In this document: piece after piece, positions 1-64,000 of the stretch
Layout of the letters: each line of letters begins with the position of its first letter
How positions within the stretch are numbered: the first letter of the stretch is position 1
Assembly: GCF_002285795.1 (NCBI RefSeq)
Contig: NZ_CP022961.1
Coordinates: forward strand, 2,542,001 to 2,606,000
Source of the DNA: Plantactinospora sp. KBS50
GTDB taxonomy: Bacteria > Actinomycetota > Actinomycetes > Mycobacteriales > Micromonosporaceae
Length of the DNA: 64,000 nucleotides
Reading direction: 5' to 3'
The notes under the pieces: model-generated
What the model saw: the letters and a program-made list of their open reading frames with translations, nothing else
Told to the model about the DNA's origin: nothing
Databases searched by the model: none
Program-made: the position numbers and the translations under genes

Positions 1-1335
1 CGGGGCACCGCCCTGGGCATCAACATCGTGGCCGGCATCGCCGGCTCGTTCATCGGCCTGGTGCTCGGCGGGGTACTGGCCGAGTGGAACTGGCGGTCCG
101 TGTTCTGGGTCAACGTGCCCATCGGGCTGCTCGGCACCATCTGGGGGTACCGGTCGCTGCGCGACACGGGCGTGCGGCGCCCGGCCCGGATCGACTGGTG
201 GGGCAACCTCACCTTCGCGGTCGGGCTCACCGCGCTGCTGGCCGGCATCACGTACGGGATCCAGCCGTACGGCGGGCACACGATGGGCTGGACGAACCCG
301 TGGGTGCTGGCCGGGCTGATCGGCGGGGTCGCCGTACTGGCGCTGTTCTGCCTGATCGAGTCCCGGGTCGCCGAGCCGATGTTCCCGCTCGGGCTGTTCC
401 GGATCGCCGCGTTCGCCAGCGGCAACGCGGCGAGCCTGCTGGCCTCGGTGGCGCGCGGCGGCCTCCAGTTCATGCTGATCATCTGGTTGCAGGGGATCTG
501 GCTGCCGTTGCACGGGTACGACTACGAGCGGACCCCGCTCTGGGCCGGCATCTACCTGCTGCCGCTGACCATCGGCTTCCTCGCGGCCGGACCGCTGGCC
601 GGTGCGCTCTCCGACCGCTTCGGCGCCCGGTTGTTCGCCGCCGGCGGGCTGGTCGTGATGGCCGGATCGTTCGCCGGGCTGCTGCTGATCCCCAGCGACT
701 TCAGCTATCCGACCTTCGCCGGGCTGGTCTTCCTCAACGGACTCGGCGGCGGCCTGTTCGCCGCGCCCAACACGTCGCTGGTGATGTCCAGCGTGCCGGC
801 CCGGCTCCGCGGCGCGGCCTCGGGCATGCGCGCCACCTTCCAGAACGCCGGGATGGTGCTGTCGATCGGGGTGTTCTTCTCCCTGATGGTGGCCGGTCTC
901 GCGACCTCGCTGCCGGGGACCCTCGACTCCGGGCTCACCGCCCAGGGCGTACCGGCGCCCGCGGCGCACGCCGTGGCCGCGCTGCCCCCGGTGGGTACGC
1001 TGTTCGCCGCGTTCCTCGGCTACAACCCGATCGGTTCGCTGCTCGGCCCGGCGCTGCTGGGCGCCCTGCCGGCGGCCAACGCGCACACGCTCACCGGCCG
1101 GCAGTTCTTCCCGCACCTGATCTCCGGGCCGTTCCACGACGGCCTGGTGATCGTGTTCTGGCTGGCCATCGTCATGGCGCTGGTCGGTGCGGTGGCGTCG
1201 CTGCTCACCCCGCGGACCCGGCCGGGCGACGCGCCGGACCTGGTCAGCCGGGAGGCCGAACTGGCCGAGGAGTTCGCGGCCGTACCGCTGACGCCGGCGG
1301 CGCAGGCCGCCGCGCCGCTCGGCGACTCCCGCTGA
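1..1335 (+). CDS. MFS drug exporter, DHA2 type (5' end cut by window)
   Basis: The reading frame is open from base 1, so the true start lies upstream. The product is an integral membrane protein of the major facilitator superfamily. The visible part begins inside motif C of the antiporter families (GIxGSFIGLVLGGVL) and goes straight into the conserved WRxVFWVNVPIG segment, as in EmrB/QacA 14-helix exporters. About nine further hydrophobic segments follow, and the protein ends in an Ala/Pro-rich cytoplasmic tail. It probably exports small hydrophobic compounds by proton antiport; the substrate cannot be told. A second DHA2 exporter lies at 2380, so the area may be an export locus. Family assignment is secure, specificity unknown. 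Confidence 0.85.
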   Translation, partial: RGTALGINIVAGIAGSFIGLVLGGVLAEWNWRSVFWVNVPIGLLGTIWGYRSLRDTGVRRPARIDWWGNLTFAVGLTALLAGITYGIQPYGGHTMGWTNPWVLAGLIGGVAVLALFCLIESRVAEPMFPLGLFRIAAFASGNAASLLASVARGGLQFMLIIWLQGIWLPLHGYDYERTPLWAGIYLLPLTIGFLAAGPLAGALSDRFGARLFAAGGLVVMAGSFAGLLLIPSDFSYPTFAGLVFLNGLGGGLFAAPNTSLVMSSVPARLRGAASGMRATFQNAGMVLSIGVFFSLMVAGLATSLPGTLDSGLTAQGVPAPAAHAVAALPPVGTLFAAFLGYNPIGSLLGPALLGALPAANAHTLTGRQFFPHLISGPFHDGLVIVFWLAIVMALVGAVASLLTPRTRPGDAPDLVSREAELAEEFAAVPLTPAAQAAAPLGDSR

Positions 1336-1355
1336 GCCGCCCGGCCACGTACCGG

Positions 1356-1448
1356 CCGGTGCGGGGCCGACCGGTGCGGGGCCGGCCGGCACGCGGCTGG
1401 CCGGCACGCGGCCTGTGTGGGGCTGGCCGGCACGCGGCCGGTGCGGGG
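1356..1448. repeat. short interspersed GC repeats in the gap after the MFS gene
   Basis: Three copies of CCGGTGCGGGG (1356, 1371, 1438) alternate with three copies of GGCCGGCACGCGG (1384, 1399, 1425). The gap lies between two convergent genes. It may act as a structured 3' region, but it has no U-tract and no single dominant hairpin. Confidence 0.6.
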
Positions 1449-2120
1449 TCAGGTCGGCTTGCGGGCGCGCAGGGCGAGCACGGTCGGGGTGGGGGTGCCG
1501 CCCTCGACGAGGCGCTGAAGCGTCAGCCCGGCGTCCAGCACGGCGCCCAGCAGTTCGGGCAGCGGCCAGTGGCTGGCACCCACCTTGTCGCGGACACCGT
1601 TGGCCGTCCACGACTGCGTGGTCCAGTGCGCATCCAGATAGCCGCGCCGGATGACCACGGCGTCCGGGTCGGCCCGGTCGGCGAACCCGCCGCAGAAGCA
1701 GGGGTGCACGCCGACGTGCACGAACACGCCGCCCGGGGCCAGCACCCGGGCGGCCTCGCGCAGCACCTGCGGATAGTCCGGCATGTCGGTGTGCACCATC
1801 ACGGCGATCACCGCGGGCAGTGCGCCGTCGCGGACGGGCAACCGGGTGGCGTCGCCGCGTACCGCGGGCAGCCGGCTCCGGGCGTACCGCAGCATGCCCG
1901 CGGACAGGTCGACCCCGAGCGGGGTCCGCCCGAGCCCGCGGACCTGCGCCGCGTGCACCCCGCCGCCGCACCCGATCTCCAGGCAGCCGCCCGAGCCGGG
2001 TCCGAGCAGGGTCTCCAGGGCCGCGGCGATCCCGAGCGGATCGCCGGCCGCGCGCTGGTCGGTCATGAACGAGGTCTCGTACCAGTCGGCTATCTCGTCG
2101 TACGTCGCCGTTCGTCCCAT
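1449..2120 (-). CDS. class I SAM-dependent methyltransferase
   Basis: The product is 223 residues, a normal size for a free-standing Rossmann-fold methyltransferase. Motif I (LEIGCGGG) lies at residues 47-54 and the acidic loop VDLS at 70-73, followed by a methyltransferase-11-like core with RVLAPGGVFVHVG. A Cys-Gly cluster (PCFCGGF) follows the core, where the substrate pocket usually forms. The substrate is unknown. It is convergent with the upstream exporter and divergent from the TetR-controlled exporter at 2380. The ATG at 2120 opens the conserved-looking N-terminus (MGRTATYDEIADWY). It could modify a compound handled by the neighbouring pumps, but this is only context. Confidence 0.8.
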   Translation of the reverse strand: MGRTATYDEIADWYETSFMTDQRAAGDPLGIAAALETLLGPGSGGCLEIGCGGGVHAAQVRGLGRTPLGVDLSAGMLRYARSRLPAVRGDATRLPVRDGALPAVIAVMVHTDMPDYPQVLREAARVLAPGGVFVHVGVHPCFCGGFADRADPDAVVIRRGYLDAHWTTQSWTANGVRDKVGASHWPLPELLGAVLDAGLTLQRLVEGGTPTPTVLALRARKPT

Positions 2121-2137
2121 CGTCCGTCCCTCCAGGT

Positions 2138-2218
2138 CATGATCAATCCGTCTTCCGTGAAGTCGGGGCGTCGGGCCGCGCGGGATGCCCCAACTTCTTG
2201 GAAGACGAGTTGATCATG
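2138..2218. repeat. imperfect long palindrome, related to the element at 28381
   Basis: Arms at 2138-2172 and 2184-2218 are inverted repeats of 35 nt with several mismatches and an 11-nt centre. The core (GTCTTCC, AAGT, GGGGC and flanking TGATCAA) matches the perfect palindrome at 28381-28451. This is the 5' flank of the methyltransferase gene. It is probably a dispersed intergenic repeat family; function unknown. Confidence 0.7.
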
Positions 2219-2280
2219 GAGTTTGGGGGCGCCTGGGGTCGGTGTGCCGATCGGCGTGAGACGACCATCACAAAACAAAA

Positions 2281-2346
2281 CGATACGGTTCCGTATCGCC
2301 ACGCCCCGACCTAGTCTTTCCTGCGATACGGCTCTGGTCCGTATCG
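2281..2346. promoter_or_regulatory. two palindromic operators upstream of the TetR-linked exporter
   Basis: The half-site CGATACGG/CCGTATCG occurs as two inverted repeats: 2281-2298 (2-nt spacer) and 2324-2346 (7-nt spacer), all four 8-bp half-sites exact. A possible -10 hexamer TAGTCT (2312-2317) lies between them, so bound repressor would cover the promoter. The exporter starts at 2380 and a TetR-family regulator follows it. By analogy with TetR/QacR systems, these are the likely binding sites of that regulator; the pairing is inferred. Confidence 0.75.
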
Positions 2347-2379
2347 GAAATCGAACGAATCTTTGGGGGGAAAGCGGTC

Positions 2380-3945
2380 ATGCAGCCGCACGAGAACACC
2401 GGGCACCCCCGGCGCTGGGCGATCCTGGGGGTCCTGGTCGTCAGCCTGCTGGTGGTTGTCCTCGACAACACCATCCTCAACGTCGCGCTCCGCACCCTCG
2501 CCGACCCGGTACACGGGCTCGGCGCCACCCAGGGCGAGCTGGAGTGGTCGATCAACTCCTACACGCTGGTCTTCGCCGGCCTGCTGTTCAGCTTCGGGGT
2601 ACTGGGCGACCGCTACGGGCGCCGGCGCTACCTGCTGGCCGGGTTGGCCATCTTCGGACTCGCGTCGCTGGCCTCGGCGTACGCGCAGAATCCCGGCCAG
2701 TTGGTCGCGGCACGGGCGCTGATGGGGCTCGGCGGCGCGGCCATCATGCCGGTCACGCTGTCGATCATCTCGAACGTCTTCGACCCCCGCGAACGGGGTC
2801 GGGCCATCGGCGTCTGGTCCGGCGCCGTGGGGCTGGGCGTGGCGATCGGCCCGGTCCTCGGCGGGGCGCTGCTGGAGCACTACTGGTGGGGCTCGGTCTT
2901 CCTGGTCAACGTTCCGGTGGTGGTCGTCGGCCTGGTCGCCGTGGCGCTGCTGGTGCCCGAGTCGCGCGACCCGCGGCCCGGCCGGATCGACGTGCTCGGC
3001 GTGCTGCTGTCGGTCATCGGCCTGGTCGGCCTCTCGTACGGCATCATCGACGGTGGTGAGCACGGCTTCGAGCGGTTCACGGCCTGGGGCTCGATCGTCG
3101 GCGGCATCCTCGTGCTGGCCGCGTTCGTCGCGTACGAGCGGCGGATCGACCACCCGTCGCTGGACGTACGGCTGTTCCGGCTGCCCCGGTTCGCCGCGCC
3201 CACGGCGGTGATCGGGCTGGTCTTCTTCGCCGCGATGGGCGTGATGTTCTTCAGCTCGTTCTACCTGCAACTGGTCCGCGGCTACAGCCCGCTGCAGACC
3301 GGCCTGCTGTTCCTGCCGTTCGCCGCCGCCCAGATGATCTTCGCCCCGCGCAGCGCGGCAATGGTCGGCCGGTACGGCGGAAAGGCGGTCGCGGCGGTCG
3401 GCCTCACGCTGATCGTGCTGGCCGAACTGGCCTTCGTCGTCATCGACGCGGACTCCCCGATCTGGTTGTTCGGCCTGGTCTTCTTCATCCAGGGTGCCGG
3501 AATGGCGAACATCCTGCCGCCGGCCACCGAGTCGATCATGTCGGCGCTGCCGCGGGAGCGGGCCGGCGTCGGGTCGGCGGTGAGCAACACCGTCCGGCAG
3601 GTGTCCGGTGCGCTCGGTGTGGCCGTCCTGGGTTCGGTGCTCTCGGCCGTCTACCGGGACCGGATCGGCCCGGCCACCGCCGAGCTGCCGGCACCGATCC
3701 GGGCCGCGGCCGGCGAGTCGATCTCCGGCGCGTACGGGGTGGCCGACGCCCTCGGCCCGGCCGGTCGGGCCGTGCTGGGTGCCGCGAACGACGCGTTCGT
3801 CTCGGCCATGCACGGCGCGGCGCTGCTGGCCGCGGTGATCACGGCCGTCGGGATCGTGGTGACGCTGCGCTGGATGCCCGGCCGGACGGCGCGGTCGCAG
3901 ACCGAGCCGGCACCGGTTGGAGAGCCAGAGTTGGCTTCGGCGTAA
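2380..3945 (+). CDS. MFS exporter, DHA2 (EmrB/QacA) family
   Basis: This 521-residue integral membrane protein has about 14 hydrophobic segments, the length and layout of DHA2 drug:H+ antiporters. It shows an acidic residue in the first helix (VVLDNTILNVAL), motif A (GDRYGRRR) near residue 75 and motif C (GVAIGPVLGGALL) near residue 155. The ATG at 2380 follows the strong ribosome site GGGGGGAAAG (2365-2374). Two operator palindromes lie just upstream, and a TetR gene begins 12 bp after its stop, so the pair forms a typical repressor-controlled efflux operon. The substrate, presumably also the inducer, cannot be read from sequence. Confidence 0.9.
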   Translation: MQPHENTGHPRRWAILGVLVVSLLVVVLDNTILNVALRTLADPVHGLGATQGELEWSINSYTLVFAGLLFSFGVLGDRYGRRRYLLAGLAIFGLASLASAYAQNPGQLVAARALMGLGGAAIMPVTLSIISNVFDPRERGRAIGVWSGAVGLGVAIGPVLGGALLEHYWWGSVFLVNVPVVVVGLVAVALLVPESRDPRPGRIDVLGVLLSVIGLVGLSYGIIDGGEHGFERFTAWGSIVGGILVLAAFVAYERRIDHPSLDVRLFRLPRFAAPTAVIGLVFFAAMGVMFFSSFYLQLVRGYSPLQTGLLFLPFAAAQMIFAPRSAAMVGRYGGKAVAAVGLTLIVLAELAFVVIDADSPIWLFGLVFFIQGAGMANILPPATESIMSALPRERAGVGSAVSNTVRQVSGALGVAVLGSVLSAVYRDRIGPATAELPAPIRAAAGESISGAYGVADALGPAGRAVLGAANDAFVSAMHGAALLAAVITAVGIVVTLRWMPGRTARSQTEPAPVGEPELASA

Positions 3946-3957
3946 CACTCGGAAACA

Positions 3958-4599
3958 ATGGTGGCCATGACCTCCACAGCCGCGGGCACTCCGCGGTCGC
4001 CAGGGCGACCGCGGAGCGCCCGCGTGGACGAGGCGATCATCGACGCGGTCCTGGACATGTTGGCCGAGGGCAGCACCATCGAGTCGCTGTCGATCGAGGC
4101 CATCGCGGCCCGGGCCGGTGTCGGCAAGGCCACCATCTACCGCAGGTGGCCGGGCAAGGAGGCGCTGCTGCGGGACGCGCTGCGCACGATCAAGCCGTTT
4201 CCCGCGCCCCCGGCCGGTCGCGGCGTGCGGGAAGACCTGATCAACCTGCTCAGCCCGCTGGAGCGCAACCGCGACCCGCGGGTCATGAAGATCATGCCGT
4301 GCCTGGTCCCCGAGGTGCACCGCAGTCCGGATCAGCGCCGGCTCTACGAGGAACTGATCGAGCCGCGCCGGGCGGCCATCCGGGACGTGCTGCGCCGCGG
4401 CATGGACTCCGGGCAGCTGCGTGCGGACATCGACGTCGAGGTCTGCCTCGCGATGATGAGCGGGTCGATGCTCCTGCGCCGGCTGCTGATGTGGGGTCCG
4501 GACACCGACGAGCGGGAACTGGCCGAGCGGATCGTGGACAACCTGCTCAACGGCATGCTGCTGGACAGCCCGGCACCAGGCGACCCGACCGGGAAGTGA
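3958..4599 (+). CDS. TetR-family transcriptional repressor
   Basis: The product is 213 residues. The N-terminal helix-turn-helix (EAIAARAGVGKATIYRRWPGKEAL, about residues 43-66) is the classic TetR_N signature; the C-terminal half is an all-helical ligand and dimer domain of the TetR_C_11 type. It lies 12 bp behind the exporter and is probably co-transcribed with it, so it likely controls its own operon through the palindromes at 2281-2346. The start is ambiguous: ATG 3958, GTG 3961 and ATG 3967 lie in one frame and none has a good ribosome site. This alters at most three residues. Confidence 0.88.
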   Translation: MVAMTSTAAGTPRSPGRPRSARVDEAIIDAVLDMLAEGSTIESLSIEAIAARAGVGKATIYRRWPGKEALLRDALRTIKPFPAPPAGRGVREDLINLLSPLERNRDPRVMKIMPCLVPEVHRSPDQRRLYEELIEPRRAAIRDVLRRGMDSGQLRADIDVEVCLAMMSGSMLLRRLLMWGPDTDERELAERIVDNLLNGMLLDSPAPGDPTGK

Positions 4600-4678
4600 C
4601 CGGCCGGCGACCCGCGCCGGGCGCGGTGGGGCGCCGGCACCAGCTCACCGGCGGGTGACCGGCCGGCGACCCGCGCCG
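4596..4678. repeat. 24-bp direct repeat, two copies
   Basis: An identical 24-bp sequence beginning GTGACCGGCCGGCGACC occurs at 4596-4619 and 4655-4678. The first copy contains the stop codon of the TetR gene. The repeats fill the convergent gap before the PucR-type gene. No terminator with a U-tract is visible. Confidence 0.65.
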
Positions 4679-4685
4679 CCGGTGC

Positions 4686-6623
4686 TCAGCCGCCCAGCGA
4701 CCGCAGCCGGTGCAGCCGCAGGGCGAGCTGCACCTCCAGGGCACGGTCCGGCCGCTGCCAGTCGGCGCCGAGCAGCTGACCGACCCGGTCCAGCCGCTGG
4801 GTCACCGTGTTGACGTGCACGTGCAGCAGTTCGGCCGCGCGGGCCAGGCTGCCACCCACCCCGAAGTACGCCTCCAGCGTCTTCACCAGCGCCGTTCCGC
4901 GCCGGGCGTCGTAGTCCACCACCGGCCCCACGGTCTCGGTGAGGAACCGCGCCACCTCCCGGTCGCCGCCGTCACCCACGGCCCCCAGCAGCAGCCCGAC
5001 GAAGCCCAACTCGGCGGCGCTGGCGCCCTCCCCGGTGCGGTCCAGCGCGGACAGCGCGGTGAGGCAGCGGTCCGCCTCCCGGAACGCGGGCACCAGCGAG
5101 GTCGGCCCGTGCGACGGCCCGCTCGCGCCGGCCGTCACCGGCCGGCCGGTCACCCGGGACAGGTCCCGGGACACCGCCCGGGCCGCGTCCCCGGCGTCCG
5201 CGCCGGGCAGCATGAGCGCCACCCGGCCGTCCCGGGCCGCGGCCAGGCCACCTCGGGTCGAGGCGTACGTCATGGCCCAGGACAGCGCCCGCTGGCGGGC
5301 CGAGCCGGTCGCGGCGATCGCGTCGTCGCCGATCGTGACCAGCACGTACGGTGCGTCCAGGTCGATACCGAGCCGGCGGGCGCGGTCCCGCAGCGCGTCG
5401 GGGTCCCGGGGCGGCCCGGCGAGCAGGTCGTCCAGCAGTTCGCCGCGGACCCGCCCCTCGGCCTCGGCCACCGTGCGGCGGAACAGCAGCAGCAGCGCCG
5501 TCACCAGGGCGGCCCGTTCCAGGATCCGCTGGTCGGCGTCGACCAGTTCGCCGTCCGGGCGCAGCACCAGCGCGCCCAGGTTCTCGGTGCCGGCCACCAC
5601 CGCGGCGAACCAGTGCCGGCCGCGCCGTACGCTGCGCCCCTCGGTGCGCGAGGCGGCCACGGCCTCGCCCAGTTCGGCCCGGTCCGGCTCGGCGATCTCC
5701 CCGACCCGGGCCAGCGGCCGGCCCTCGACGTCCAGCGCGAGCAGCGCCCCGCCGAGCACCTCGGTCACCGCCGCGGCCACGTCCTCCACGCCACCGCCGC
5801 GCAGCATCAGCGCGGTCATCCGGTCGTGCGCGGCGGCGGCCCGCTCCACCGAGGCGCTGTGCGCCTGGATCGTGGCGTTGGCGCCGGACAGTTCGGCAAG
5901 CGCCGCCCGGGTCTCGGCCAGCAGCCGCGCGGTGTCGATCGCCACGGCGGCGTGCGCGCCCAGCGAGACCAGCAGCGACACCTCCTCCCGGGCGAACGGC
6001 CGGGCCGAGCGGTTCGCCGCGTACAGCACGCCGATCACGCTGGAACCCAACCGCAGCGGTACGCCGAGGATCGCCACCAGGCCCTCCTCGCCGACCCCGG
6101 CGTCGATCTCGCCGGTGTGGTGGAAGCGGCTGTCCTCGGGATAGTTGGCGGTCACGTACGGGGTGCCGGTCTGCGCCACCAGGCCGCCCAGCCCGGCGCC
6201 CATCGGCAGCCGCAGCCCCTGGAACCGGGCCGAGATGGACCCGTCGGTGACCCGCATGTACGTGTCGCCGCGCTCGCCGTCGTTCAGCGTCATGTACGCC
6301 ACGTCGGCGCCGAGCAGGGTGCGCGCCCGGTGCACGATGGCCCGCAGCACGGCGTCCAGGTCCCGCAGCCCGGCCAGGTCGCTGGCCGTGTCGTACAGGC
6401 CGGACAGCTCCACCTCGCGCTGCCGGCGCCGCTCCAGCAGCGCGCGGACCCGCAGCGCCACCAGCTTCGCCCGTTCCAGCTCGGCCAGGTGCTCGGCCGG
6501 CGCTCCCGCGGCCCGGGCGGCCACCAGCGGACCCTCGAACTCCACGGGTGCGGCCTCCCGGGCCAGCAGCTCCAGGAACTCGACGGCGATGGTCATGGCG
6601 CCCATTGTGCGGGAAGCGATCAC
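4686..6623 (-). CDS. GAF-domain PucR/CdaR-type transcriptional regulator
   Basis: This protein of about 645 residues has a GAF sensor domain (about residues 70-240; GAGLGGLVAQTGTPYV and ILGVPLRLGSSVIGVLY are typical), a central linker region, and a C-terminal PucR helix-turn-helix (RAAELLHVHVNTVTQRLDRV, about 600-620). GTG 6623 directly abuts the stop codon of the upstream dehydrogenase (6624), so the two genes form one minus-strand operon. ATG 6605 or ATG 6596 are alternative starts and none has a clear ribosome site. PucR/CdaR proteins usually activate catabolic genes in response to a metabolite. The likely target here is the adjacent dehydrogenase, by context only. Confidence 0.82.
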   Translation of the reverse strand: MIASRTMGAMTIAVEFLELLAREAAPVEFEGPLVAARAAGAPAEHLAELERAKLVALRVRALLERRRQREVELSGLYDTASDLAGLRDLDAVLRAIVHRARTLLGADVAYMTLNDGERGDTYMRVTDGSISARFQGLRLPMGAGLGGLVAQTGTPYVTANYPEDSRFHHTGEIDAGVGEEGLVAILGVPLRLGSSVIGVLYAANRSARPFAREEVSLLVSLGAHAAVAIDTARLLAETRAALAELSGANATIQAHSASVERAAAAHDRMTALMLRGGGVEDVAAAVTEVLGGALLALDVEGRPLARVGEIAEPDRAELGEAVAASRTEGRSVRRGRHWFAAVVAGTENLGALVLRPDGELVDADQRILERAALVTALLLLFRRTVAEAEGRVRGELLDDLLAGPPRDPDALRDRARRLGIDLDAPYVLVTIGDDAIAATGSARQRALSWAMTYASTRGGLAAARDGRVALMLPGADAGDAARAVSRDLSRVTGRPVTAGASGPSHGPTSLVPAFREADRCLTALSALDRTGEGASAAELGFVGLLLGAVGDGGDREVARFLTETVGPVVDYDARRGTALVKTLEAYFGVGGSLARAAELLHVHVNTVTQRLDRVGQLLGADWQRPDRALEVQLALRLHRLRSLGG

Positions 6624-7436
6624 CTAGCTGGCCGTCCAGCCCCCGTCGATGGGCAGCGAGGCGCCGGTGATGAAGCCCGCGGCCGGGGTGCAGAGGTACG
6701 CGACCAGCTCGGCCACCTCCTCCGGCTCGACCAGCCGTTTCATCGCCGCCCGGGCCAACATGATCTTCTCCACGACCTCGTTCTCCGGGATGCCGTGGCT
6801 GGCCGCCTGGTCGGCGATCTGGTCCTCGACCAGCGGCGTACGCACGTACGCGGGGTTGACGCAGTTGGCGGTCACGCCGTGCTCGGCGCCCTCCAGCGCG
6901 ACGACCTTGGAGAGTCCCTCCAGGGCGTGCTTGGCCGACACGTACGCCGCCTTGTACGGCGAGGCGCGCAGCCCGTGCACGGAGGAGATGTTGACGATCC
7001 GGCCCCAGCCGCGGTCGTACATGTGCGGCAGCGCCCGGCGCACGATCCGGAACGGCGCCTCCACCATCACCCGGTGCAGGTAGCCGAAGCGGTCCGGTGG
7101 GAACTCCGGCAGCGGCGCCACGTGTTGCAGGCCGGCGTTGTTGACCACCACGTCCAGTTCGGGCTCGATCCGCTCCACCGCCCCCGGCTCGGCCAGGTCG
7201 ATGCCCTCGGCCCGGCCGCCGGCCGCCGCGGCGACCGCCTTGGCGGCCTCGACGTTGCGGTCCAGCACCAGGACGGTGGCGCCGGCGTCGGCCAGCCGGA
7301 GCGCGCAGGCCCGGCCGATGCCGCTGCCGCCGCCCGTCACCAGCGCGGTACGACCCGTCAGGTCGAGCCGTACGACATGGGATCCCGCCACATCGGGCCG
7401 GTCGGGGCCGGCGGCCCGGGGAGGTTCTGCCGTCAT
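6624..7436 (-). CDS. short-chain dehydrogenase, probable 3-hydroxybutyrate dehydrogenase
   Basis: The product is 270 residues, the classical SDR size with a short N-terminal addition. The NAD-binding motif TGGGSGIG is at residues 34-41, NNAG near 106, and the catalytic Ser/Tyr/Lys appear in NISSVHG and AAYVSAKHA. The C-terminal part (FITGASLPIDGGWTAS) matches the D-beta-hydroxybutyrate dehydrogenase subgroup, which oxidises 3-hydroxybutyrate to acetoacetate with NAD+. The ATG at 7436 was chosen because the Rossmann fold begins about 30 residues later. It is co-oriented and contiguous with the PucR-type regulator. Substrate assignment is by overall similarity and is less certain than the family. 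Confidence 0.8.
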   Translation of the reverse strand: MTAEPPRAAGPDRPDVAGSHVVRLDLTGRTALVTGGGSGIGRACALRLADAGATVLVLDRNVEAAKAVAAAAGGRAEGIDLAEPGAVERIEPELDVVVNNAGLQHVAPLPEFPPDRFGYLHRVMVEAPFRIVRRALPHMYDRGWGRIVNISSVHGLRASPYKAAYVSAKHALEGLSKVVALEGAEHGVTANCVNPAYVRTPLVEDQIADQAASHGIPENEVVEKIMLARAAMKRLVEPEEVAELVAYLCTPAAGFITGASLPIDGGWTAS

Positions 7437-7479
7437 GGCGCATGAAGTTACGAGCCGCGCGGCCGGCCGCACATGGGCC

Positions 7480-7615
7480 TCGAACACATACTCGGGGATG
7501 GATCTATGTGGTGATCCGGCGTGTTCGGGTGCTCCGGCCGGTCCGGGCGTGTCACCGCGTGCGGCGTGGCGGGGCGTCGGTAGGGTGTCGAACACACGTA
7601 CTGCCGGTGTGTTCG
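7480..7615. promoter_or_regulatory. ruvC promoter region with SOS-like half-sites and an inverted repeat
   Basis: A possible -10 hexamer TAGGGT (7581-7586) precedes ruvC. Directly after it, CGAACACAC (7589-7597) and GTGTGTTCG (7607-7615) form a perfect 9-bp inverted repeat around a 9-nt spacer. TCGAACACATACTCGG (7480-7495) keeps the left half of the actinobacterial LexA box (TCGAAC-N4-GTTCGA) but not the right half. ruvC is LexA-controlled in mycobacteria, so damage control is plausible, but neither site is a full consensus box. Confidence 0.45.
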
Positions 7616-7628
7616 GGGAGGAGACGGT

Positions 7629-8297
7629 GTGCGGGTGCTGGGCGTCGACCCGGGGCTGACCCGGTGCGGGGTCGGCGTGGTCGAGGGCGTGCCGGGACGC
7701 CCCTGCGCGCTGGTCGGCTACTACGTGGTCCACACCGATCCGGGCGACGACCTGTCGCTGCGGCTGCTGCACCTGGACCGCTCGCTGGCCGACCTGGTCG
7801 CCGAGCACCGGCCGCAGAGCGTGGCCGTGGAGCGGGTGTTCAGCCAGCACAACGTGCGCACGGTGATGGGCACCGCCCAGGCCAGCGCGGTGGCGGTGCT
7901 CGCCGGCGCCCGCGCCGGGCTGCCCGTGCAGACGTACACCCCGAGCGAGGTCAAGGCCGCGATCACCGGGTCCGGCCAGGCCGACAAGGCGCAGATGACC
8001 ACCATGGTGACCCGGCTGCTGCGGCTGGACGCGCCGCCGCGGCCGGCCGACGCGGCCGACGCGCTGGCCCTGGCCATCTGTCACATCTGGCGCGGCGGCA
8101 CCCGGTCCCGGCTGGCCGAGGCCGCCGAACGGGTACGCCGGTCCGGCGCCGCCGGCGGTGGCGGCGGTCGGAGCGCAACGGCCCGTGGCGGCGGGCGGAG
8201 CGCAACGGCCCGTGGTGACGGCGGGCGGGCAACGGCCGCCGGTGGCGGCTCGCGGGGACCAGCCGCCGGTGGCGGCGGGACGGGAGGGGTTCGATGA
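7629..8297 (+). CDS. ruvC: crossover junction endodeoxyribonuclease RuvC
   Basis: RuvC is the Holliday-junction resolvase; a dimer cuts the junction in complex with RuvAB. The catalytic acidic residues are visible: D7 (VDPGLTRCG), E68 (VAVERVF), and D141 and D144 in the [12 protein letters not shown] segment. The GTG at 7629 follows GGGGAGGAG at a good distance. The protein is 222 residues, about 45 longer than usual, because of a Gly/Ser/Arg-rich tail after residue 170, encoded by a near-duplicated stretch around 8160-8220. The stop overlaps the ruvA start (ATGA), so the genes are translationally coupled. Confidence 0.95.
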
Positions 8298-8899
8298 TCG
8301 CCAGTGTGCGCGGCACGGTGGCCGCGGTGTCCCCGGACGGTGCGGTGATCGAGGTCGGTGGCGTGGGGCTGGCCGTGCACTGCGCCCCGGGCACCCTCGC
8401 CGGGCTCCGGGTGGGCTCGCCGGCCCGGCTGGCCACCAGCCTGGTGGTCCGGGAGGACTCGCTCACCCTGTACGGCTTCGCCGACGACGACGAGCGGGCG
8501 CTGTTCGAGCTGTTGCAGACCGCGAGCGGGGTCGGGCCGCGGCTGGCCCAGGCGGTGCTGGCGGTGCACTCCCCGGACGTGGTGCGCAAGGCGGTGGCCA
8601 ACGGGGACACCGCGACCCTGACCCGGGTGCCCGGGATCGGCAAGAAGGGCGCCGAGCGGCTGGTGCTGGAGCTGCGGGACCGGATCGGCCCCGTGCCGAT
8701 CGGCCCGGACGGCGCGGCCGGGGTGACCACCGGCGGCTGGACCGAGCAGGTCCGGCAGGGGCTGATCGGGCTGGGCTGGCCGGCCGGGCAGGCCGATCAG
8801 GCGGTGGCCGCGGTGGCCGAGACACTGGAGAGCGGGCCGGTGCCGCCGGTGCCGGCGCTGCTGAAGCAGGCGATCCGGTTGCTCGGCCGGACCCGGTGA
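8294..8899 (+). CDS. ruvA: Holliday junction branch migration protein RuvA
   Basis: RuvA (201 residues) binds four-way DNA junctions as a tetramer and loads the RuvB motor. It shows the N-terminal OB domain ([20 protein letters not shown]), two helix-hairpin-helix motifs ([12 protein letters not shown] and [16 protein letters not shown]) and a C-terminal UBA-like domain that contacts RuvB. The start overlaps the ruvC stop by 4 bp. ruvB follows after 31 bp, giving the canonical ruvCAB operon. Confidence 0.96.
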
Positions 8900-8930
8900 C
8901 GGCGGATCCGAGACGGAAGGTGGGTGACCG

Positions 8931-9989
8931 GTGAGCGAGGCCGAGGGCCTGGTGTCGGCGTACGCCAGCGAGGCCGAACGGGACGCGGAGGCGAGCGTCC
9001 GGCCGCGGCGGCTGGCCGAGTTCATCGCCCAGGACCGGGTGCGCGACCAGCTCGACCTGCTGCTGCGCGGCGCGATGGGCCGGGGCAGCACCCCGGACCA
9101 CATCCTGCTGTCCGGGCCGCCGGGGTTGGGCAAGACCAGCCTGGCCAACATCGTGGCCGCGGAGCTGGGCGCGGGGATCCGGGTGACCAGCGGGCCGGCC
9201 ATCGAGCGCTCCGGTGACCTGGCGGCGATCCTGACCAGCCTGGCCGAGGGCGACGTGCTGTTCATCGACGAGATCCACCGGATCGCGAAGCCGGCCGAGG
9301 AACTGCTCTACAGCGCCATGGAGGACTTCCGGGTGGACGTGGTGGTCGGCAAGGGGCCGGGTGCCACCGCGATCCCGCTGGATCTCGAACCGTTCACCCT
9401 GGTCGGCGCCACCACCCGGTCGGGGCTGCTGACCGGTCCGATGCGGGACCGGTTCGGCTTCGTCGCGCACCTGGACTTCTACGCCCCGGCCGACCTGGAG
9501 ACGCTTGTGCACCGCTCGGCGCGGATTCTCGGCGTACCGGTCACCCCGGAGGGTGCGGTGGAGATCGCCGGCCGGTCCCGGGGCACGCCCCGGATCGCCA
9601 ACCGGCTGCTGCGCCGGGTGCGCGACTTCGCCGAGGTCCGGGCCGACGGCGTGGTCACCCTGGAGACCGCCCGCGCGGCGCTGGCCGTGTACGACGTGGA
9701 CGCGCTGGGCCTGGACCGGCTGGACCGGGCGGTGCTCACCGCGCTGGTGGACTCGTTCCGGGGCGGCCCGGTGGGGCTCTCCACCCTGGCGGTGGCGGTG
9801 GGGGAGCAGCCGGACACCGTGGAGGAGGTCTGCGAGCCGTACCTGGTCCGGGCCGGCCTGCTGGCGCGGACCCCGCGCGGCCGGGTGGCGACCGACGGCG
9901 CCTGGCGGCATCTGGGTCGTATACGCCCGAATGGTACATTTGGCGGCGCCAGCGGCGCGACGCCCGACCTGTTCGGCGATGCGTCCTGA
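8931..9989 (+). CDS. ruvB: Holliday junction branch migration ATPase RuvB
   Basis: RuvB (352 residues) is the hexameric AAA+ motor that drives branch migration. Walker [10 protein letters not shown] is at residues 62-70, Walker B with DEIH at 113-116, sensor 1 in VGATTRSG, and the arginine-finger segment GPMRDRFG follows. The C-terminal winged helix ends in the usual basic and Phe-Gly-rich residues. The GTG at 8931 is preceded by GGAAGGTGGG. It is the last gene of ruvCAB; a new promoter probably starts before yajC. Confidence 0.96.
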
Positions 9990-10044
9990 CGCCCGTAATG
10001 TGTTCGTGATCTGCACCGCATTCGGCGTTCACAGCGATACCGAC

Positions 10045-10050
10045 TAGACT
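10045..10050 (+). promoter_or_regulatory. possible -10 element of the yajC-secD-secF operon
   Basis: TAGACT lies 85 bp upstream of yajC in the 145-bp gap after ruvB. The -35 side (about 10021-10027, TTCGGC) is weak. The same TAGACT hexamer is found before efp (44577). Confidence 0.35.
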
Positions 10051-10134
10051 CGCCGCGGTCTGTACAGGACGTGAGATCCTGCCTCCGGTGCGCGTGCTCA
10101 GCCGGGCACGGGGGCCAATGGGAAGGTCATTATC

Positions 10135-10494
10135 GTGCTTCAAGCAGCACAGAGCGGCGGAGGGATCGGCGGTTTCACGCCGCTCCTCATGATCGCACTG
10201 CTCTTCGGCGTCATGTACTTCATGATGATCCGACCCCAGCAGAAGCGGCGCCGCGAGGCCGAGCAGATGCAGTCGCAGATCGGCCCCGGCGACCAGGTCG
10301 TGACGATCGGCGGCCTGCACGGCACCGTCACGGGTGTGGACGACGAGACCGTGATGATCGAGATCGCACCCGGCGTGCAGACCCGCTACGCCCGTCCCGC
10401 GATCGCCCGGGTCGTCTCGCCGACGACCGCGGAGTCCGCGCCCGCCGCGGAGTCGGTCGACCCGGTCGTGGACGAGGCGCGCGTCAAGGAGTGA
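10135..10494 (+). CDS. yajC: preprotein translocase accessory subunit YajC
   Basis: YajC is a small single-span membrane protein that joins SecDF at the Sec translocon. The product is 119 residues. One hydrophobic helix (about 17-37) is followed by the family signature MMIRPQQKRRREAEQMQ and the GDQVVTIGGLHGTVTGVDDETV fold. The C-terminal acidic tail is longer than in enterobacteria, as is common in actinobacteria. The GTG at 10135 has GGAAGG 8 nt upstream. It is followed by secD and secF in the same direction. Confidence 0.94.
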   Translation: MLQAAQSGGGIGGFTPLLMIALLFGVMYFMMIRPQQKRRREAEQMQSQIGPGDQVVTIGGLHGTVTGVDDETVMIEIAPGVQTRYARPAIARVVSPTTAESAPAAESVDPVVDEARVKE

Positions 10495-10637
10495 CCTCGC
10501 CGGCACCGGCGAGGTGAAGACAGGCACCATCCGCCCCGTACCGGCCACCGCCGGCACGGGGCGTACCCGAGCGGGCGCCCGTGCGCCCCGGAACCGCCGC
10601 CGGACCGCCGGCCGCACGCGCAGGGAGACACGACACC

Positions 10638-12566
10638 GTGGCACCACCTCGTCAGGGACAGATGCGTCCCGGCCGGCAGCTCGCCGTGCTCGGGCTCATC
10701 TTCGTGGTCCTCTACCTCCTGGTGTTCTTCGCGAACGGGGCCAGCGGGAGCTTCCGGGACCGACTGCATCCCAAGCTCGGCCTGGACCTCATCGGCGGCA
10801 CCCGGGTGACCCTGGAGGCCACCCAGGCGGGTGGCAAGCCGCCGCAGGCCCAGCAGATGGAGGAGGCCCGCCGGATCATCGAGCAGCGGGTCAACGGCCT
10901 GGGCGTCTCCGAGGCCGAGGTGGTGACCGAGGGCAACCGGAACATCGTCATCTCGCTGCCCGGGGAGAACAAGAACCTCGACCAGATCGGCAACGCCGCC
11001 GAGCTGCGGTTCCGCAAGGTGCTCAAGGCCGGTGACGGCAGCGGCGCCAGCGCCGAGGTGGCGCCGGGCGCCACCGCGAGCCCGTCCGAGGGCGCCAGCC
11101 CGTCCGGCAGCGCGGAACCCTCGGCCAGCCCGAGCACGGCGGCGTCCGACACGGCGGTGCAGGAGTCCCCGTCGGCCGGTGCCGAGGCGACCCCGAGCAG
11201 CGGCGGCCAGGGTGGCGGCGCACTCGCCGAGACCCCGACGCCGACCCCGGCGGCCAGCGGGAGCCCGTCCGCCGCGCCCAGCGCGACCCCGTCGGACTCG
11301 GCGGGCGAGCCGGCCGCGGACACCGGCGCCGTACAGGCCAAGGTCGGTGCCGAGGCGTGGGCGGCGGCCTCCGCCCTGCAGGGCCCCGCCGACGTCAGCT
11401 CCGACCCGACGCTGGCCGAGAAGCTCAAGCCGTTCGGCGAACTCACCGGCGACGAGGTCGCGGTGCTACCGCCCGACATGCAGTTCAACGTGCCGACGAT
11501 CACCTGCAAGCAGCTGGACGCCCGGCCGCCGGCCTCGATCAGCGGCCCCGACCAGCAGGTCGTGTCCTGCGAGGCGGGCTCGGTGAAGTACCTGCTGGAC
11601 AAGGCCAAGGTGCTGGGCACCGACGTGAGCGGCGCCTCGGCGCAGCTGGACCAGACCAGCCGCTGGGTGGTCAGCCTCAAGTTCAAGGGCGACGGCCAGA
11701 CCAAGTGGACCAACCTGACCCGCGAGGCGTTCAACAACGAGGGCCAGGCGTGCGACGCCACGGCGCTCGGCCAGGACCAGCACTGCCGGGTGGCGGTGGT
11801 GCTGGACAACGTCGTCATCTCCGCACCGGAGATCCAGGGCGTGCTCACCGGTGACTCGCAGATCACCGGCAGCTTCACCAACCAGACCGCCAACGAGCTG
11901 GCCAGCCAGCTCCGGTACGGCGCCCTGCCGGTGACGTTCACCCAGCAGGAGGCGCAGAGCGTCACGGCCACCCTGGGCGCCAGCTACCTGCGCGCCGGCC
12001 TGCTCGCGGCCGGCATCGGCATGCTGCTGGTGGCGATCTACGCGTTCTTCTACTACCGGCTGCTCGGCACGGTGATCTTCCTGAGCCTGCTCCTGTCCGG
12101 TCTGCTGGTCTTCGGCGCGCTCGTCGTGCTCGGCCGGGGCATCGGGTTCACCCTCACCCTCGCCGGCATAGCCGGGTTCATCGTGTCACTCGGCGTGGCC
12201 GCCGACTCGTTCGTGATCTACTTCGAGCGGCTCAAGGACGAGATACGGGAGGGCCGCAGCCCGCGCAGCGCGGTGCCGCGGGCCTGGGCCCGGGCGCGCC
12301 GCACGATCATCTCGGCGAACGCGATCACCGTGATGGCGGCCGTCGTGCTCTACATCGTCTCGGTCGGCACGGTCAAGGGCTTCGCCTTCGCCCTCGGCCT
12401 GGCCACCGTGCTGGACCTCGTGATCGTGTTCCTCTTCCGGCACCCGATCATGACCATGTTCGCCCGGACCCGGGCGTTCCTGTCGCCGCGGGTCAGCGGC
12501 CTCGGCCGGGTCCTGCACCAGGACGAGTCCGAGTCCACCCGCAACCCGCGCGTGAAGGAGGCCTGA
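10638..12566 (+). CDS. secD: protein translocase subunit SecD
   Basis: SecD uses proton motive force to pull secreted proteins through SecYEG from the outer face. The protein is 642 residues. TM1 is at about 14-33, followed by the LGLDLIGGTRVTLEA segment (the LDLxGG motif, with Ile where Arg is common), the large extracytoplasmic P1 domain, and five C-terminal helices including the AGFIVSLGVAADSFVIYFERLKDE segment. P1 is interrupted at about residues 131-234 by a disordered Ser/Pro/Ala/Gly/Glu insertion. GTG 10638 was chosen over an upstream in-frame ATG (10581) because AGGGAG lies 10 nt before it. It is separated from secF by one base. Confidence 0.94.
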   Translation: MAPPRQGQMRPGRQLAVLGLIFVVLYLLVFFANGASGSFRDRLHPKLGLDLIGGTRVTLEATQAGGKPPQAQQMEEARRIIEQRVNGLGVSEAEVVTEGNRNIVISLPGENKNLDQIGNAAELRFRKVLKAGDGSGASAEVAPGATASPSEGASPSGSAEPSASPSTAASDTAVQESPSAGAEATPSSGGQGGGALAETPTPTPAASGSPSAAPSATPSDSAGEPAADTGAVQAKVGAEAWAAASALQGPADVSSDPTLAEKLKPFGELTGDEVAVLPPDMQFNVPTITCKQLDARPPASISGPDQQVVSCEAGSVKYLLDKAKVLGTDVSGASAQLDQTSRWVVSLKFKGDGQTKWTNLTREAFNNEGQACDATALGQDQHCRVAVVLDNVVISAPEIQGVLTGDSQITGSFTNQTANELASQLRYGALPVTFTQQEAQSVTATLGASYLRAGLLAAGIGMLLVAIYAFFYYRLLGTVIFLSLLLSGLLVFGALVVLGRGIGFTLTLAGIAGFIVSLGVAADSFVIYFERLKDEIREGRSPRSAVPRAWARARRTIISANAITVMAAVVLYIVSVGTVKGFAFALGLATVLDLVIVFLFRHPIMTMFARTRAFLSPRVSGLGRVLHQDESESTRNPRVKEA

Positions 12567-12567
12567 G

Positions 12568-13782
12568 ATGGCCCGCAGCGGTCTGGCTACCCGCCTCTAC
12601 CGGGGCGAGGCCGGCCTCAACATCGTCGGCCGGCGCAAGCTGTGGTTCGGGGTCGCCGGCGCGGTGGTGCTGGTGGCGATCCTGAGCATGACGCTGCTGC
12701 GCGGCTTCAGCCTCGGCATCGAGTTCTCCGGTGGCAACTCGTTCCAGATCCCGGCCACCATCGGCACGCTGGAGCAGGCCGAGCGCGGCGTCGGGGAGGC
12801 GCTCAGCGGCGACGAGCGGCTGGTCTCCACCCAGCGGATCGGCGGGGCCGGCACCAACGCCACGTACGAGGTGCGGACCTCCGAGCTCTCCCTTGAGCGG
12901 GCCACCGAGGTGCAGAACGCCCTCTCGCAGCGGTTCAACATCCCGGCGGAGCAGATCAGCGCCAACCGGGTGAGCGCCGCCTGGGGCGGCCAGGTGACCG
13001 AGCGGGCGCTGCTCGGTTTGTTGATCTTCCTGGCCGTGGTGACCGGGTACCTGATCCTGCGCTTCGAGTGGCGGATGGCGGTGGCCGCCGTCTCGTCGTT
13101 GCTGTTCAACCTCGTGGTCACCGCCGGCATCTACTCCCTTGTCGGCTTCGAGGTCACCCCGTCGACGGTGATCGGCTTCCTCACCATCCTGGGCTTCGCG
13201 CTCTACGACGTCGTCGTGGTGTTCGACAAGATCCAGGAGAACACCCGCAGCATCACCGGCAGCAGCGTCCAGACGTACGGCGAGGCGGCCAACCTGGCCG
13301 TCAACCAGACCCTGATGCGTTCCATCAACACCGGCCTGGTGGCGTTGCTGCCGGTCGGCGGCCTGCTGTTCATCGGGGCGTTCCTGCTGGGCGCCGGCAC
13401 CCTCAAGGACCTCGGCCTGGTGCTCTTCGTCGGCCAGGGCATCGCGGTCTGCTCGTCGATCTTCTTCGCCACTCCGGTGCTGGTCACCCTCAAGGACTTC
13501 GAGCCGCGGATCCAGGCCCACACCAAGCGGGTGCTGGCACGGCGGGCCGGCGGCCCGGAGGCCACCCGCTCCGGCCGGCGTCCGGCCAAGGCGGCCGAGG
13601 GCGCCCGGGCGGCCACCCCGACCCCGGACACCGGCTCCGACGGGGAGGCCGACACCGAGCGGGCCGCGCTGGCCGGCGCGGCACCCCGGGTCGGCGCCCG
13701 GCCCACCGGCGGGAAGCGGTCCGGAGGATCGCGCAACCGGCCCGGCGGCGGCAACCGGCCGAGCGGGTCCAAGCGCCGCTAG
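12568..13782 (+). CDS. secF: protein translocase subunit SecF
   Basis: SecF (404 residues) partners SecD in post-translocational pulling. TM1 (about 26-46) is followed by the FSLGIEFSGGNSFQIP motif, a small extracytoplasmic domain, and five helices with the conserved FALYDVVVVFDKIQEN and RSINTGLVALLPVGGLLF segments. The last 90 residues are a low-complexity Arg/Gly/Ser/Pro tail rich in basic residues, probably cytoplasmic. The ATG lies one base after the secD stop, so translation is likely coupled. Confidence 0.95.
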   Translation: MARSGLATRLYRGEAGLNIVGRRKLWFGVAGAVVLVAILSMTLLRGFSLGIEFSGGNSFQIPATIGTLEQAERGVGEALSGDERLVSTQRIGGAGTNATYEVRTSELSLERATEVQNALSQRFNIPAEQISANRVSAAWGGQVTERALLGLLIFLAVVTGYLILRFEWRMAVAAVSSLLFNLVVTAGIYSLVGFEVTPSTVIGFLTILGFALYDVVVVFDKIQENTRSITGSSVQTYGEAANLAVNQTLMRSINTGLVALLPVGGLLFIGAFLLGAGTLKDLGLVLFVGQGIAVCSSIFFATPVLVTLKDFEPRIQAHTKRVLARRAGGPEATRSGRRPAKAAEGARAATPTPDTGSDGEADTERAALAGAAPRVGARPTGGKRSGGSRNRPGGGNRPSGSKRR

Positions 13783-13809
13783 TCTGTTCCAGCGCCGCTG
13801 GTTCGTTTC

Positions 13810-13870
13810 CGGCGATCGTGCGCCTTCCGGGACCACCGGCATGATCCGGCCCGAAGGCGCACGATCGCCG
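13810..13870. repeat. long GC-rich hairpin between secF and apt
   Basis: Arms 13810-13831 and 13850-13870 are inverted repeats with 17 consecutive matched bases and one bulged base (stem about 21 bp, loop about 18 nt). No U-tract follows. The end lies 15 bp before the apt start, so the hairpin would sit in the apt 5' leader as well as at the secF 3' end. It could be a factor-dependent terminator or a dispersed palindromic repeat. Confidence 0.6.
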
Positions 13871-13885
13871 CATGAAGGGAGCAGG

Positions 13886-14449
13886 GTGAATCCGACCGAG
13901 ACCGAGGTACGCGGCGACAGCGGGCCGGACGCCGCACGGCTGGTGTCCAGCCGGATCCTGGACGTGCCGGACTTTCCGCAGCCGGGCGTGATGTTCAAGG
14001 ACCTGATGCCGCTGTTCGCGGACGGTCCGGCGTTCCGCGAGGTGATCGACGGCATCGTGCGCCACCACGGCCGGGAGGCGTTCGACGCGGTGGTCGGCAT
14101 CGAGGCCCGGGGCTTCGTGGTGGCGGCGGCCATCGCCTACGCCACCGGGGTGGGCGTGGTGCCGGTGCGCAAGGCCGGGAAGCTGCCCCGCCCGGCGTAC
14201 GCGGCCTCGTACGAGCTGGAGTACGGCGAGGCGACCCTGGAGGTGCACCAGGACGCCTTCACGGCCGGACACCGGGTGCTGGTCGTCGACGACGTGCTGG
14301 CCACCGGCGGGACCGCCGCGGCCACCCTCGATCTGGTGGAGCGGGCCGGCGGCACGGTGGCCGGCTTCACCGTGCTGGTCGAGCTGTCCTTCCTCGGCGG
14401 CCGGGAGCGGCTGGCACCGCGTCCCGTACATGCCCTGTTGACCGTCTGA
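13886..14449 (+). CDS. apt: adenine phosphoribosyltransferase
   Basis: The enzyme converts adenine and PRPP to AMP in purine salvage. The product is 187 residues from GTG 13886. It shows DVPDFPQPGVMFKDLMPL near the N-terminus, EARGFVVAAAIAYATGVG, and the PRPP-binding loop VLVVDDVLATGGTAAATL. GTG 13886 was chosen over the in-frame ATG 13841 because AAGGGAG precedes it and the upstream codons lie inside a hairpin. Its place between secF and relA is the usual actinobacterial order. Confidence 0.93.
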   Translation: MNPTETEVRGDSGPDAARLVSSRILDVPDFPQPGVMFKDLMPLFADGPAFREVIDGIVRHHGREAFDAVVGIEARGFVVAAAIAYATGVGVVPVRKAGKLPRPAYAASYELEYGEATLEVHQDAFTAGHRVLVVDDVLATGGTAAATLDLVERAGGTVAGFTVLVELSFLGGRERLAPRPVHALLTV

Positions 14450-14769
14450 CCCGGCGTCCGCGGGCCGGCGTCACGCGCGGCCCCGCCGGGCCGCCCGGGC
14501 CGCGACCCTGCCGACGGCCTGGCCCGGCCGCCCGAACGGGCGGCCCCGCGGCGGTCCGGAACGCGGCCCGGTGGGCCGTGCCGGGGACCCCGGTCGGGAC
14601 GCCCGCGGGGTACCTTCGGGGGAGGCGCATCCCGCCCGGCACGCGGGTACCATTGCCTTTTCCCGACCGGTGACGGGTCAACCCCAACGGGTCACCCGCC
14701 CGGGCGGGGCCGGACCGGCCGGCTTCGACCGGTCCACCAAGCGAGGTGTGAGGAGGCCGGTGTCCCACG
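14450..14769 (+). promoter_or_regulatory. relA 5' region with possible promoter and ribosome site
   Basis: No gene is supported in this stretch of about 320 bp. It is extremely GC-rich with many short inverted repeats. TACCAT (14648-14653) could be a -10 element. A strong AGGAGG (14751-14756) precedes GTG 14760 (only 3-nt spacing, runs into a stop at 14811) and ATG 14770 (13-nt spacing, opens the relA N-terminal extension). Confidence 0.35.
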
Positions 14770-15119
14770 ATGTCGCTCCTGGAGACGGAGGGCACGGTGC
14801 ATCCGACGGGTGACGGCCGGACCGCCCAGCAGGCGGGCGCCACGGCCACCGGGTCGGTCCGGGACGGTGGCGCCGGACCGGACGGCCCGATCGGCGAGGC
14901 GGTCCCCGCTGAGGTGGATACCACGGGTTCCGCGCCGACCGGATCGGCGGCCCGGACGGGGCCACCACCGACGGCCCGGGTACGGCGCCCACCAACGGCC
15001 GCGCGGGCACGACGTCCACCAACGGCCGTGCGGGCGGTGCGTCCGGCGGCGGTGCTACGGGCGGGACGTCCACCAACGGCCGGGCCGGCGGTACGCCCGG
15101 CGACGCCGGCGCGGGCGGC
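14770..15119 (+). other. probable N-terminal extension of RelA, out of frame
   Basis: From ATG 14770 one frame gives a plausible disordered actinobacterial Rel N-terminus (TEGTVHPTGDGRTAQQAG...). It then becomes Arg/Pro-rich and unnatural after about 14950. The relA frame itself is open from 14913 but has no ATG, GTG or TTG until 15120; there it encodes a natural Gly/Ala/Thr-rich linker in which TNGRAG recurs three times. Adding one base at the CCC run 14951-14953 would join the two parts into a Rel of about 920 residues. Confidence 0.5.
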
Positions 15120-17531
15120 GTGGCCGCCGGCGACGGTGGCCCGGACGGCGTGGCCGGCGTGGCCGGGGGCGGTCCCGACGCGGCGTCCAGCGGTGACCCG
15201 CTGGGCGGGGTGCCGACCAGCCCCATCCCGGACGGCGAGGACAGCGGCACCACCTCGGGCGGCTTCGGACTGGCCAGCGCGCCCACCGGGCGCCGGGTCC
15301 GGGCGCGGCTGGCCAGGTTCAACGCGCCCTGGCAGACCTCGCAGGTCAGCGAGGTGCTGGAGCCGCTGATCGCCACCCACCGGGCGAGCCACCCGAAGGC
15401 CGACGCGCGGCTGTTGCAGCGCGCCTTCGACATCGCCGCCCGCTGGCACTCGGGTCAGTACCGCAAGTCGGGCGACCCGTACATCACGCACCCGCTGGCG
15501 GTGGCCACGATCCTGGCCAACCTCGGGATGGACACCACCACGCTGGTCGCGGCGCTGCTGCACGACACGATCGAGGACACCGACTACAAGCTTGAGGAGA
15601 TGCGCACCGACTTCGGCGCCGAGGTCGCGTTGCTGGTCGACGGGGTGACGAAGCTCGACAAGGTCAAGTTGGGCGACGCGGCGAAGGCCGAGACCATCCG
15701 CAAGATGGTGGTGGCCATGGCCAAGGACCCGCGGGTGCTGGTGATCAAGCTGGCCGACCGGTTGCACAACATGCGGACGCTGTCCTTCCTGCCGGCGCCC
15801 AAGCGGGAGCAGAAGGCCAAGGAGACGCTGGAGATCCTGGCCCCGCTGGCGCACCGGCTGGGTATGAACACGATCAAGTGGGAGCTGGAGGACCTGGCCT
15901 TCGGGACGCTGTTCCCGAAGCGGTTCGAGGAGATCAACCGGCTGATCGGGGAGCACCAGCCGCAGCGCGAGGCGCTGTTGCGGCAGGTGACCCAGAAGGT
16001 GCAGACCGACCTGCGGTCGGCCAAGATCAAGGCGGAGACGACCGGGCGGCCGAAGCACCTGTACTCGATCTACCAGAAGATGATCGTGCGGGGTCGGGAC
16101 TTCAACGACATCTACGACCTCATCGGCGTGCGCATCCTGGTGGAGACCGTGCGGGACTGCTACGCGGCGCTCGGGGTGATCCACGCGAACTGGCAGCCGG
16201 TGCCGGGCCGGTTCAAGGACTACATCGCGATGCCCAAGTTCAACATGTACCAGTCGCTGCACACGACGGTCATCGGGCCCAGCGGCAAGCCGGTCGAGAT
16301 GCAGATCCGCACGTACGCGATGCACCGCACCGCCGAGTTCGGTATCGCCGCGCACTGGAAGTACAAGGAGCAGAAGGGCGCGACCGTGGTCGGCCCGCCG
16401 GCGCACATCGACGAGATGACCTGGCTGCGGCAGCTGCTGGACTGGCAGCGGGAGGCCAGCGACCCGTCGGAGTTCCTGGACGCGCTCCGGTTCGACCTGT
16501 CCAGCCAGGAGGTGTACGTCTTCACCCCGAAGGGCGACGTCATCCCGCTGCCGACCGGCTCGACGCCGGTGGACTTCGCCTACGCGGTGCACACCGAGGT
16601 GGGGCACAAGTGCATCGGCGCGCGGGTCAACGGCAAGCTGGTGCCGTTGGAGTCGACGCTGTCCAACGGCGACGTGATCGAGATCTTCACCTCGAAGTCG
16701 GACACGGCCGGGCCGACGCAGGACTGGCTCGGGTTCGTCAAGAGCCCGCGGGCGCGTACCAAGATCCGGCAGTACTTCAACAAGGAGCGGCGCGAGGAGG
16801 CGATCGAGGCCGGCAAGGACGCGATCGTCAAGGCGATGCGCAAGCAGGGCATGCCGTTGCAGCGGATGCTCAGCTCCGACAACCTGCTGACCATCGCCCG
16901 GGACCTGCACCTGGCCGACGTGGCCTCGCTGTACGCGGCGGTGGGGGACAGCCAGGTCTCCGCCCAGTCGGTCGTGCAGAAGCTGATGGCCTCCTACGGC
17001 GGCGAGGAGGGCGCGGTCGAGGACATCGCCGAGACGGCGGTGGCCACCCGCCCGCCGCGCAGCCGGGCCAGCAGCCACGATCCGGGTGTGGTGGTGCGCG
17101 GGGTCAGCGACGTGTGGATCAAGCTGGCCCGCTGCTGCACCCCGGTGCCGCCGGACGCGGTGTTCGGCTTCGTGACCCGCTCCGGCGGGGTCAGCGTGCA
17201 CCGCGACGACTGCGCCAACGCCGAGGACCTGAAGGTGCAGGCCGAGCGGATCGTCGAGGTCAGCTGGAAGCTCACCGCCGCCTCGACCTTCCTGGTCGCC
17301 ATCCAGGTGGAGGCGCTGGACCGGCACAAGCTGCTCACCGACGTCACCCGGGTACTCTCCGAAGAACGGGTCAACATCCTCTCCGCCACCGTCACCACCA
17401 CCCGGGACCGGGTCGCGGTGAGCCGGTTCAGCTTCGAGATGGCCGACCCGAAGCACCTGGGGCACCTGCTGGCCGCGGTCCGCAAGGTGGACGGGGTGTT
17501 CGACGCGTACCGGGTGACCTCCGGAGCCTGA
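15120..17531 (+). CDS. relA: bifunctional (p)ppGpp synthetase/hydrolase RelA/SpoT (Rel)
   Basis: Rel makes and degrades (p)ppGpp, the stringent-response alarmone, on starved ribosomes. From GTG 15120 the product is 803 residues, close to the usual actinobacterial length. Domains in order: HD hydrolase ([13 protein letters not shown], about 140-150), synthetase ([19 protein letters not shown]), TGS ([25 protein letters not shown]), the conserved Cys region ([18 protein letters not shown]) and a C-terminal ACT domain. Both catalytic domains look intact, so the protein is bifunctional. The real start probably lies upstream at 14760 or 14770 behind a one-base loss. A strong hairpin ends the transcript at 17634. 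Confidence 0.93.
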
Positions 17532-17633
17532 CCTCCGCCGGGCCGGAGCCGGTCCTGCGCGGCCCGGCCGCCGTCGTCCCGCTGCGTGTTCGGGCGCCGG
17601 GTACGCCCCGACCTCAGACTTCAGACCTCGGGA

Positions 17634-17673
17634 ACGGACCAGCCCGCCCCGATACGGGGGCGGGCTGGTCCGT
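17634..17673. terminator. hairpin between relA and the convergent cyclophilin gene
   Basis: Arms 17634-17650 and 17657-17673 form a perfect 17-bp GC-rich stem with a 6-nt loop. It lies between two convergent genes, so it could stop transcription from both sides. No U-tract follows on the plus strand. Confidence 0.75.
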
Positions 17674-17688
17674 ACCGAAAGTCCAGGC

Positions 17689-18519
17689 TCACGCCTGGGC
17701 CATGGTGAGGTCCTTGATCAGCACTTCCTTCTTCGGGTGACCGCCACCGGCCTGCTCGGCGAAGGCGCCGTCGTCGCCGGCCTCCGCAACCTCGTTGACG
17801 ATGTCCATGCCCTCGGTGATCGTGCCCAGGACCGTGTAGCTCGGATCGAGCTGGGAGTCGCCGTACACGATGAAGAACTGGCTTCCGGTGCTGCTCGGCG
17901 CCTGGGTCTTGGCCATCGCGATCACGCCGGCCGGGTACGGCGGGCGCTTGTCGGTGGGAAGGTTCTCCTCGGCGTACCGGTAGCCCGGACCGCCCTGCCC
18001 GTCGGTGTCCCGGTAGCCCTCGCCGGTGGCGCTGGGGTCACCGCACTGGAGGACCTGGATTCCCTCGGTCACCAGCCGGTGGCACTTGGTGTTGTCCCAG
18101 AAGTCCTTGCTGGCCAGGTACTCGAAGCTGGCCGCGGTGCACGGGGTGGCCGCCCGGTCGACCTTGGCCTTGATCGCGCCCAGGCCGGTGTCGATGGTCA
18201 GAATGTCCGTTCCGGTCTTCGGTACCGTGACGGGCGGCTCGCCGACGTCCTTGACCTGCGGGGTCTTCTCGTCGGCGGTGAGCTTGGTCCAGGTGCACTC
18301 GGCGGTCCCGCTGTCGGCCGCGACGTTCTTCTTCTTGCCGGAGTCGTTCATCGCGACCAGTGCCCAGACGCCCCCCGCGACGACCAGCACCAGTGCCGCA
18401 CCGCCCGCGACGAGGTTGCGCGTCCGCCGGCGCCGGCGCGCCTGTTCGGCGCGTTCCCGCATCTCCTTTTCCAGTCGCGCCTTGGCGGCGGCGCGCTGCC
18501 GCTCTCTCGTGGACGTCAC
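17689..18519 (-). CDS. membrane-anchored cyclophilin-type peptidyl-prolyl isomerase
   Basis: This enzyme would catalyse proline cis/trans isomerisation outside the membrane. The product is 276 residues from GTG 18519, which has GGAGGAG just upstream. It shows a basic coiled cytoplasmic N-terminus (rich in Arg/Lys/Glu), one membrane span (about 37-57), a linker, then a cyclophilin domain with CHRLVTEGIQVLQCGDP, GVIAMAKTQ, the signature GSQFFIVYGDS and YTVLGTITEGMDIV. The active-site Arg often found in FHR is CHR here. A second copy lies immediately upstream on the same strand, indicating tandem duplication. Confidence 0.9.
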   Translation of the reverse strand: MTSTRERQRAAAKARLEKEMRERAEQARRRRRTRNLVAGGAALVLVVAGGVWALVAMNDSGKKKNVAADSGTAECTWTKLTADEKTPQVKDVGEPPVTVPKTGTDILTIDTGLGAIKAKVDRAATPCTAASFEYLASKDFWDNTKCHRLVTEGIQVLQCGDPSATGEGYRDTDGQGGPGYRYAEENLPTDKRPPYPAGVIAMAKTQAPSSTGSQFFIVYGDSQLDPSYTVLGTITEGMDIVNEVAEAGDDGAFAEQAGGGHPKKEVLIKDLTMAQA

Positions 18520-18568
18520 GTGGCTCCTCCTGGACGTGTCCGGTGGTGCTGGGGGGTGGACCGGGTGG

Positions 18569-19482
18569 TCAGGACCGGCCGCTGGCGCTCGCTGCGGGGT
18601 CGGCCGACGGTACGTCGGACGGCGGGCCGTCGGCCGGCGCGGTGGACTGGTCCGGGGCCGCCGCCGACTCCGGTTCGCCGACGGTGAGGCTCTGGACCAC
18701 CACGTCGGTTTCGGGCTTGACCTTGGCTCCCGAACCATTGTCCACGGTCGGCAGGGCACCGATCTTCTCGACCACGTCCAGCCCGGCGGTGACCTTTCCC
18801 ACCACCGAGTAGGCGGGCGACTCCGGGCTGAAGTCCTTGAAGAAGATCAGGAACTGGCTCCCGTTGACTCCCGGGGCGTGTTGATCATGGCCACCGTGCC
18901 GGCCGGGTACGCCGGGGGCTGCTCGGGCGCCGGGCTGGCCGACGGGTCCGCCGCCGGCACCTCCGGGACGTTCTCGTTGTAGAACGAGTACGCGGGGCCG
19001 CCCTGGCCGCTGTCGCCGGGGTCGCCGCAGTGCAGCGCGCCCTCGGTCGTGATCTCGTGGCACTTGGTGTTGTCGAAGAACTGCTTGCCGGCCAGGTAGG
19101 CGAAGCTGGCGCCCGCGCACGGCGCGCTGGCCAGGTCGAGCGAGACGGTGATCGGATCACCCTGGTTCGTGGTGATCGTCATCGGCCGGGTGCCGCTGGT
19201 CGGCAGCCCGGTGGTGGGCGGCTCGCCCACGTCCTTGGCGTCCGGATTGGTGGCGGTGTCCACCGGGGTCCAGATGCAGACGTCCTCGGCCACCGGCGTG
19301 GGCTCATGATCGAAGGCGCCCAGCGCCCAGGCCGTGCCGCCGCCGACGAGCAGGAGCGCGACCACCACACCGATGGCGGCCTGGACCCGACGGCGTCGCC
19401 GCAGTGCGGCGGCCCGTCGGGCCATCTGCCGGTCGAGCTTGGCCCGCGCCAGTTTGCGCTGCCGGTCCCTGCTGGAAGGCAC
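18569..19482 (-). pseudogene. second membrane-anchored cyclophilin, frameshifted as sequenced
   Basis: This tandem paralogue of the downstream isomerase begins at GTG 19482 behind GAGAGGGGA. The first frame gives the basic N-terminus, the membrane span (about 35-56), and the cyclophilin core to AGTVAMINTPRE. The second frame continues with VNGSQFLIFFKDFSPES and the rest of the fold to the stop at 18569. The break is at the CCC/GGGG junction 18870-18876; one extra C restores INTPRGVNGSQF, an uninterrupted family sequence of about 304 residues. The gene is therefore probably intact in the organism. It lies 50 bp from the first copy and is divergent from the hydrolase at 19719. Confidence 0.82.
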
Positions 19483-19718
19483 CCGCGATCCCCTCTCACC
19501 TACCTGGTCATCACCGGCGCGGCGGTGGGGGCCGCCCGGGTGTCGAGTGCGCCACGCCACACGCCCGCCAGAGTGTACGGGTTATCGCTGGGAAAATGGT
19601 GTACGAGGTGCGCCGTGCGGTATCGCATGATGTCAGGTGGTACGCCGCGGGCGAGCGCGGGGCCCGGCGCCGGATAGGCTCGCTGCGGAGAACCCAGCCG
19701 CTACGAGGGGATTCGGAC

Positions 19719-20435
19719 GTGTTCGTCGCCGGCTTTCCCGCCGACGCTTTCGGCACCAACTGTTACGTGCTCGCCCCGGCACCGGGCGAGCAGTGCGTGG
19801 TGGTCGACCCGGGCATCGGCGTTCTCGACCGCCTCGACGACCTGCTGCGCGAGCATCGGCTGCATCCGGCCGCGGTGCTGCTCACCCACGGACACCTCGA
19901 CCACACCTTCTCGGTGGCGCCGGTCTGCGGCGCCCGGGGGATCACCGCCTACGTCCATCCCGCCGACCGCGAGATGCTGGCGGACCCGGGCAAGGGGCTC
20001 TCGGTCGACCTGAACCAGATGTTCGGCGGCCGGTTGCCGTACACCGAGCCGGAGGACGTGGCCGAGCTGACCGACGGAGCCACCCTGGCGCTGGCCGGGC
20101 TGGAGTTCACCGTCGACCACGCACCGGGCCATACCGGCGGGTCGGTGCTGTTCCGGACGCCGGGAGCGGGCACCCACTGGGCGGCCGAGCAGCTCTGCCT
20201 CGCCGGTGACGTGCTGTTCGCCGGCTCCATCGGCCGCACCGACCTGCCGGGCGGCAGCATGCCGGCCATGCTGAGCAGCCTGCGGGAGAAGATCCTCCCG
20301 CTCGCCGACGACACCGTGGTGCTGCCCGGGCACGGCCCGGAAACGACCATCGGCCGGGAGCGGGCGACCAACCCGTACCTGCGCCAGGTGGCCGGCCACG
20401 ACGGCCCGCAGCCGACCGCGCTGCGCGGCCTCTGA
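19719..20435 (+). CDS. metallo-beta-lactamase-fold hydrolase (glyoxalase II-like)
   Basis: The product is 238 residues from GTG 19719, preceded by ACGAGGGG. It shows the metal-binding motif THGHLDH, a later GHTGGSV (His ligand), AGDVLFAGSIGRTDLPGG (Asp ligand) and LPGHGPETTIGRE (His ligand), i.e. the complete binuclear zinc site of glyoxalase II/YcbL-like hydrolases. It probably hydrolyses thioesters such as an S-acyl thiol conjugate; the substrate in a mycothiol-using actinobacterium is unknown. It lies immediately upstream of hisS, a common actinobacterial arrangement. Confidence 0.88.
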   Translation: MFVAGFPADAFGTNCYVLAPAPGEQCVVVDPGIGVLDRLDDLLREHRLHPAAVLLTHGHLDHTFSVAPVCGARGITAYVHPADREMLADPGKGLSVDLNQMFGGRLPYTEPEDVAELTDGATLALAGLEFTVDHAPGHTGGSVLFRTPGAGTHWAAEQLCLAGDVLFAGSIGRTDLPGGSMPAMLSSLREKILPLADDTVVLPGHGPETTIGRERATNPYLRQVAGHDGPQPTALRGL

Positions 20436-20492
20436 GCCGGCACGCCGGTACGGCGGACCCCGCCGCGTCGCCCGACGTTCCCCCCCCACCCG

Positions 20493-20566
20493 CCCGCCGC
20501 CGCGGGCATCGACCACCGGCCCGCCGCCGCGGGCATCGACCACCGGCCCGCCGCCGCGGGCATCGA
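20493..20566. repeat. 27-bp tandem repeat before hisS, about 2.7 copies
   Basis: A 27-bp unit (starting CCCGCCGCCGCGGGCATCG) begins at 20493, 20520 and 20547; the first two copies are identical and the third is partial. Each unit contains the self-complementary core CCGCGG. It lies in the 170-bp gap between the hydrolase and hisS and ends about 40 bp before the hisS start. Confidence 0.8.
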
Positions 20567-20605
20567 ACTCGCCGCGCGGGCCGCGCGGGATCCGAACGGA
20601 GAACC

Positions 20606-21958
20606 ATGAGCAAGCCGACGCCGATCTCGGGCTTTCCCGAGTGGCTGCCGCCGCAACGCATGATCGAGCAGTACGTCATCGGGCGCATCCGGGACACCTT
20701 CGAGCTGTACGGCTTCGCGCCGGTCGAGACCCGGTCCGTCGAGCCGCTGGACCAACTGCTGCGCAAGGGCGAGACCTCCAAGGAGGTGTACGTGCTGCGC
20801 CGCCTCCAGGCCGAGGAGGGGGAGACCGGCGACGACTCGCTGGGCCTGCACTTCGATCTGACCGTGCCGTTCGCCCGGTACGTGCTGGAGAACGCCGGCA
20901 AGCTCCAGTTCCCGTTCCGCCGGTACCAGATCCAGAAGGCGTGGCGCGGCGAGCGCCCGCAGGTCGGCCGGTACCGCGAGTTCCTCCAGGCCGACATCGA
21001 CATTGTGGACCGGGACACCCTGCCCGGCCACTACGAGGCGGAGCTGCCGCTGGTGGTGGGGGACGCCCTCGGTGGGCTGCCGATCCCGCCGGTGCGGATC
21101 CAGGTCAACAACCGCAAGGTGTGTGAGGGCTTCTACCGCGGCATCGGGCTGGCCGACCCGGCGGCCGCGCTGCGCGCCGTGGACAAGCTCGACAAGATCG
21201 GCCCGGACCGGGTGGCGGAACTGCTGGCACAGACCGCCGGGGCGACCCCGGCCCAGGCCAAGGCGTGCCTGGCGCTCGCCGAGATCTCCGCGCCCGATCC
21301 GTCGTTCGCCGACGCCGTACGGGCCCTGGGCGTCCGGCACGACCTGCTCGACGAGGGTCTCGACGAGCTGGTCCGGGTGGTCGAGACCGCGTCCCGGCAC
21401 GCGCCCGGGCTGTGCGTGGCCGACCTGCGGATCGCCCGCGGCCTGGACTACTACACCGGCACGGTGTACGAGACCCAGCTGCTCGGCTACGAGCAGTTCG
21501 GCTCGATCTGCTCCGGCGGGCGGTACGACAACCTGGTCAGCTCGGGTTCGGCCGCGTTCCCCGGGGTCGGCATCTCGATCGGGGTGAGCCGGCTGCTGGG
21601 TCTGCTGTTCAACGCCGACGGGCTGACCGTGTCCCGCCCGGTGCCGACCTGCGTGCTGGTCGCGGTGGTCGACGAGCAGCGGCGGGAGGCCAGCGACCGG
21701 ATCGCCGCCGTGCTGCGCCGGCGGGGGATCGCCACCGAGGTGTCGCCGAGCGCGGCGAAGTTCGGCAAGCAGATCCGGTACGCGCAGCGGCGCGGGATCC
21801 CGTACGTCTGGTTCCCGGGCAGCGGCGACGATGCCGGAGGTGCCGACGGTGCCGGCGGCGCGGACGAGGTGAAGGACATCCGGTCCGGCGAGCAGGTGGC
21901 GGCGACGGCGGACGGCTGGACGCCCCCCGCGGCCGATCTCCGTCCGGTGGTGGGCTGA
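20606..21958 (+). CDS. hisS: histidyl-tRNA synthetase
   Basis: HisRS charges tRNA-His. The product is 450 residues with class II motifs: motif 1 region near the N-terminus, motif 2 around RRYQIQKAWRGERPQVGRYREFLQ, the histidine-binding LDYYTGTVYE loop, and motif 3 in FPGVGISIGVSRLLGLL. The C-terminal anticodon-binding domain holds a short Gly/Ala/Asp-rich insertion (about residues 410-422) before VKDIRSGEQ. The ATG at 20606 follows ACGGAG. Homodimer, cytoplasmic. Confidence 0.96.
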   Translation: MSKPTPISGFPEWLPPQRMIEQYVIGRIRDTFELYGFAPVETRSVEPLDQLLRKGETSKEVYVLRRLQAEEGETGDDSLGLHFDLTVPFARYVLENAGKLQFPFRRYQIQKAWRGERPQVGRYREFLQADIDIVDRDTLPGHYEAELPLVVGDALGGLPIPPVRIQVNNRKVCEGFYRGIGLADPAAALRAVDKLDKIGPDRVAELLAQTAGATPAQAKACLALAEISAPDPSFADAVRALGVRHDLLDEGLDELVRVVETASRHAPGLCVADLRIARGLDYYTGTVYETQLLGYEQFGSICSGGRYDNLVSSGSAAFPGVGISIGVSRLLGLLFNADGLTVSRPVPTCVLVAVVDEQRREASDRIAAVLRRRGIATEVSPSAAKFGKQIRYAQRRGIPYVWFPGSGDDAGGADGAGGADEVKDIRSGEQVAATADGWTPPAADLRPVVG

Positions 21959-22424
21959 GCCGGGCCGGCCTCGCGGGGCTGAGCCGGCTGGGGTTCGCCG
22001 GGTTCGGGTCGGCCCGGCTGGGGTTCGCCGGGCTGAGCCGTGTCGGTGCCCGGTGTGGGCGCGGGCGGCGGCCGGCGCGGCGTCCACTGTTGGTAACGCC
22101 GTGGTCTCAGCGTGACGTCCACCGGCGTCGTGCGGGAGCCGATCAAATCGGCGAAGATGCATCTATTCGCATGTGTGCAGTGGACCTGACCTGGCCTTTT
22201 GTCGATCGGCCGGTCGGGTGAGCGAAGAATGCTAGCGGTGTTCGGTGGGGGTGGCAAGTATGACAGCAACTGTCGGCGTGGAAATATTTTCGTAACGACA
22301 ACGTATTGAAGATGATCTCAAATATGTGAATACTTCCACTCATCCGGAAGGCACCCCAGACCTTCCGAGCGGGGCGTGTCCACCCCCGGCACGCCCGTCC
22401 TCACCCCCTAACGGGAGGCCCTGC
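21959..22424 (+). promoter_or_regulatory. 466-bp intergenic region: repeats, then AT-richer protease promoter
   Basis: The first part has two copies of CGGCTGGGGTTCGCCGGG (21985 and 22015, 30-bp period) and repeats of GGGCTGAGCCG. The second part (about 22200-22345) is much richer in A/T than anything nearby. It includes TTGAAG (22306-22311) with AATACT 17 nt later (22329-22334) as a possible promoter for the secreted protease. No coding sequence is supported. Confidence 0.4.
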
Positions 22425-23471
22425 ATGGGACCCATGAGGTCTACGCTCCGCCGTCTCGCCATCACCGCGGCAGCCGGCTCCCTCGTCGCCGGCGCGCTGG
22501 CCGGGGCGCCGGCCAGCGCCGCACCGGCCGCCGCATCCGCCGACACGGCCGCGGCGATCGCTCAGAAGCTTGGTGACCGGGCCGCCGGCAGCTACGCCGA
22601 CGCGTCCGGCAAGATGGTGGTCGCCGTGACCGACGCGGCCGCCGCCAAGACGGTGCGCGCCGCCGGCGCCACCCCCAAGCTCGTCTCGCGTGGCGCGGCG
22701 CAGCTGCGTGCCGCCACCGACACGCTGGCCGCCACCGCCAGCGTGGCCGGCACCGCCTGGTGGATCGACCCGGCCACCAACCAGGTCGTCGTCTCCTACG
22801 ACAGCACGGTCACCGGCGCCAAGCTGGCCACCGTGCAGGCCGCGGTCAGCAAGCTCGGCGGCACCGTCCGGATGCAGTCCGAGGCGGGCGTGCTGAGCAA
22901 GCGCCTCTCCGGCGGCCAGGCCATCTACGGCGGTGGCTACCGCTGCTCGCTCGGCTTCAACGTCCGCAGCGGCAGCACGTACTACTTCCTCACCGCCGGG
23001 CACTGCACCAACCTCGCCACGACCTGGTACTCCAACTCCAGCCGTACCGTGCAGATCGGCACCCGGGCGGGGACCAGCTTCCCGGGCAACGACTACGGCA
23101 TCGTCCGGTACACCGACGGGTCGACCCCGCCCGGCAACGTGTACCTGTACAACGGCAGCTACCAGGACATCACCACCGCCGCCAACGCGTACGTCGGCGA
23201 GTCCGTCCGGCGTAGCGGCAGCACCACCGGCGTGCACAGCGGCTCGGTCAGCGCCACCGGCGCCACGGTGAACTACGCCGAGGGCAGCGTCTCCGGCCTG
23301 ATCCGCACCAACGTCTGCGCCGAGGGCGGCGACAGCGGCGGCTCGCTGTTCAACGGCACCATCGCCCTGGGTCTCACCTCCGGCGGCAGCGGCAACTGCT
23401 CCTCCGGCGGGACGACCTACTTCCAGCCGGTCACCGAGCCGCTCAGCGTCTACGGCGTGAGCGTCTACTGA
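22425..23471 (+). CDS. secreted chymotrypsin-like serine protease (S1E, streptogrisin/alpha-lytic type)
   Basis: The protein is made as a pre-pro-enzyme of 348 residues from ATG 22425 behind GGGAGG. It has an Arg-containing N-terminus and signal peptide with Ala-X-Ala cleavage near residue 30, an alpha-lytic-type propeptide (about 32-160) that guides folding and is removed, then the mature domain. The catalytic triad is visible: H193 (LTAGHC), D223 (GNDYGIV), S304 (GGDSGGSLF). Paired cysteines flank the His and Ser as in streptogrisins. It probably degrades external proteins for nutrition. A terminator hairpin follows at 23488. Confidence 0.93.
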
Positions 23472-23487
23472 TCCACCCCCACCGATC

Positions 23488-23515
23488 GGGCCGCCGGGCA
23501 TCCGCCCGGCGGCCC
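23488..23515 (+). terminator. terminator of the protease gene
   Basis: A perfect 11-bp stem (23488-23498 with 23505-23515), 6-nt loop, followed by CTTCGTCG. It lies 17 bp after the protease stop. Confidence 0.7.
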
Positions 23516-23550
23516 CTTCGTCGTACCGGCCGAAGGCGTCGCACCCGGTC
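23499..23550. repeat. 52-bp direct repeat, copy 1 (left edge of inserted segment)
   Basis: Bases 23499-23550 are identical to 25305-25356. The copy covers the loop, 3' arm and downstream flank of the protease terminator. The minus-strand hypothetical gene ends exactly at its right edge, with its stop codon at 23549-23551. Confidence 0.9.
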
Positions 23551-24385
23551 AGTCGCCGGTGAGTAGCCCATCGCTGAGGACCACCCAGCCATGCGGCGCC
23601 TCGCACTGCACCCGGATCGTCACCTTCTCCGCACCGGAAACATCGGAGGTCATTGGCTTGGGGTCGCTCATCAGCGCATCGAACGGCTGCCCCCTGCGGT
23701 TGACCACGAAGGTGCCGTCCCGCTGCGGCAGGGCGACGTAGACCGTCACACGAACCCGGCTGTCCCTGTCGTCGCTGGCGGGAAAGTAGGCCCGCACCGT
23801 GGCCGACATTTCCACGTACCGCTGCTTCACCAGGTAGGTGACCTCGCGGTAGAGATCACCGGTGACGTTGCTCGGGCAGGTCATGGTGACCGGGCGGTCG
23901 TAACCCGGCTGCTCGCGCAGCGCGCGGGGCAGTTCGGCGAGGTTGCCGGTGCCCGCCTCCACGGGCAGGGCATCGAGGTGGCTGCCGGCGGGGGTCGACG
24001 GTCCGATCGGTCCGGTCGGCTCAGGCGTCGCGGCGCCCGGTCCGGGCGCTGAGCTCGTCGCGGTCGCCGCCGGGGCGGGGGTGGACTCGTGCCCGCGGAG
24101 CATGAGGTACCCCGGAACGCCGGCAACCACGGCGACCAGCACACCACTCAGGGCGATGACCTCCCCTCGCCGCCAGGGCGGCTTACTTCGGAGCGTGCCC
24201 GTTTCCGCCGGTCTCGGGGTAGCGGAGGGTGCTTGGTTCGCCGGCACGATTCTCCCGAAGCATTTGGTCGACAAGGGAAGGTCGACAAGGGAAGACAACA
24301 GCGGATCTCCATCATCCGGTCGTTTCCCGTTGTCGTCTCGGCTGGCGGTTGTCGGTTTCCCGATAGCCGTCGTGGTATTGCCCAT
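23549..24385 (-). CDS. membrane-anchored protein of unknown function
   Basis: I do not recognise this family. The product is about 278 residues from ATG 24385, whose ribosome site is weak, so the start is uncertain. It shows a polar cytoplasmic N-terminus of about 75 residues, one membrane span (about 76-97), a Pro/Thr/Ala-rich linker, and an extracytoplasmic domain of about 150 residues. That domain has two cysteines (MTCPSN and VQCEAPHGW), which could form a disulphide, and two beta-rich stretches (SRVRVTVYVALPQRDGTF, EKVTIRVQCEAP). It is divergent from the next gene, which has the same overall architecture, and codon use is less GC-biased than in the neighbours. Confidence 0.65.
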   Translation of the reverse strand: MGNTTTAIGKPTTASRDDNGKRPDDGDPLLSSLVDLPLSTKCFGRIVPANQAPSATPRPAETGTLRSKPPWRRGEVIALSGVLVAVVAGVPGYLMLRGHESTPAPAATATSSAPGPGAATPEPTGPIGPSTPAGSHLDALPVEAGTGNLAELPRALREQPGYDRPVTMTCPSNVTGDLYREVTYLVKQRYVEMSATVRAYFPASDDRDSRVRVTVYVALPQRDGTFVVNRRGQPFDALMSDPKPMTSDVSGAEKVTIRVQCEAPHGWVVLSDGLLTGD

Positions 24386-24451
24386 GAGATAAACGGCATC
24401 CGGCATCTCCGTCCGGCACACAAGCATCTGTATCCGTGTTTGGAGTCGTGC
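24386..24451. promoter_or_regulatory. 66-bp divergent promoter region of the unknown pair
   Basis: The gap between the two divergent starts is short and relatively A/T-rich. It must hold both promoters and would allow common control. TGGAG (24441-24445) serves the plus-strand start at 24452. I see no clear -35/-10 pair. Confidence 0.3.
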
Positions 24452-25258
24452 ATGCCCGACGAATCTCATGGTCGCGTTCACGGGTCGGGCGCGGGCGCAC
24501 CCGGCGCCACGTCGGCCGACAGCCCTGGTGCACACCCCCGTTCCGGCCGGAGACGACTCGGCCCGTTGGTCGTCGTCGGCACGATGACCGCGGCAATGCT
24601 GCTGGCGGTGGCTTCCATGATGGTCGCCTGGCGCGCGCTCGATCAGGCCAGGGACGCCAAGTCGATCGCGCTGTCCAACGGAGGGCAGCGGCCCGGCCCG
24701 ACGGCGACGACACCGACCGCCGAGCCGCCGCGACCAACCGACTCGGGCGGGGGCGGGGATCCCACCTTCCTGGAACCTTCGGAGCCGGATACTCCCCGCT
24801 CGCCGGGGGCGCCGCCCGACCTGAACGCCCGCACCGCGTACAACCCGAGGTACCAGGACCAAACCATCACGCTCAGCGCAGCCGAATGCACCTCCAGCAT
24901 GAGTGCCGATCTCGACGAGCCCCGGGCGAACGTCGCCTCGGCCGGAAGCGACCTCACCTTCTACCAAGGATGTGGGGTCAACGCCGCCCGGTTGCGGTTG
25001 GGAGAGAAGGTCGATGGAACGAAGTCGGCCCAACCCGGAATGGCACCACAGGAATGTGCTGAGCAGATCAGGCAGGCGCCGATCGCCGGGAACGACGCCA
25101 TCCCGGTGCGCAAGGGCATCACCTTTTGCGCGACCACCAATTACGCCGCCGCCAGGGAAAGCGGACGGCCATGGATCATGGTGCTCGCGGAGATTACCGG
25201 CGTCGGAAATGACGGTGCGGTCACCCTTAAATTGACGGCCTGGGACATCCCCGGCTGA
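24452..25258 (+). CDS. membrane-anchored protein of unknown function
   Basis: The product is 268 residues from ATG 24452 (GGAG 6 nt upstream). It has a cytoplasmic N-terminus of about 35 residues with an RSGRRR patch, one membrane span (about 38-60), a Pro/Ser/Thr/Gly linker, and an extracytoplasmic domain of about 140 residues. The domain contains four cysteines (AAECTSS, YQGCGV, PQECAEQ, ITFCATT) and ends in a beta-rich WIMVLAEITGVGNDGAVTLKLTAWDI segment. This resembles sensor-like domains that follow the membrane span in many actinobacterial hypothetical proteins and some Ser/Thr kinases, but no kinase domain is present. Function unknown; possibly pairs with the divergent neighbour. Confidence 0.7.
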   Translation: MPDESHGRVHGSGAGAPGATSADSPGAHPRSGRRRLGPLVVVGTMTAAMLLAVASMMVAWRALDQARDAKSIALSNGGQRPGPTATTPTAEPPRPTDSGGGGDPTFLEPSEPDTPRSPGAPPDLNARTAYNPRYQDQTITLSAAECTSSMSADLDEPRANVASAGSDLTFYQGCGVNAARLRLGEKVDGTKSAQPGMAPQECAEQIRQAPIAGNDAIPVRKGITFCATTNYAAARESGRPWIMVLAEITGVGNDGAVTLKLTAWDIPG

Positions 25259-25294
25259 TCCGGTCGTCTGAGTGGGTCGATTCGAGAGCCGAAG

Positions 25295-25321
25295 GGGTCG
25301 CCGGCATCCGCCCGGCGGCCC
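25295..25321 (+). terminator. terminator-like hairpin after the plus-strand unknown gene
   Basis: Arms 25295-25304 and 25312-25321 pair over 10 bp with one G-T wobble and a 7-nt loop. They overlap copy 2 of the 52-bp repeat. It follows the stop at 25258 by 36 bp. Confidence 0.6.
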
Positions 25322-25356
25322 CTTCGTCGTACCGGCCGAAGGCGTCGCACCCGGTC
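25305..25356. repeat. 52-bp direct repeat, copy 2 (right edge of inserted segment)
   Basis: Identical to 23499-23550. The two copies bracket about 1.75 kb containing the two divergent unknown genes. This suggests that the segment arrived by recombination between copies, or that the terminator-plus-flank was duplicated on insertion. Confidence 0.9.
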
Positions 25357-25470
25357 GAGAGGGGGGACGGGCCGCCCGGGTGGGCCGAGGCGGCCGGGTA
25401 GCCGTCGGCCGGGTCGGCGACCCTGACAGAATGCGGGAGCAGACCGTTCCATGATGAGGAGACGCTTCCC

Positions 25471-27276
25471 GTGATCCGTACCCAGAAAGCCGGGAGCCTG
25501 CGCGCGACGGACGCCGGCGCGACGGTGACGCTCGCCGGTTGGGTGGCCCGGCGCCGCGACCACGGCGGGGTGATCTTCGTCGACCTGCGCGACGCCTCCG
25601 GCGTGGTGCAGGTGGTGTTCCGCGAGGAGGACGCGCACGCGCTGCGGAACGAGTTCTGTGTGCGGGTGACCGGCGAGGTGACCCGGCGCCCCGAGGGCAA
25701 CGAGAATCCCGAGCTGCCGACCGGTGGGATCGAGGTGACCGCGACCGACCTGGAGGTGCTCTCCGAGGCCGCGCCGCTGCCGCTGCCGGTGGACGACCAG
25801 GTCGAGGCCGGTGACGACGTACGCCTCAAGTATCGCTACCTGGACCTGCGGCGCGGCGGGCCGGCGCGGGCCATCCGGCTGCGCTCCCGGGCCAACCAGC
25901 TGGCCCGCGGCGTGCTGCACGCGCACGACTTCCTGGAGATCGAGACTCCCACGCTGACCCGGTCCACCCCCGAGGGCGCCCGGGACTTCCTGGTCCCGGT
26001 CCGTCTCCAGCCCGGCACCTGGTACGCGCTGCCGCAGTCGCCGCAGCTGTTCAAGCAGCTGCTGATGGTCGGCGGGATGGAGCGGTACTACCAGATCGCC
26101 CGCTGCTACCGGGACGAGGACTTCCGGGCCGACCGGCAGCCGGAGTTCACCCAGCTGGACATCGAGATGTCGTTCGTCACCGAGGACGACGTGATCGCGC
26201 TCGGCGAGGAGATCGTCGCGGCGCTCTGGTCCGACCTGGCGGGCCACCGGATCTCCCAGCCGATTCCGCGGATCACCTGGCACGACGCGATGGCCCGGTA
26301 CGGCTCGGACAAGCCGGACCTGCGCTACGGCGTCGAGCTGACCGAGCTGACCGACCACCTGCGCGGCACCCAGTTCCGGGTGTTCGCGGCCGCGATCGAC
26401 GCGGGCGGGTACGTGGGTGCCGTGGTGATGCCCGGCGGTGCCGCGCAGAGCCGCAAGGAACTGGACGGCTGGCAGGACTGGGCGAAGGCGCGGGGTGCGC
26501 GCGGCCTCGCGTACGTGGTGCTGGACGCCGAGACCGGCGAGCCGCGCGGCCCGGTGGCCAGGAACCTGTCGGCCGAGCACCTGGGCGGGCTCGCCGACGC
26601 GGTGGGCGCGAAGCCCGGCGACGCGATCTTCTTCGCCGCCGCCGCGCACGCCCGCCAGGCGCAGGAGTTGCTGGGCGCGGCCCGGACCGAGATCGCCCGG
26701 CGGGCCAACCTGGTCGACGAGAGCGCCTGGGCGTTCTGCTGGGTGGTGGACGCGCCGATGTTCGAGCGCACCGACGAGGGCGGCTGGACCGCCGTGCACC
26801 ACCCGTTCACCTCACCCAACGCCGACTGGGTGGACCGGTTCGAGTCCGCGCCGGACCGCGCGCTGGCCTACGCGTACGACATCGTCTGCAACGGCAACGA
26901 GATCGGCGGCGGCTCGATCCGTATCCACCGCGCCGACGTGCAGCGCCGGGTCTTCGACCTGCTGGGGATCACCCCGGACGAGGCGCAGGACAAGTTCGGC
27001 TTCCTGCTGGAGGCGTTCAAGTACGGCCCGCCGCCGCACGGCGGCATCGCCTTCGGCTGGGACCGGGTCTGCATGCTGCTGGCCGGCGCGGACTCGATCC
27101 GCGAGGTCATCGCGTTCCCGAAGACCCGGGGTGGCTTCGACCCGCTGACCGGGGCACCCACTCCGATCACCGGTCAGCAGCGGGCCGAGGCGGGCATCGA
27201 CGCCAAGCCGAAGCCGCCGGCGGCCCCGCACGCCGGTACGGCCGGCCCGGCGGCCCCGGTCGCCGACCCCACCTGA
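25471..27276 (+). CDS. aspS: aspartyl-tRNA synthetase
   Basis: AspRS of the bacterial type, 601 residues. It has an N-terminal OB anticodon-binding domain ([23 protein letters not shown]), class II catalytic core with [22 protein letters not shown] and motif 2 [19 protein letters not shown], the bacterial GAD insertion domain (about 300-420), motif 3 ([16 protein letters not shown]) and a short Pro/Ala-rich tail. The GTG at 25471 has GAGGAG about 10 nt upstream. Bacteria without AsnRS often use a non-discriminating AspRS with GatCAB; this cannot be judged here. Confidence 0.96.
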
Positions 27277-27309
27277 GGGCGCGGTGCCGCCGAGCGGTCC
27301 GACCATCGA

Positions 27310-27370
27310 GTTGACCAAGGCGTCTGCTGCTTTCGGAAGCGACTTCCGGCGCGCAGACGCCTTGACCAAC
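27310..27370. repeat. nested hairpin between aspS and the SDR gene
   Basis: Outer arms 27310-27327 and 27353-27370 pair over 18 bp with two mismatches; an inner hairpin CGGAAG/CTTCCG (27334-27349) lies in the loop. It begins 33 bp after the aspS stop and ends 20 bp before the next start. It may terminate aspS or be another intergenic palindrome. Confidence 0.55.
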
Positions 27371-27390
27371 GGGGACGGGCGGGTGGCCGG

Positions 27391-28215
27391 ATGACCTGGC
27401 TCGTGGTGGGGGCCAGCGGTTACCTCGGCGGCGAGCTGTGCCGGCAGGTGGGCGCGGCCGGCGACCGGGTGGTCGGGACGTACCGGAGCACCCCGCTCGA
27501 CCTGCCCGGCACGCAACCCCGCCGGCTGGACGTCCGGGACCGGGCCGCCGTGCGTGAGCTGGTGACCGCGGTACGCCCGGACGTGGTGATCAACACGGCG
27601 TACGACACCGCGGACTGGGCCACCACGGCGGACGCGGCCGGGTACGTCGCCGTCGCGGCGGCCGAGGTCGGTGCCCGGCTGGTGTTCGTCTCCTCCGACG
27701 CGCTGCACGCCGGTGCGCCCGAGCCGTACGGCGATGACGTCCCGCCCTCGCCGGTGAACCCCTACGGCGCGGCGAAGGCGGCCGCCGAGACGGCGGTCCG
27801 GCTGGTCGATCCCGGTGCCGTGCTGGTCCGGACGTCACTGATCATCGGGGACGAGCGGAGCAAGCAGATCCAGCTCTGTCTCGCCGCGCTGGCCGGCACC
27901 GCGACGCTCTTCTCCGACGAGATCCGCTGCCCGGTCGGGGTGGCCGATCTCGCGTCGGCGCTGCGGGAGCTGGCGGTCTCGCCGTACACGGGGGTGCTGA
28001 ACGTGGCCGGGCCGGACGCGGTCAGCCGGCCGGAGCTGGGCCGGCTGGTGGCAGGCCGGTACGGACTGGACCCGGCCGCGCTGCGCACGACGACCCGGGC
28101 GGAGGCCGGGTTGAGCCGCCCCGGCGACGTCCGGCTGGACAGTTCCCGGGCCGCGGACCTGGTGCGGACCCGACTGCGCGGCGCACACGAACTGCTGACC
28201 GGTGGCACCGCCTGA
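27391..28215 (+). CDS. extended SDR, RmlD-like (dTDP-4-dehydrorhamnose reductase family)
   Basis: The product is 274 residues. It shows the NAD(P)-binding motif GASGYLGGELCRQ at residues 7-19, VINTAYDTADW (where RmlD has its conserved Asn), the FVSSDALHAG segment and the catalytic tyrosine-lysine pair in NPYGAAKAAAE. This matches the RmlD-substrate-binding family (nucleotide-sugar reductases and related oxidoreductases). No other rhamnose genes are nearby, so the substrate is uncertain. It stands alone between two palindromic elements. Confidence 0.82.
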   Translation: MTWLVVGASGYLGGELCRQVGAAGDRVVGTYRSTPLDLPGTQPRRLDVRDRAAVRELVTAVRPDVVINTAYDTADWATTADAAGYVAVAAAEVGARLVFVSSDALHAGAPEPYGDDVPPSPVNPYGAAKAAAETAVRLVDPGAVLVRTSLIIGDERSKQIQLCLAALAGTATLFSDEIRCPVGVADLASALRELAVSPYTGVLNVAGPDAVSRPELGRLVAGRYGLDPAALRTTTRAEAGLSRPGDVRLDSSRAADLVRTRLRGAHELLTGGTA

Positions 28216-28477
28216 TCCGCCGCCTGTCCGCGTCCCGCATCCTCGTCGCGGCCGTGCTCGGGGTCTGAGGGTCGCCGGCATCGAGGCTTGATCCCGGCAT
28301 CCCTTGATCAACGCTGCCGCGGGGCCACCGACCGGCTTCGACCGTCTCCCGGCCGGCTCTGGATCATCCAGCCAGCGAGATCAACTCGTCTTCCGTGAAG
28401 TTGGGGTGTAACCGGCGCCCGAACACCCCAACTTCACGGAAGACGAGTTGACCTTCGGCGGGGCAGGGGAACGATGA
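28216..28477. other. intergenic region carrying the long palindrome, no gene seen
   Basis: The 308-bp gap between the SDR stop and the ArsR start holds the perfect palindrome at 28381-28451 and the operators at 28478-28520. A further short duplicated phrase, CTTGATC at 28288 and 28304, lies in the first part. I see no coding sequence in it. Confidence 0.5.
28381..28451. repeat. perfect 29-bp palindromic element
   Basis: Arms 28381-28409 and 28423-28451 are exact inverted repeats of 29 bp around a 13-nt loop. No U-tract follows. Its sequence is closely related to the imperfect palindrome at 2138-2218, so at least two copies exist in this window. It begins 166 bp after the SDR stop and ends 26 bp before the ArsR operators. 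It could end transcription, or be a miniature mobile or REP-like element. Confidence 0.85.
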
Positions 28478-28520
28478 TGCACAAGACTTGTGCAAAGAGG
28501 TTGTGCACAATTATTGTGCA
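28478..28520. promoter_or_regulatory. two identical operators in front of the ArsR/MFS operon
   Basis: TGCACAA-N3-TTGTGCA occurs at 28478-28494 and 28504-28520, with all half-sites exact and centres 26 bp apart. Between them TTGTGCACAA (28501-28510) is itself a perfect palindrome. The second site ends three bases before the ATG at 28524 and there is no ribosome site, so the mRNA may be leaderless and the repressor would sit on the start. Likely bound by the downstream ArsR-type protein. Confidence 0.8.
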
Positions 28521-28523
28521 TGC

Positions 28524-29270
28524 ATGGCAGAGACGGCACGAGAGCTTCGGCGGGTACGCCTGGACCACCGGCAGGTGCGGGTGCTCGCGCATCCGCTCCG
28601 GATGCGCCTGCTCGGCGAGCTGCGGTCGCGCGGGCCGGCCACCGCGACGGCGCTGGCCGATCGGCTGCACACCAACACCGGCGCGACCAGCTATCACCTG
28701 CGCCAGCTCGCGGAGGTCGGGCTGGTGCGGGAGGAGGCCGACCGGGGGACCGCCCGGCAGCGATGGTGGCGCGCGGCGCACGAGCTGACCAGTTGGGATC
28801 CGACCGATTTCGACGACGACCCGGACGCCCGGGCCGCCGTGGAGTGGGTCCAGCGCAACCAGGTGCGGTATTTCGCCGAGAGCGCGGAACGCTGGCTGGA
28901 GGCCGAGTCGGGCTTTCCGACCGCCTGGCGCGACGCGGCCGGAATGAGCGACATCCAGCTGATGCTCACCCCGGACCAGCTCGCGGCGCTGAAGACCGAG
29001 CTGTGGCAGACGCTGCTGCGCTACCGCACGGAACCGCCGGCCGCCCCGGCCCCGGCCCCTGGCGACCATCCCGCCGCGGACCCGGACCAGCACGCCGCAC
29101 CCGGCGGCGGCCCGGCCGTGGACCCGGAGCCGGCCGCCGCGCCCGGCGGCGGCCCGGCCGTGGACCCGGCCGTGGACCCGGACCCGGCCGCCGCGGCCGG
29201 TGGCGGGACGGCCGCGGCCCGACCGGTGCAGCTCTTCCTGGCCGGATACCCCGTCGTCGAGGGGGAGTGA
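28524..29270 (+). CDS. ArsR-family (winged helix-turn-helix) transcriptional regulator
   Basis: The product is 248 residues from ATG 28524. The N-terminal winged helix (VRVLAHPLRMRLLGELRSRGP, then TNTGATSYHLRQLAEVGLV) is of the HTH_20/ArsR type; no metal-binding ELCVCDL motif is present, so it is probably not a metal sensor. A helical middle domain (residues 95-175) probably mediates dimerisation or ligand binding. It is followed by an Ala/Pro/Gly/Asp repeat-rich linker (DPDQHAAPGGGPAVDPEPAAAPG type) and a short hydrophobic end. The in-frame upstream GTG 28488 lies inside the operators and is unlikely. It overlaps the transporter by one base (TGATG). Confidence 0.88.
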   Translation: MAETARELRRVRLDHRQVRVLAHPLRMRLLGELRSRGPATATALADRLHTNTGATSYHLRQLAEVGLVREEADRGTARQRWWRAAHELTSWDPTDFDDDPDARAAVEWVQRNQVRYFAESAERWLEAESGFPTAWRDAAGMSDIQLMLTPDQLAALKTELWQTLLRYRTEPPAAPAPAPGDHPAADPDQHAAPGGGPAVDPEPAAAPGGGPAVDPAVDPDPAAAAGGGTAAARPVQLFLAGYPVVEGE

Positions 29271-30655
29271 TGGGTGCGCTGACCGTCCGGCAGGCACGTC
29301 GGCGCTACCTGATCCTGCACGGGCTGCGTTGGTTGCCCAGCGGTCTGATCATCCCGGTGCTCGTCCTGCTGATGCAGGAACGCGGCCTGTCGCTGCCGCA
29401 GATCGGCCTGGTGACGGCCGCCCAGGGCCTGTTGGTGCTGGCCCTGGAACTGCCGACCGGAGGGCTCTCGGACGCCTTCGGCAGCAGGCCGGTGCTGGTG
29501 GTGGCCGCCGTACTCAACGTGCTGTCGCTGGCGCTGTTCGCGGTGGCCTCCTCGGTGCTCCTGTTCGTGCTGGTGTTCCTGCTCCAGGGCGTGTACCGGG
29601 CGCTGGACAGCGGCCCGCTGGACTCCTGGTACGTCAACGCGGCGCTCGCCGAGGACCCGGACGCCGACCTGGAACGCGGGCTCGGCGGCGCCGGTACCGT
29701 CACCGGGCTGGCCGTCGGGCTCGGCGCGCTGGCCAGCGGCGGCCTGGTCGCGCTCGGCCCGCTCGGGCCGGTCAGCGCGCTGACCCTGCCGGTGCTGGTG
29801 GCTGTGCTCGCGCAACTGGGCGCGCTCGTCGCACTGCTGGCGCTGCTCGTGGAGGTACGCCCGGCGGGCGGTAGGGGCGCGCTGCGCGCGTCGGCCCGCG
29901 AGGTGCCGAGGGCCATCGGCGGGGCGTTCGGGCTGCTGCGCCGCTCCCGGGTGCTGCTCGCGCTGGTCCTCGTGGAGGTGTTCTGGGGCTTCGGCATGGT
30001 CACCTTCGAGACGTTGCTGCCGGTCCGGCTCGCCGAGGTGGCCGGCGGCGCGACCCGGGCGGCGGCGCTGCTCGGCCCGGCCGGGTCGGCGGCCTGGATC
30101 GCCTCGGCAGCCGGTGCCGCGCTCGCCGTTCCGCTGGCCCGCCGGATCGGCGTCGCGCCGGCCGCCGCGCTGATGCGGGTACTCCAGGGCGCCACGGTGC
30201 TCGGCATGGGGCTGCTGGCCGGTCCGGCCGGGGTGCTGGCGGCCTACCTGGCCTGCTACCTGGTGCACGGGGCGAGCAATCCGGTGCACCAGGGACTGCT
30301 GCACCGCCAGGTGGATGGGCCGTACCGGACCAGCGTGATCTCGTTGAACTCGATGATGGCCCAGCCGGCGGCGGCGCTGGGTGGGGTGGCGCTCACCGCG
30401 CTGGCCGGTGCCACCAGCGTGAGCACGGCGATGCTGGCCGGCGCCGTGGTGCTGGCCGCCGCCGCGCCGCTGTACCTGCCGGCCTGGCGTGCCAGGCCGA
30501 CCGGACCGGACGGTACGCCGACGGCGCAGGCCGCAGCGGACGGTACGCGGGCAGCGCACGGTACGCCGACGGCGCCCACCGGTCCGGATGGTGCGCCGGT
30601 CGGCCCGGCCGGTGCGGCGGTCGCCGCCCCGGGCGCCGGCCGGCCCGGAGATTGA
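29270..30655 (+). CDS. MFS transporter, 12-helix type
   Basis: This 461-residue membrane protein has about 12 hydrophobic segments and motif A in the form GGLSDAFGSRPVLV between helices 2 and 3. It ends in a cytoplasmic tail of about 55 residues rich in Pro/Thr/Gly/Ala. The start overlaps the regulator stop, so the genes are translationally coupled: an ArsR/MFS self-regulated export cassette. Bacterial transporters of this layout often export drugs or sugars; the substrate is unknown. The C-terminal tail is encoded by repetitive DNA (ACGGTACGCCGACGGCG type, 30520-30580). Confidence 0.85.
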   Translation: MGALTVRQARRRYLILHGLRWLPSGLIIPVLVLLMQERGLSLPQIGLVTAAQGLLVLALELPTGGLSDAFGSRPVLVVAAVLNVLSLALFAVASSVLLFVLVFLLQGVYRALDSGPLDSWYVNAALAEDPDADLERGLGGAGTVTGLAVGLGALASGGLVALGPLGPVSALTLPVLVAVLAQLGALVALLALLVEVRPAGGRGALRASAREVPRAIGGAFGLLRRSRVLLALVLVEVFWGFGMVTFETLLPVRLAEVAGGATRAAALLGPAGSAAWIASAAGAALAVPLARRIGVAPAAALMRVLQGATVLGMGLLAGPAGVLAAYLACYLVHGASNPVHQGLLHRQVDGPYRTSVISLNSMMAQPAAALGGVALTALAGATSVSTAMLAGAVVLAAAAPLYLPAWRARPTGPDGTPTAQAAADGTRAAHGTPTAPTGPDGAPVGPAGAAVAAPGAGRPGD

Positions 30656-30717
30656 CGGCGGTGCCCGTTGGGTACATCCCGCGCCGACCCACTGGGAACC
30701 CCCACCGGAGGACTGAC

Positions 30718-30930
30718 ATGCTGGCCATTGCCGCCGCCATCGTTTTTGGTTTCGCCCTGCTGCTCGACCTGTTCGACACGGACCTCGGTGCGCACGACCT
30801 GTTCAACTGGAACACGCTGGTGCTCATCGGCCTGTTGCTGCTCTCCCTCTACCTGGCCGGCGTCGGCCGGGGACCGGCCACCGGCGGTGGTGGTCGCTGG
30901 TACCGGGGCCGTCGTCCGGGCCGGGGCTGA
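30718..30930 (+). CDS. small two-span membrane protein
   Basis: The product is 70 residues from ATG 30718, with GGAGG six to seven nt upstream. Two hydrophobic helices (about 2-20 and 30-47) are separated by a short acidic loop (DTDLGAHDLFNW). It ends in a Gly/Arg-rich basic tail (GGGGRWYRGRRPGR). The family is seen widely in actinobacteria as a hypothetical protein; no function is known to me. An earlier in-frame GTG exists but lacks a ribosome site. Confidence 0.75.
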   Translation: MLAIAAAIVFGFALLLDLFDTDLGAHDLFNWNTLVLIGLLLLSLYLAGVGRGPATGGGGRWYRGRRPGRG

Positions 30931-31000
30931 CCGGCGGGTGTGACCGGCTCGGCCTCGGCGTGTTTCCGGCGCCGCCGGCCGGGCCGGTACTGTCGTGCTG

Positions 31001-32701
31001 ATGGAACCGGACGGCCTGTTTGCGCTTACCGAGCCCGGCGCCGTGGGTGCGGCGTCCGCGGGCTCGGCCGGTGGTCGTACGGCGCCCGCGGCCGGCGGGC
31101 GTCCGGCCGTCGCGGGGGCCGCCGCCGGGGAGGGGCTGTCCCGGCCCGGGCCGGATTCGCCGCTGGCCGTGCGGATGCGCCCGGCCAGCCTGGACGAGTT
31201 GGTCGGCCAGGACCATCTGCTCGCGGCGGGGGCGCCGCTGCGACAGTTGGTGGCCGGATCGGCGCCGATGTCGGTCATCCTGTGGGGGCCGCCGGGCAGC
31301 GGCAAGACCACTATCGCGCACCTGGTCGCGGGCGCGACCGACCGCGAGTTCGTCGCCATGTCGGCGCTGTCGGCCGGGGTGAAGGACGTCCGCGCGGTCA
31401 TCGACGCGGCCCGCCGCCGGCGCCGTGCCGGCGGCTCGCCGACCGTGCTGTTCATCGACGAGGTCCACCGGTTCAGCAAGACCCAGCAGGACTCGCTGCT
31501 GGCGGCCGTCGAGGACCGGACGGTCACGCTGCTGGCGGCCACCACCGAGAACCCGTACTTCTCGGTCATCTCGCCGCTGCTGTCCCGGTGCGTGCTGCTC
31601 ACCCTGCAACCGCTGGGCGAGGACGCGGTGCGCGGGCTGCTGCGCCGCGCAGTGTCCGACGAGCGTGGCCTGGCCGGCGCGGTGACGCTCGCCGAGGAGG
31701 CCGAGGACCATCTGGTACGCCTGGCCGGCGGCGACGTGCGCAAGGCACTGACCGCGCTGGAGGCAGCCGCGGGTGCGGCCCGGGCGCGGGGCGACCGGCG
31801 GATCGGCCTCGCCGTGGCCGAGCAGGCGGTGGACGTGGCGGCCGTCCGCTACGACCGGGACGGCGACGCGCACTACGACGTGACCAGCGCCTTCATCAAG
31901 AGCATGCGCGGCTCGGACGTGGACGCGGCGCTGCACTGGCTGGCCCGGATGCTGGTGGCCGGGGAGGATGCCCGGTTCATCGCGCGCCGGATCGTGATCT
32001 TCGCGAGCGAGGACGTCGGGATGGCCGACCCCGCCGCGCTCTCGGTCGCCACCGCCGCGGCGCACGCCGTCGAGTACGTCGGGTTGCCCGAGGCGCAGCT
32101 CAACCTGGCCCAGGCGGTGATCCACATGGCCACCGCGCCCAAGTCGAACTCCGCGACCGCGGCGCTGACGGCGGCCATGGCGGACGTCCGGGCCGGGCGC
32201 GGCGGGCCGGTGCCGCCGGCGTTGCGCGACTCGCACTATCCCGGTTCCCGCGGGCTGGGTCACGGCCGCGGCTACCGCTATCCGCATGACGACAAGCGTG
32301 GGGTGCTCACCCAGCAGTACGCTCCGGACGACCTCGTGGGGGTGGACTACTACCGGCCGGCCGGGCACGGCGCCGAGCGGGCGGTGGCCGGCCGGCTGCC
32401 CGCGCTGCGCGGCATCGTGCGCGGGCTGCCCGACCGACCGGCCGCGAGGACCGAGCCGGTCGCAAGGAGTGAGTCGGGCGCGGGGGCGGAGTCGGTGGCA
32501 AGGACCGAGCCGGCCGCGGGGGCGGAGTCGGTGGCAAGGGTCGAGCCGGCCGCGGGGAACGAGCCGGGCGCACCGTCGGGGAACGGTTCCGTACGGGACG
32601 CGGACGCCGGCGCGGGCCGGGATGGGGCCGGCGGTGCGGATGGCGCCACCGGTACGGTGCCGACCGCGGGTGAGCGGGTCGTGGAGGGGGAGCGGCAGTG
32701 A
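31001..32701 (+). CDS. rarA: replication-associated recombination protein A (RarA/MgsA AAA+ ATPase)
   Basis: RarA is a clamp-loader-like AAA+ ATPase that acts at stalled replication forks. The product is 566 residues. After a disordered N-terminus come [11 protein letters not shown], Walker [10 protein letters not shown] (about residues 91-99), Walker [11 protein letters not shown], sensor [10 protein letters not shown], and the MgsA C-terminal tetramerisation region ([34 protein letters not shown]). The last 110 residues are low-complexity, with a 36-bp DNA repeat. ATG 31001 has no ribosome site. TACTGT (30988-30993) eight bases upstream suggests a leaderless mRNA. GTG 30995 is an alternative start. 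Confidence 0.93.
32485..32556 (+). repeat. 36-bp tandem repeat in the rarA 3' end
   Basis: Two near-identical 36-bp units (32485-32520 and 32521-32556) encode Ala/Glu/Ser/Val/Arg/Pro-rich 12-residue repeats in the disordered RarA tail. The unit length is a multiple of three, so the frame is kept. Confidence 0.75.
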
Positions 32702-34893
32702 CACGGCGTAGCCCGGACCAGCCGGGTGACGGTCCGAACGAGCGGCGCGAACCGGCCGACGGGCCGCGTCGGGGGCGTGCCCGGTTCGAGCCCGGGCCGG
32801 AGGCGTCGGCGGCGGACGGCGAGGGCTTCCACCGGCCGCGGCACGGCAGCCACGGCGCGGCCGAGGACAGCGGCGAGATCCGCCGGCCGCGGCACGCCGG
32901 CGCCGAGCAGTCCGACCCGCACCGCCAGGGCATGCCGGCAGAGGGCCCGGCCCGGCCGGCCCGGCCGTCCGACTGGCTGCGCCGCGAGCGTGGCGGCCGG
33001 CCGTCCCCGGCCGGCGGCGCCGCGCCGACCCCGCCGCCACCCGCACCGTCGCCGGGCCGCCCGGCCGGCCCACCGCCCGGGTCCGGCATGCCGCCGTCCG
33101 GCCGTCCGCCGGTGCCGCCGGGTGCCGCCGGGCCGCCGAGAGCGGCTGGTCCGTCCGCACGGCCGGTGAGCGGTCCGGCCGGTCGTCCGCCGGTGCCGCC
33201 GGGGGCTGCCGGTCCGTCGTCGCGTCCGGTGAGTGGCCCGGCCGGTCGTCCGCCGATCCCGCCGGGGACGCCGGTGCCGCCGGGAGCCGCCGGTCCGTCG
33301 TCGCGTCCGGTGAGCGGCCCGGCCGGTCGTCCGCCGGTGCCGCCCGGCCGAGGCGGCCCCGGTACGCCGGCCGGTGGCCCGCAGCCGGGCCGGGCGCGTC
33401 CCGTCCCCGGCGGCCCGAACCCTCCCGCCGGCGCCCAGCCGCCGGCCGGTCCGAACATCCCGGGAGCCCGTCCCGGTGCCCCCGCCGGGCGGAGCGCGCC
33501 GCCGCGGCCCGGGTCCGGTGTGGAGCCGGGCCGGGGTTCCGCCCGGCCACCGGCCCGACCCGGGGGTGGTCCGGGCGGCGCCGCGCCGGTCCCCGGGGCG
33601 CCCGCGCGGCCGGACGGCCGGCCGCCGGCACCGGGTGGTCCCGCGCCGCGGACCGCGGCGCCGCACGGCACCGGCGTCGTGAGCGGCCCGCTGCCGACTC
33701 CGGGCGGCCCGACCGACGCCCCGCCCCGTCCGCCCGGCGCGAACCCCGCGTCCCGCTCGCCCGGCGCGAACCCTCCGCCCCGGCCGGCGGGTGCCGGCCG
33801 GGCGGCCCCGCCCGGCGCCAACCCCGCGTCCCGCTCGCCCGGCGCCAACCCGGCGTCCCGCTCGCCCGGCGCCAACCCCGCGTCCCGGCCGTCTGGTGCC
33901 CTGCCGGGCACCGGGGCATCGCCGGCCGGTGGCGGCAGACCGCCCGCCGGCAGCGCCGCGCCGCCGCGCGCCGGTGGCGCCGCAACACCGCCCGCCGGTG
34001 GCGCCGCTCCGTCGCGTACGGCCGGTGCCGCGCCCTCGACGCCCGTGCCGCCGGCGCGGGCCGGTGCCGGGACGGCGGCGGTGCCCGCCGGGCCGGGCGG
34101 CGCGGGGACGCCGACGCCGGTGCAGCCGGGACCGGCATCCGGCCCGACCCGGGACGCCGCCGGCACCGCCGCCCGGGACGCCGCCGGCACCGCCGCCCGG
34201 GACGGCGCCGGCAGCGGGTCCCGGGACGGCCGCAGCCATCCGCTGTCGGCCGGGGTCGGTGTGGTCCGCGACGCCCAGTCCGAACTGCGCCGGCAGATGC
34301 GGGAGAAGCGCCAACTGCGGCTGGCCTCCCTCGTCGTGGCCTGCGTGGTGCTGCTCGCCGCGCTGCCGCTGTACTTCGGCCTCCGCACGGTCGGTCGGGA
34401 CCCGGTCTTCACCTCCCTGGACGACCTCGGCCTGCCCGGCTGGGCGGCCACCGGCACGGTCGACGACATCAGCGGCAACCGCTGGTGCCTGATGGAATGC
34501 CGGCTGCGCGAACGCATCACCCGGTCCAGCCGCGAGCCGGACGAGACGAACAAGGTGTACACGGCCGCGCTCACCGCGGCCGGCTGGCGGCCGTGGCAGC
34601 CGCCGCTGTGCCCCGAGCAGAAGGTGGACGGGCACTACGGCTGCTGGCGGCGGGACGAGCTGACCCTGGACCTGTGGGTGCGCAAGCCGACCTGCACCCT
34701 TGTCGCCGAGCCCAGCGTGCCGCCGGACGGCCAGGTGCAGCCGCCGGCGGAGGAGCGCAAGGACGACGAGGACTGCGCCGGCTCGCAGGTGTCGCTGAAG
34801 GTGCGCAACGCCGTCGACGACGACCGGACCCGGCCCGGGCCGGACATCAGCCCGTCGATCGAGGACATCGATCCCGAGCCCGGCCCTTCCTGA
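32698..34893 (+). CDS. very proline/glycine/alanine-rich single-span membrane protein
   Basis: I do not recognise this family. The product is 731 residues. The GTG start overlaps the rarA stop (GTGA), so it is translationally coupled to rarA. Residues 1-535 are disordered and dominated by Pro, Gly, Ala, Arg and Ser, with internal repeats ([17 protein letters not shown] three to four times; GANPASRSP four times). A basic stretch ([14 protein letters not shown]) precedes one membrane span (about 541-563). The external domain of about 165 residues has six cysteines (WCLMEC, PLCPEQ, YGCW, PTC, EDC) and an acidic tail. The long intracellular part resembles proline-rich partner-binding regions of cell-envelope proteins, but no function can be assigned. 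Confidence 0.75.
33110..33900 (+). repeat. internal DNA repeats of the proline-rich gene
   Basis: Units of about 60 bp encoding [21 protein letters not shown] recur between 33110 and 33350. Shorter 27-bp units encoding GANPASRSP recur between about 33730 and 33890. Both keep the frame. Such arrays expand and contract easily, so the length may vary between strains. Confidence 0.7.
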
Positions 34894-35075
34894 CGATCCA
34901 CTCCGCGATCGCCGTAACCGCCCGTCGTGCGGCCGGTCGCCGTCACGGACTGTAGGGTCTGCACGTTGGCGGAGAGACGCCCGCGGAATCGTCGTCCGGT
35001 ATCCGGTAGGCCGGCCGGCTCCCGGGGTACCAAGGCCCGCGACAACTCTCGCGGTCGGGTGGAGGAGGACATCGG
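34894..35075 (+). promoter_or_regulatory. intergenic region before the DUF948 gene
   Basis: The region contains GTAGGGTC with a possible -10 TAGGGT at 34953-34958 and a good ribosome site GGTGGAGGAGG just before GTG 35076. Nothing else is evident. Confidence 0.35.
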
Positions 35076-35537
35076 GTGAGTGGTGGAGAGATCGCAGCGC
35101 TCGTCGCGGCCGGCGCGTTCCTGATGCTGGTGGTGGTGCTGGCGGTACCGATCCTGCGGCTGCGGCGCACGGTCGACGCGGCGACCCGGGCGATCGAGGA
35201 CATGAACGAACGGACCGGCCCGCTGCTGGGCGAGGTGACCTCGACGGTCGGCAACGTCAACACCGCGCTGGAGCAGGTGCACACCTCGCTCGACGGGGTC
35301 AACCTCCAGCTCGCCAAGATCGATACGATGACCACGCACGTCCAGAACGTCACGGCGAACGTGGCCAACCTCGCCACCGTGGTCTCGGCGGCGGCGGCGA
35401 ACCCGCTGGTCAAGGTCGCCTCCTTCGGGTACGGCATCCGCCGGGCGGCCGCCGCCCGGCGCAACGCCGAGACCGAGAAGGAGGTCCGGAGCGCGATCAA
35501 GCAGCGCCGCCGGTCCGCCCGTCGGGGCGAGGGCTGA
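35076..35537 (+). CDS. DUF948-type membrane protein
   Basis: The product is 153 residues. One N-terminal membrane helix (about 6-28) is followed by a long helical region with heptad-like spacing (TLGEVTSTVGNVNTALEQVHTSL style), as in DUF948 proteins distantly related to the coiled-coil of chemoreceptors. It ends in a basic segment (AAAARRNAETEK to RRRSARRGE). GTG 35076 follows GGAGGAGG. In actinobacteria this gene regularly precedes a small DUF6167-like gene and alaS, as here. The function is unknown; a structural envelope role is possible. Confidence 0.8.
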   Translation: MSGGEIAALVAAGAFLMLVVVLAVPILRLRRTVDAATRAIEDMNERTGPLLGEVTSTVGNVNTALEQVHTSLDGVNLQLAKIDTMTTHVQNVTANVANLATVVSAAAANPLVKVASFGYGIRRAAAARRNAETEKEVRSAIKQRRRSARRGEG

Positions 35538-35580
35538 GCCCGGCGCACAGCCGGAACGCCGGCCAGGGAAGGATGGGGGC

Positions 35581-35882
35581 ATGAGGCGGTTGCTGTGGTT
35601 GGGGATCGGGCTCGCCGTGGGCGCCCTGGTGGTCCGCAAGGCCACCCGGGCCGCGCAGGCGTACACGCCGGCCGGGATCGCCACGTCGGTCACGGAATCC
35701 GTTGGCGGACTGGTGGAGTCGATGCGTAACTTCGTCGACGACGTCCGGGACGGGATGGCCGAGCGGGAGCAGGAGATCCACCGCGCGTTCGCCGAGGGCG
35801 TGCTGTACGAGGACCAGTTCGCCGAGCTGCGGGAGCCTCCCGGGTCCGGCGGTAACGAGTGGCTGCGGGAGGAAGGCACCCG

Positions 35883-35886
<4 letters not shown>
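35581..35886 (+). CDS. small DUF6167-like protein
   Basis: The product is 101 residues. A short hydrophobic N-terminus ([17 protein letters not shown]) is followed by a basic [11 protein letters not shown] segment, an amphipathic helix ([24 protein letters not shown]) and an acidic end. The composition and its place directly before alaS match the actinobacterial DUF6167 family. The stop overlaps the alaS start (ATGA). The role is unknown; it may act at the membrane with the DUF948 neighbour. Confidence 0.75.
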
Positions 35887-38561
<2,675 letters not shown>

Positions 38562-38727
38562 GTGGCCGCACCGTATCGGAAGTCCGTGCTCGTCCGATTC
38601 CGGAGTGTGAGTCCGGTGTCGCAATGGGCGGTGGTTGCCCGGTTCCGGTTGCTGCGGGGCGGGTTGTTGTGGTTTTCTCGGCCACGGCGACCCGCCCCGA
38701 CCCGTCTGCCAAGGGAAACGGACCAGG

Positions 38728-39189
38728 ATGAGCGACTTTCCGCGCGGCGTCCGCTTCGGTGTGGACGTCGGGCAGGTCCGGGTCGGGGTGGCCCGGTCGG
38801 ATCCGGACGGTGTGCTGGCCACCCCGCTGGTGACGCTGGCGCGGGACCTGCGCACGGCCGCACCGGACGTGCCGAGCGACATCGCCGAACTGGTCCGGCT
38901 GGTGGGCGAGTACGAGGCGGTCGAGGTGGTGGTGGGGTTGCCGGTCACCCTGGCCGGCCGGCACGGTCCGGCGGCCGAGATCGCCACCGGGTACGCCCGC
39001 CGGCTGGCGGCGACCGTGGACCCCGTTCCGGTACGGCTGAGCGACGAACGGATGTCGACGGTCATCGCGTCTCGTAGGCTGTCCGAGCGGGGCGTGCGGG
39101 GACGGCGCCAGCGCGCGGTGGTCGACCAGGTGGCCGCGGTGGAGATCCTGCAGGGCTGGCTGGACGCGCAGCGGAGGCGGACGACATGA
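38728..39189 (+). CDS. ruvX: RuvX/YqgF putative Holliday junction resolvase
   Basis: RuvX is an RNase H-fold nuclease implicated in rRNA maturation and resolution of DNA junctions. The product is 153 residues from ATG 38728. It shows the first catalytic Asp in [13 protein letters not shown], a Glu/Asp segment around [14 protein letters not shown], and [13 protein letters not shown]. The C-terminal end has [15 protein letters not shown]. The start follows CCAAGGGAAACGGACC. It overlaps mltG by 4 bp. The 166-bp gap before it holds no gene; a promoter is possible there, but I see no clear elements. Confidence 0.92.
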
Positions 39190-40406
39190 TCGACGAGCTG
39201 GACCTCGGCTTCGAGGACCGGACCGAGAAGGGCCGACATCGGCGCGGGTACGTGGCCCGGCGCGGCGGCCGCAAGGGCGGCGGCCGGGGCAGGACCGTGG
39301 CCGCGCTGCTGATGACGCTGGTGCTGCTGGGCTGCCTCGCCGGTGGGGCGTGGTACGGCTTCGACCGGATCCAGGGATACTTCGGCACCCCCGACTACCC
39401 GGGACCGGGCACCGGTGAGGCGGTCGTCCAGGTGAAGGACGGCGACACCATCACCGACGTGGGCAACTCGCTCTACGAGGCCGACGTGATCAAGAGCGCG
39501 AAGGCGTACCTCAAGGCGGCCGAGGCCAACTCGCTGGCCAAGAACGTCGGTGCGGGGACGTACAAGCTGCGCAAGCAGATGAAGGCCGCGGACGCGCTGA
39601 CCCTGCTGCTGGACCCGAAGTCCCGGATGGTCGAGGGCGTCACCGTCGCCGAGGGCGAGATCAGCCTGGCGATCTACCAGAAGCTGTCCAAGGAGACCGA
39701 GATCCCGGTCGAGGACTTCAAGAAGGCCGCCGAGGACCCGGAGAAGCTGGGCGTGCCGGACTTCTGGTTCAAGCGCACCGACGGCAAGAAGACGACCAGG
39801 AGCATCGAGGGCTTCCTCTACCCGGCGACGTACGAGATCCCGAAGGACGCCACGGCCGAGCAGATCCTGCGGATGATGGTGGCGAAGTTCCTGAGCGTGA
39901 CCGAGGAGCTGAAGTTCGTCGAGACGGTGGAGGCCGAGCGCGGCGGCATCGCCCCGTACGAGGCGCTGATCACCGCCTCGATCGCCCAGGCCGAGTCGGT
40001 GAACGCCAAGGACATGGGCCCGGTGTCCCGGGTGGTCTACAACCGGGTCTACGCCGGCAAGTACTCGGTGTGCCACTGCCTGAAGATCGACAGTGCGATC
40101 AACTACTGGCTCCGGTTGCAGGGCAAGGATCCCAAGGACTCCGACAAGCTCAAGCAGAGCGAGATCAACGACCCGAAGAACCCGTACAACACGCACGACG
40201 TGGACGGCCTGCCGATCACCCCGATCAGCAACCCGGGCGAGGACGCGCTCAAGGGCGCGATGGACCCGCCGGCCAGCGACAACATCTTCTTCGTGTCCGT
40301 CGACAAGGAGGGCACGATGGGGTACGCCAAGGACGACGCCGGCTACCGGAAGCTGCAGGAGACCATGTGCCGCAACGGCGTGCTCACCGGCGAGAACTGT
40401 CGGTGA
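39186..40406 (+). CDS. mltG: endolytic peptidoglycan transglycosylase MltG
   Basis: MltG cuts nascent peptidoglycan strands at the membrane and sets strand length. The product is 406 residues. It has an acidic/basic cytoplasmic N-terminus, one membrane helix (about 39-60), a LysM-like segment ([18 protein letters not shown]), and the YceG catalytic domain with [13 protein letters not shown] and the catalytic Glu in [12 protein letters not shown], then [20 protein letters not shown] and [13 protein letters not shown]. Size and domain order fit the actinobacterial form. It overlaps both ruvX and aroE. Confidence 0.93.
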
Positions 40407-41212
40407 GGGCGGCCGTCCTCGGCAAGCCGATCGGGCACTCCCTCTCCCCGGTGATCCACAACGCCGGCTACGCGGCGGCCGGGCTGCCCGGCTGGTCGTA
40501 CACGGCCATCGAGTGCGCCGAGGCGGAACTGCCGGGCCTGGTCGCCGGCCTCGGCGCGCAGTGGGCGGGGGTGTCGCTGACGATGCCGCTGAAGGAGGCG
40601 GCGCTCGCGGTGGCCGGCGAGGTCGCGCCGGTCGCGGCCGCCGTCGGTGCGGCCAACACCCTGGTACGGCGCACCGACGGCTCCTGGTACGCGGAGAACA
40701 CCGACGTGGTCGGCATGGTGGAGGTGCTCACCGCGGCCGGCGTACCGGCCGGCGCGCAGGTCACGGTGCTCGGCGCCGGCGGCACCGCGCGGGCCGCGCT
40801 CGCGGCGGCGGCCCGGCTGGCCGCCGCCGGGGTCACCGTGCTGGCCCGGCGCCCGGCGGCGATCGACGAGCTGCACCCGGTGGCCGCGGCCCTGGGGGTG
40901 CCGCTGGCCGGCGCCGACTGGGCCGACGCGCCCCGGCTGGACGCCGACGTGGTGATCTCCACGGTGCCCCGGGGGGTGGCCGACCCGCTGGCCGGGGCGG
41001 TCCGCTGGCGGCCCGGCTGCGTCTACTTCGACGCCGTGTACGACCCGTGGCCCACCCCGCTCGCGGTGGCCGCGGAGGCCGCCGGATGTCCGGTCGTCTC
41101 CGGCCTTGATCTGCTGCTGGCGCAGGCGGTGGGCCAGTTCGAGCTGTTCACCCGGCGCACCGCACCGCGCACCGCGATGGCGGCGGCGTTGGCCGCGGCC
41201 CGCCGGACTTAG
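40403..41212 (+). CDS. aroE: shikimate dehydrogenase
   Basis: The enzyme reduces 3-dehydroshikimate to shikimate with NADPH in the aromatic amino acid pathway. The product is 269 residues from GTG 40403, which overlaps the mltG stop (GTGA). It shows the substrate motif GKPIGHSLSPVIHNA near the N-terminus, the catalytic Lys in SLTMPLKEAAL, AANTLVRR, the NADP-binding motif VLGAGGTARAALAA and the C-terminal SGLDLLLAQAVGQFELFT. A new promoter probably starts before aroC. Confidence 0.94.
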   Translation: MRAAVLGKPIGHSLSPVIHNAGYAAAGLPGWSYTAIECAEAELPGLVAGLGAQWAGVSLTMPLKEAALAVAGEVAPVAAAVGAANTLVRRTDGSWYAENTDVVGMVEVLTAAGVPAGAQVTVLGAGGTARAALAAAARLAAAGVTVLARRPAAIDELHPVAAALGVPLAGADWADAPRLDADVVISTVPRGVADPLAGAVRWRPGCVYFDAVYDPWPTPLAVAAEAAGCPVVSGLDLLLAQAVGQFELFTRRTAPRTAMAAALAAARRT

Positions 41213-41292
41213 ACCGATTCACCCGTTCCCACCAGGCGGCGACCGGTGGGGGCGTTCCGTGCGCCGGTGCCGGTCCGTGACAGACTGACGCC

Positions 41293-42471
41293 GTGTTGCG
41301 CTGGTTGACCGCAGGTGAGTCGCACGGACCGGCCCTGGTCGCCGTGCTGGAGGGTGTCCCCGCCGGGATCGAGGTGACCAGCGCGGACCTCGGTCGGGAG
41401 CTGGCCCGCCGCCGGCTGGGCTACGGCCGGGGCGCCCGGATGTCGTTCGAGCAGGACGAGGTCGAGATCATCGGCGGGATCCGGCACGGGCGCACCCTGG
41501 GCAGTCCGGTCGCGGTGCGGGTCGGCAACTCCGAGTGGCCGAAGTGGCGCACCGTGATGGCGGCCGACCCGGTGGATCCGGACGAGCTGGCCGGGCAGGC
41601 CCGCAACGCGCCGCTGACCCGGCCGAGGCCCGGCCACGCCGACCTGGCCGGCATGCAGAAGTACGGCCACACCGACGCCCGGCCGATCCTGGAACGGGCC
41701 AGCGCCCGGGAGACCGCGGCCCGGGTCGCCGTCGGCGCGGTCGCGAAGGCGCTGCTGCACCAGGCGCTCGGGATCCAGATCGTCTCGCACGTGGTCGAGC
41801 TGGGTCCGGTGGCCGCCAAGCCCGGCCTGCAACCCCGGCCCGAGGACGCCGAACGCGTCGACGCCGACCCGCTGCGCTGCCTCGACCCGGAGGCCAGCGC
41901 CCGGATGGTGGCCGAGGTGGACGCCGCGCGCAAGGACGCCGACACCCTCGGCGGGATCGTCGAGGTGCTGGCCTACGACGTGCCCCCGGGGCTGGGCAGC
42001 CACGTGCAGTGGGACCGCAAGCTGGACGCCCGACTGGCCACCGCGCTGATGTCGATCCAGGCGATCAAGGGCGTGGAGATCGGCGACGCGTTCACCCAGG
42101 CCCGGTCCCGCGGATCGGTGGCGCACGACGAGATCGTGCCGACCGCCACCGGCGTGCGGCGGGTCACCGACCGGGCCGGCGGCCTGGAGGGCGGCATCAG
42201 CACCGGCGAACCGCTGCGGGTACGGGCGGCCATGAAGCCGATCTCGTCGCTGAACCGCGCGCTGTCCACCGTCGACGTGGCCACCGGCGAGCCGGCCACG
42301 GCCATCAACCAGCGCTCCGACGTCTGCGCCGTGCCGGCCGCCGCGGTGGTGGCCGAGGCGATGGTCGCGCTGGTGCTGGCCGAGGTGGCGGTGGAGAAGT
42401 TCGGCGGCGACTCGGTGCCGGAGATCCGCCGCAACCTCGCCGGCTACCTGGAAAACCTGGTCATCCGGTGA
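41293..42471 (+). CDS. aroC: chorismate synthase
   Basis: The enzyme makes chorismate from EPSP and needs reduced flavin. The product is 392 residues. It has the N-terminal signature [50 protein letters not shown] (AroC signature 1 region) and [15 protein letters not shown] 41293 has no ribosome site; CAGACT (41281-41286) seven bases upstream suggests a leaderless mRNA. It is first in the tight cluster aroC-aroK-aroB-aroQ. Confidence 0.96.
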
Positions 42472-44579
<2,108 letters not shown>

Positions 44580-44620
44580 ACTTGCCGCGTCTATACGTCA
44601 ATTGAAGATCAAGGCAGGAC

Positions 44621-45178
44621 ATGGCCACCACCAACGACCTCAAGAACGGTCTGGTTCTCAACCTCGACGGCGAGCTGTGGGCTGTTGTCGAGTTCCAGCA
44701 CGTCAAGCCCGGCAAGGGCGGCGCCTTCGTGCGTACCACGCTGAAGAACGTGCTGTCCGGCAAGGTCGTCGACAAGACGTTCAACGCGGGCACGAAGGTC
44801 GAGACGGCCACCGTCGACAAGCGGACCATGCAGTACCTCTACGCCGACGGCGAGGACTACGTCTTCATGGATCTGGAGACCTTCGACCAGATCCCGGTGC
44901 CCGGCGGGACGGTCGGCGAGGCGGCCAACTACCTGTTGCCCGAGGCCGAGGCGACGGTGGCCACCCACGAGGGCGTCCCGCTGTACATCGAGCTGCCCAC
45001 CAGCGTGGTGCTGGAGATCACCTACACCGAGCCGGGCCTGCAGGGCGACCGGTCCACCGGCGGCACCAAGCCGGCGACGGTCGAGACGGGCGCGACGGTG
45101 CAGGTTCCGCTGTTCATCACGACCGGAGAGAAGATCAAGGTCGACACGCGCGACGGTCGTTACCTCGGCCGCTCCTGA
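44621..45178 (+). CDS. efp: elongation factor P
   Basis: EF-P rescues ribosomes stalled at polyproline, which is relevant here because several encoded proteins are very proline-rich. The product is 185 residues with three beta-barrel domains. The N-terminal KOW-like domain carries the tip loop VKPGKGGAF with the Lys that is modified in some bacteria. The C-terminal end is [16 protein letters not shown]. The ATG at 44621 follows AAGGCAGG. Its stop overlaps the nusB start by one base. Confidence 0.96.
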
Positions 45179-45612
45179 TGGCCGAGGCGCCGAAATCGCA
45201 GATGCCCGCCCGCCGCAAGGCGCGCAAGCGGGCGTTGGAAGTGCTCTACGAGGCCGACCTGCGCGGTCAGCCGCCGATCGAGGTGCTGGCCGGCTACGTC
45301 GAGCGGATCGCCCAGCCCCGGCCCGACCACCTCGGGTACGCGGTGCGCCTGGTCGAGGGCGCGGCGCAGCACCTCGACCGGATCGACGAGATCATCGCCA
45401 GCTACGCCGAGGGCTGGACGCTGGACCGGATGCCGGTGGTCGACCGGAACCTGGCCCGGATCGCGGTGTACGAGCTGCTGTACGTCGACGAGATCGACGA
45501 CGCGGTGGCGATCACCGAGGCGGTCGAGCTGGCGAAGCAGATGTCGACCGACGACTCGCCCCGGTTCCTCAACGGCATGCTCGGCCGGATCGCGGAGTAC
45601 GCCACCCGCTGA
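45178..45612 (+). CDS. nusB: transcription antitermination factor NusB
   Basis: NusB binds boxA RNA with NusE (S10) in rRNA antitermination. The product is 144 residues, all helical: ARRKARKRALEVLYEADLRG, a middle region around DEIIASYAEGWTLDRMPVVDRNLARIAVYELLY, and DAVAITEAVELAKQMSTDDSPRFLNGMLGRI. It begins inside the efp stop (TGATG), so it is translationally coupled. A strong intrinsic terminator ends the operon. Confidence 0.95.
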   Translation: MAEAPKSQMPARRKARKRALEVLYEADLRGQPPIEVLAGYVERIAQPRPDHLGYAVRLVEGAAQHLDRIDEIIASYAEGWTLDRMPVVDRNLARIAVYELLYVDEIDDAVAITEAVELAKQMSTDDSPRFLNGMLGRIAEYATR

Positions 45613-45640
45613 TCGTCGCGCGCCGGGCGGCGCACGCGAA

Positions 45641-45674
45641 GAGGCCCCGGGGGATCGCCCCGGGGCCTCGTTTT
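45641..45674 (+). terminator. intrinsic terminator of efp-nusB
   Basis: A perfect 12-bp GC-rich stem (45641-45652 with 45658-45669) and 5-nt loop are followed by GTTTT. It begins 29 bp after the nusB stop. It may also stop convergent bldD readthrough. Confidence 0.88.
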
Positions 45675-45716
45675 CGTCGTACCGGTGGTGCTGCTTCGTC
45701 GTACCGGTGGCGCTGC
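45673..45716. repeat. 22-bp tandem repeat after the terminator
   Basis: TTCGTCGTACCGGTGG plus six bases occurs twice with a 22-bp period (45673 and 45695). The 13-bp core TTCGTCGTACCGG also follows the hairpins at 23517 and 25323. Confidence 0.65.
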
Positions 45717-45819
45717 CGGCCCGGCGTGCCGCAGGGCGCGACCGGTCCGGCGCGCCGGGGGTGTTCCCGGGCCGGGGGTGCCGCCGGTGGGCCGGTGGAG
45801 GCGCCCGGCCCGGGGCGGG

Positions 45820-46308
45820 TCAGGAGGCGAACAGCGCCCGCGGGTCGGCCACCAGCACGCCGTGCTCGGTCAGCCGCTCGATCAGGCCGGACGGCGAGGC
45901 GTCGTACACGATCGCCAGCGCCCGCAGGTCGTCCGCGCGGATGGACAGCACGCGGCCGTTGTAGTCGCCCCGCTGCTGCTGGATGGCCCGCGCGTACCGG
46001 GCGACGTAGGCCAGTTCCTCCGACGCCTCGTCGTACAGCCGCTCCAGGTCCAGGACGATCTTGTTGGTGGGCTCGTGCCGGACACCGCTGCCGTCGGGCA
46101 GCAGCTCCGAAACGGGGACCCGGTAGAAGTCGGCCAACTCGGCGAGGCGGGACACGGTGACCGCCCGGTCGCCCCGCTCGTACGAGCCGACCACGACGGC
46201 CTTCCAGCGCCCGTTCGACTTCTCCTCCACGCCCTGCAGGGACAGCCCCTGCTGTTGGCGGATGGAGCGCAGTCGGGCGCCCAACGACTTGGCGTACTCA
46301 GACGGCAT
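45820..46308 (-). CDS. bldD: BldD-family developmental regulator
   Basis: BldD is the c-di-GMP-dependent master repressor of sporulation genes in streptomycetes. The product is 162 residues from ATG 46308 (GGGAG 7 nt upstream); the in-frame ATG 46341 is less likely. The N-terminal HTH region (YAKSLGARLRSIRQQQGLSL, then WKAVVVGSYERGDRAVTV) matches BldD closely. The C-terminal domain keeps the c-di-GMP signature RGD-X8-RxxD (RGDYNGRVLSIRADD). It is divergent from the pyr operon, with 304 bp between the starts. Sequence supports BldD function including ligand binding. Confidence 0.94.
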   Translation of the reverse strand: MPSEYAKSLGARLRSIRQQQGLSLQGVEEKSNGRWKAVVVGSYERGDRAVTVSRLAELADFYRVPVSELLPDGSGVRHEPTNKIVLDLERLYDEASEELAYVARYARAIQQQRGDYNGRVLSIRADDLRALAIVYDASPSGLIERLTEHGVLVADPRALFAS

Positions 46309-48155
<1,847 letters not shown>

Positions 48156-48172
48156 AACGCGAGGAGACCAAC

Positions 48173-49471
48173 GTGACTGACGCGTACCTGATCAAGGGCG
48201 TCCGGGTGCTGGACGCCGAACCGACCGACCTGCTGGTGCGCGACGGCACGGTGCGGGAGGCCGGCCGGGGGATCGCCGCCGCCGGCGCCACCGTGCTGGA
48301 CGCGGACGGCCTGGTCGCGCTGCCCGGCCTGGTCGACCTGCACACCCACCTGCGGGAACCCGGCCGGGAGGACGCCGAGACCGTCGAGTCGGGCTCCCGG
48401 GCCGCCGCGCTCGGCGGCTACACGGCGGTCTGCGCCATGGCCAACACCTCGCCGGTGGCCGACACCGCCGGCGTGGTCGAGCAGGTCTGGCGGCTGGGCC
48501 GGGAGGCCGGGCTGGTCGACGTGCAGCCGATCGGCGCCGTCACCATCGGGCTGGCCGGCGAGCACCTCGCCGAGCTGGGCGCGATGGCCGAGTCCGCCGC
48601 CGCGGTGCGGATCTTCTCCGACGACGGGCACTGCGTGGCCGACCCGCGGCTGATGCGCCGGGCGCTGGAGTACGTGAAGGCGTTCGGCGGGATCATCGCG
48701 CAGCACGCCGAGGAGCCCCGGCTGACCGAGGGCGCCCAGATGCACGAGGGCGAGGTCGCCACCCGACTCGGCCTGGCCGGCTGGCCGGCGGTCGCCGAGG
48801 AGGCGATCATCGCCCGGGACGTGCTGCTGGCCGAGCACGTGGGCAGCCGGCTGCACGTCTGCCACGTCTCCACCGCCGGCAGCGTGGAGGTGCTGCGCCA
48901 GGCCAAGGCCCGGGGGGTGGCGGTGACCGCCGAGGTCACCCCGCACCACCTGCTGCTCACCGACGAGCTGATCGCCGGCGGGTCGCCGGGCGGGGCGTAC
49001 GACCCGGTCTACAAGGTGAACCCGCCGCTGCGGACCGCGGACGACGTGGCCGCGCTGCGCGCCGCGCTGGTCGAGGGCGTGATCGACGTGGTCGCCACCG
49101 ACCACGCGCCGCACGCCGTGGAGGACAAGGAGTGCGAGTGGGCGTACGCCCGGCCCGGGATGCTCGGCCTGGAGACCGCGCTGTCGGTGGCGCTCGCCGT
49201 GCTCGGCCCGGACTGGGAGCTGATCGCCCAGCGGATGTCCCGGACCCCGGCCCGGATCGCCGGGCTGACCGGGCACGGGCACGACCCGGCGCCGGGCCGG
49301 CCGGCGACGTTCACCCTGGTCGACCCCGCCGCCCGGCGCCGGATCGACCCGGGCGAGCTGGCCAGCCGCAGTCGCAACACCCCGTACGCGGCAATGGAGC
49401 TGCCGGGCCGGATCGTCGCGACGTTCCTGCGCGGCGAGCCCACGGTGCTGGACGGGAAGGCCGTGAAGTGA
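48173..49471 (+). CDS. pyrC: dihydroorotase
   Basis: The enzyme closes carbamoyl aspartate to dihydroorotate. The product is 432 residues, the class I long form. It has the metal-binding [26 protein letters not shown], and DHAPH with the catalytic Asp. GTG 48173 was chosen because GAGGAG precedes it; in-frame GTG 48152 overlaps the pyrB stop and is possible. carA follows after 13 bp. Confidence 0.95.
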
Positions 49472-49484
49472 TCGGAGGTCGGGC

Positions 49485-50714
49485 ATGAGAAGGCGTTCCG
49501 CGATCCTGGTGCTGGAGGACGGCCGGACCTTCCACGGGGAGGCGTACGGCAGCGTCGGCGAGACGTTCGGGGAGGCGGTCTTCACCACCGGGATGACCGG
49601 CTACCAGGAGACGCTCACCGACCCGTCGTACCACCGGCAGGTGGTGGTGCAGACCGCGCCGCACATCGGCAACACCGGGGTGAACGGCGAGGACGACGAG
49701 TCGTCGCGGATCTGGGTGGCCGGGTACGTGGTGCGCGACCCCGCGCGGATCGGCTCGAACTGGCGCTCCACCGGGGAACTGGAGGACCGGCTGGCGGCCG
49801 AGGGCGTGGTCGGGATCTGCGGCGTGGACACCCGGGCGCTGACCCGGCACCTGCGCTCCCGCGGAGCCATGCGGGTCGGCGTCTCCAGCCTGGAGGACGA
49901 CCCGCAGGCGCTGCTGGAGCGGGTCCGCCGGTCGCCCCAGATGGTCGGCGCGGACCTGTCCGGCGAGGTGAGCACGGCGCAGCCGTACACGGTCCCGGCG
50001 CTGGGCCAGCACCGGTTCACCGTCGCCGCCCTCGACCTGGGCATCAAGCGCAACGTGCCGCGCCGGCTCGCGGCCCGCGGCGTCACCACCCACGTGCTGC
50101 CGGCCGCCAGCACGATGGCCGACGTGCTGGCCACCGGGGCGGACGCGGTGTTCTTCTCGCCCGGTCCGGGCGATCCGGCCACCGCCGATCAGCCGGTGGC
50201 GCTGGCCCGCGAGGTGCTGGCGCGCCGGATGCCGCTGTTCGGGATCTGCTTCGGCAGCCAGATCCTCGGCCGGGCGCTCGGCTTCGGCACGTACAAGCTG
50301 GGCTACGGCCACCGGGGCATCAACCAGCCGGTGCTCGACCGGGCCACCGGCAAGGTGGAGGTGACCAGCCACAACCACGGCTTCGCGGTCGCCTGGCCGG
50401 GCCGCGACCAGGCGCCCGGTGCGGTCGCCCGGCCGGGCGACCAGCGGCCCGGCGCCGCCGCGCCCACTGGGCCGGGCGCCGGCCCCGTCGTGCCCGACCA
50501 GGTGGTCGAGACGGACTTCGGCGGGGTACGGGTCAGCCACGTGTGCCTGAACGACAACGTGGTCGAGGGGCTGCGCGCCGTGGACGTACCGGCGTTCACC
50601 GTGCAGTACCACCCGGAGGCCGCGGCCGGACCGCACGACGCGGACTACCTGTTCGACCGGTTCGCCGAGTTGATCGAGGGCCGGAACTCCAACGGAGGGC
50701 GGGCAGATGCCTAA
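49485..50714 (+). CDS. carA: carbamoyl-phosphate synthase small subunit (glutaminase)
   Basis: CarA supplies ammonia from glutamine to CarB. The product is 409 residues. It has an N-terminal domain ([17 protein letters not shown]) and a class I amidotransferase domain with nucleophile Cys in [25 protein letters not shown] and the catalytic His/Glu in QYHPEA. A Pro/Gly/Ala-rich insertion of about 30 residues follows [23 protein letters not shown] is 7 nt upstream. It overlaps carB by 8 bp. Confidence 0.95.
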
Positions 50715-53700
50715 GCGGACCGACCTGCGACACGTGCTGGTGATCGGCTCGGGGCCGATCGTCATCGGGCAGGCGTGCGAGTTCGACTACTCGGGCACCC
50801 AGGCGTGCCGGGTGCTGCGCGCCGAGGGACTGCGGGTCAGCCTGGTCAACTCGAACCCGGCGACCATCATGACCGACCCGGAGTACGCCGACGCCACCTA
50901 CGTCGAGCCGATCACGCCGGAGTACGTGGAGCTGGTGATCGCCAAGGAGCGCCCGGACGCGCTGCTGCCCACCCTGGGCGGGCAGACGGCGCTGAACACG
51001 GCGGTCGCGCTGCACGAGTCGGGCGTGCTGGAAAAGTACGGCGTGGAGCTGATCGGCGCGGACATCGACGCGATCCGCCGCGGCGAGGACCGGCAGCTGT
51101 TCAAGGAGATCGTGGTGCGCGCCGGCGCCCGGCTGGGTCTGGCGGAGCCGGAGCGGCTGGTGCCGCGCTCGCGGGTGTGTCACTCGATGGACGAGGTCCG
51201 CCAGACCGTGGCCGAGGTGGGCCTGCCGGTGGTGATCCGGCCCTCGTTCACGATGGGCGGGCTGGGCTCCGGGATGGCGCACACCGACGGGGACCTGGAG
51301 CGGCTGGCCGGCACCGGGCTGGCGGCCAGCCCGGTGCACGAGGTGCTGATCGAGGAGAGCGTGCTCGGCTGGAAGGAGTACGAGCTCGAACTCATGCGCG
51401 ACCACCACGACAACGTGGTGGTGGTCTGCTCGATCGAGAACGTCGACCCGATGGGCGTGCACACCGGGGACAGCGTGACGGTGGCGCCGGCCATGACGCT
51501 CACCGACCGCGAGTACCAGCAACTGCGCGACCTGGGCATCGCCGTGCTGCGCGAGGTGGGGGTCGACACCGGCGGCTGCAACATCCAGTTCGCGGTCGAC
51601 CCGGCCGACGGCCGCCTCGTGGTGATCGAGATGAACCCGCGGGTGTCCCGGTCCTCGGCGCTGGCGTCCAAGGCCACCGGCTTCCCGATCGCCAAGATCG
51701 CCGCGAAGCTCGCCATCGGCTACACCCTCGACGAGATCCCGAACGACATCACCCGGGAGACCCCGGCCGCGTTCGAGCCGGTGCTGGACTACGTGGTGGT
51801 GAAGATCCCCCGGTTCGCCTTCGAGAAGTTCCCGGGCGCCGACGCCGAGCTGACCACCACGATGAAGTCGGTGGGGGAGGCGATGGCCATCGGCCGGAAC
51901 TTCACCGAGGCGCTGAACAAGGCCATGCGCTCGGTGGAGTCCACCGCGGCCGGCTTCTGGACCACCCCGGACCCGGCGGGCGCCACCCGGGAGAACACCC
52001 TGGCGGCGCTGCGGGTGCCGCACGACGGCCGGCTCTACACCGTGGAGCGGGCGCTGCGGCTGGGCGCGGGCATCAGCGAGGTGGTGGCGGCCTCCGGCGG
52101 CATCGACCCCTGGTTCGTCGACCAGATCGCCGCCCTGGTGGAACTGCGCGCGGAGATCGCGGACGCCTCGGTGCTCGACCTGGACCTGCTGCGCCGGGCC
52201 AAGCGGGTCGGGCTGTCCGACCGGCAGATCGCGGCGCTGCGCCCCGAACTGGCCGGCGAGGACGGGGTGCGGACGCTGCGGCACCGGCTCGGGCTGCGCC
52301 CGGTGTTCAAGACCGTGGACACCTGCGCGGCCGAGTTCTCGGCGCTCACCCCGTACCACTACTCGGCGTACGACCAGGAGACCGAGGTGTTGCCCTCGGC
52401 CCGGCCGAAGGTGCTGATCCTGGGCTCCGGGCCGAACCGGATCGGCCAGGGCATCGAGTTCGACTACTCCTGCGTACACGCGGTCCTGGCGTTGCGCGGC
52501 GCGCCCGGTGCCCCGGGCGGTGGCCCGGTCTCCGACGGCCCGGGGACCGGCGGGTTCGAGACCGTGATGGTCAACTGCAACCCCGAGACCGTGTCCACCG
52601 ACTACGACACCGCCGACCGGCTCTACTTCGAACCGCTCACCTTCGAGGACGTCCTGGAGGTGTGGCGGGCCGAGGACGAGTCCGGCCGGGCGGCCGGCGG
52701 ACCCGGCGTGGTCGGGGTGATCGTCCAACTCGGCGGGCAGACGCCGCTGGGTCTGGCCCGGCGGCTCAAGAACGCCGGGGTGCCGGTGGTGGGCACCTCG
52801 CCGGAGTCGATCCACCTGGCCGAGGACCGCGGGGCGTTCGGCGCCCTGCTGGACCGCTCCGGCCTGCGGGCGCCGGCCTACGGCACCGCCACCTCGTTCG
52901 AGGAGGCGAAGGCGATCGCCGACGAGATCGGCTACCCGGTGCTGGTCCGGCCCTCGTACGTGCTCGGCGGCCGGGGCATGGAGATCGTCTACGACGAGCC
53001 GACGCTGCGCGGGTACATCGGCCGCGCCACCGACATCTCCCCGGACCACCCGGTGCTGGTGGACCGGTTCCTGGACGACGCCATCGAGATCGACGTCGAC
53101 GCGCTCTGCGACGTGGACGGCGAGGTCTACCTCGGCGGGGTGATGGAGCACATCGAGGAGGCCGGGATCCACTCCGGCGACTCGTCCTGCGCGCTGCCGC
53201 CGATCACGCTGGCCGGGTCGTACCTGGAGGAGGTGCGGCGGTACACCGCGACCATCGCCCGGGGGATCGGGGTGCGCGGGCTGCTCAACGTCCAGTACGC
53301 GCTCAAGGACGACATGCTGTACGTCCTGGAGGCCAACCCGCGGGCGTCCCGGACCGTGCCGTTCGTCTCGAAGGCCACCGCGGTGCCGCTGGCCAAGGCC
53401 GCGGCGCGGATCATGCTCGGCGCGACCATCGCCGAACTGCGCGACGAGGGGCTGCTGCCGGCCACCGGCGACGGCGGCCGGCTGCCGGACGACTCGCCCA
53501 TCGCGGTGAAGGAGGCGGTGCTGCCGTTCAAGCGGTTCCGTACCCCGGCCGGCAAGGGGGTGGACTCGTTGCTCGGGCCGGAGATGAAGTCCACCGGCGA
53601 GGTGATGGGGATCGACACCGGGTTCGGGCACGCGTTCGCCAAGAGCCAGGCCGCGGCGTACGGCTCGCTGCCGACCAGCGGCGCGGTCTTCGTCTCGGTG

Positions 53701-54105
53701 GCGAACCGGGACAAGCGCGGGATGATCTTCCCGGTGCGCCGGCTCACCGACCTGGGCTTCACGATCGTGGCGACGGCGGGCACCGGCGAGGTGCTGCGCC
53801 GGCACGGCATCGTCTGCCAGGTCATCCGCAAGCACTACGAGGAGGCGGGGGACGGGCCGGACGCGGTGTCGATGATCCTCGGCGGCGAGGTGAACCTGGT
53901 GATCAACACGCCGCAGGGTTCGGGGGCGAGCGCTCGTTCCGACGGCTACGAGATCCGCAGCGCCGCCGTCACCACGGACATCCCGTGCATCACCACGGTG
54001 CCCGGGGCGGCGGCCGCGGTGCTGGGCATCGAGGCGCTGATCCGGGGCGAGATGTCGGTCCGGCCGTTGCAGGAGCTGCACGCCGCGCTCCGGGCCGCCC
54101 GGTGA
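50707..54105 (+). CDS. carB: carbamoyl-phosphate synthase large subunit
   Basis: CarB makes carbamoyl phosphate for arginine and pyrimidine synthesis. The product is 1132 residues with two homologous ATP-grasp halves: the first starts [21 protein letters not shown], the second [20 protein letters not shown] (about 575). The internal ammonia tunnel and the C-terminal MGS-like allosteric domain ([14 protein letters not shown] onward, about residue 1000) are present. Insertions ([19 protein letters not shown] about 605; [10 protein letters not shown] about 920) account for the extra length over E. coli. Confidence 0.97.
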
Positions 54106-54142
54106 CCGACCTCGCCGGCACACCGGGCGCCGGAGGCCGGCG

Positions 54143-55201
54143 GTGATCTTCGAACGGGTGGTCCGGCCCCGGCTGTTCCGGATCGGCGGCGGGGACGCCG
54201 AGGCCGCGCACGAGTGGACGCTGCGCCGGCTCGCCGCGCTCTCCGGCAACCGGGCCGCCCTGGCCGCCCTGCGCGGGCGGTACGCGGTCCGGGCGCCGCG
54301 GACGGTGTTCGGCGTCGAGTTCCCGAACCCGGTCGGCCTGGCCGCCGGGATGGACAAGGACGGCGTCGCGCTGCCGGCCTGGCCGGCGCTCGGCTTCGGG
54401 TTCGTCGAGGTCGGCACGGTCACCGCGCACCCGCAGCCGGGCAACCCCCGGCCGCGGCTGTTCCGGCTGCCGGACAGCGCCGCGGTGGTCAACCGGATGG
54501 GCTTCAACAACTGCGGCGCCGCCGCGCTGGCCGCCCGGCTCGCGGCGCTGCGGCGCCCGCTGGGCGTGCCGCTGGGGATCTCGCTGGGCAAGTCGAAGGT
54601 GACGCCGCTGGACGGTGCCGTGGCGGACTACCTGGCCTCGTACCGCGCGCTGCGCGAGCACGGCGACTACTTCGTGGTGAACGTCTCGTCGCCGAACACG
54701 CCCGGCCTGCGGGAGTTGCAGGACCGGGAGCACCTGGACGCGTTGCTCGGCGCGCTGGTGGGGCAGCGGCCGATCCTCGTGAAGATCGCCCCGGACCTGA
54801 CCGAGCCGGCGATCGCGGAACTGCTCGCGGTATGCCTGGAGCGCGGCGCGGCCGGGGTGGTGGCCACCAACACCACGGTGGCCCGGCCGGAGGTGGCCGA
54901 GCGGGACCGGCCGGCGGCGGCGCAGCGGGGTGGCCTGTCCGGGCGCCCGTTGGCCGCCCGTGCCCGCGAGGTGGTCGCGTTCGTCCGGCGCGAGGCGGGC
55001 GACGCCCTGCCGGTGATCGGCGTGGGCGGCCTGATGGCCCCGGACGACGCGGCCCGGATGTTCGACGCCGGCGCCAGCCTGGTGCAGCTCTACACGGGAT
55101 TCATCTACCGGGGGCCGGCACTGGTCCGGGCGGTCGCCCGGGCCGCGGCGGCGGCACCGCCGGCCGCGGGTGTCAGCACAGGGCCCTCCCTGCCCCGGTA
55201 G
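54143..55201 (+). CDS. pyrD: dihydroorotate dehydrogenase (quinone), class 2
   Basis: The enzyme oxidises dihydroorotate to orotate at the membrane with quinone. The product is 352 residues. It has the N-terminal amphipathic helix region ([19 protein letters not shown]), [22 protein letters not shown], the catalytic Ser in [14 protein letters not shown] (class 2 uses Ser, class 1A Cys), KIAPDL, and GVGGLM with [12 protein letters not shown] 54143 follows CCGGAGG. It belongs to the pyr operon. Confidence 0.95.
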
Positions 55202-55241
55202 CGGTGACAGGGGCCGTTCCGTTCTCCGAAGGAGGCGCCGG

Positions 55242-56516
55242 GTGAGCCCGGAAGAGTTGTTGGCCACCGACCGGGAGCACGTCTGGCACCCGTACGCCCC
55301 GATGCCCTCGACCACCCCGCCGTACCCGGTGGTGGCGGCGCAGGGCGTCCGGCTGCGGCTGGCCGACGGCCGGGAGCTGGTGGACGGCATGTCCTCGTGG
55401 TGGGCCGCCATCCACGGCTACCGGCACCCGGCGCTGGACCGGGCGGTGGTCGAGCAGGTGGGCCGGATGAGCCACGTCATGTTCGGCGGCCTCACCCACG
55501 AGCCGGCGGTGCGGCTGGCGCGCAGCCTGGTCGAGCTGACCCCACCCGGGCTGGAACACGTCTTCCTCTGCGACTCGGGCTCGGTGAGCGTCGAGGTGGC
55601 GATCAAGATGTGCCTGCAGTACCAGCGGGGTCGCGGTCGCCCCGAGCGGCGCCGGCTGGCCACCTGGCGTGGCGGATATCACGGCGACACCTTCCACCCG
55701 ATGAGTGTGTGCGACCCGGAGGGCGGGATGCACCACCTCTGGACGGGGGTGCTGCCGCGGCAGGTCTTCACGGCCGAGCCGCCGGCCGGGTACGACGCAC
55801 CTGTCGATCAGGAATACGCGGCGGCGCTCGTCGAGGCGGTCGAGCGACATGCCGGGGAATTGGCCGCGGTCATCGTGGAACCGGTGGTGCAGGGCGCCGG
55901 CGGCATGCGCTTCCACCATCCCTATTACCTCAAGGTGTTGCGTGAGGTAACCAAGCAGCATGGGGTGTTACTCATTTTCGACGAGATTGCTACGGGATTT
56001 GGTCGCACCGGTCGGTGGTTCGCCGCCGATCACGCCGAGGTGACCCCCGACGTGATGTGCGTCGGCAAGGCGCTCACGGCGGGATATCTCACCCTCGCCG
56101 CCGCGCTCTGCACCCCGGAGGTGGCCCGCGGGATCTCGGCCGGCGGGGTGTTGGCGCACGGCCCGACGTTCATGGCCAACCCGCTGGCCTGTGCGGTGGC
56201 CAACGCCTCGATCGAGCTGCTGCGCGACGGCGGCTGGGCCACGGACGTACCCCGGATCTCGGCCGGCCTGCGGGCCGGGCTGGCGCCGCTGGCCGGCGCC
56301 CCCGGCGTGCGCGACGTGCGGGTGCTGGGCGCCATCGGGGTGGTGCAACTGGATCACGAGGTGGATCTGGCCGCGGCCACCGACGCGGCCGTGCGGCACG
56401 GCGTGTGGCTGCGGCCGTTCCGGGATCTCGTCTACGCGATGCCGCCGTACGTCACCGGCGACGCAGACGTGATCCGGATCACTGAAGGCATCGCGGCGGC
56501 GGTGGCCGCGGGATGA
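55242..56516 (+). CDS. bioA: adenosylmethionine-8-amino-7-oxononanoate aminotransferase
   Basis: BioA transfers an amino group from SAM to KAPA in biotin synthesis. The product is 424 residues from GTG 55242 (GGAGG 6 nt upstream). It shows the N-terminal HVWHPYAPM signature, [11 protein letters not shown], and [13 protein letters not shown]. The PLP lysine is K276 in [14 protein letters not shown], and [11 protein letters not shown] supplies the Asp that holds the pyridine nitrogen. Gene position is unusual: between pyrD and pyrF, apparently in the same transcript. The stretch 55800-56000 has noticeably more A/T in third codon positions than its neighbours. Confidence 0.94.
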
Positions 56517-56556
56517 ACGGCGGCCGGGAACGGCCGGAGAGAGGAGACGAGATTCG

Positions 56557-57399
56557 ATGGAGACCTTCGGAGAACGGCTGGTCGCGGCGATCGAGCGGCG
56601 CGGACCGCTGTGTGTGGGCATCGATCCTCATCCGGCCCTGCTGACCGGCTGGGGGCTGCCGGACAGCGTCGACGGGTTGGACCGGTTCTGCGCCGCGGTG
56701 GTCACCGCACTGGCCGGCCGGGTGGCGGTGGTAAAGCCGCAATCCGCCTTCTTCGAGCGTTTCGGCGCACGAGGCGTCGAGATTCTTGAGTCAACTATCC
56801 GACACTTTCGGTCGAGCGAAACCCTTGTGCTGCTCGATGTGAAGCGTGGCGACATCGGCTCGACGGTCGCGGCGTACGCCTCGGCGTATCTGGATCCATC
56901 CAGCCCGTTGTATGCCGACGCGATCACCGCGAGTCCGTACCTCGGCGTCGGGGCGCTGGCGCCGATGTTCGATCTGGCGGCCGCGCACGGCGGCGGCGTG
57001 TTCGTGCTCGCCCTCACCTCGAATCCGCAGGGCCGGGCCGTGCAGCACGCCCGCGGCGCCGACGGGCGCACCGTGGCGCAGTCCGTCATCGACGAGATTT
57101 CCCTGCTCAACAAGGGTGTCGAGCCGCTCGGCAGCGTCGGGCTGGTGGTCGGGGCCACCGTCGGGCGGACCGGTCACGACCTGTCCCGGGTCAATGGCCC
57201 GCTGCTGGCACCGGGCCTCGGCGCTCAGGGCGCCCGGGCGGCCGACCTGCGGACGGTGTTCGGTGACCGGCTGTCAGCGGTGTTGCCCTCGTACTCCCGA
57301 GAGGTGCTGTCGGCCGGCCCGGACCCGGCCGCGCTGCGGGCCGCGGCCGAGCGCGTACTCGCCGAATGTCGCGCGGCACTGGCGCCTGATGCTGAGTGA
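56557..57399 (+). CDS. pyrF: orotidine 5'-phosphate decarboxylase, type 2
   Basis: The enzyme forms UMP from OMP. The product is 280 residues, the long type 2 form. It shows GIDPHPALLTGWGL, KPQSAFFERFG, the catalytic signature LDVKRGDIGST and DAITASPYLG, ending in FLSAVLPSYSREVL-like residues. ATG 56557 follows AGAGGAG. It ends the pyr operon. The palindrome GTGACC-N4-GGTCAC (57396-57411) overlaps its stop. Confidence 0.95.
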   Translation: METFGERLVAAIERRGPLCVGIDPHPALLTGWGLPDSVDGLDRFCAAVVTALAGRVAVVKPQSAFFERFGARGVEILESTIRHFRSSETLVLLDVKRGDIGSTVAAYASAYLDPSSPLYADAITASPYLGVGALAPMFDLAAAHGGGVFVLALTSNPQGRAVQHARGADGRTVAQSVIDEISLLNKGVEPLGSVGLVVGATVGRTGHDLSRVNGPLLAPGLGAQGARAADLRTVFGDRLSAVLPSYSREVLSAGPDPAALRAAAERVLAECRAALAPDAE

Positions 57400-57437
57400 C
57401 CAATCGGTCACGAAATCATGATCTCCGCGCGCCCACG

Positions 57438-57466
57438 TTGCCGAAACCGTCGTTGACCGCTAGTTT
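57438..57466 (+). promoter_or_regulatory. possible mihF promoter
   Basis: TTGCCG (57438-57443) and TAGTTT (57461-57466) are separated by 17 bp. They lie in the 170-bp gap after pyrF, about 100 bp before mihF. The surrounding sequence is richer in A/T than the coding DNA. Confidence 0.5.
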
Positions 57467-57569
57467 TCCCGGCGCTGGGAACCGCGTACCCCTTTGGTTC
57501 ACAGCCACACCATGTTTCACAGATGCGGCGACTCGACTGGCCGCCGCGATAGGGACCTGAGGAGAACTG

Positions 57570-57887
57570 GTGCCGCTCCCGTCATTGAGCCCCGAACAGC
57601 GCGCAGCAGCGCTGGAAAAGGCCGCGGAGATCCGCAAGGCCCGCGCTGAGCTGAAGGAGCAGCTCAAGCAGGGCAAGACCACCCTCGCCGCCGTCCTGGA
57701 GCGGGCGGAGTCCGACGATGTCGTCGGCAAGCTGAAGGTTTCGGCCGTCCTGCAGGCGATGCCGGGCATCGGCAAGATCCGGGCTACACAGATCATGGAG
57801 AAGCTCAAGATCGCCGACAGCCGGCGCCTGCGTGGCCTCGGCGAGCAGCAGCGCAAGGCACTGCTTGGGGAGTTCTCCGCGAACTAG
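57570..57887 (+). CDS. mihF: integration host factor, actinobacterial type (mIHF/sIHF)
   Basis: This small nucleoid-associated protein bends DNA; it is unrelated in sequence to enterobacterial IHF. The product is 105 residues from GTG 57570 behind TGAGGAGAACTG. It has the first helices LSPEQRAAALEKAAEIRKARAE, then the S13-like H2TH fold (VGKLKVSAVLQAMPGIGKIRATQIMEKLKI) that contacts DNA. Its place before gmk and rpoZ is conserved in actinobacteria. It influences gene expression and development in streptomycetes. Confidence 0.95.
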   Translation: MPLPSLSPEQRAAALEKAAEIRKARAELKEQLKQGKTTLAAVLERAESDDVVGKLKVSAVLQAMPGIGKIRATQIMEKLKIADSRRLRGLGEQQRKALLGEFSAN

Positions 57888-57913
57888 TTCGCGGGACCGT
57901 GTAGAAACAAGCA

Positions 57914-58521
57914 GTGAGCATGGATGACGACGCGCGCCCGGCAGCCCGTCTCACGGTCCTCTCCGGCCCTCGGGGGTCGGCAAGGACAGCGTGATCGAGC
58001 TGATCCGGGCGCGCTCGCCCTGGGTCTGGCTGTCGGTCTCGGTGACCACCCGCAGGATGCGGGACTACGAGGTCGACGGCGTCCACTACTACTTCGTCGA
58101 CCGGCCCGAGTTCGAGCGGATGGTGGCCGCTGGGCAACTGCTCGAATGGGCCGAGTTCGCCGGCAACCTGTACGGCACGCCCCGCGGGCCGGTCGAGGCA
58201 CACCTGCGGCACGGCCGGCCGGTCCTGCTGAAGATCGACCTGCAGGGCGCCCGGCAGGTCCGGCAGGCGATGCCGGAGGCACAGTTGGTCTTCCTGGCCC
58301 CGCCCAGCGTCGAGGAACTCAAACGCCGGCTGATCGGCCGGGGCACCGACGACGAGGAGACGATCCGCCGGCGGCTGGCGCACGCGGACGAGGAACTCGC
58401 CGCCGAGCCCGAGTTCGACGTGACCGTCGTGAACGACTTCGTCGAGCGGGCAGCGGAGGAACTGGTAGGCTTGCTCGGTTATTCCTTTCTGACCCCGGCC
58501 CAGCCGCGTTCCGGCGGCTGA
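57914..58521 (+). pseudogene. gmk: guanylate kinase, frameshifted as sequenced
   Basis: Gmk converts GMP to GDP and is normally essential. The first frame from GTG 57914 (or ATG 57920) gives [17 protein letters not shown]. The rest, [38 protein letters not shown], and the end, lies in another frame to 58521. One added C at the CCC run 57967-57969 restores the P-loop GPSGVGKDS and an unbroken protein of about 202 residues. Because the P-loop would otherwise be lost in an essential enzyme, a sequence error is far more likely than a real mutation. Confidence 0.88.
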
Positions 58522-58585
58522 GGGCACCGGTCGAGGACGGCACCGCGTCCGCCGCGCGGTCGAGACGACACAGAGGTTCTTTTTC

Positions 58586-58849
58586 GTGGGATCCATCGCC
58601 AACCCCGAGGGCATCACCAACCCGCCGATCGACGAGCTGCTCGAGAAGACGTCCTCGAAGTACTCCCTGGTGATCTTCGCGGCCAAGCGCGCCCGCCAGG
58701 TCAACGCGTACTACAGCCAGCTCGGCGAGGGCCTGCTGGAGTACGTCGGCCCGCTGGTCGAGACCACCCCGCAGGAGAAGCCGCTCTCGATCGCGATGCG
58801 CGAGATCAACGCCGGCCTGCTCACCGCCGAGCCGATCGAAGCGCCGTAA
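58586..58849 (+). CDS. rpoZ: RNA polymerase omega subunit
   Basis: Omega helps assemble RNA polymerase. The product is 87 residues from GTG 58586, preceded by AGAGG at a suitable distance. It shows [30 protein letters not shown] and the later [13 protein letters not shown]. Short, as in other actinobacteria. coaBC starts 5 bp after its stop. Confidence 0.95.
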
Positions 58850-58854
58850 CCGCG

Positions 58855-60057
58855 ATGCCCGGCCACGTCGTCCTCGGCGTGGGCGGGGGCATCGCCGCGT
58901 ACAAGGCATGTGAGCTGCTCCGACTGCTGACCGAGTCGGGGCACTCCGTGCGGGTGGTGCCGACCGCGTCCGCGCTCGCCTTCGTCGGCGCGCCCACCTG
59001 GGCCGCGCTCTCCGGCCAGCCGGTTGCCTCGGACGTCTGGTCCGACGTGCACGAGGTGCCGCACGTACGGCTCGGCCAGCAGGCCGACCTGGTCGTCGTG
59101 GCCCCCGCCACCGCGGACCTGCTGGCCCGCGCCGCGCACGGCCTCGCCGACGACCTGCTCACCAACATCCTGCTGACCGCCCGCTGTCCGGTCGTGCTGG
59201 CCCCGGCCATGCACACCGAGATGTGGGAGCATCCGGCCACCGTGCAGAACGTCGCGACCCTGCGCCGCCGGGGCGTCCTGGTGATCGAGCCCGCCAGCGG
59301 CCGGTTGACCGGAGCGGACACCGGCAAGGGCCGGCTGCCGGACCCGGCCGAGATCTTCGCGGTGGCCCGCCGGGCGCTGGCCCGCCCGGCCGGCACGGCG
59401 GACCTGGCCGGCCGCCGGGTGGTGGTCACCGCCGGCGGCACCCGGGAGCCGCTGGACCCGGTCCGCTTCCTCGGCAACCGCTCGTCCGGCAAGCAGGGGT
59501 ACGCGTTCGCCCGGTCCGCCGTGGCCCGCGGCGCGAAGGTGACGCTTGTCACTGCAAACGTCACGCTCGCCGAGCCGGCCGGCGTCGAACTGGTCCGGGT
59601 GGGCACCACGGCGGAGCTTCGGGCGGCCACCGTCGAGGCCGCGGCCGGCGCCGACGCGGTGGTGATGGCCGCCGCGCCGGCGGACTTCCGGCCGGCGACG
59701 TACGCCGCCGAGAAGATCAAGAAGGCGGGCGACGGATCGGCGCCGACCCTCCCGCTGGTCACCAACCCCGACATCGCGGCGGAGCTGGGCGAGCGCCGTA
59801 CACCGGGCCAGGTGCTCGTGGTGTTCGCCGCCGAGACCACCGACGCCGAGGCCAACGCGCGCGGCAAGCTGGCGCGCAAGAAGGCGGACCTCATCGTGGT
59901 GAACGTGGTCGGCGAGGACCGGGTGTTCGGCGCCGACACCAACGCCGCGATCGTGCTGGGCGCCGACGGGTCCCGCCTCGAACTGCCCGAGCAGGCCAAG
60001 GAGGACCTCGCCGACCGGGTCTGGGACCTGGTGGTCGCCCGACTGTCCGACAGGTGA
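58855..60057 (+). CDS. coaBC: bifunctional phosphopantothenoylcysteine decarboxylase/synthetase
   Basis: The two domains carry out consecutive steps of coenzyme A synthesis. The product is 400 residues. The CoaC flavoprotein half begins [17 protein letters not shown] and contains the PAMHTEMW motif. The CoaB half begins near 185 ([29 protein letters not shown]) and includes APADFRPA followed by EKIKK, where the synthetase Lys lies. The order gmk-rpoZ-coaBC-metK is conserved. Confidence 0.95.
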
Positions 60058-60128
60058 CCGTCGCGGCCAAGTTCCGGCCGCTCCGGATGCCGGCGCGGTA
60101 GCCTGCGGCAAAGGTCGGCGGCGGTGTT

Positions 60129-60166
60129 TACACTGCCGCCAAGAGCTGTCGACAATGAGGAGCGCC
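60129..60166 (+). promoter_or_regulatory. possible metK promoter and ribosome site
   Basis: TACACT (60129-60134) could be a -10 element; the -35 side is poor. TGAGGAG (60156-60162) lies 4 nt before GTG 60167. I see no SAM riboswitch fold in this 109-bp gap. Confidence 0.35.
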
Positions 60167-61360
60167 GTGGCACGCCGCCTGTTTACCTCCGAGTCGGTCA
60201 CGGAAGGCCACCCGGACAAGATTGCCGACCAGATCAGCGACGGAATCCTCGACGCGTTGCTCAGCCAGGACCCGCGCAGCCGGGTCGCCGTCGAGACACT
60301 GATCACGACCGGTCAGGTCCACGTCGCCGGCGAGGTCACCACCCAGGCGTACGCCGACATTCCGACGATCGTGCGGGAGACCATCCTCAGCATCGGCTAC
60401 GACTCGTCGAAGAAGGGCTTCGACGGCGCCTCCTGCGGGGTGAGCGTCTCGATCGGCGCCCAGTCGCCGGACATCGCGCAGGGCGTGGACAACGCCTTCG
60501 AGCTGCGCACCGGATACTCCGAGAGCGCGCTGGACGCGCAGGGCGCCGGCGACCAGGGCATGATGTTCGGCTTCGCCTGCTCGGAGACGCCGGAGCTGAT
60601 GCCGCTGCCGATCGCGCTGGCGCACCGGCTGTCCCGCCGGCTGTCCTCGGCCCGCAAGGACGGCACCATCCCCTACCTGCGACCGGACGGCAAGACCCAG
60701 GTCACCATCGAGTACGACGGCTTGCGGCCGGTCCGGCTCAACACGGTGGTGGTCAGCAGCCAGCACGCCGCGGACATCTCGCTGGAGTCGCTGCTCACCC
60801 CGGACGTGCGCGAGCACGTGATCGCCCCGGAACTGGAGGGGCTGGGTCTGGACACCGGCGACTACCGGCTGCTGGTCAACCCGACCGGCCGGTTCGAGAT
60901 CGGCGGCCCGATGGGCGACGCCGGCCTCACCGGACGCAAGATCATCGTTGACACGTACGGCGGGTACGCGCGGCACGGCGGCGGGGCCTTCTCGGGCAAG
61001 GATCCGTCCAAGGTCGACCGCTCGGCGGCGTACGCGATGCGCTGGGTGGCCAAGAACGTGGTGGCGGCCGGCCTGGCCGAGCGGTGCGAGGCGCAGGTCG
61101 CGTACGCCATCGGCAAGGCGCACCCGGTGAGCCTGTTCGTCGAGACGTTCGGCACCGAGAACGTGCCGGTGGACCGGATCGAGCGGGCCATCGGCGAGGT
61201 GTTCGACCTGCGCCCGGCGGCCATCATCCGGGACCTGAACCTGCTCCGCCCGATCTACCGGCAGACCGCCGCGTACGGCCACTTCGGGCGGGAACTGCCC
61301 GACCTGACCTGGGAGGGGACCGACCGGGCCGGCGACCTGAAGTCGGCCGCGGGAGCCTGA
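60167..61360 (+). CDS. metK: S-adenosylmethionine synthetase
   Basis: MetK makes SAM from methionine and ATP. The product is 397 residues from GTG 60167, behind TGAGGAG; the in-frame ATG 60155 overlaps that ribosome site and is less likely. It shows [20 protein letters not shown] (ATP and metal site), [13 protein letters not shown], the P-loop-like [16 protein letters not shown] and [12 protein letters not shown]. It provides the SAM used by the BioA encoded upstream and by methyltransferases. Confidence 0.96.
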
Positions 61361-61419
61361 CCGGCGATCCGCACGGCGACCGGCAGCCCGCCGAAGGGCT
61401 GCCGGTCGCTCGCGTCTGC

Positions 61420-63455
61420 GTGGACGTGCCGCTGGCCCACCTGGACCGGCCGTTCGACTACCTGGTCCCGGCCGAGCTGGCCGGCGCCGCGGTGCCCGGC
61501 ACCCGGGTGCGGGTCCGGTTCGCCGGGAAGCTTGTCGACGGCTGGCTGCTGGAGCGCGCCGCCGAGTCGCCGCACGGCGGCCGGCTGGCGTACCTGGACA
61601 AGCTGGTCTCCCCGGAGCCGGTGCTGGCCCCCGAGATCGTCCGGCTGGCCCGCGCGGTGGCCGACCGGTACGCCGGCGGCCTGGCCGACGTGCTCCGGCT
61701 CGCGGTGCCGCCCCGGCACGCCCGGGTCGAGCGCGAGCCCGCCCCGACCGCGCCCGATGCCACCGCCGCCGATGCCACCGCCGTCGCCGAGACGACCGCC
61801 GTCGCCGATGCCACCGCCGTCGCCGAGACGACCGCCGTCGCCGATGCCACCGCCGGCGCCGAGACGACCGCCGGCGAGCACGCTGGCGCCGCACCCGGGA
61901 CCGTCGCGGACGAGGGCTGGCGGGCGTACCCGGCCGGCCCGGCGTTCCTGGCGGCGCTCGCCGACGGCCGCGCGCCGCGTGCCGTCTGGTCGGCGCTGGC
62001 CGGCGAGGACTGGCCGGCCCGGTACGCCGCGGCGCTGGCCGCCGCCGTGCGCTCCGGCCGCGGCGCGGTGGCCGTCGTTCCGGACGCCAGGGATCTGGAC
62101 CGGCTCGACGCGGCGCTGACCGCGGCGCTCGGCCCCGGCCGGCACGTGGCGCTGACCGCGGCGCTCGGCCCGGCCCGGCGCTACCGGGCGTTCCTGGCCG
62201 CCCGCCGCGGCGCGGTGCCCGTGGTGATCGGCACCCGGGCGGCGGCGTTCGCGCCGGTGCACCGGCTGGGTCTGGTGGCCATCTGGGACGACGGCGACGA
62301 CCTGCACGCCGAACCGCGAGCGCCCTATCCGCACGCCCGGGAGGTGCTGCTGACCCGGGCGCACCATGCGGGCGCGGCGGCGCTGGTCGGCGGGTTCGCC
62401 CGCAGCGCCGAGGCGCAACTGCTGGTCGAGACCGGTTGGGCCGTCCAACTCGGACCGGACCGGGCCGGGCTGCGGTCCCGGACCCCCGGGTGGTGCCCAC
62501 CGGCGACGACCCGCAGTTGGCCCGGGACCCGGCCGCCGAGTCGGCCCGGCTGCCCAGCGTGGCCTGGGAGGCCGCCCGGTCCGCGCTCGCGGCCGGGGCG
62601 CCGGTGCTGGTGCAGGTGCCGCGGCGCGGCTACCTGCCCTCGGTCTCCTGCGCCGACTGCCGCGCCCCGGCCCGCTGCGCGCACTGCTCGGGTCCGCTGG
62701 CGCTGCGGTCCGCCCGGTCGGTGCCGGCCTGCCGCTGGTGCGGCCGGCCGGACGCCGCGTACGCCTGTCCCCGGTGCGGCGGCCGGCGGCTGCGGGCGGC
62801 GGTGACCGGCGCCCGGCGGACCGCCGAGGAACTCGGCCGGGCCTTCCCGGGCACGACCGTGCGGACCTCCGGCCGGGAGGAGGTGCTCGCCGCGGTCCCG
62901 GCGGAGCCCGCGCTGGTGGTCGCCACGCCCGGCGCCGAGCCGGTGGCGCCCGGCGGGTACGGCGCGGTGCTGCTGCTGGACGCCTGGGCGCTGCTCACCC
63001 GGGCCGACCTGCGGGCCGGCGAGGAGACGCTGCGGCGCTGGATGGCCGCCGCGGCGCTGGCCCGGCCGGCCGGTGCCGGCGGCCGGGTGGTGGTCGTGGC
63101 CGACGGGGCGCTCGCCCCGGTGCAGGCGTTGCTGCGCTGGGACGCGCCGTGGTCCGCCGGGCGGGAACTGGCCGAACGGCGGGAGCTGGGCTTCCCGCCG
63201 GCGGTCCGGATGGCAAGCGTCACCGGCGCGCCGGCGGCCGTGAACGACCTGTTGGAGCTGGCGCGGCTGCCGGCCGGCACCGAGCAGCTCGGGCCGGTGC
63301 CCGCCGGCGACGGGATCGAGCGGATGCTGCTGCGGGTGCCCCGGTCCGGCTCGGCGGAGCTGGCCCGGGCGCTGCACGCCGCCGCCGGCGTGCGGACCGC
63401 GCGCAAGGCCGGCCAGCCGGTCCGGATCCAGGTGGATCCGCACGACCTGTTCTGA
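61420..63455 (+). pseudogene. priA: PriA (probable primosomal protein N'), frameshifted as sequenced
   Basis: PriA helps restart replication. Two frames join at CCCCC/GGG (62483-62490): the first ends GLRSRTP, the second continues RVVPTGDDPQLARDP; one added C restores one protein of about 680 residues. The N-terminal domain has VDVPLAHLDRPFDYLVP. Eight cysteines form the two zinc sites (CADCRAPARCAHC, CRWCGRPDAAYACPRCG). The ATPase motifs are degenerate: no GxGKT at the Walker A position, and DDGD where DEEH is expected, as known for actinobacterial PriA. The start is uncertain: GTG 61420 or 61426, or an upstream codon in metK; CTG 61357 is also in frame. Confidence 0.85.
61774..61875 (+). 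repeat. 36-bp tandem repeat inside priA, about 2.8 copies
   Basis: Units begin at 61774, 61810 and 61846 and encode ATAVAETTAVAD-type 12-residue repeats. They interrupt the region between the 3'-DNA-binding domain and the degenerate helicase core. The frame is preserved. Confidence 0.8.
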
Positions 63456-63573
63456 CGGCCGCCGGCCGCCGATCCGGCGGCGCCGGCCGCCCCTGTCCGC
63501 GGGCAGCCCGCCGCGGGGCGTCCGTAGACTGGTACGGCACCGTGCGCCAGCCCGCCCGAAGGAGCCTCCTCGC

Positions 63574-64000
63574 GTGACCGTCCAGCCCATCCGTCTCTTC
63601 GGTGATCCGGTGCTGCGGACGCCGGCCGATCCGGTCCGCGACTTCGACGCCGAGCTGCGCAGGCTCGTCGCCGATCTCACCGAGACGATGCGGGAGAGCA
63701 ACGGCGCCGGCCTGGCCGCGCCGCAGCTCGGCGTGGGACTGCGGGTCTTCGCCTTCGACGTGGACGACGTGCTGGGCCACCTGATCAACCCGGTGCTGGA
63801 GTTCCCCGACGAGGACGAGCAGGAGGGCCCGGAGGGCTGCCTGTCCATCCCCGGGCTCTACTTCGACACCAGGCGCCGGCAGAACGTCGTCGCCAAGGGC
63901 TTCAACGAGTACGGCGACCCGGTGCAGATCGTCGGCACCGGCCTGATGGCGCGCTGCGTGCAGCACGAGACCGACCACCTGGACGGGGTGCTGTTCGTCG
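63574..64000 (+). CDS. def: peptide deformylase (3' end cut by window)
   Basis: Def removes the formyl group from nascent proteins. The visible part is 142 residues from GTG 63574, with GAAGGAG upstream. It shows all three family motifs: GAGLAAPQLGV, EGCLSIPG (metal Cys) and the HExxH-type CVQHETDHLDG. In actinobacteria fmt usually follows, which cannot be checked here. It lies 119 bp after priA. Confidence 0.93.
   Translation, partial: MTVQPIRLFGDPVLRTPADPVRDFDAELRRLVADLTETMRESNGAGLAAPQLGVGLRVFAFDVDDVLGHLINPVLEFPDEDEQEGPEGCLSIPGLYFDTRRRQNVVAKGFNEYGDPVQIVGTGLMARCVQHETDHLDGVLFV

Follow-up and report, generated by a model that had tools for sequence, protein, structure and literature searches.

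A 54-bp direct repeat that brackets two divergent genes between a secreted protease and aspS in Plantactinospora sp. KBS50 probably arose when the protease terminator was duplicated locally, recently and in this lineage only, so that it is now set around a gene pair that was already older at this place. The window (the whole stretch of 64,000 nucleotides analysed, positions 2,542,001-2,606,000 of a single-contig 6.69 Mb genome) was compared with itself, and the exact repeat was found as 54 identical bp at 23497-23550 and 25303-25356, with a spacing of 1806 bp and 1752 bp between the exact copies. Local alignment adds a weaker match that carries the repeat further upstream, as far as CCGA, so that a 69-bp unit (23482-23550) containing the complete protease terminator hairpin aligns with one of 68 bp (25289-25356). 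The two copies differ by three mismatches and one gap, all within the first 16 bases, which form the 5' arm of the hairpin, and on the right the exact part of copy 1 runs up to the minus-gene stop codon. An earlier sequence-only reading had described a 52-bp exact repeat with a terminator arm in both copies and two divergent genes inside; the repeat proved to be two bases longer, the arm is the hairpin 3' arm in each copy, and the genes are the open reading frames at 23549-24247 (minus) and 24452-25258 (plus). The features of the locus, in window coordinates, are as follows.

22425..23471, plus strand: secreted serine protease with an alpha-lytic protease prodomain (Pfam PF02983, E = 1.6e-13)
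23482..23550, plus strand: copy 1 of the putatively duplicated unit (69 bp), running from the protease terminator hairpin to the minus-gene stop codon (exact part 23497-23550)
23488..23515, plus strand: terminator hairpin 1, 12-bp stem, ATCC loop
23549..24247, minus strand: minus gene, predicted membrane-anchored protein with a CBM51/NPCBM-like domain, 232 aa, GTG start
24248..24451, no strand: divergent intergenic region between the minus gene and the plus gene
24452..25258, plus strand: plus gene, predicted membrane-anchored protein with a C-terminal HmuY-like predicted fold, 268 aa
25289..25356, plus strand: copy 2 of the putatively duplicated unit (68 bp; exact part 25303-25356)
25290..25326, plus strand: terminator-like hairpin 2, 5' arm unlike that of copy 1, pairing with the copied 3' arm
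25471..27276, plus strand: aspS, aspartyl-tRNA synthetase (Pfam PF00152, E = 7.3e-116)

A chance origin of the 54-bp repeat is excluded by a control of 464 kb, made up of the window and 20 blocks of 20 kb from the KBS50 genome. Other exact repeats of at least 30 bp and more than 200 bp apart listed in this control, with at most six listed per block, are confined to one repeated-gene array (L248), and the remaining repeats among those listed are all short-period tandems. The whole genome holds the repeat in two copies, with a next-best match of 21 bp at 95%, and the 12-base tail motif GCCCCTTCGTCG of the repeat occurs at just two genome sites, both in the copies. The array at L248 (G000:C1 6,370,001-6,390,000) is a tandem array at about 17312-19417 with an 803-bp period and exact stretches of up to 427 bp, and the window itself has low-complexity tandem repeats of short period at 33044-33927 and 61745-61867. 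Long matches to the 69-bp unit in 1.96 Mb of fetched loci were the window's own sites alone (next, 25 bp), and a DNA search of 61 relatives gave no full-length repeat match, the terminator-like matches that were inspected being partial. By these searches the repeat appears to be particular to the Plantactinospora sp. KBS50 genome. That the copies are two members of a dispersed repeat or terminator family, brought near each other by chance, is extremely improbable: similar hairpins with GGCCCCTTCGTCGT-type tails do occur in other genomes, as at L123 and L131, and the 14-base pattern GGSCCCTTCGTCGT is present in 16 of 31 genomes, but this genome has only the two copies, which refutes a dispersed repeat family in it. 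Nor was the repeat found at many unrelated terminators, a prospect that the sequence-only reading had named as telling against its own proposal.

Both the protease and the plus gene are followed by a stable hairpin downstream of the stop codon, a feature of intrinsic terminators. Each repeat copy carries the hairpin 3' arm, and each 3' arm pairs with its own local 5' arm, forming a perfect 12-bp stem in hairpin 1 and about 15 pairs (one G-U) in hairpin 2, which has the same 3' arm and an altered 5' arm. Folding energies are -35.4 kcal/mol 3' of the protease and -33.0 kcal/mol 3' of the plus gene, and the fold z-scores of the stretches tested are -4.41 and -2.77, respectively. Neither site was found in a terminator scan for a U tract after the hairpin; terminator hairpins that lack a U tract are usual in high-GC actinobacteria. 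Only 3 of 21,274 window 20-mers pair equally well with this 3' arm, so chance does not account for the copy 2 arm on the 5' side, which is either an altered duplicated arm or a related arm that was already there. An anchored 30-base alignment of the two 5' arms gave nothing significant (142 of 2000 shuffles and 29,430 of 63,632 window positions were equally good), and the similarity between them could also arise from the need of each to base-pair with an identical 3' arm.

The copied unit most likely came from the protease side, because in 36 of 44 loci the GGGCCGYCGG hairpin arm lies at most 130 bp 3' of the protease, against 0 of 16 plus-gene/aspS gaps, because the aspS-side gap has surplus length and because a similar hairpin also stands 3' of the protease at L204, in another genus. 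The plus-gene/aspS gap is 212 bp in the window against 83-147 bp in 15 of 16 relatives (823 bp in the other one), and 144 bp when one unit is subtracted. At L044, 19 of 24 bases behind the protease hairpin match the copied segment, a score that 0 of 200 shuffles reached, in a test that is not clean, as the plus-gene/aspS gaps of L211 and L223 also gave low-probability weak matches to that segment. The argument on copying direction rests on relatives that are about 50% identical in the plus gene. For the DNA right of copy 2, likeness to empty, pair-bearing and other loci is about equal (mean z 3.21, 3.29 and 4.19) and does not separate the models.

In the duplication that we favour, the protease hairpin and the DNA that follows it as far as the convergent minus gene's stop codon, a unit of about 69 bp in all, would have been copied by template switching or by ectopic gene conversion to a site 1.8 kb downstream, in the plus-gene/aspS gap. 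The 5' arm of copy 2 may have been corrected toward its own 3' arm (quasipalindrome correction), and the second hairpin so produced, if it acts as a terminator, could end the plus-gene transcript before aspS. The locus resembles known template switching with quasipalindrome correction in that a short unit is copied nearby and the adjacent bases TC in the 5' arm of copy 1 read AG in copy 2, as the 3' arm would template; it differs in that the process is read from one locus and that arm correction does not account for a C-to-T change and a deleted G in copy 2. Plain duplication followed by drift fits less well, since the copy differences are all in the 5' arm, and templated correction or partial conversion would be needed in addition. 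The same pattern bears on a reading in which related terminators were present at the two sites beforehand and ectopic gene conversion then removed the differences between their right halves. Identity does begin in the hairpin near the loop, with the differences confined to the 5' arm, and the outer stem pairs suit copy 2 better and the inner ones copy 1; with the hairpin arm missing from all 16 plus-gene/aspS gaps of relatives and the aspS-side gap about one unit too long, however, we regard pre-existing paired terminators as quite improbable.

The gene pair appears to be long resident at the protease-aspS place in related bacteria and older there than the duplication in KBS50. At E 0.001, the plus gene was matched in 20 and the minus gene in 28 of 160 Micromonospora genomes; strong matches fell in the same 19 genomes for both genes (plus, E 2.4e-32 or better; minus, E 3.2e-18 or better), and matches outside these 19 Micromonospora genomes were weak and partial. 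The pair is divergent and adjacent in 18 of the 19 Micromonospora loci fetched, and aspS adjoins the plus gene in 17, with the protease on the far side in 16 of these; the exception, L213, begins at a contig end, at the plus gene (no minus gene). Extra genes often lie between the protease and the pair in relatives. The pair also adjoins aspS in L201 and L202, from other genera, and in many Actinoplanes-type genomes a plus-gene homologue immediately precedes aspS, with the minus gene not detected. Other arrangements are a pair of a different branch at L219 and L222 (G173, G274), with no protease or aspS in the fetched stretch, and two consecutive plus-gene homologues beside one minus-gene homologue at L099 / L111 (G042). 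Both gene trees place the window pair beside a group of 13 Micromonospora pairs, with support of 96/92 for the plus gene and 88/89 for the minus gene (not starred). The aspS tree of 92 rows, built without six duplicate loci and without loci lacking an aspS match of more than 400 residues, shows 16 presence/absence changes, with 40 of 89 inner branches weak and gain not separable from loss. No repeat longer than 14 bp was found between the flanks in any of the 16 pair-bearing loci. Presence of the same genes and both repeats in all relatives, which the sequence-only reading had said would count against an insertion, is borne out in part for the genes, which occur in some of the relatives, and in none of the 16 for the repeats.

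Short protease-aspS intervals also occur: 12 of 44 loci have gaps below 450 bp (162-419 bp, 8 of them 162-221 bp). The sequence-only reading had looked to such empty sites as support for insertion; the short gaps do exist, but two pair-less loci keep remnants of the pair. A profile search of 39 pair-less loci recovered 32 C-terminal plus-gene residues at L026 (E 3.8e-11) and minus-gene pieces, C-terminal and from the linker region, at L030 (E 6.4e-13), and no significant pair fragment at the other 37. Pair loss thus occurs, as 2 of 39 pair-less loci keep pair fragments, and at least some of the empty sites are losses. The interval is variable more generally, with extra gene(s) or nothing in L010, L013, L023, L051, L016, L032 and others; the extra genes are presumably an MFS-type transporter or a DUF998-like membrane protein starting with MRAVPNWAVATAAAAPVLL, in one or two copies. 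A literature search found nothing on the protease-aspS gene-pair locus.

Pair-bearing relatives also differ sharply in the pair itself. L210 and L221 share 97% protein identity in the protease and 99% in aspS, with just 37% in both pair proteins, and their DNA flanks are 94.7% and 97.2% identical. L208 compared with L220 and L223 repeats this pattern of conserved flanks and diverged pair, with flank-identity borders within about 100 bp of the minus-gene stop codon on the left and about 55 bp before aspS on the right. Across both sets, flank DNA is 90-97% identical and the pair proteins 37-43%. We take these comparisons to mean that relatives swap the pair as a block between conserved flanks, and that recombination at the site is real in them. 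Surface loci are exchanged between conserved flanks in the manner of the pneumococcal capsule locus, which the conserved flanks and diverged pairs of L210/L221 and L208/L220/L223 resemble; here, the exchange differs in involving two genes only, beside a tRNA synthetase.

Because relatives swap the pair as a block and the repeat ends at the minus-gene stop codon, a repeat-generating insertion was kept as a rival. The pair would have entered an empty protease-aspS site, either for the first time or again after a loss, duplicating 54 bp through a single crossover with a circular molecule or a one-sided homologous invasion, with the terminator as homology. The right border of copy 1 at the minus-gene stop codon is better explained in this way than by duplication, and the borders of the block swaps in relatives lie close to this codon on one side and about 55 bp upstream of aspS on the other. 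If the copies recombined, the protease-aspS gap left would be 193 bp (computed), much as in several of the short-gap loci. We nevertheless consider insertion rather unlikely: the 16 other pair-bearing loci all lack the repeat, the remnants at L026 and L030 show that pair-less sites can arise by loss, the window pair stands next to Micromonospora pairs in both gene trees as descent predicts, and such a repeat is not left by ordinary homologous exchange. Under the favoured duplication, the 193-bp product means instead that recombination between the copies could delete the pair, leaving a gap like that of several pair-less relatives. The 1752 bp between the copies contain two membrane-protein genes alone, with no recombinase match in Pfam or NCBIfam, and no inverted repeats pairing both insert borders were seen among the 25 longest of 47 inverted pairs. 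A mobile element with target-site duplication was rejected on the lack of a recombinase gene inside, the 16 of 16 pair-bearing relatives without the repeat and the remnants at L026 and L030.

The sequence-only reading had also pointed to a lower GC content of the enclosed DNA and called for GC to be computed. GC3 in the window is indeed 0.80 for the plus gene and 0.85 for the minus gene against 0.96 for aspS and 0.95 for the protease, and over 18 loci in relatives mean GC3 is 0.87 (minus) and 0.90 (plus) against 0.97 (aspS). Low GC as a mark of foreignness was rejected, as the relatives' pairs carry the same bias, a family trait. Of the two origins that the sequence-only reading had left side by side, duplication of the terminator flank is the better supported, and insertion of a foreign module is mostly unsupported, given the pair at this site without the repeat, the remnants, the trees and the GC values.

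The minus and plus proteins share a common plan, in which a hydrophobic segment at the N-terminus is joined by a Pro/Thr-rich linker to a C-terminal domain, and both are predicted to be membrane-anchored. Neither window protein has a Pfam match (for the minus protein, 0 families at E up to 1). Alignments of the window sequence with 35 of 38 plus-gene relatives (A1) and with 28 of 30 minus-gene relatives (A2), leaving out near-duplicates and one sequence with an unknown base, yielded confident models of the C-terminal domains. Five of the 29 members of the minus-gene alignment match PF08305 (NPCBM/CBM51; best E 1.1e-8), and the minus-gene model superposes on the CBM51 of 7jrm (Z 13.8, rmsd 2.4, 124 residues). 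On this basis the minus-gene domain is assigned as CBM51/NPCBM-like, with carbohydrate binding as a prediction only; it differs from CBM51/NPCBM (PF08305) in being carried by a single predicted transmembrane helix with a Pro/Thr linker. For conflict systems, NPCBM proteins have been described as sensors inside the cell that are fused to effectors (PMC8195603), whereas the window minus-gene protein is membrane-anchored by prediction. The plus-gene domain model superposes on 6r2h (VIA-align; Z 11.7, rmsd 2.4, 115 residues), and HmuY-like or comparable Bacteroidetes proteins fill the first nine rows of the fold search (Z 11.7 to 7.7), with the next at Z 5.4. Foldseek gave no significant match for the plus gene, a sequence search of it to E 5 matched no HmuY chain, and no His lies in invariant or nearly invariant columns of its alignment. 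HmuY binds heme via paired histidines. The C-terminal domain of the plus gene is described as HmuY-like in predicted fold, which would liken it to PinO, HmuY and BfrB, while the sequence search and the conserved columns show no such likeness.

The locus is a case in which a direct repeat around genes of odd composition can be mistaken for an insertion, and in which the relatives point to old genes and a young repeat. The duplication event itself is ordinary, and the exchange of the pair in relatives is the more interesting by-product. A broader and distinctly tentative idea, which we think doubtful, is that the protease-aspS gap of Micromonosporaceae serves as an exchange site for a two-gene surface cassette, encoding one CBM51-like and one HmuY-like membrane-anchored protein, that is block-swapped among species, deleted and regained, with the 54-bp repeat as a handle or scar by which the cassette can loop out. 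In Micromonospora, the block-exchanged pair between the protease and aspS may offer a compact natural system for studying the causes of rapid cell-surface protein turnover in soil actinobacteria.

Follow-up and report, generated by a model that had tools for sequence, protein, structure and literature searches.

A 43-bp array at positions 28478-28520 of the window (the whole 64,000-nt stretch of DNA that was analysed) consists of three overlapping 17-bp sites and lies directly before the gene for an ArsR-like regulator and an adjoining MFS transporter gene. As judged from sequence comparison, the array is very probably the operator of an autorepressor, placed over the -35, the -10 and the start of a leaderless regulator-transporter mRNA. 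The conservation of the array on the promoter, up to the first codon, in many soil actinobacteria strongly suggests that the regulator silences its own leaderless message and with it the transporter. The features are as follows.

28478..28494, + strand: putative operator site 1, a perfect site with TGCACAA and TTGTGCA around GAC (TGCACAAGACTTGTGCA); its right half holds the putative -35
28488..28493, + strand: putative -35 hexamer TTGTGC, with an 18-bp spacer to the -10
28491..28507, + strand: putative operator site 2, TGCAAAG and TTGTGCA around AGG, two mismatches; 4-bp overlap with site 1 and with site 3
28504..28520, + strand: putative operator site 3, a perfect site with TGCACAA and TTGTGCA around TTA (TGCACAATTATTGTGCA); holds the -10
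28512..28517, + strand: putative -10 hexamer TATTGT, its first T 12 bp before the ATG
28524..28526, + strand: start codon and predicted leaderless transcription start (conserved -10-to-start spacing, no SD-like motif in orthologues)
28524..29270, + strand: gene for the 248-aa regulator, a protein with an HTH_20/ArsR-like winged helix and a long C-terminal tail rich in Pro, Ala and Gly
29270..30655, + strand: MFS transporter gene, its ATG at 29270 overlapping the regulator stop (TGATG)

The heptamer TTGTGCA occurs in the window at 28488, 28501 and 28514, a 13-bp period, and TGCA is common to neighboring sites at the joints. An earlier note on this DNA described two identical perfect sites 26 bp apart. 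Both are present, at 28478-28494 and 28504-28520, and the second stops 3 bp before the ATG as claimed (28520 against 28524), but a third TTGTGCA at 28501-28507 had been missed and the pair is part of an array of three sites. Nor is the spacing only a few degrees off helical phase, as had been proposed. At 10.5 bp per turn, 26 bp correspond to 2.48 turns, 171 degrees out of phase, which places the two perfect sites on opposite sides of the helix, and each 13-bp step rotates by about 86 degrees. With this rotation and the TGCA overlap, full occupancy by dimers is not obvious.

A search of the window for the 17-bp site with up to 3 mismatches showed three matches against 0.43 expected, all three within the array. 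In the whole genome of 6,689,726 bases (6.69 Mb) the site is not found elsewhere at up to 1 mismatch, and the pattern TTGTGCA-N6-TTGTGCA does not occur outside the array. The genome-wide motif scan that the earlier note had proposed thus places the array only at the regulator-MFS locus. About 24 bp upstream of the array, at 28378-28454, there is a 77-bp palindromic element with 27-bp arms (AACTCGTCTTCCGTGAAGTTGGGGTGT). A second copy is situated near 2143-2215 of the window, about 24 copies are found in the genome, and the element is possibly REP/MITE-like or a terminator. Its position is similar to that of the outer array unit in Micromonospora-type loci. An Rfam search gave miRNA matches only; these fell on this long palindrome, far below gathering scores, and were taken as chance.

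The regulator matches Pfam HTH_20 (PF12840) with 54.4 bits (cut-off 27), as do 42 of 42 aligned relatives, and also matches the ArsR HTH_5 family. Its score against the metalloregulator ArsR/SmtB model (NF033788), 42.2 bits, is under the cut-off of 55. An AlphaFold model has a mean pLDDT of 84, with values above 90 in the DNA-binding domain, and the top Foldseek matches in the PDB are ArsR-like proteins (4g6q, PH1932 and SmtB-type). The model is consistent with an ArsR-like winged helix carrying C-terminal helices. The regulator lacks cysteine altogether, and 145 of 147 orthologues are free of it over their first 190 residues; a thiolate metal site is therefore absent from the regulator, and thiolate metal sensing was rejected. 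The ligand is probably non-metal, while cysteine-free metal sites remain conceivable. GC-rich tandem repeats at 29073-29225 extend the regulator tail, giving 248 aa compared with about 199 aa in most relatives. The transporter displays an MFS_1 domain (82.5 bits, cut-off 33.4) and matches efflux families weakly, far below cut-off. It is a putative exporter. In their anatomy the two genes are adjacent and co-directional, behind a candidate operator on a common promoter.

The genus is represented by this genome only, so comparisons were made at the family level. The regulator protein was used to search 355 genomes of the family, and a homologue at E <= 1e-50 was found in 200. A locus search of genome contigs with the regulator as query yielded no more than 4 loci, probably because the tail is of low complexity. 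The array at up to 3 mismatches is present in 228 of the 355 genomes, compared with about 1 genome for a reversed-pattern control. Upstream regions were taken from relatives of at least 50% identity, 148 distinct loci including that of the window, and a promoter-start call was obtained in 147; the remaining locus carries TATTGTGGACGCATG by eye, with its start outside the scanned range. Since the array pattern had itself served to retrieve 28 of the loci, the 119 selected by protein were counted separately. All 119 show a TANNNT whose last base is 6 nt (94 loci) or 7 nt (25 loci) before the start codon, which is ATG in 113 and GTG in 6. TGCA units with up to 1 mismatch are found at -8, -21 and -34 from the -10 in 116 of the 119.

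When all 147 loci are taken together, 146 have a TANNNT ending 6-7 nt upstream of the start, against 3.7% of shuffled upstream regions, a control that matters because the choice of start was itself aided by TANNNT. An SD-like tetramer 3-16 nt before the start was found in none of the 147. Of the 147 loci, 146 have an MFS gene directly after the regulator, in most cases with the stop and start codons overlapping, and the orthologues keep the array, which favors the view in the earlier note that ArsR and MFS form one unit with the operators. An rmlD-like gene is situated upstream in 98 of the 147 loci. Many Micromonospora-type loci have four sites in the array. In five Actinoplanes-type loci a divergent gene stands on the far side of the array from the regulator. 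By eye, the N-terminus of this gene resembles a GNAT acetyltransferase, and in these loci the array may serve two promoters.

In the window the array spans the -35, the -10 and the sequence that follows, stopping 3 bp short of the ATG. As a match the -35 is weak; its first three positions are, among the 147 orthologues, T in 125, T in 132 and G in 123. A generic sigma-70 scan made no promoter call at the array, which is no surprise where a TANNNT -10 is paired with a weak -35. This layout bears on whether the regulator could instead bind as an activator or a dual switch. Activation and repression cannot be told apart from the layout alone, and with several overlapping sites occupancy might be graded. 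However, a protein bound over these elements normally excludes polymerase, and in the window species only the left half of site 1 is upstream of the -35, so that activation or dual control is improbable.

Leaderless genes with a TANNNT about 12 bp upstream are typical of the Actinobacteria (PMC3160421). In Streptomyces coelicolor leaderless transcripts make up 21% of primary starts, many in transcriptional regulation (PMC4895711), and for Actinoplanes SE50/110 a TAnnnT -10 is given for 98% of mapped starts, with 1179 leaderless starts (PMC7682106). By the definition in PMC3160421 (TANNNT about 12 bp before the start, no SD), the mRNA of the regulator-MFS pair is predicted to be leaderless. The sequence AAAGAGG at 28494-28500 is 23 nt upstream of the ATG. 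The earlier note had read the ATG as lacking a ribosome site, the mRNA as leaderless and the start as covered by the operators. The first reading holds and agrees with the orthologues, and the comparisons lend support to the predicted leaderless start and to its coverage.

A leadered mRNA would require an upstream promoter, with the array acting on a transcript already started, or translation from GTG 28503 or TTG 28488. Both codons are in frame upstream of the ATG, AAAGAGG precedes the GTG by 2 nt, and some in-frame ATG or GTG is found upstream in 118 of 147 orthologues. A longer start in this one species is formally possible. But the array-to-start distance is 6 or 7 nt among orthologues, so that the array keeps no fixed frame with the coding sequence, and the TANNNT at leaderless spacing and the missing SD-like motif also argue against a leader. 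A leadered message is thus unlikely. The array as coding sequence with an upstream start was rejected, as the spacing to the start codon differs by one base between orthologues.

One genome, G082, is the single exception to the adjacency of the two genes. Its regulator at 1.99 Mb has an array and no adjoining MFS gene, and at 5.42 Mb a second array immediately precedes an MFS gene that stands alone and shares 68% identity with that of the window; there TATTGT ends 8 nt before the ATG. Both arrays have an adjacent start codon. Each split gene keeps an array, and thus the array accompanies the regulator and the transporter separately. Although a single case, it ties regulator, array and transporter together more strongly than any other non-experimental evidence.

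The spacers of the array show a further pattern. In 111 loci of at least 60% identity, with changes placed on the protein tree, the spacers of the first and third units co-vary about the center of the second unit. Compensatory changes on one and the same branch number 36 at the dyad register, and no register shifted by 1-6 bases has more than 7. In Micromonospora-type loci the co-varying spacers make up a DNA dyad of 43 bp. Four loci show an extended 43-bp palindrome, perfect or near-perfect, with spacers co-varying between species. The window species is without the outermost unit, and the dyad is therefore incomplete in the window itself. Instead of selection, template-switch correction of quasi-palindromes is an alternative source of the co-variation.

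The symmetry also bears on a different identity for the array, either as DnaA boxes or iterons, or as an RNA hairpin or terminator that belongs to the rmlD-like gene upstream. The sequence TTGTGCACA resembles a DnaA box with one change. Many Micromonospora-type loci could form a stem of about 21 bp shortly after rmlD (-32 to -38 kcal/mol in four examples), and full spacer symmetry is more common beside rmlD (48/78) than where no rmlD was found (3/20), an association that may reflect phylogeny or a second role. However, spacer mismatches of the G-U type (13) are not favored over those of the A-C type (12), the balance that symmetric DNA, but not a paired RNA stem, would produce, and the extended hairpin is missing in the window species and in Actinoplanes-type loci. 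The hairpin or terminator reading is weakened by this. In addition, the array stays with regulator and MFS when these are split, and its last unit is tied to the -10 and the start codon. Taken together, DnaA boxes, iterons or a hairpin make a highly improbable account of the array.

Among 60 more distant HTH_20 homologues, 41 gave a TANNNT-start call and 19 did not. Many of the 41 have tandem inverted repeats with other half-sites (TTTGCAAAG, TCTAAAG and CTTGTAC, classes that were assigned by eye), and the TTTGCAAAG group shows 14-bp steps. Altered half-sites are seen upstream of seven paralogues, several with leaderless-type promoters. At residues 50-52, in the recognition helix, members of the TGTGCA clade all have T-N-[TS], and those of the TTTGCA clade mostly have [QE]-S-[TS]. 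Such parallel differences are what self-recognition predicts, and the correlation can be explained by shared ancestry alone; a protein-DNA recognition code among HTH_20 paralogues is possible. The ten best-scoring other HTH_20 genes of the window's genome are without the array, and only 2 of the 10 gave a TANNNT-start call. Thus the layout is not universal among HTH_20 genes.

A joint reading of these patterns is tentative and rather doubtful. The operator would be a higher-order DNA dyad of three sites stepped by 13 bp; assembly of the regulator on the DNA as a symmetric multi-dimer would make the seemingly free spacers co-evolve in mirror symmetry around the -35. The locus would then be one case of a wider HTH_20 design in which the bases of a leaderless promoter double as tandem operators, and half-sites and recognition-helix residues diversify together into a readable protein-DNA code.

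For the favored autorepressor operator we infer the following mechanism. Dimers of the regulator would bind the 17-bp inverted repeats through the half-site TGCACAA/TTGTGCA, the half-sites lying about one helical turn apart and successive sites following every 13 bp with TGCA in common. Regulator on the array would cover both promoter hexamers and all but the last 3 bp ahead of the ATG, and would thereby exclude RNA polymerase. A ligand, probably non-metal, would release the regulator, and transcription could then begin at the A of the ATG or a neighboring base to give a leaderless regulator-MFS mRNA. Repressor and transporter, the latter acting in efflux, would rise together until the ligand is removed.

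The array offers a candidate operator, open to testing, for a large clade of regulators in actinobacteria that produce antibiotics, and links it to one transporter family. The 147 promoters and the paralogues with other half-sites are material for working out how HTH_20 proteins recognize DNA. Promoter, operator and start codon lie on the same bases under joint constraint, and the question is raised of why the spacers co-vary symmetrically. A literature search on the operator sequence and on ArsR, leaderless mRNAs and operators in actinobacteria found no published description, subscription papers being mostly outside its reach.

The predicted winged-helix fold with C-terminal helices is like that of Kfla_6221 (PDB 4g6q), PH1932 (1uly/2cwe) and Phr (2p4w). 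Unlike metal-sensing ArsR/SmtB proteins, the regulator has no cysteine and scores below the metalloregulator cut-off. In lambda cI and tetR, repressor sites also overlap the promoter; tetR controls an MFS exporter, and tetR and tetA are divergent. The regulator and MFS genes of the window instead form one co-directional unit, and lambda cI and tetR have unrelated DNA-binding folds and no 13-bp tandem array. Lambda cI and Tn1721 tetR are leaderless repressor genes with mRNA from the AUG, according to the citations in PMC3017554. A close parallel in layout is the acuR-acuI-dddL operon of Rhodobacter sphaeroides, proven to be a leaderless autorepressed operon with its operator on the promoter (PMC3017554). 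In both systems, in the window by prediction, a repressor gene comes first in an operon that it shares with the effector genes, the promoter is overlapped by an inverted-repeat operator, and the mRNA is leaderless. AcuR, however, is of the TetR family with one operator, TAATAGAC-N6-GTCTATTA, whereas the window has an HTH_20/ArsR-like regulator and a tandem array; the acuR operon encodes enzymes and is proven by experiment, whereas that of the window encodes a transporter and is known from sequence. Thus the logic of leaderless autorepressed operons is known, and what is new here is the architecture of the array, its breadth and the co-varying spacers.
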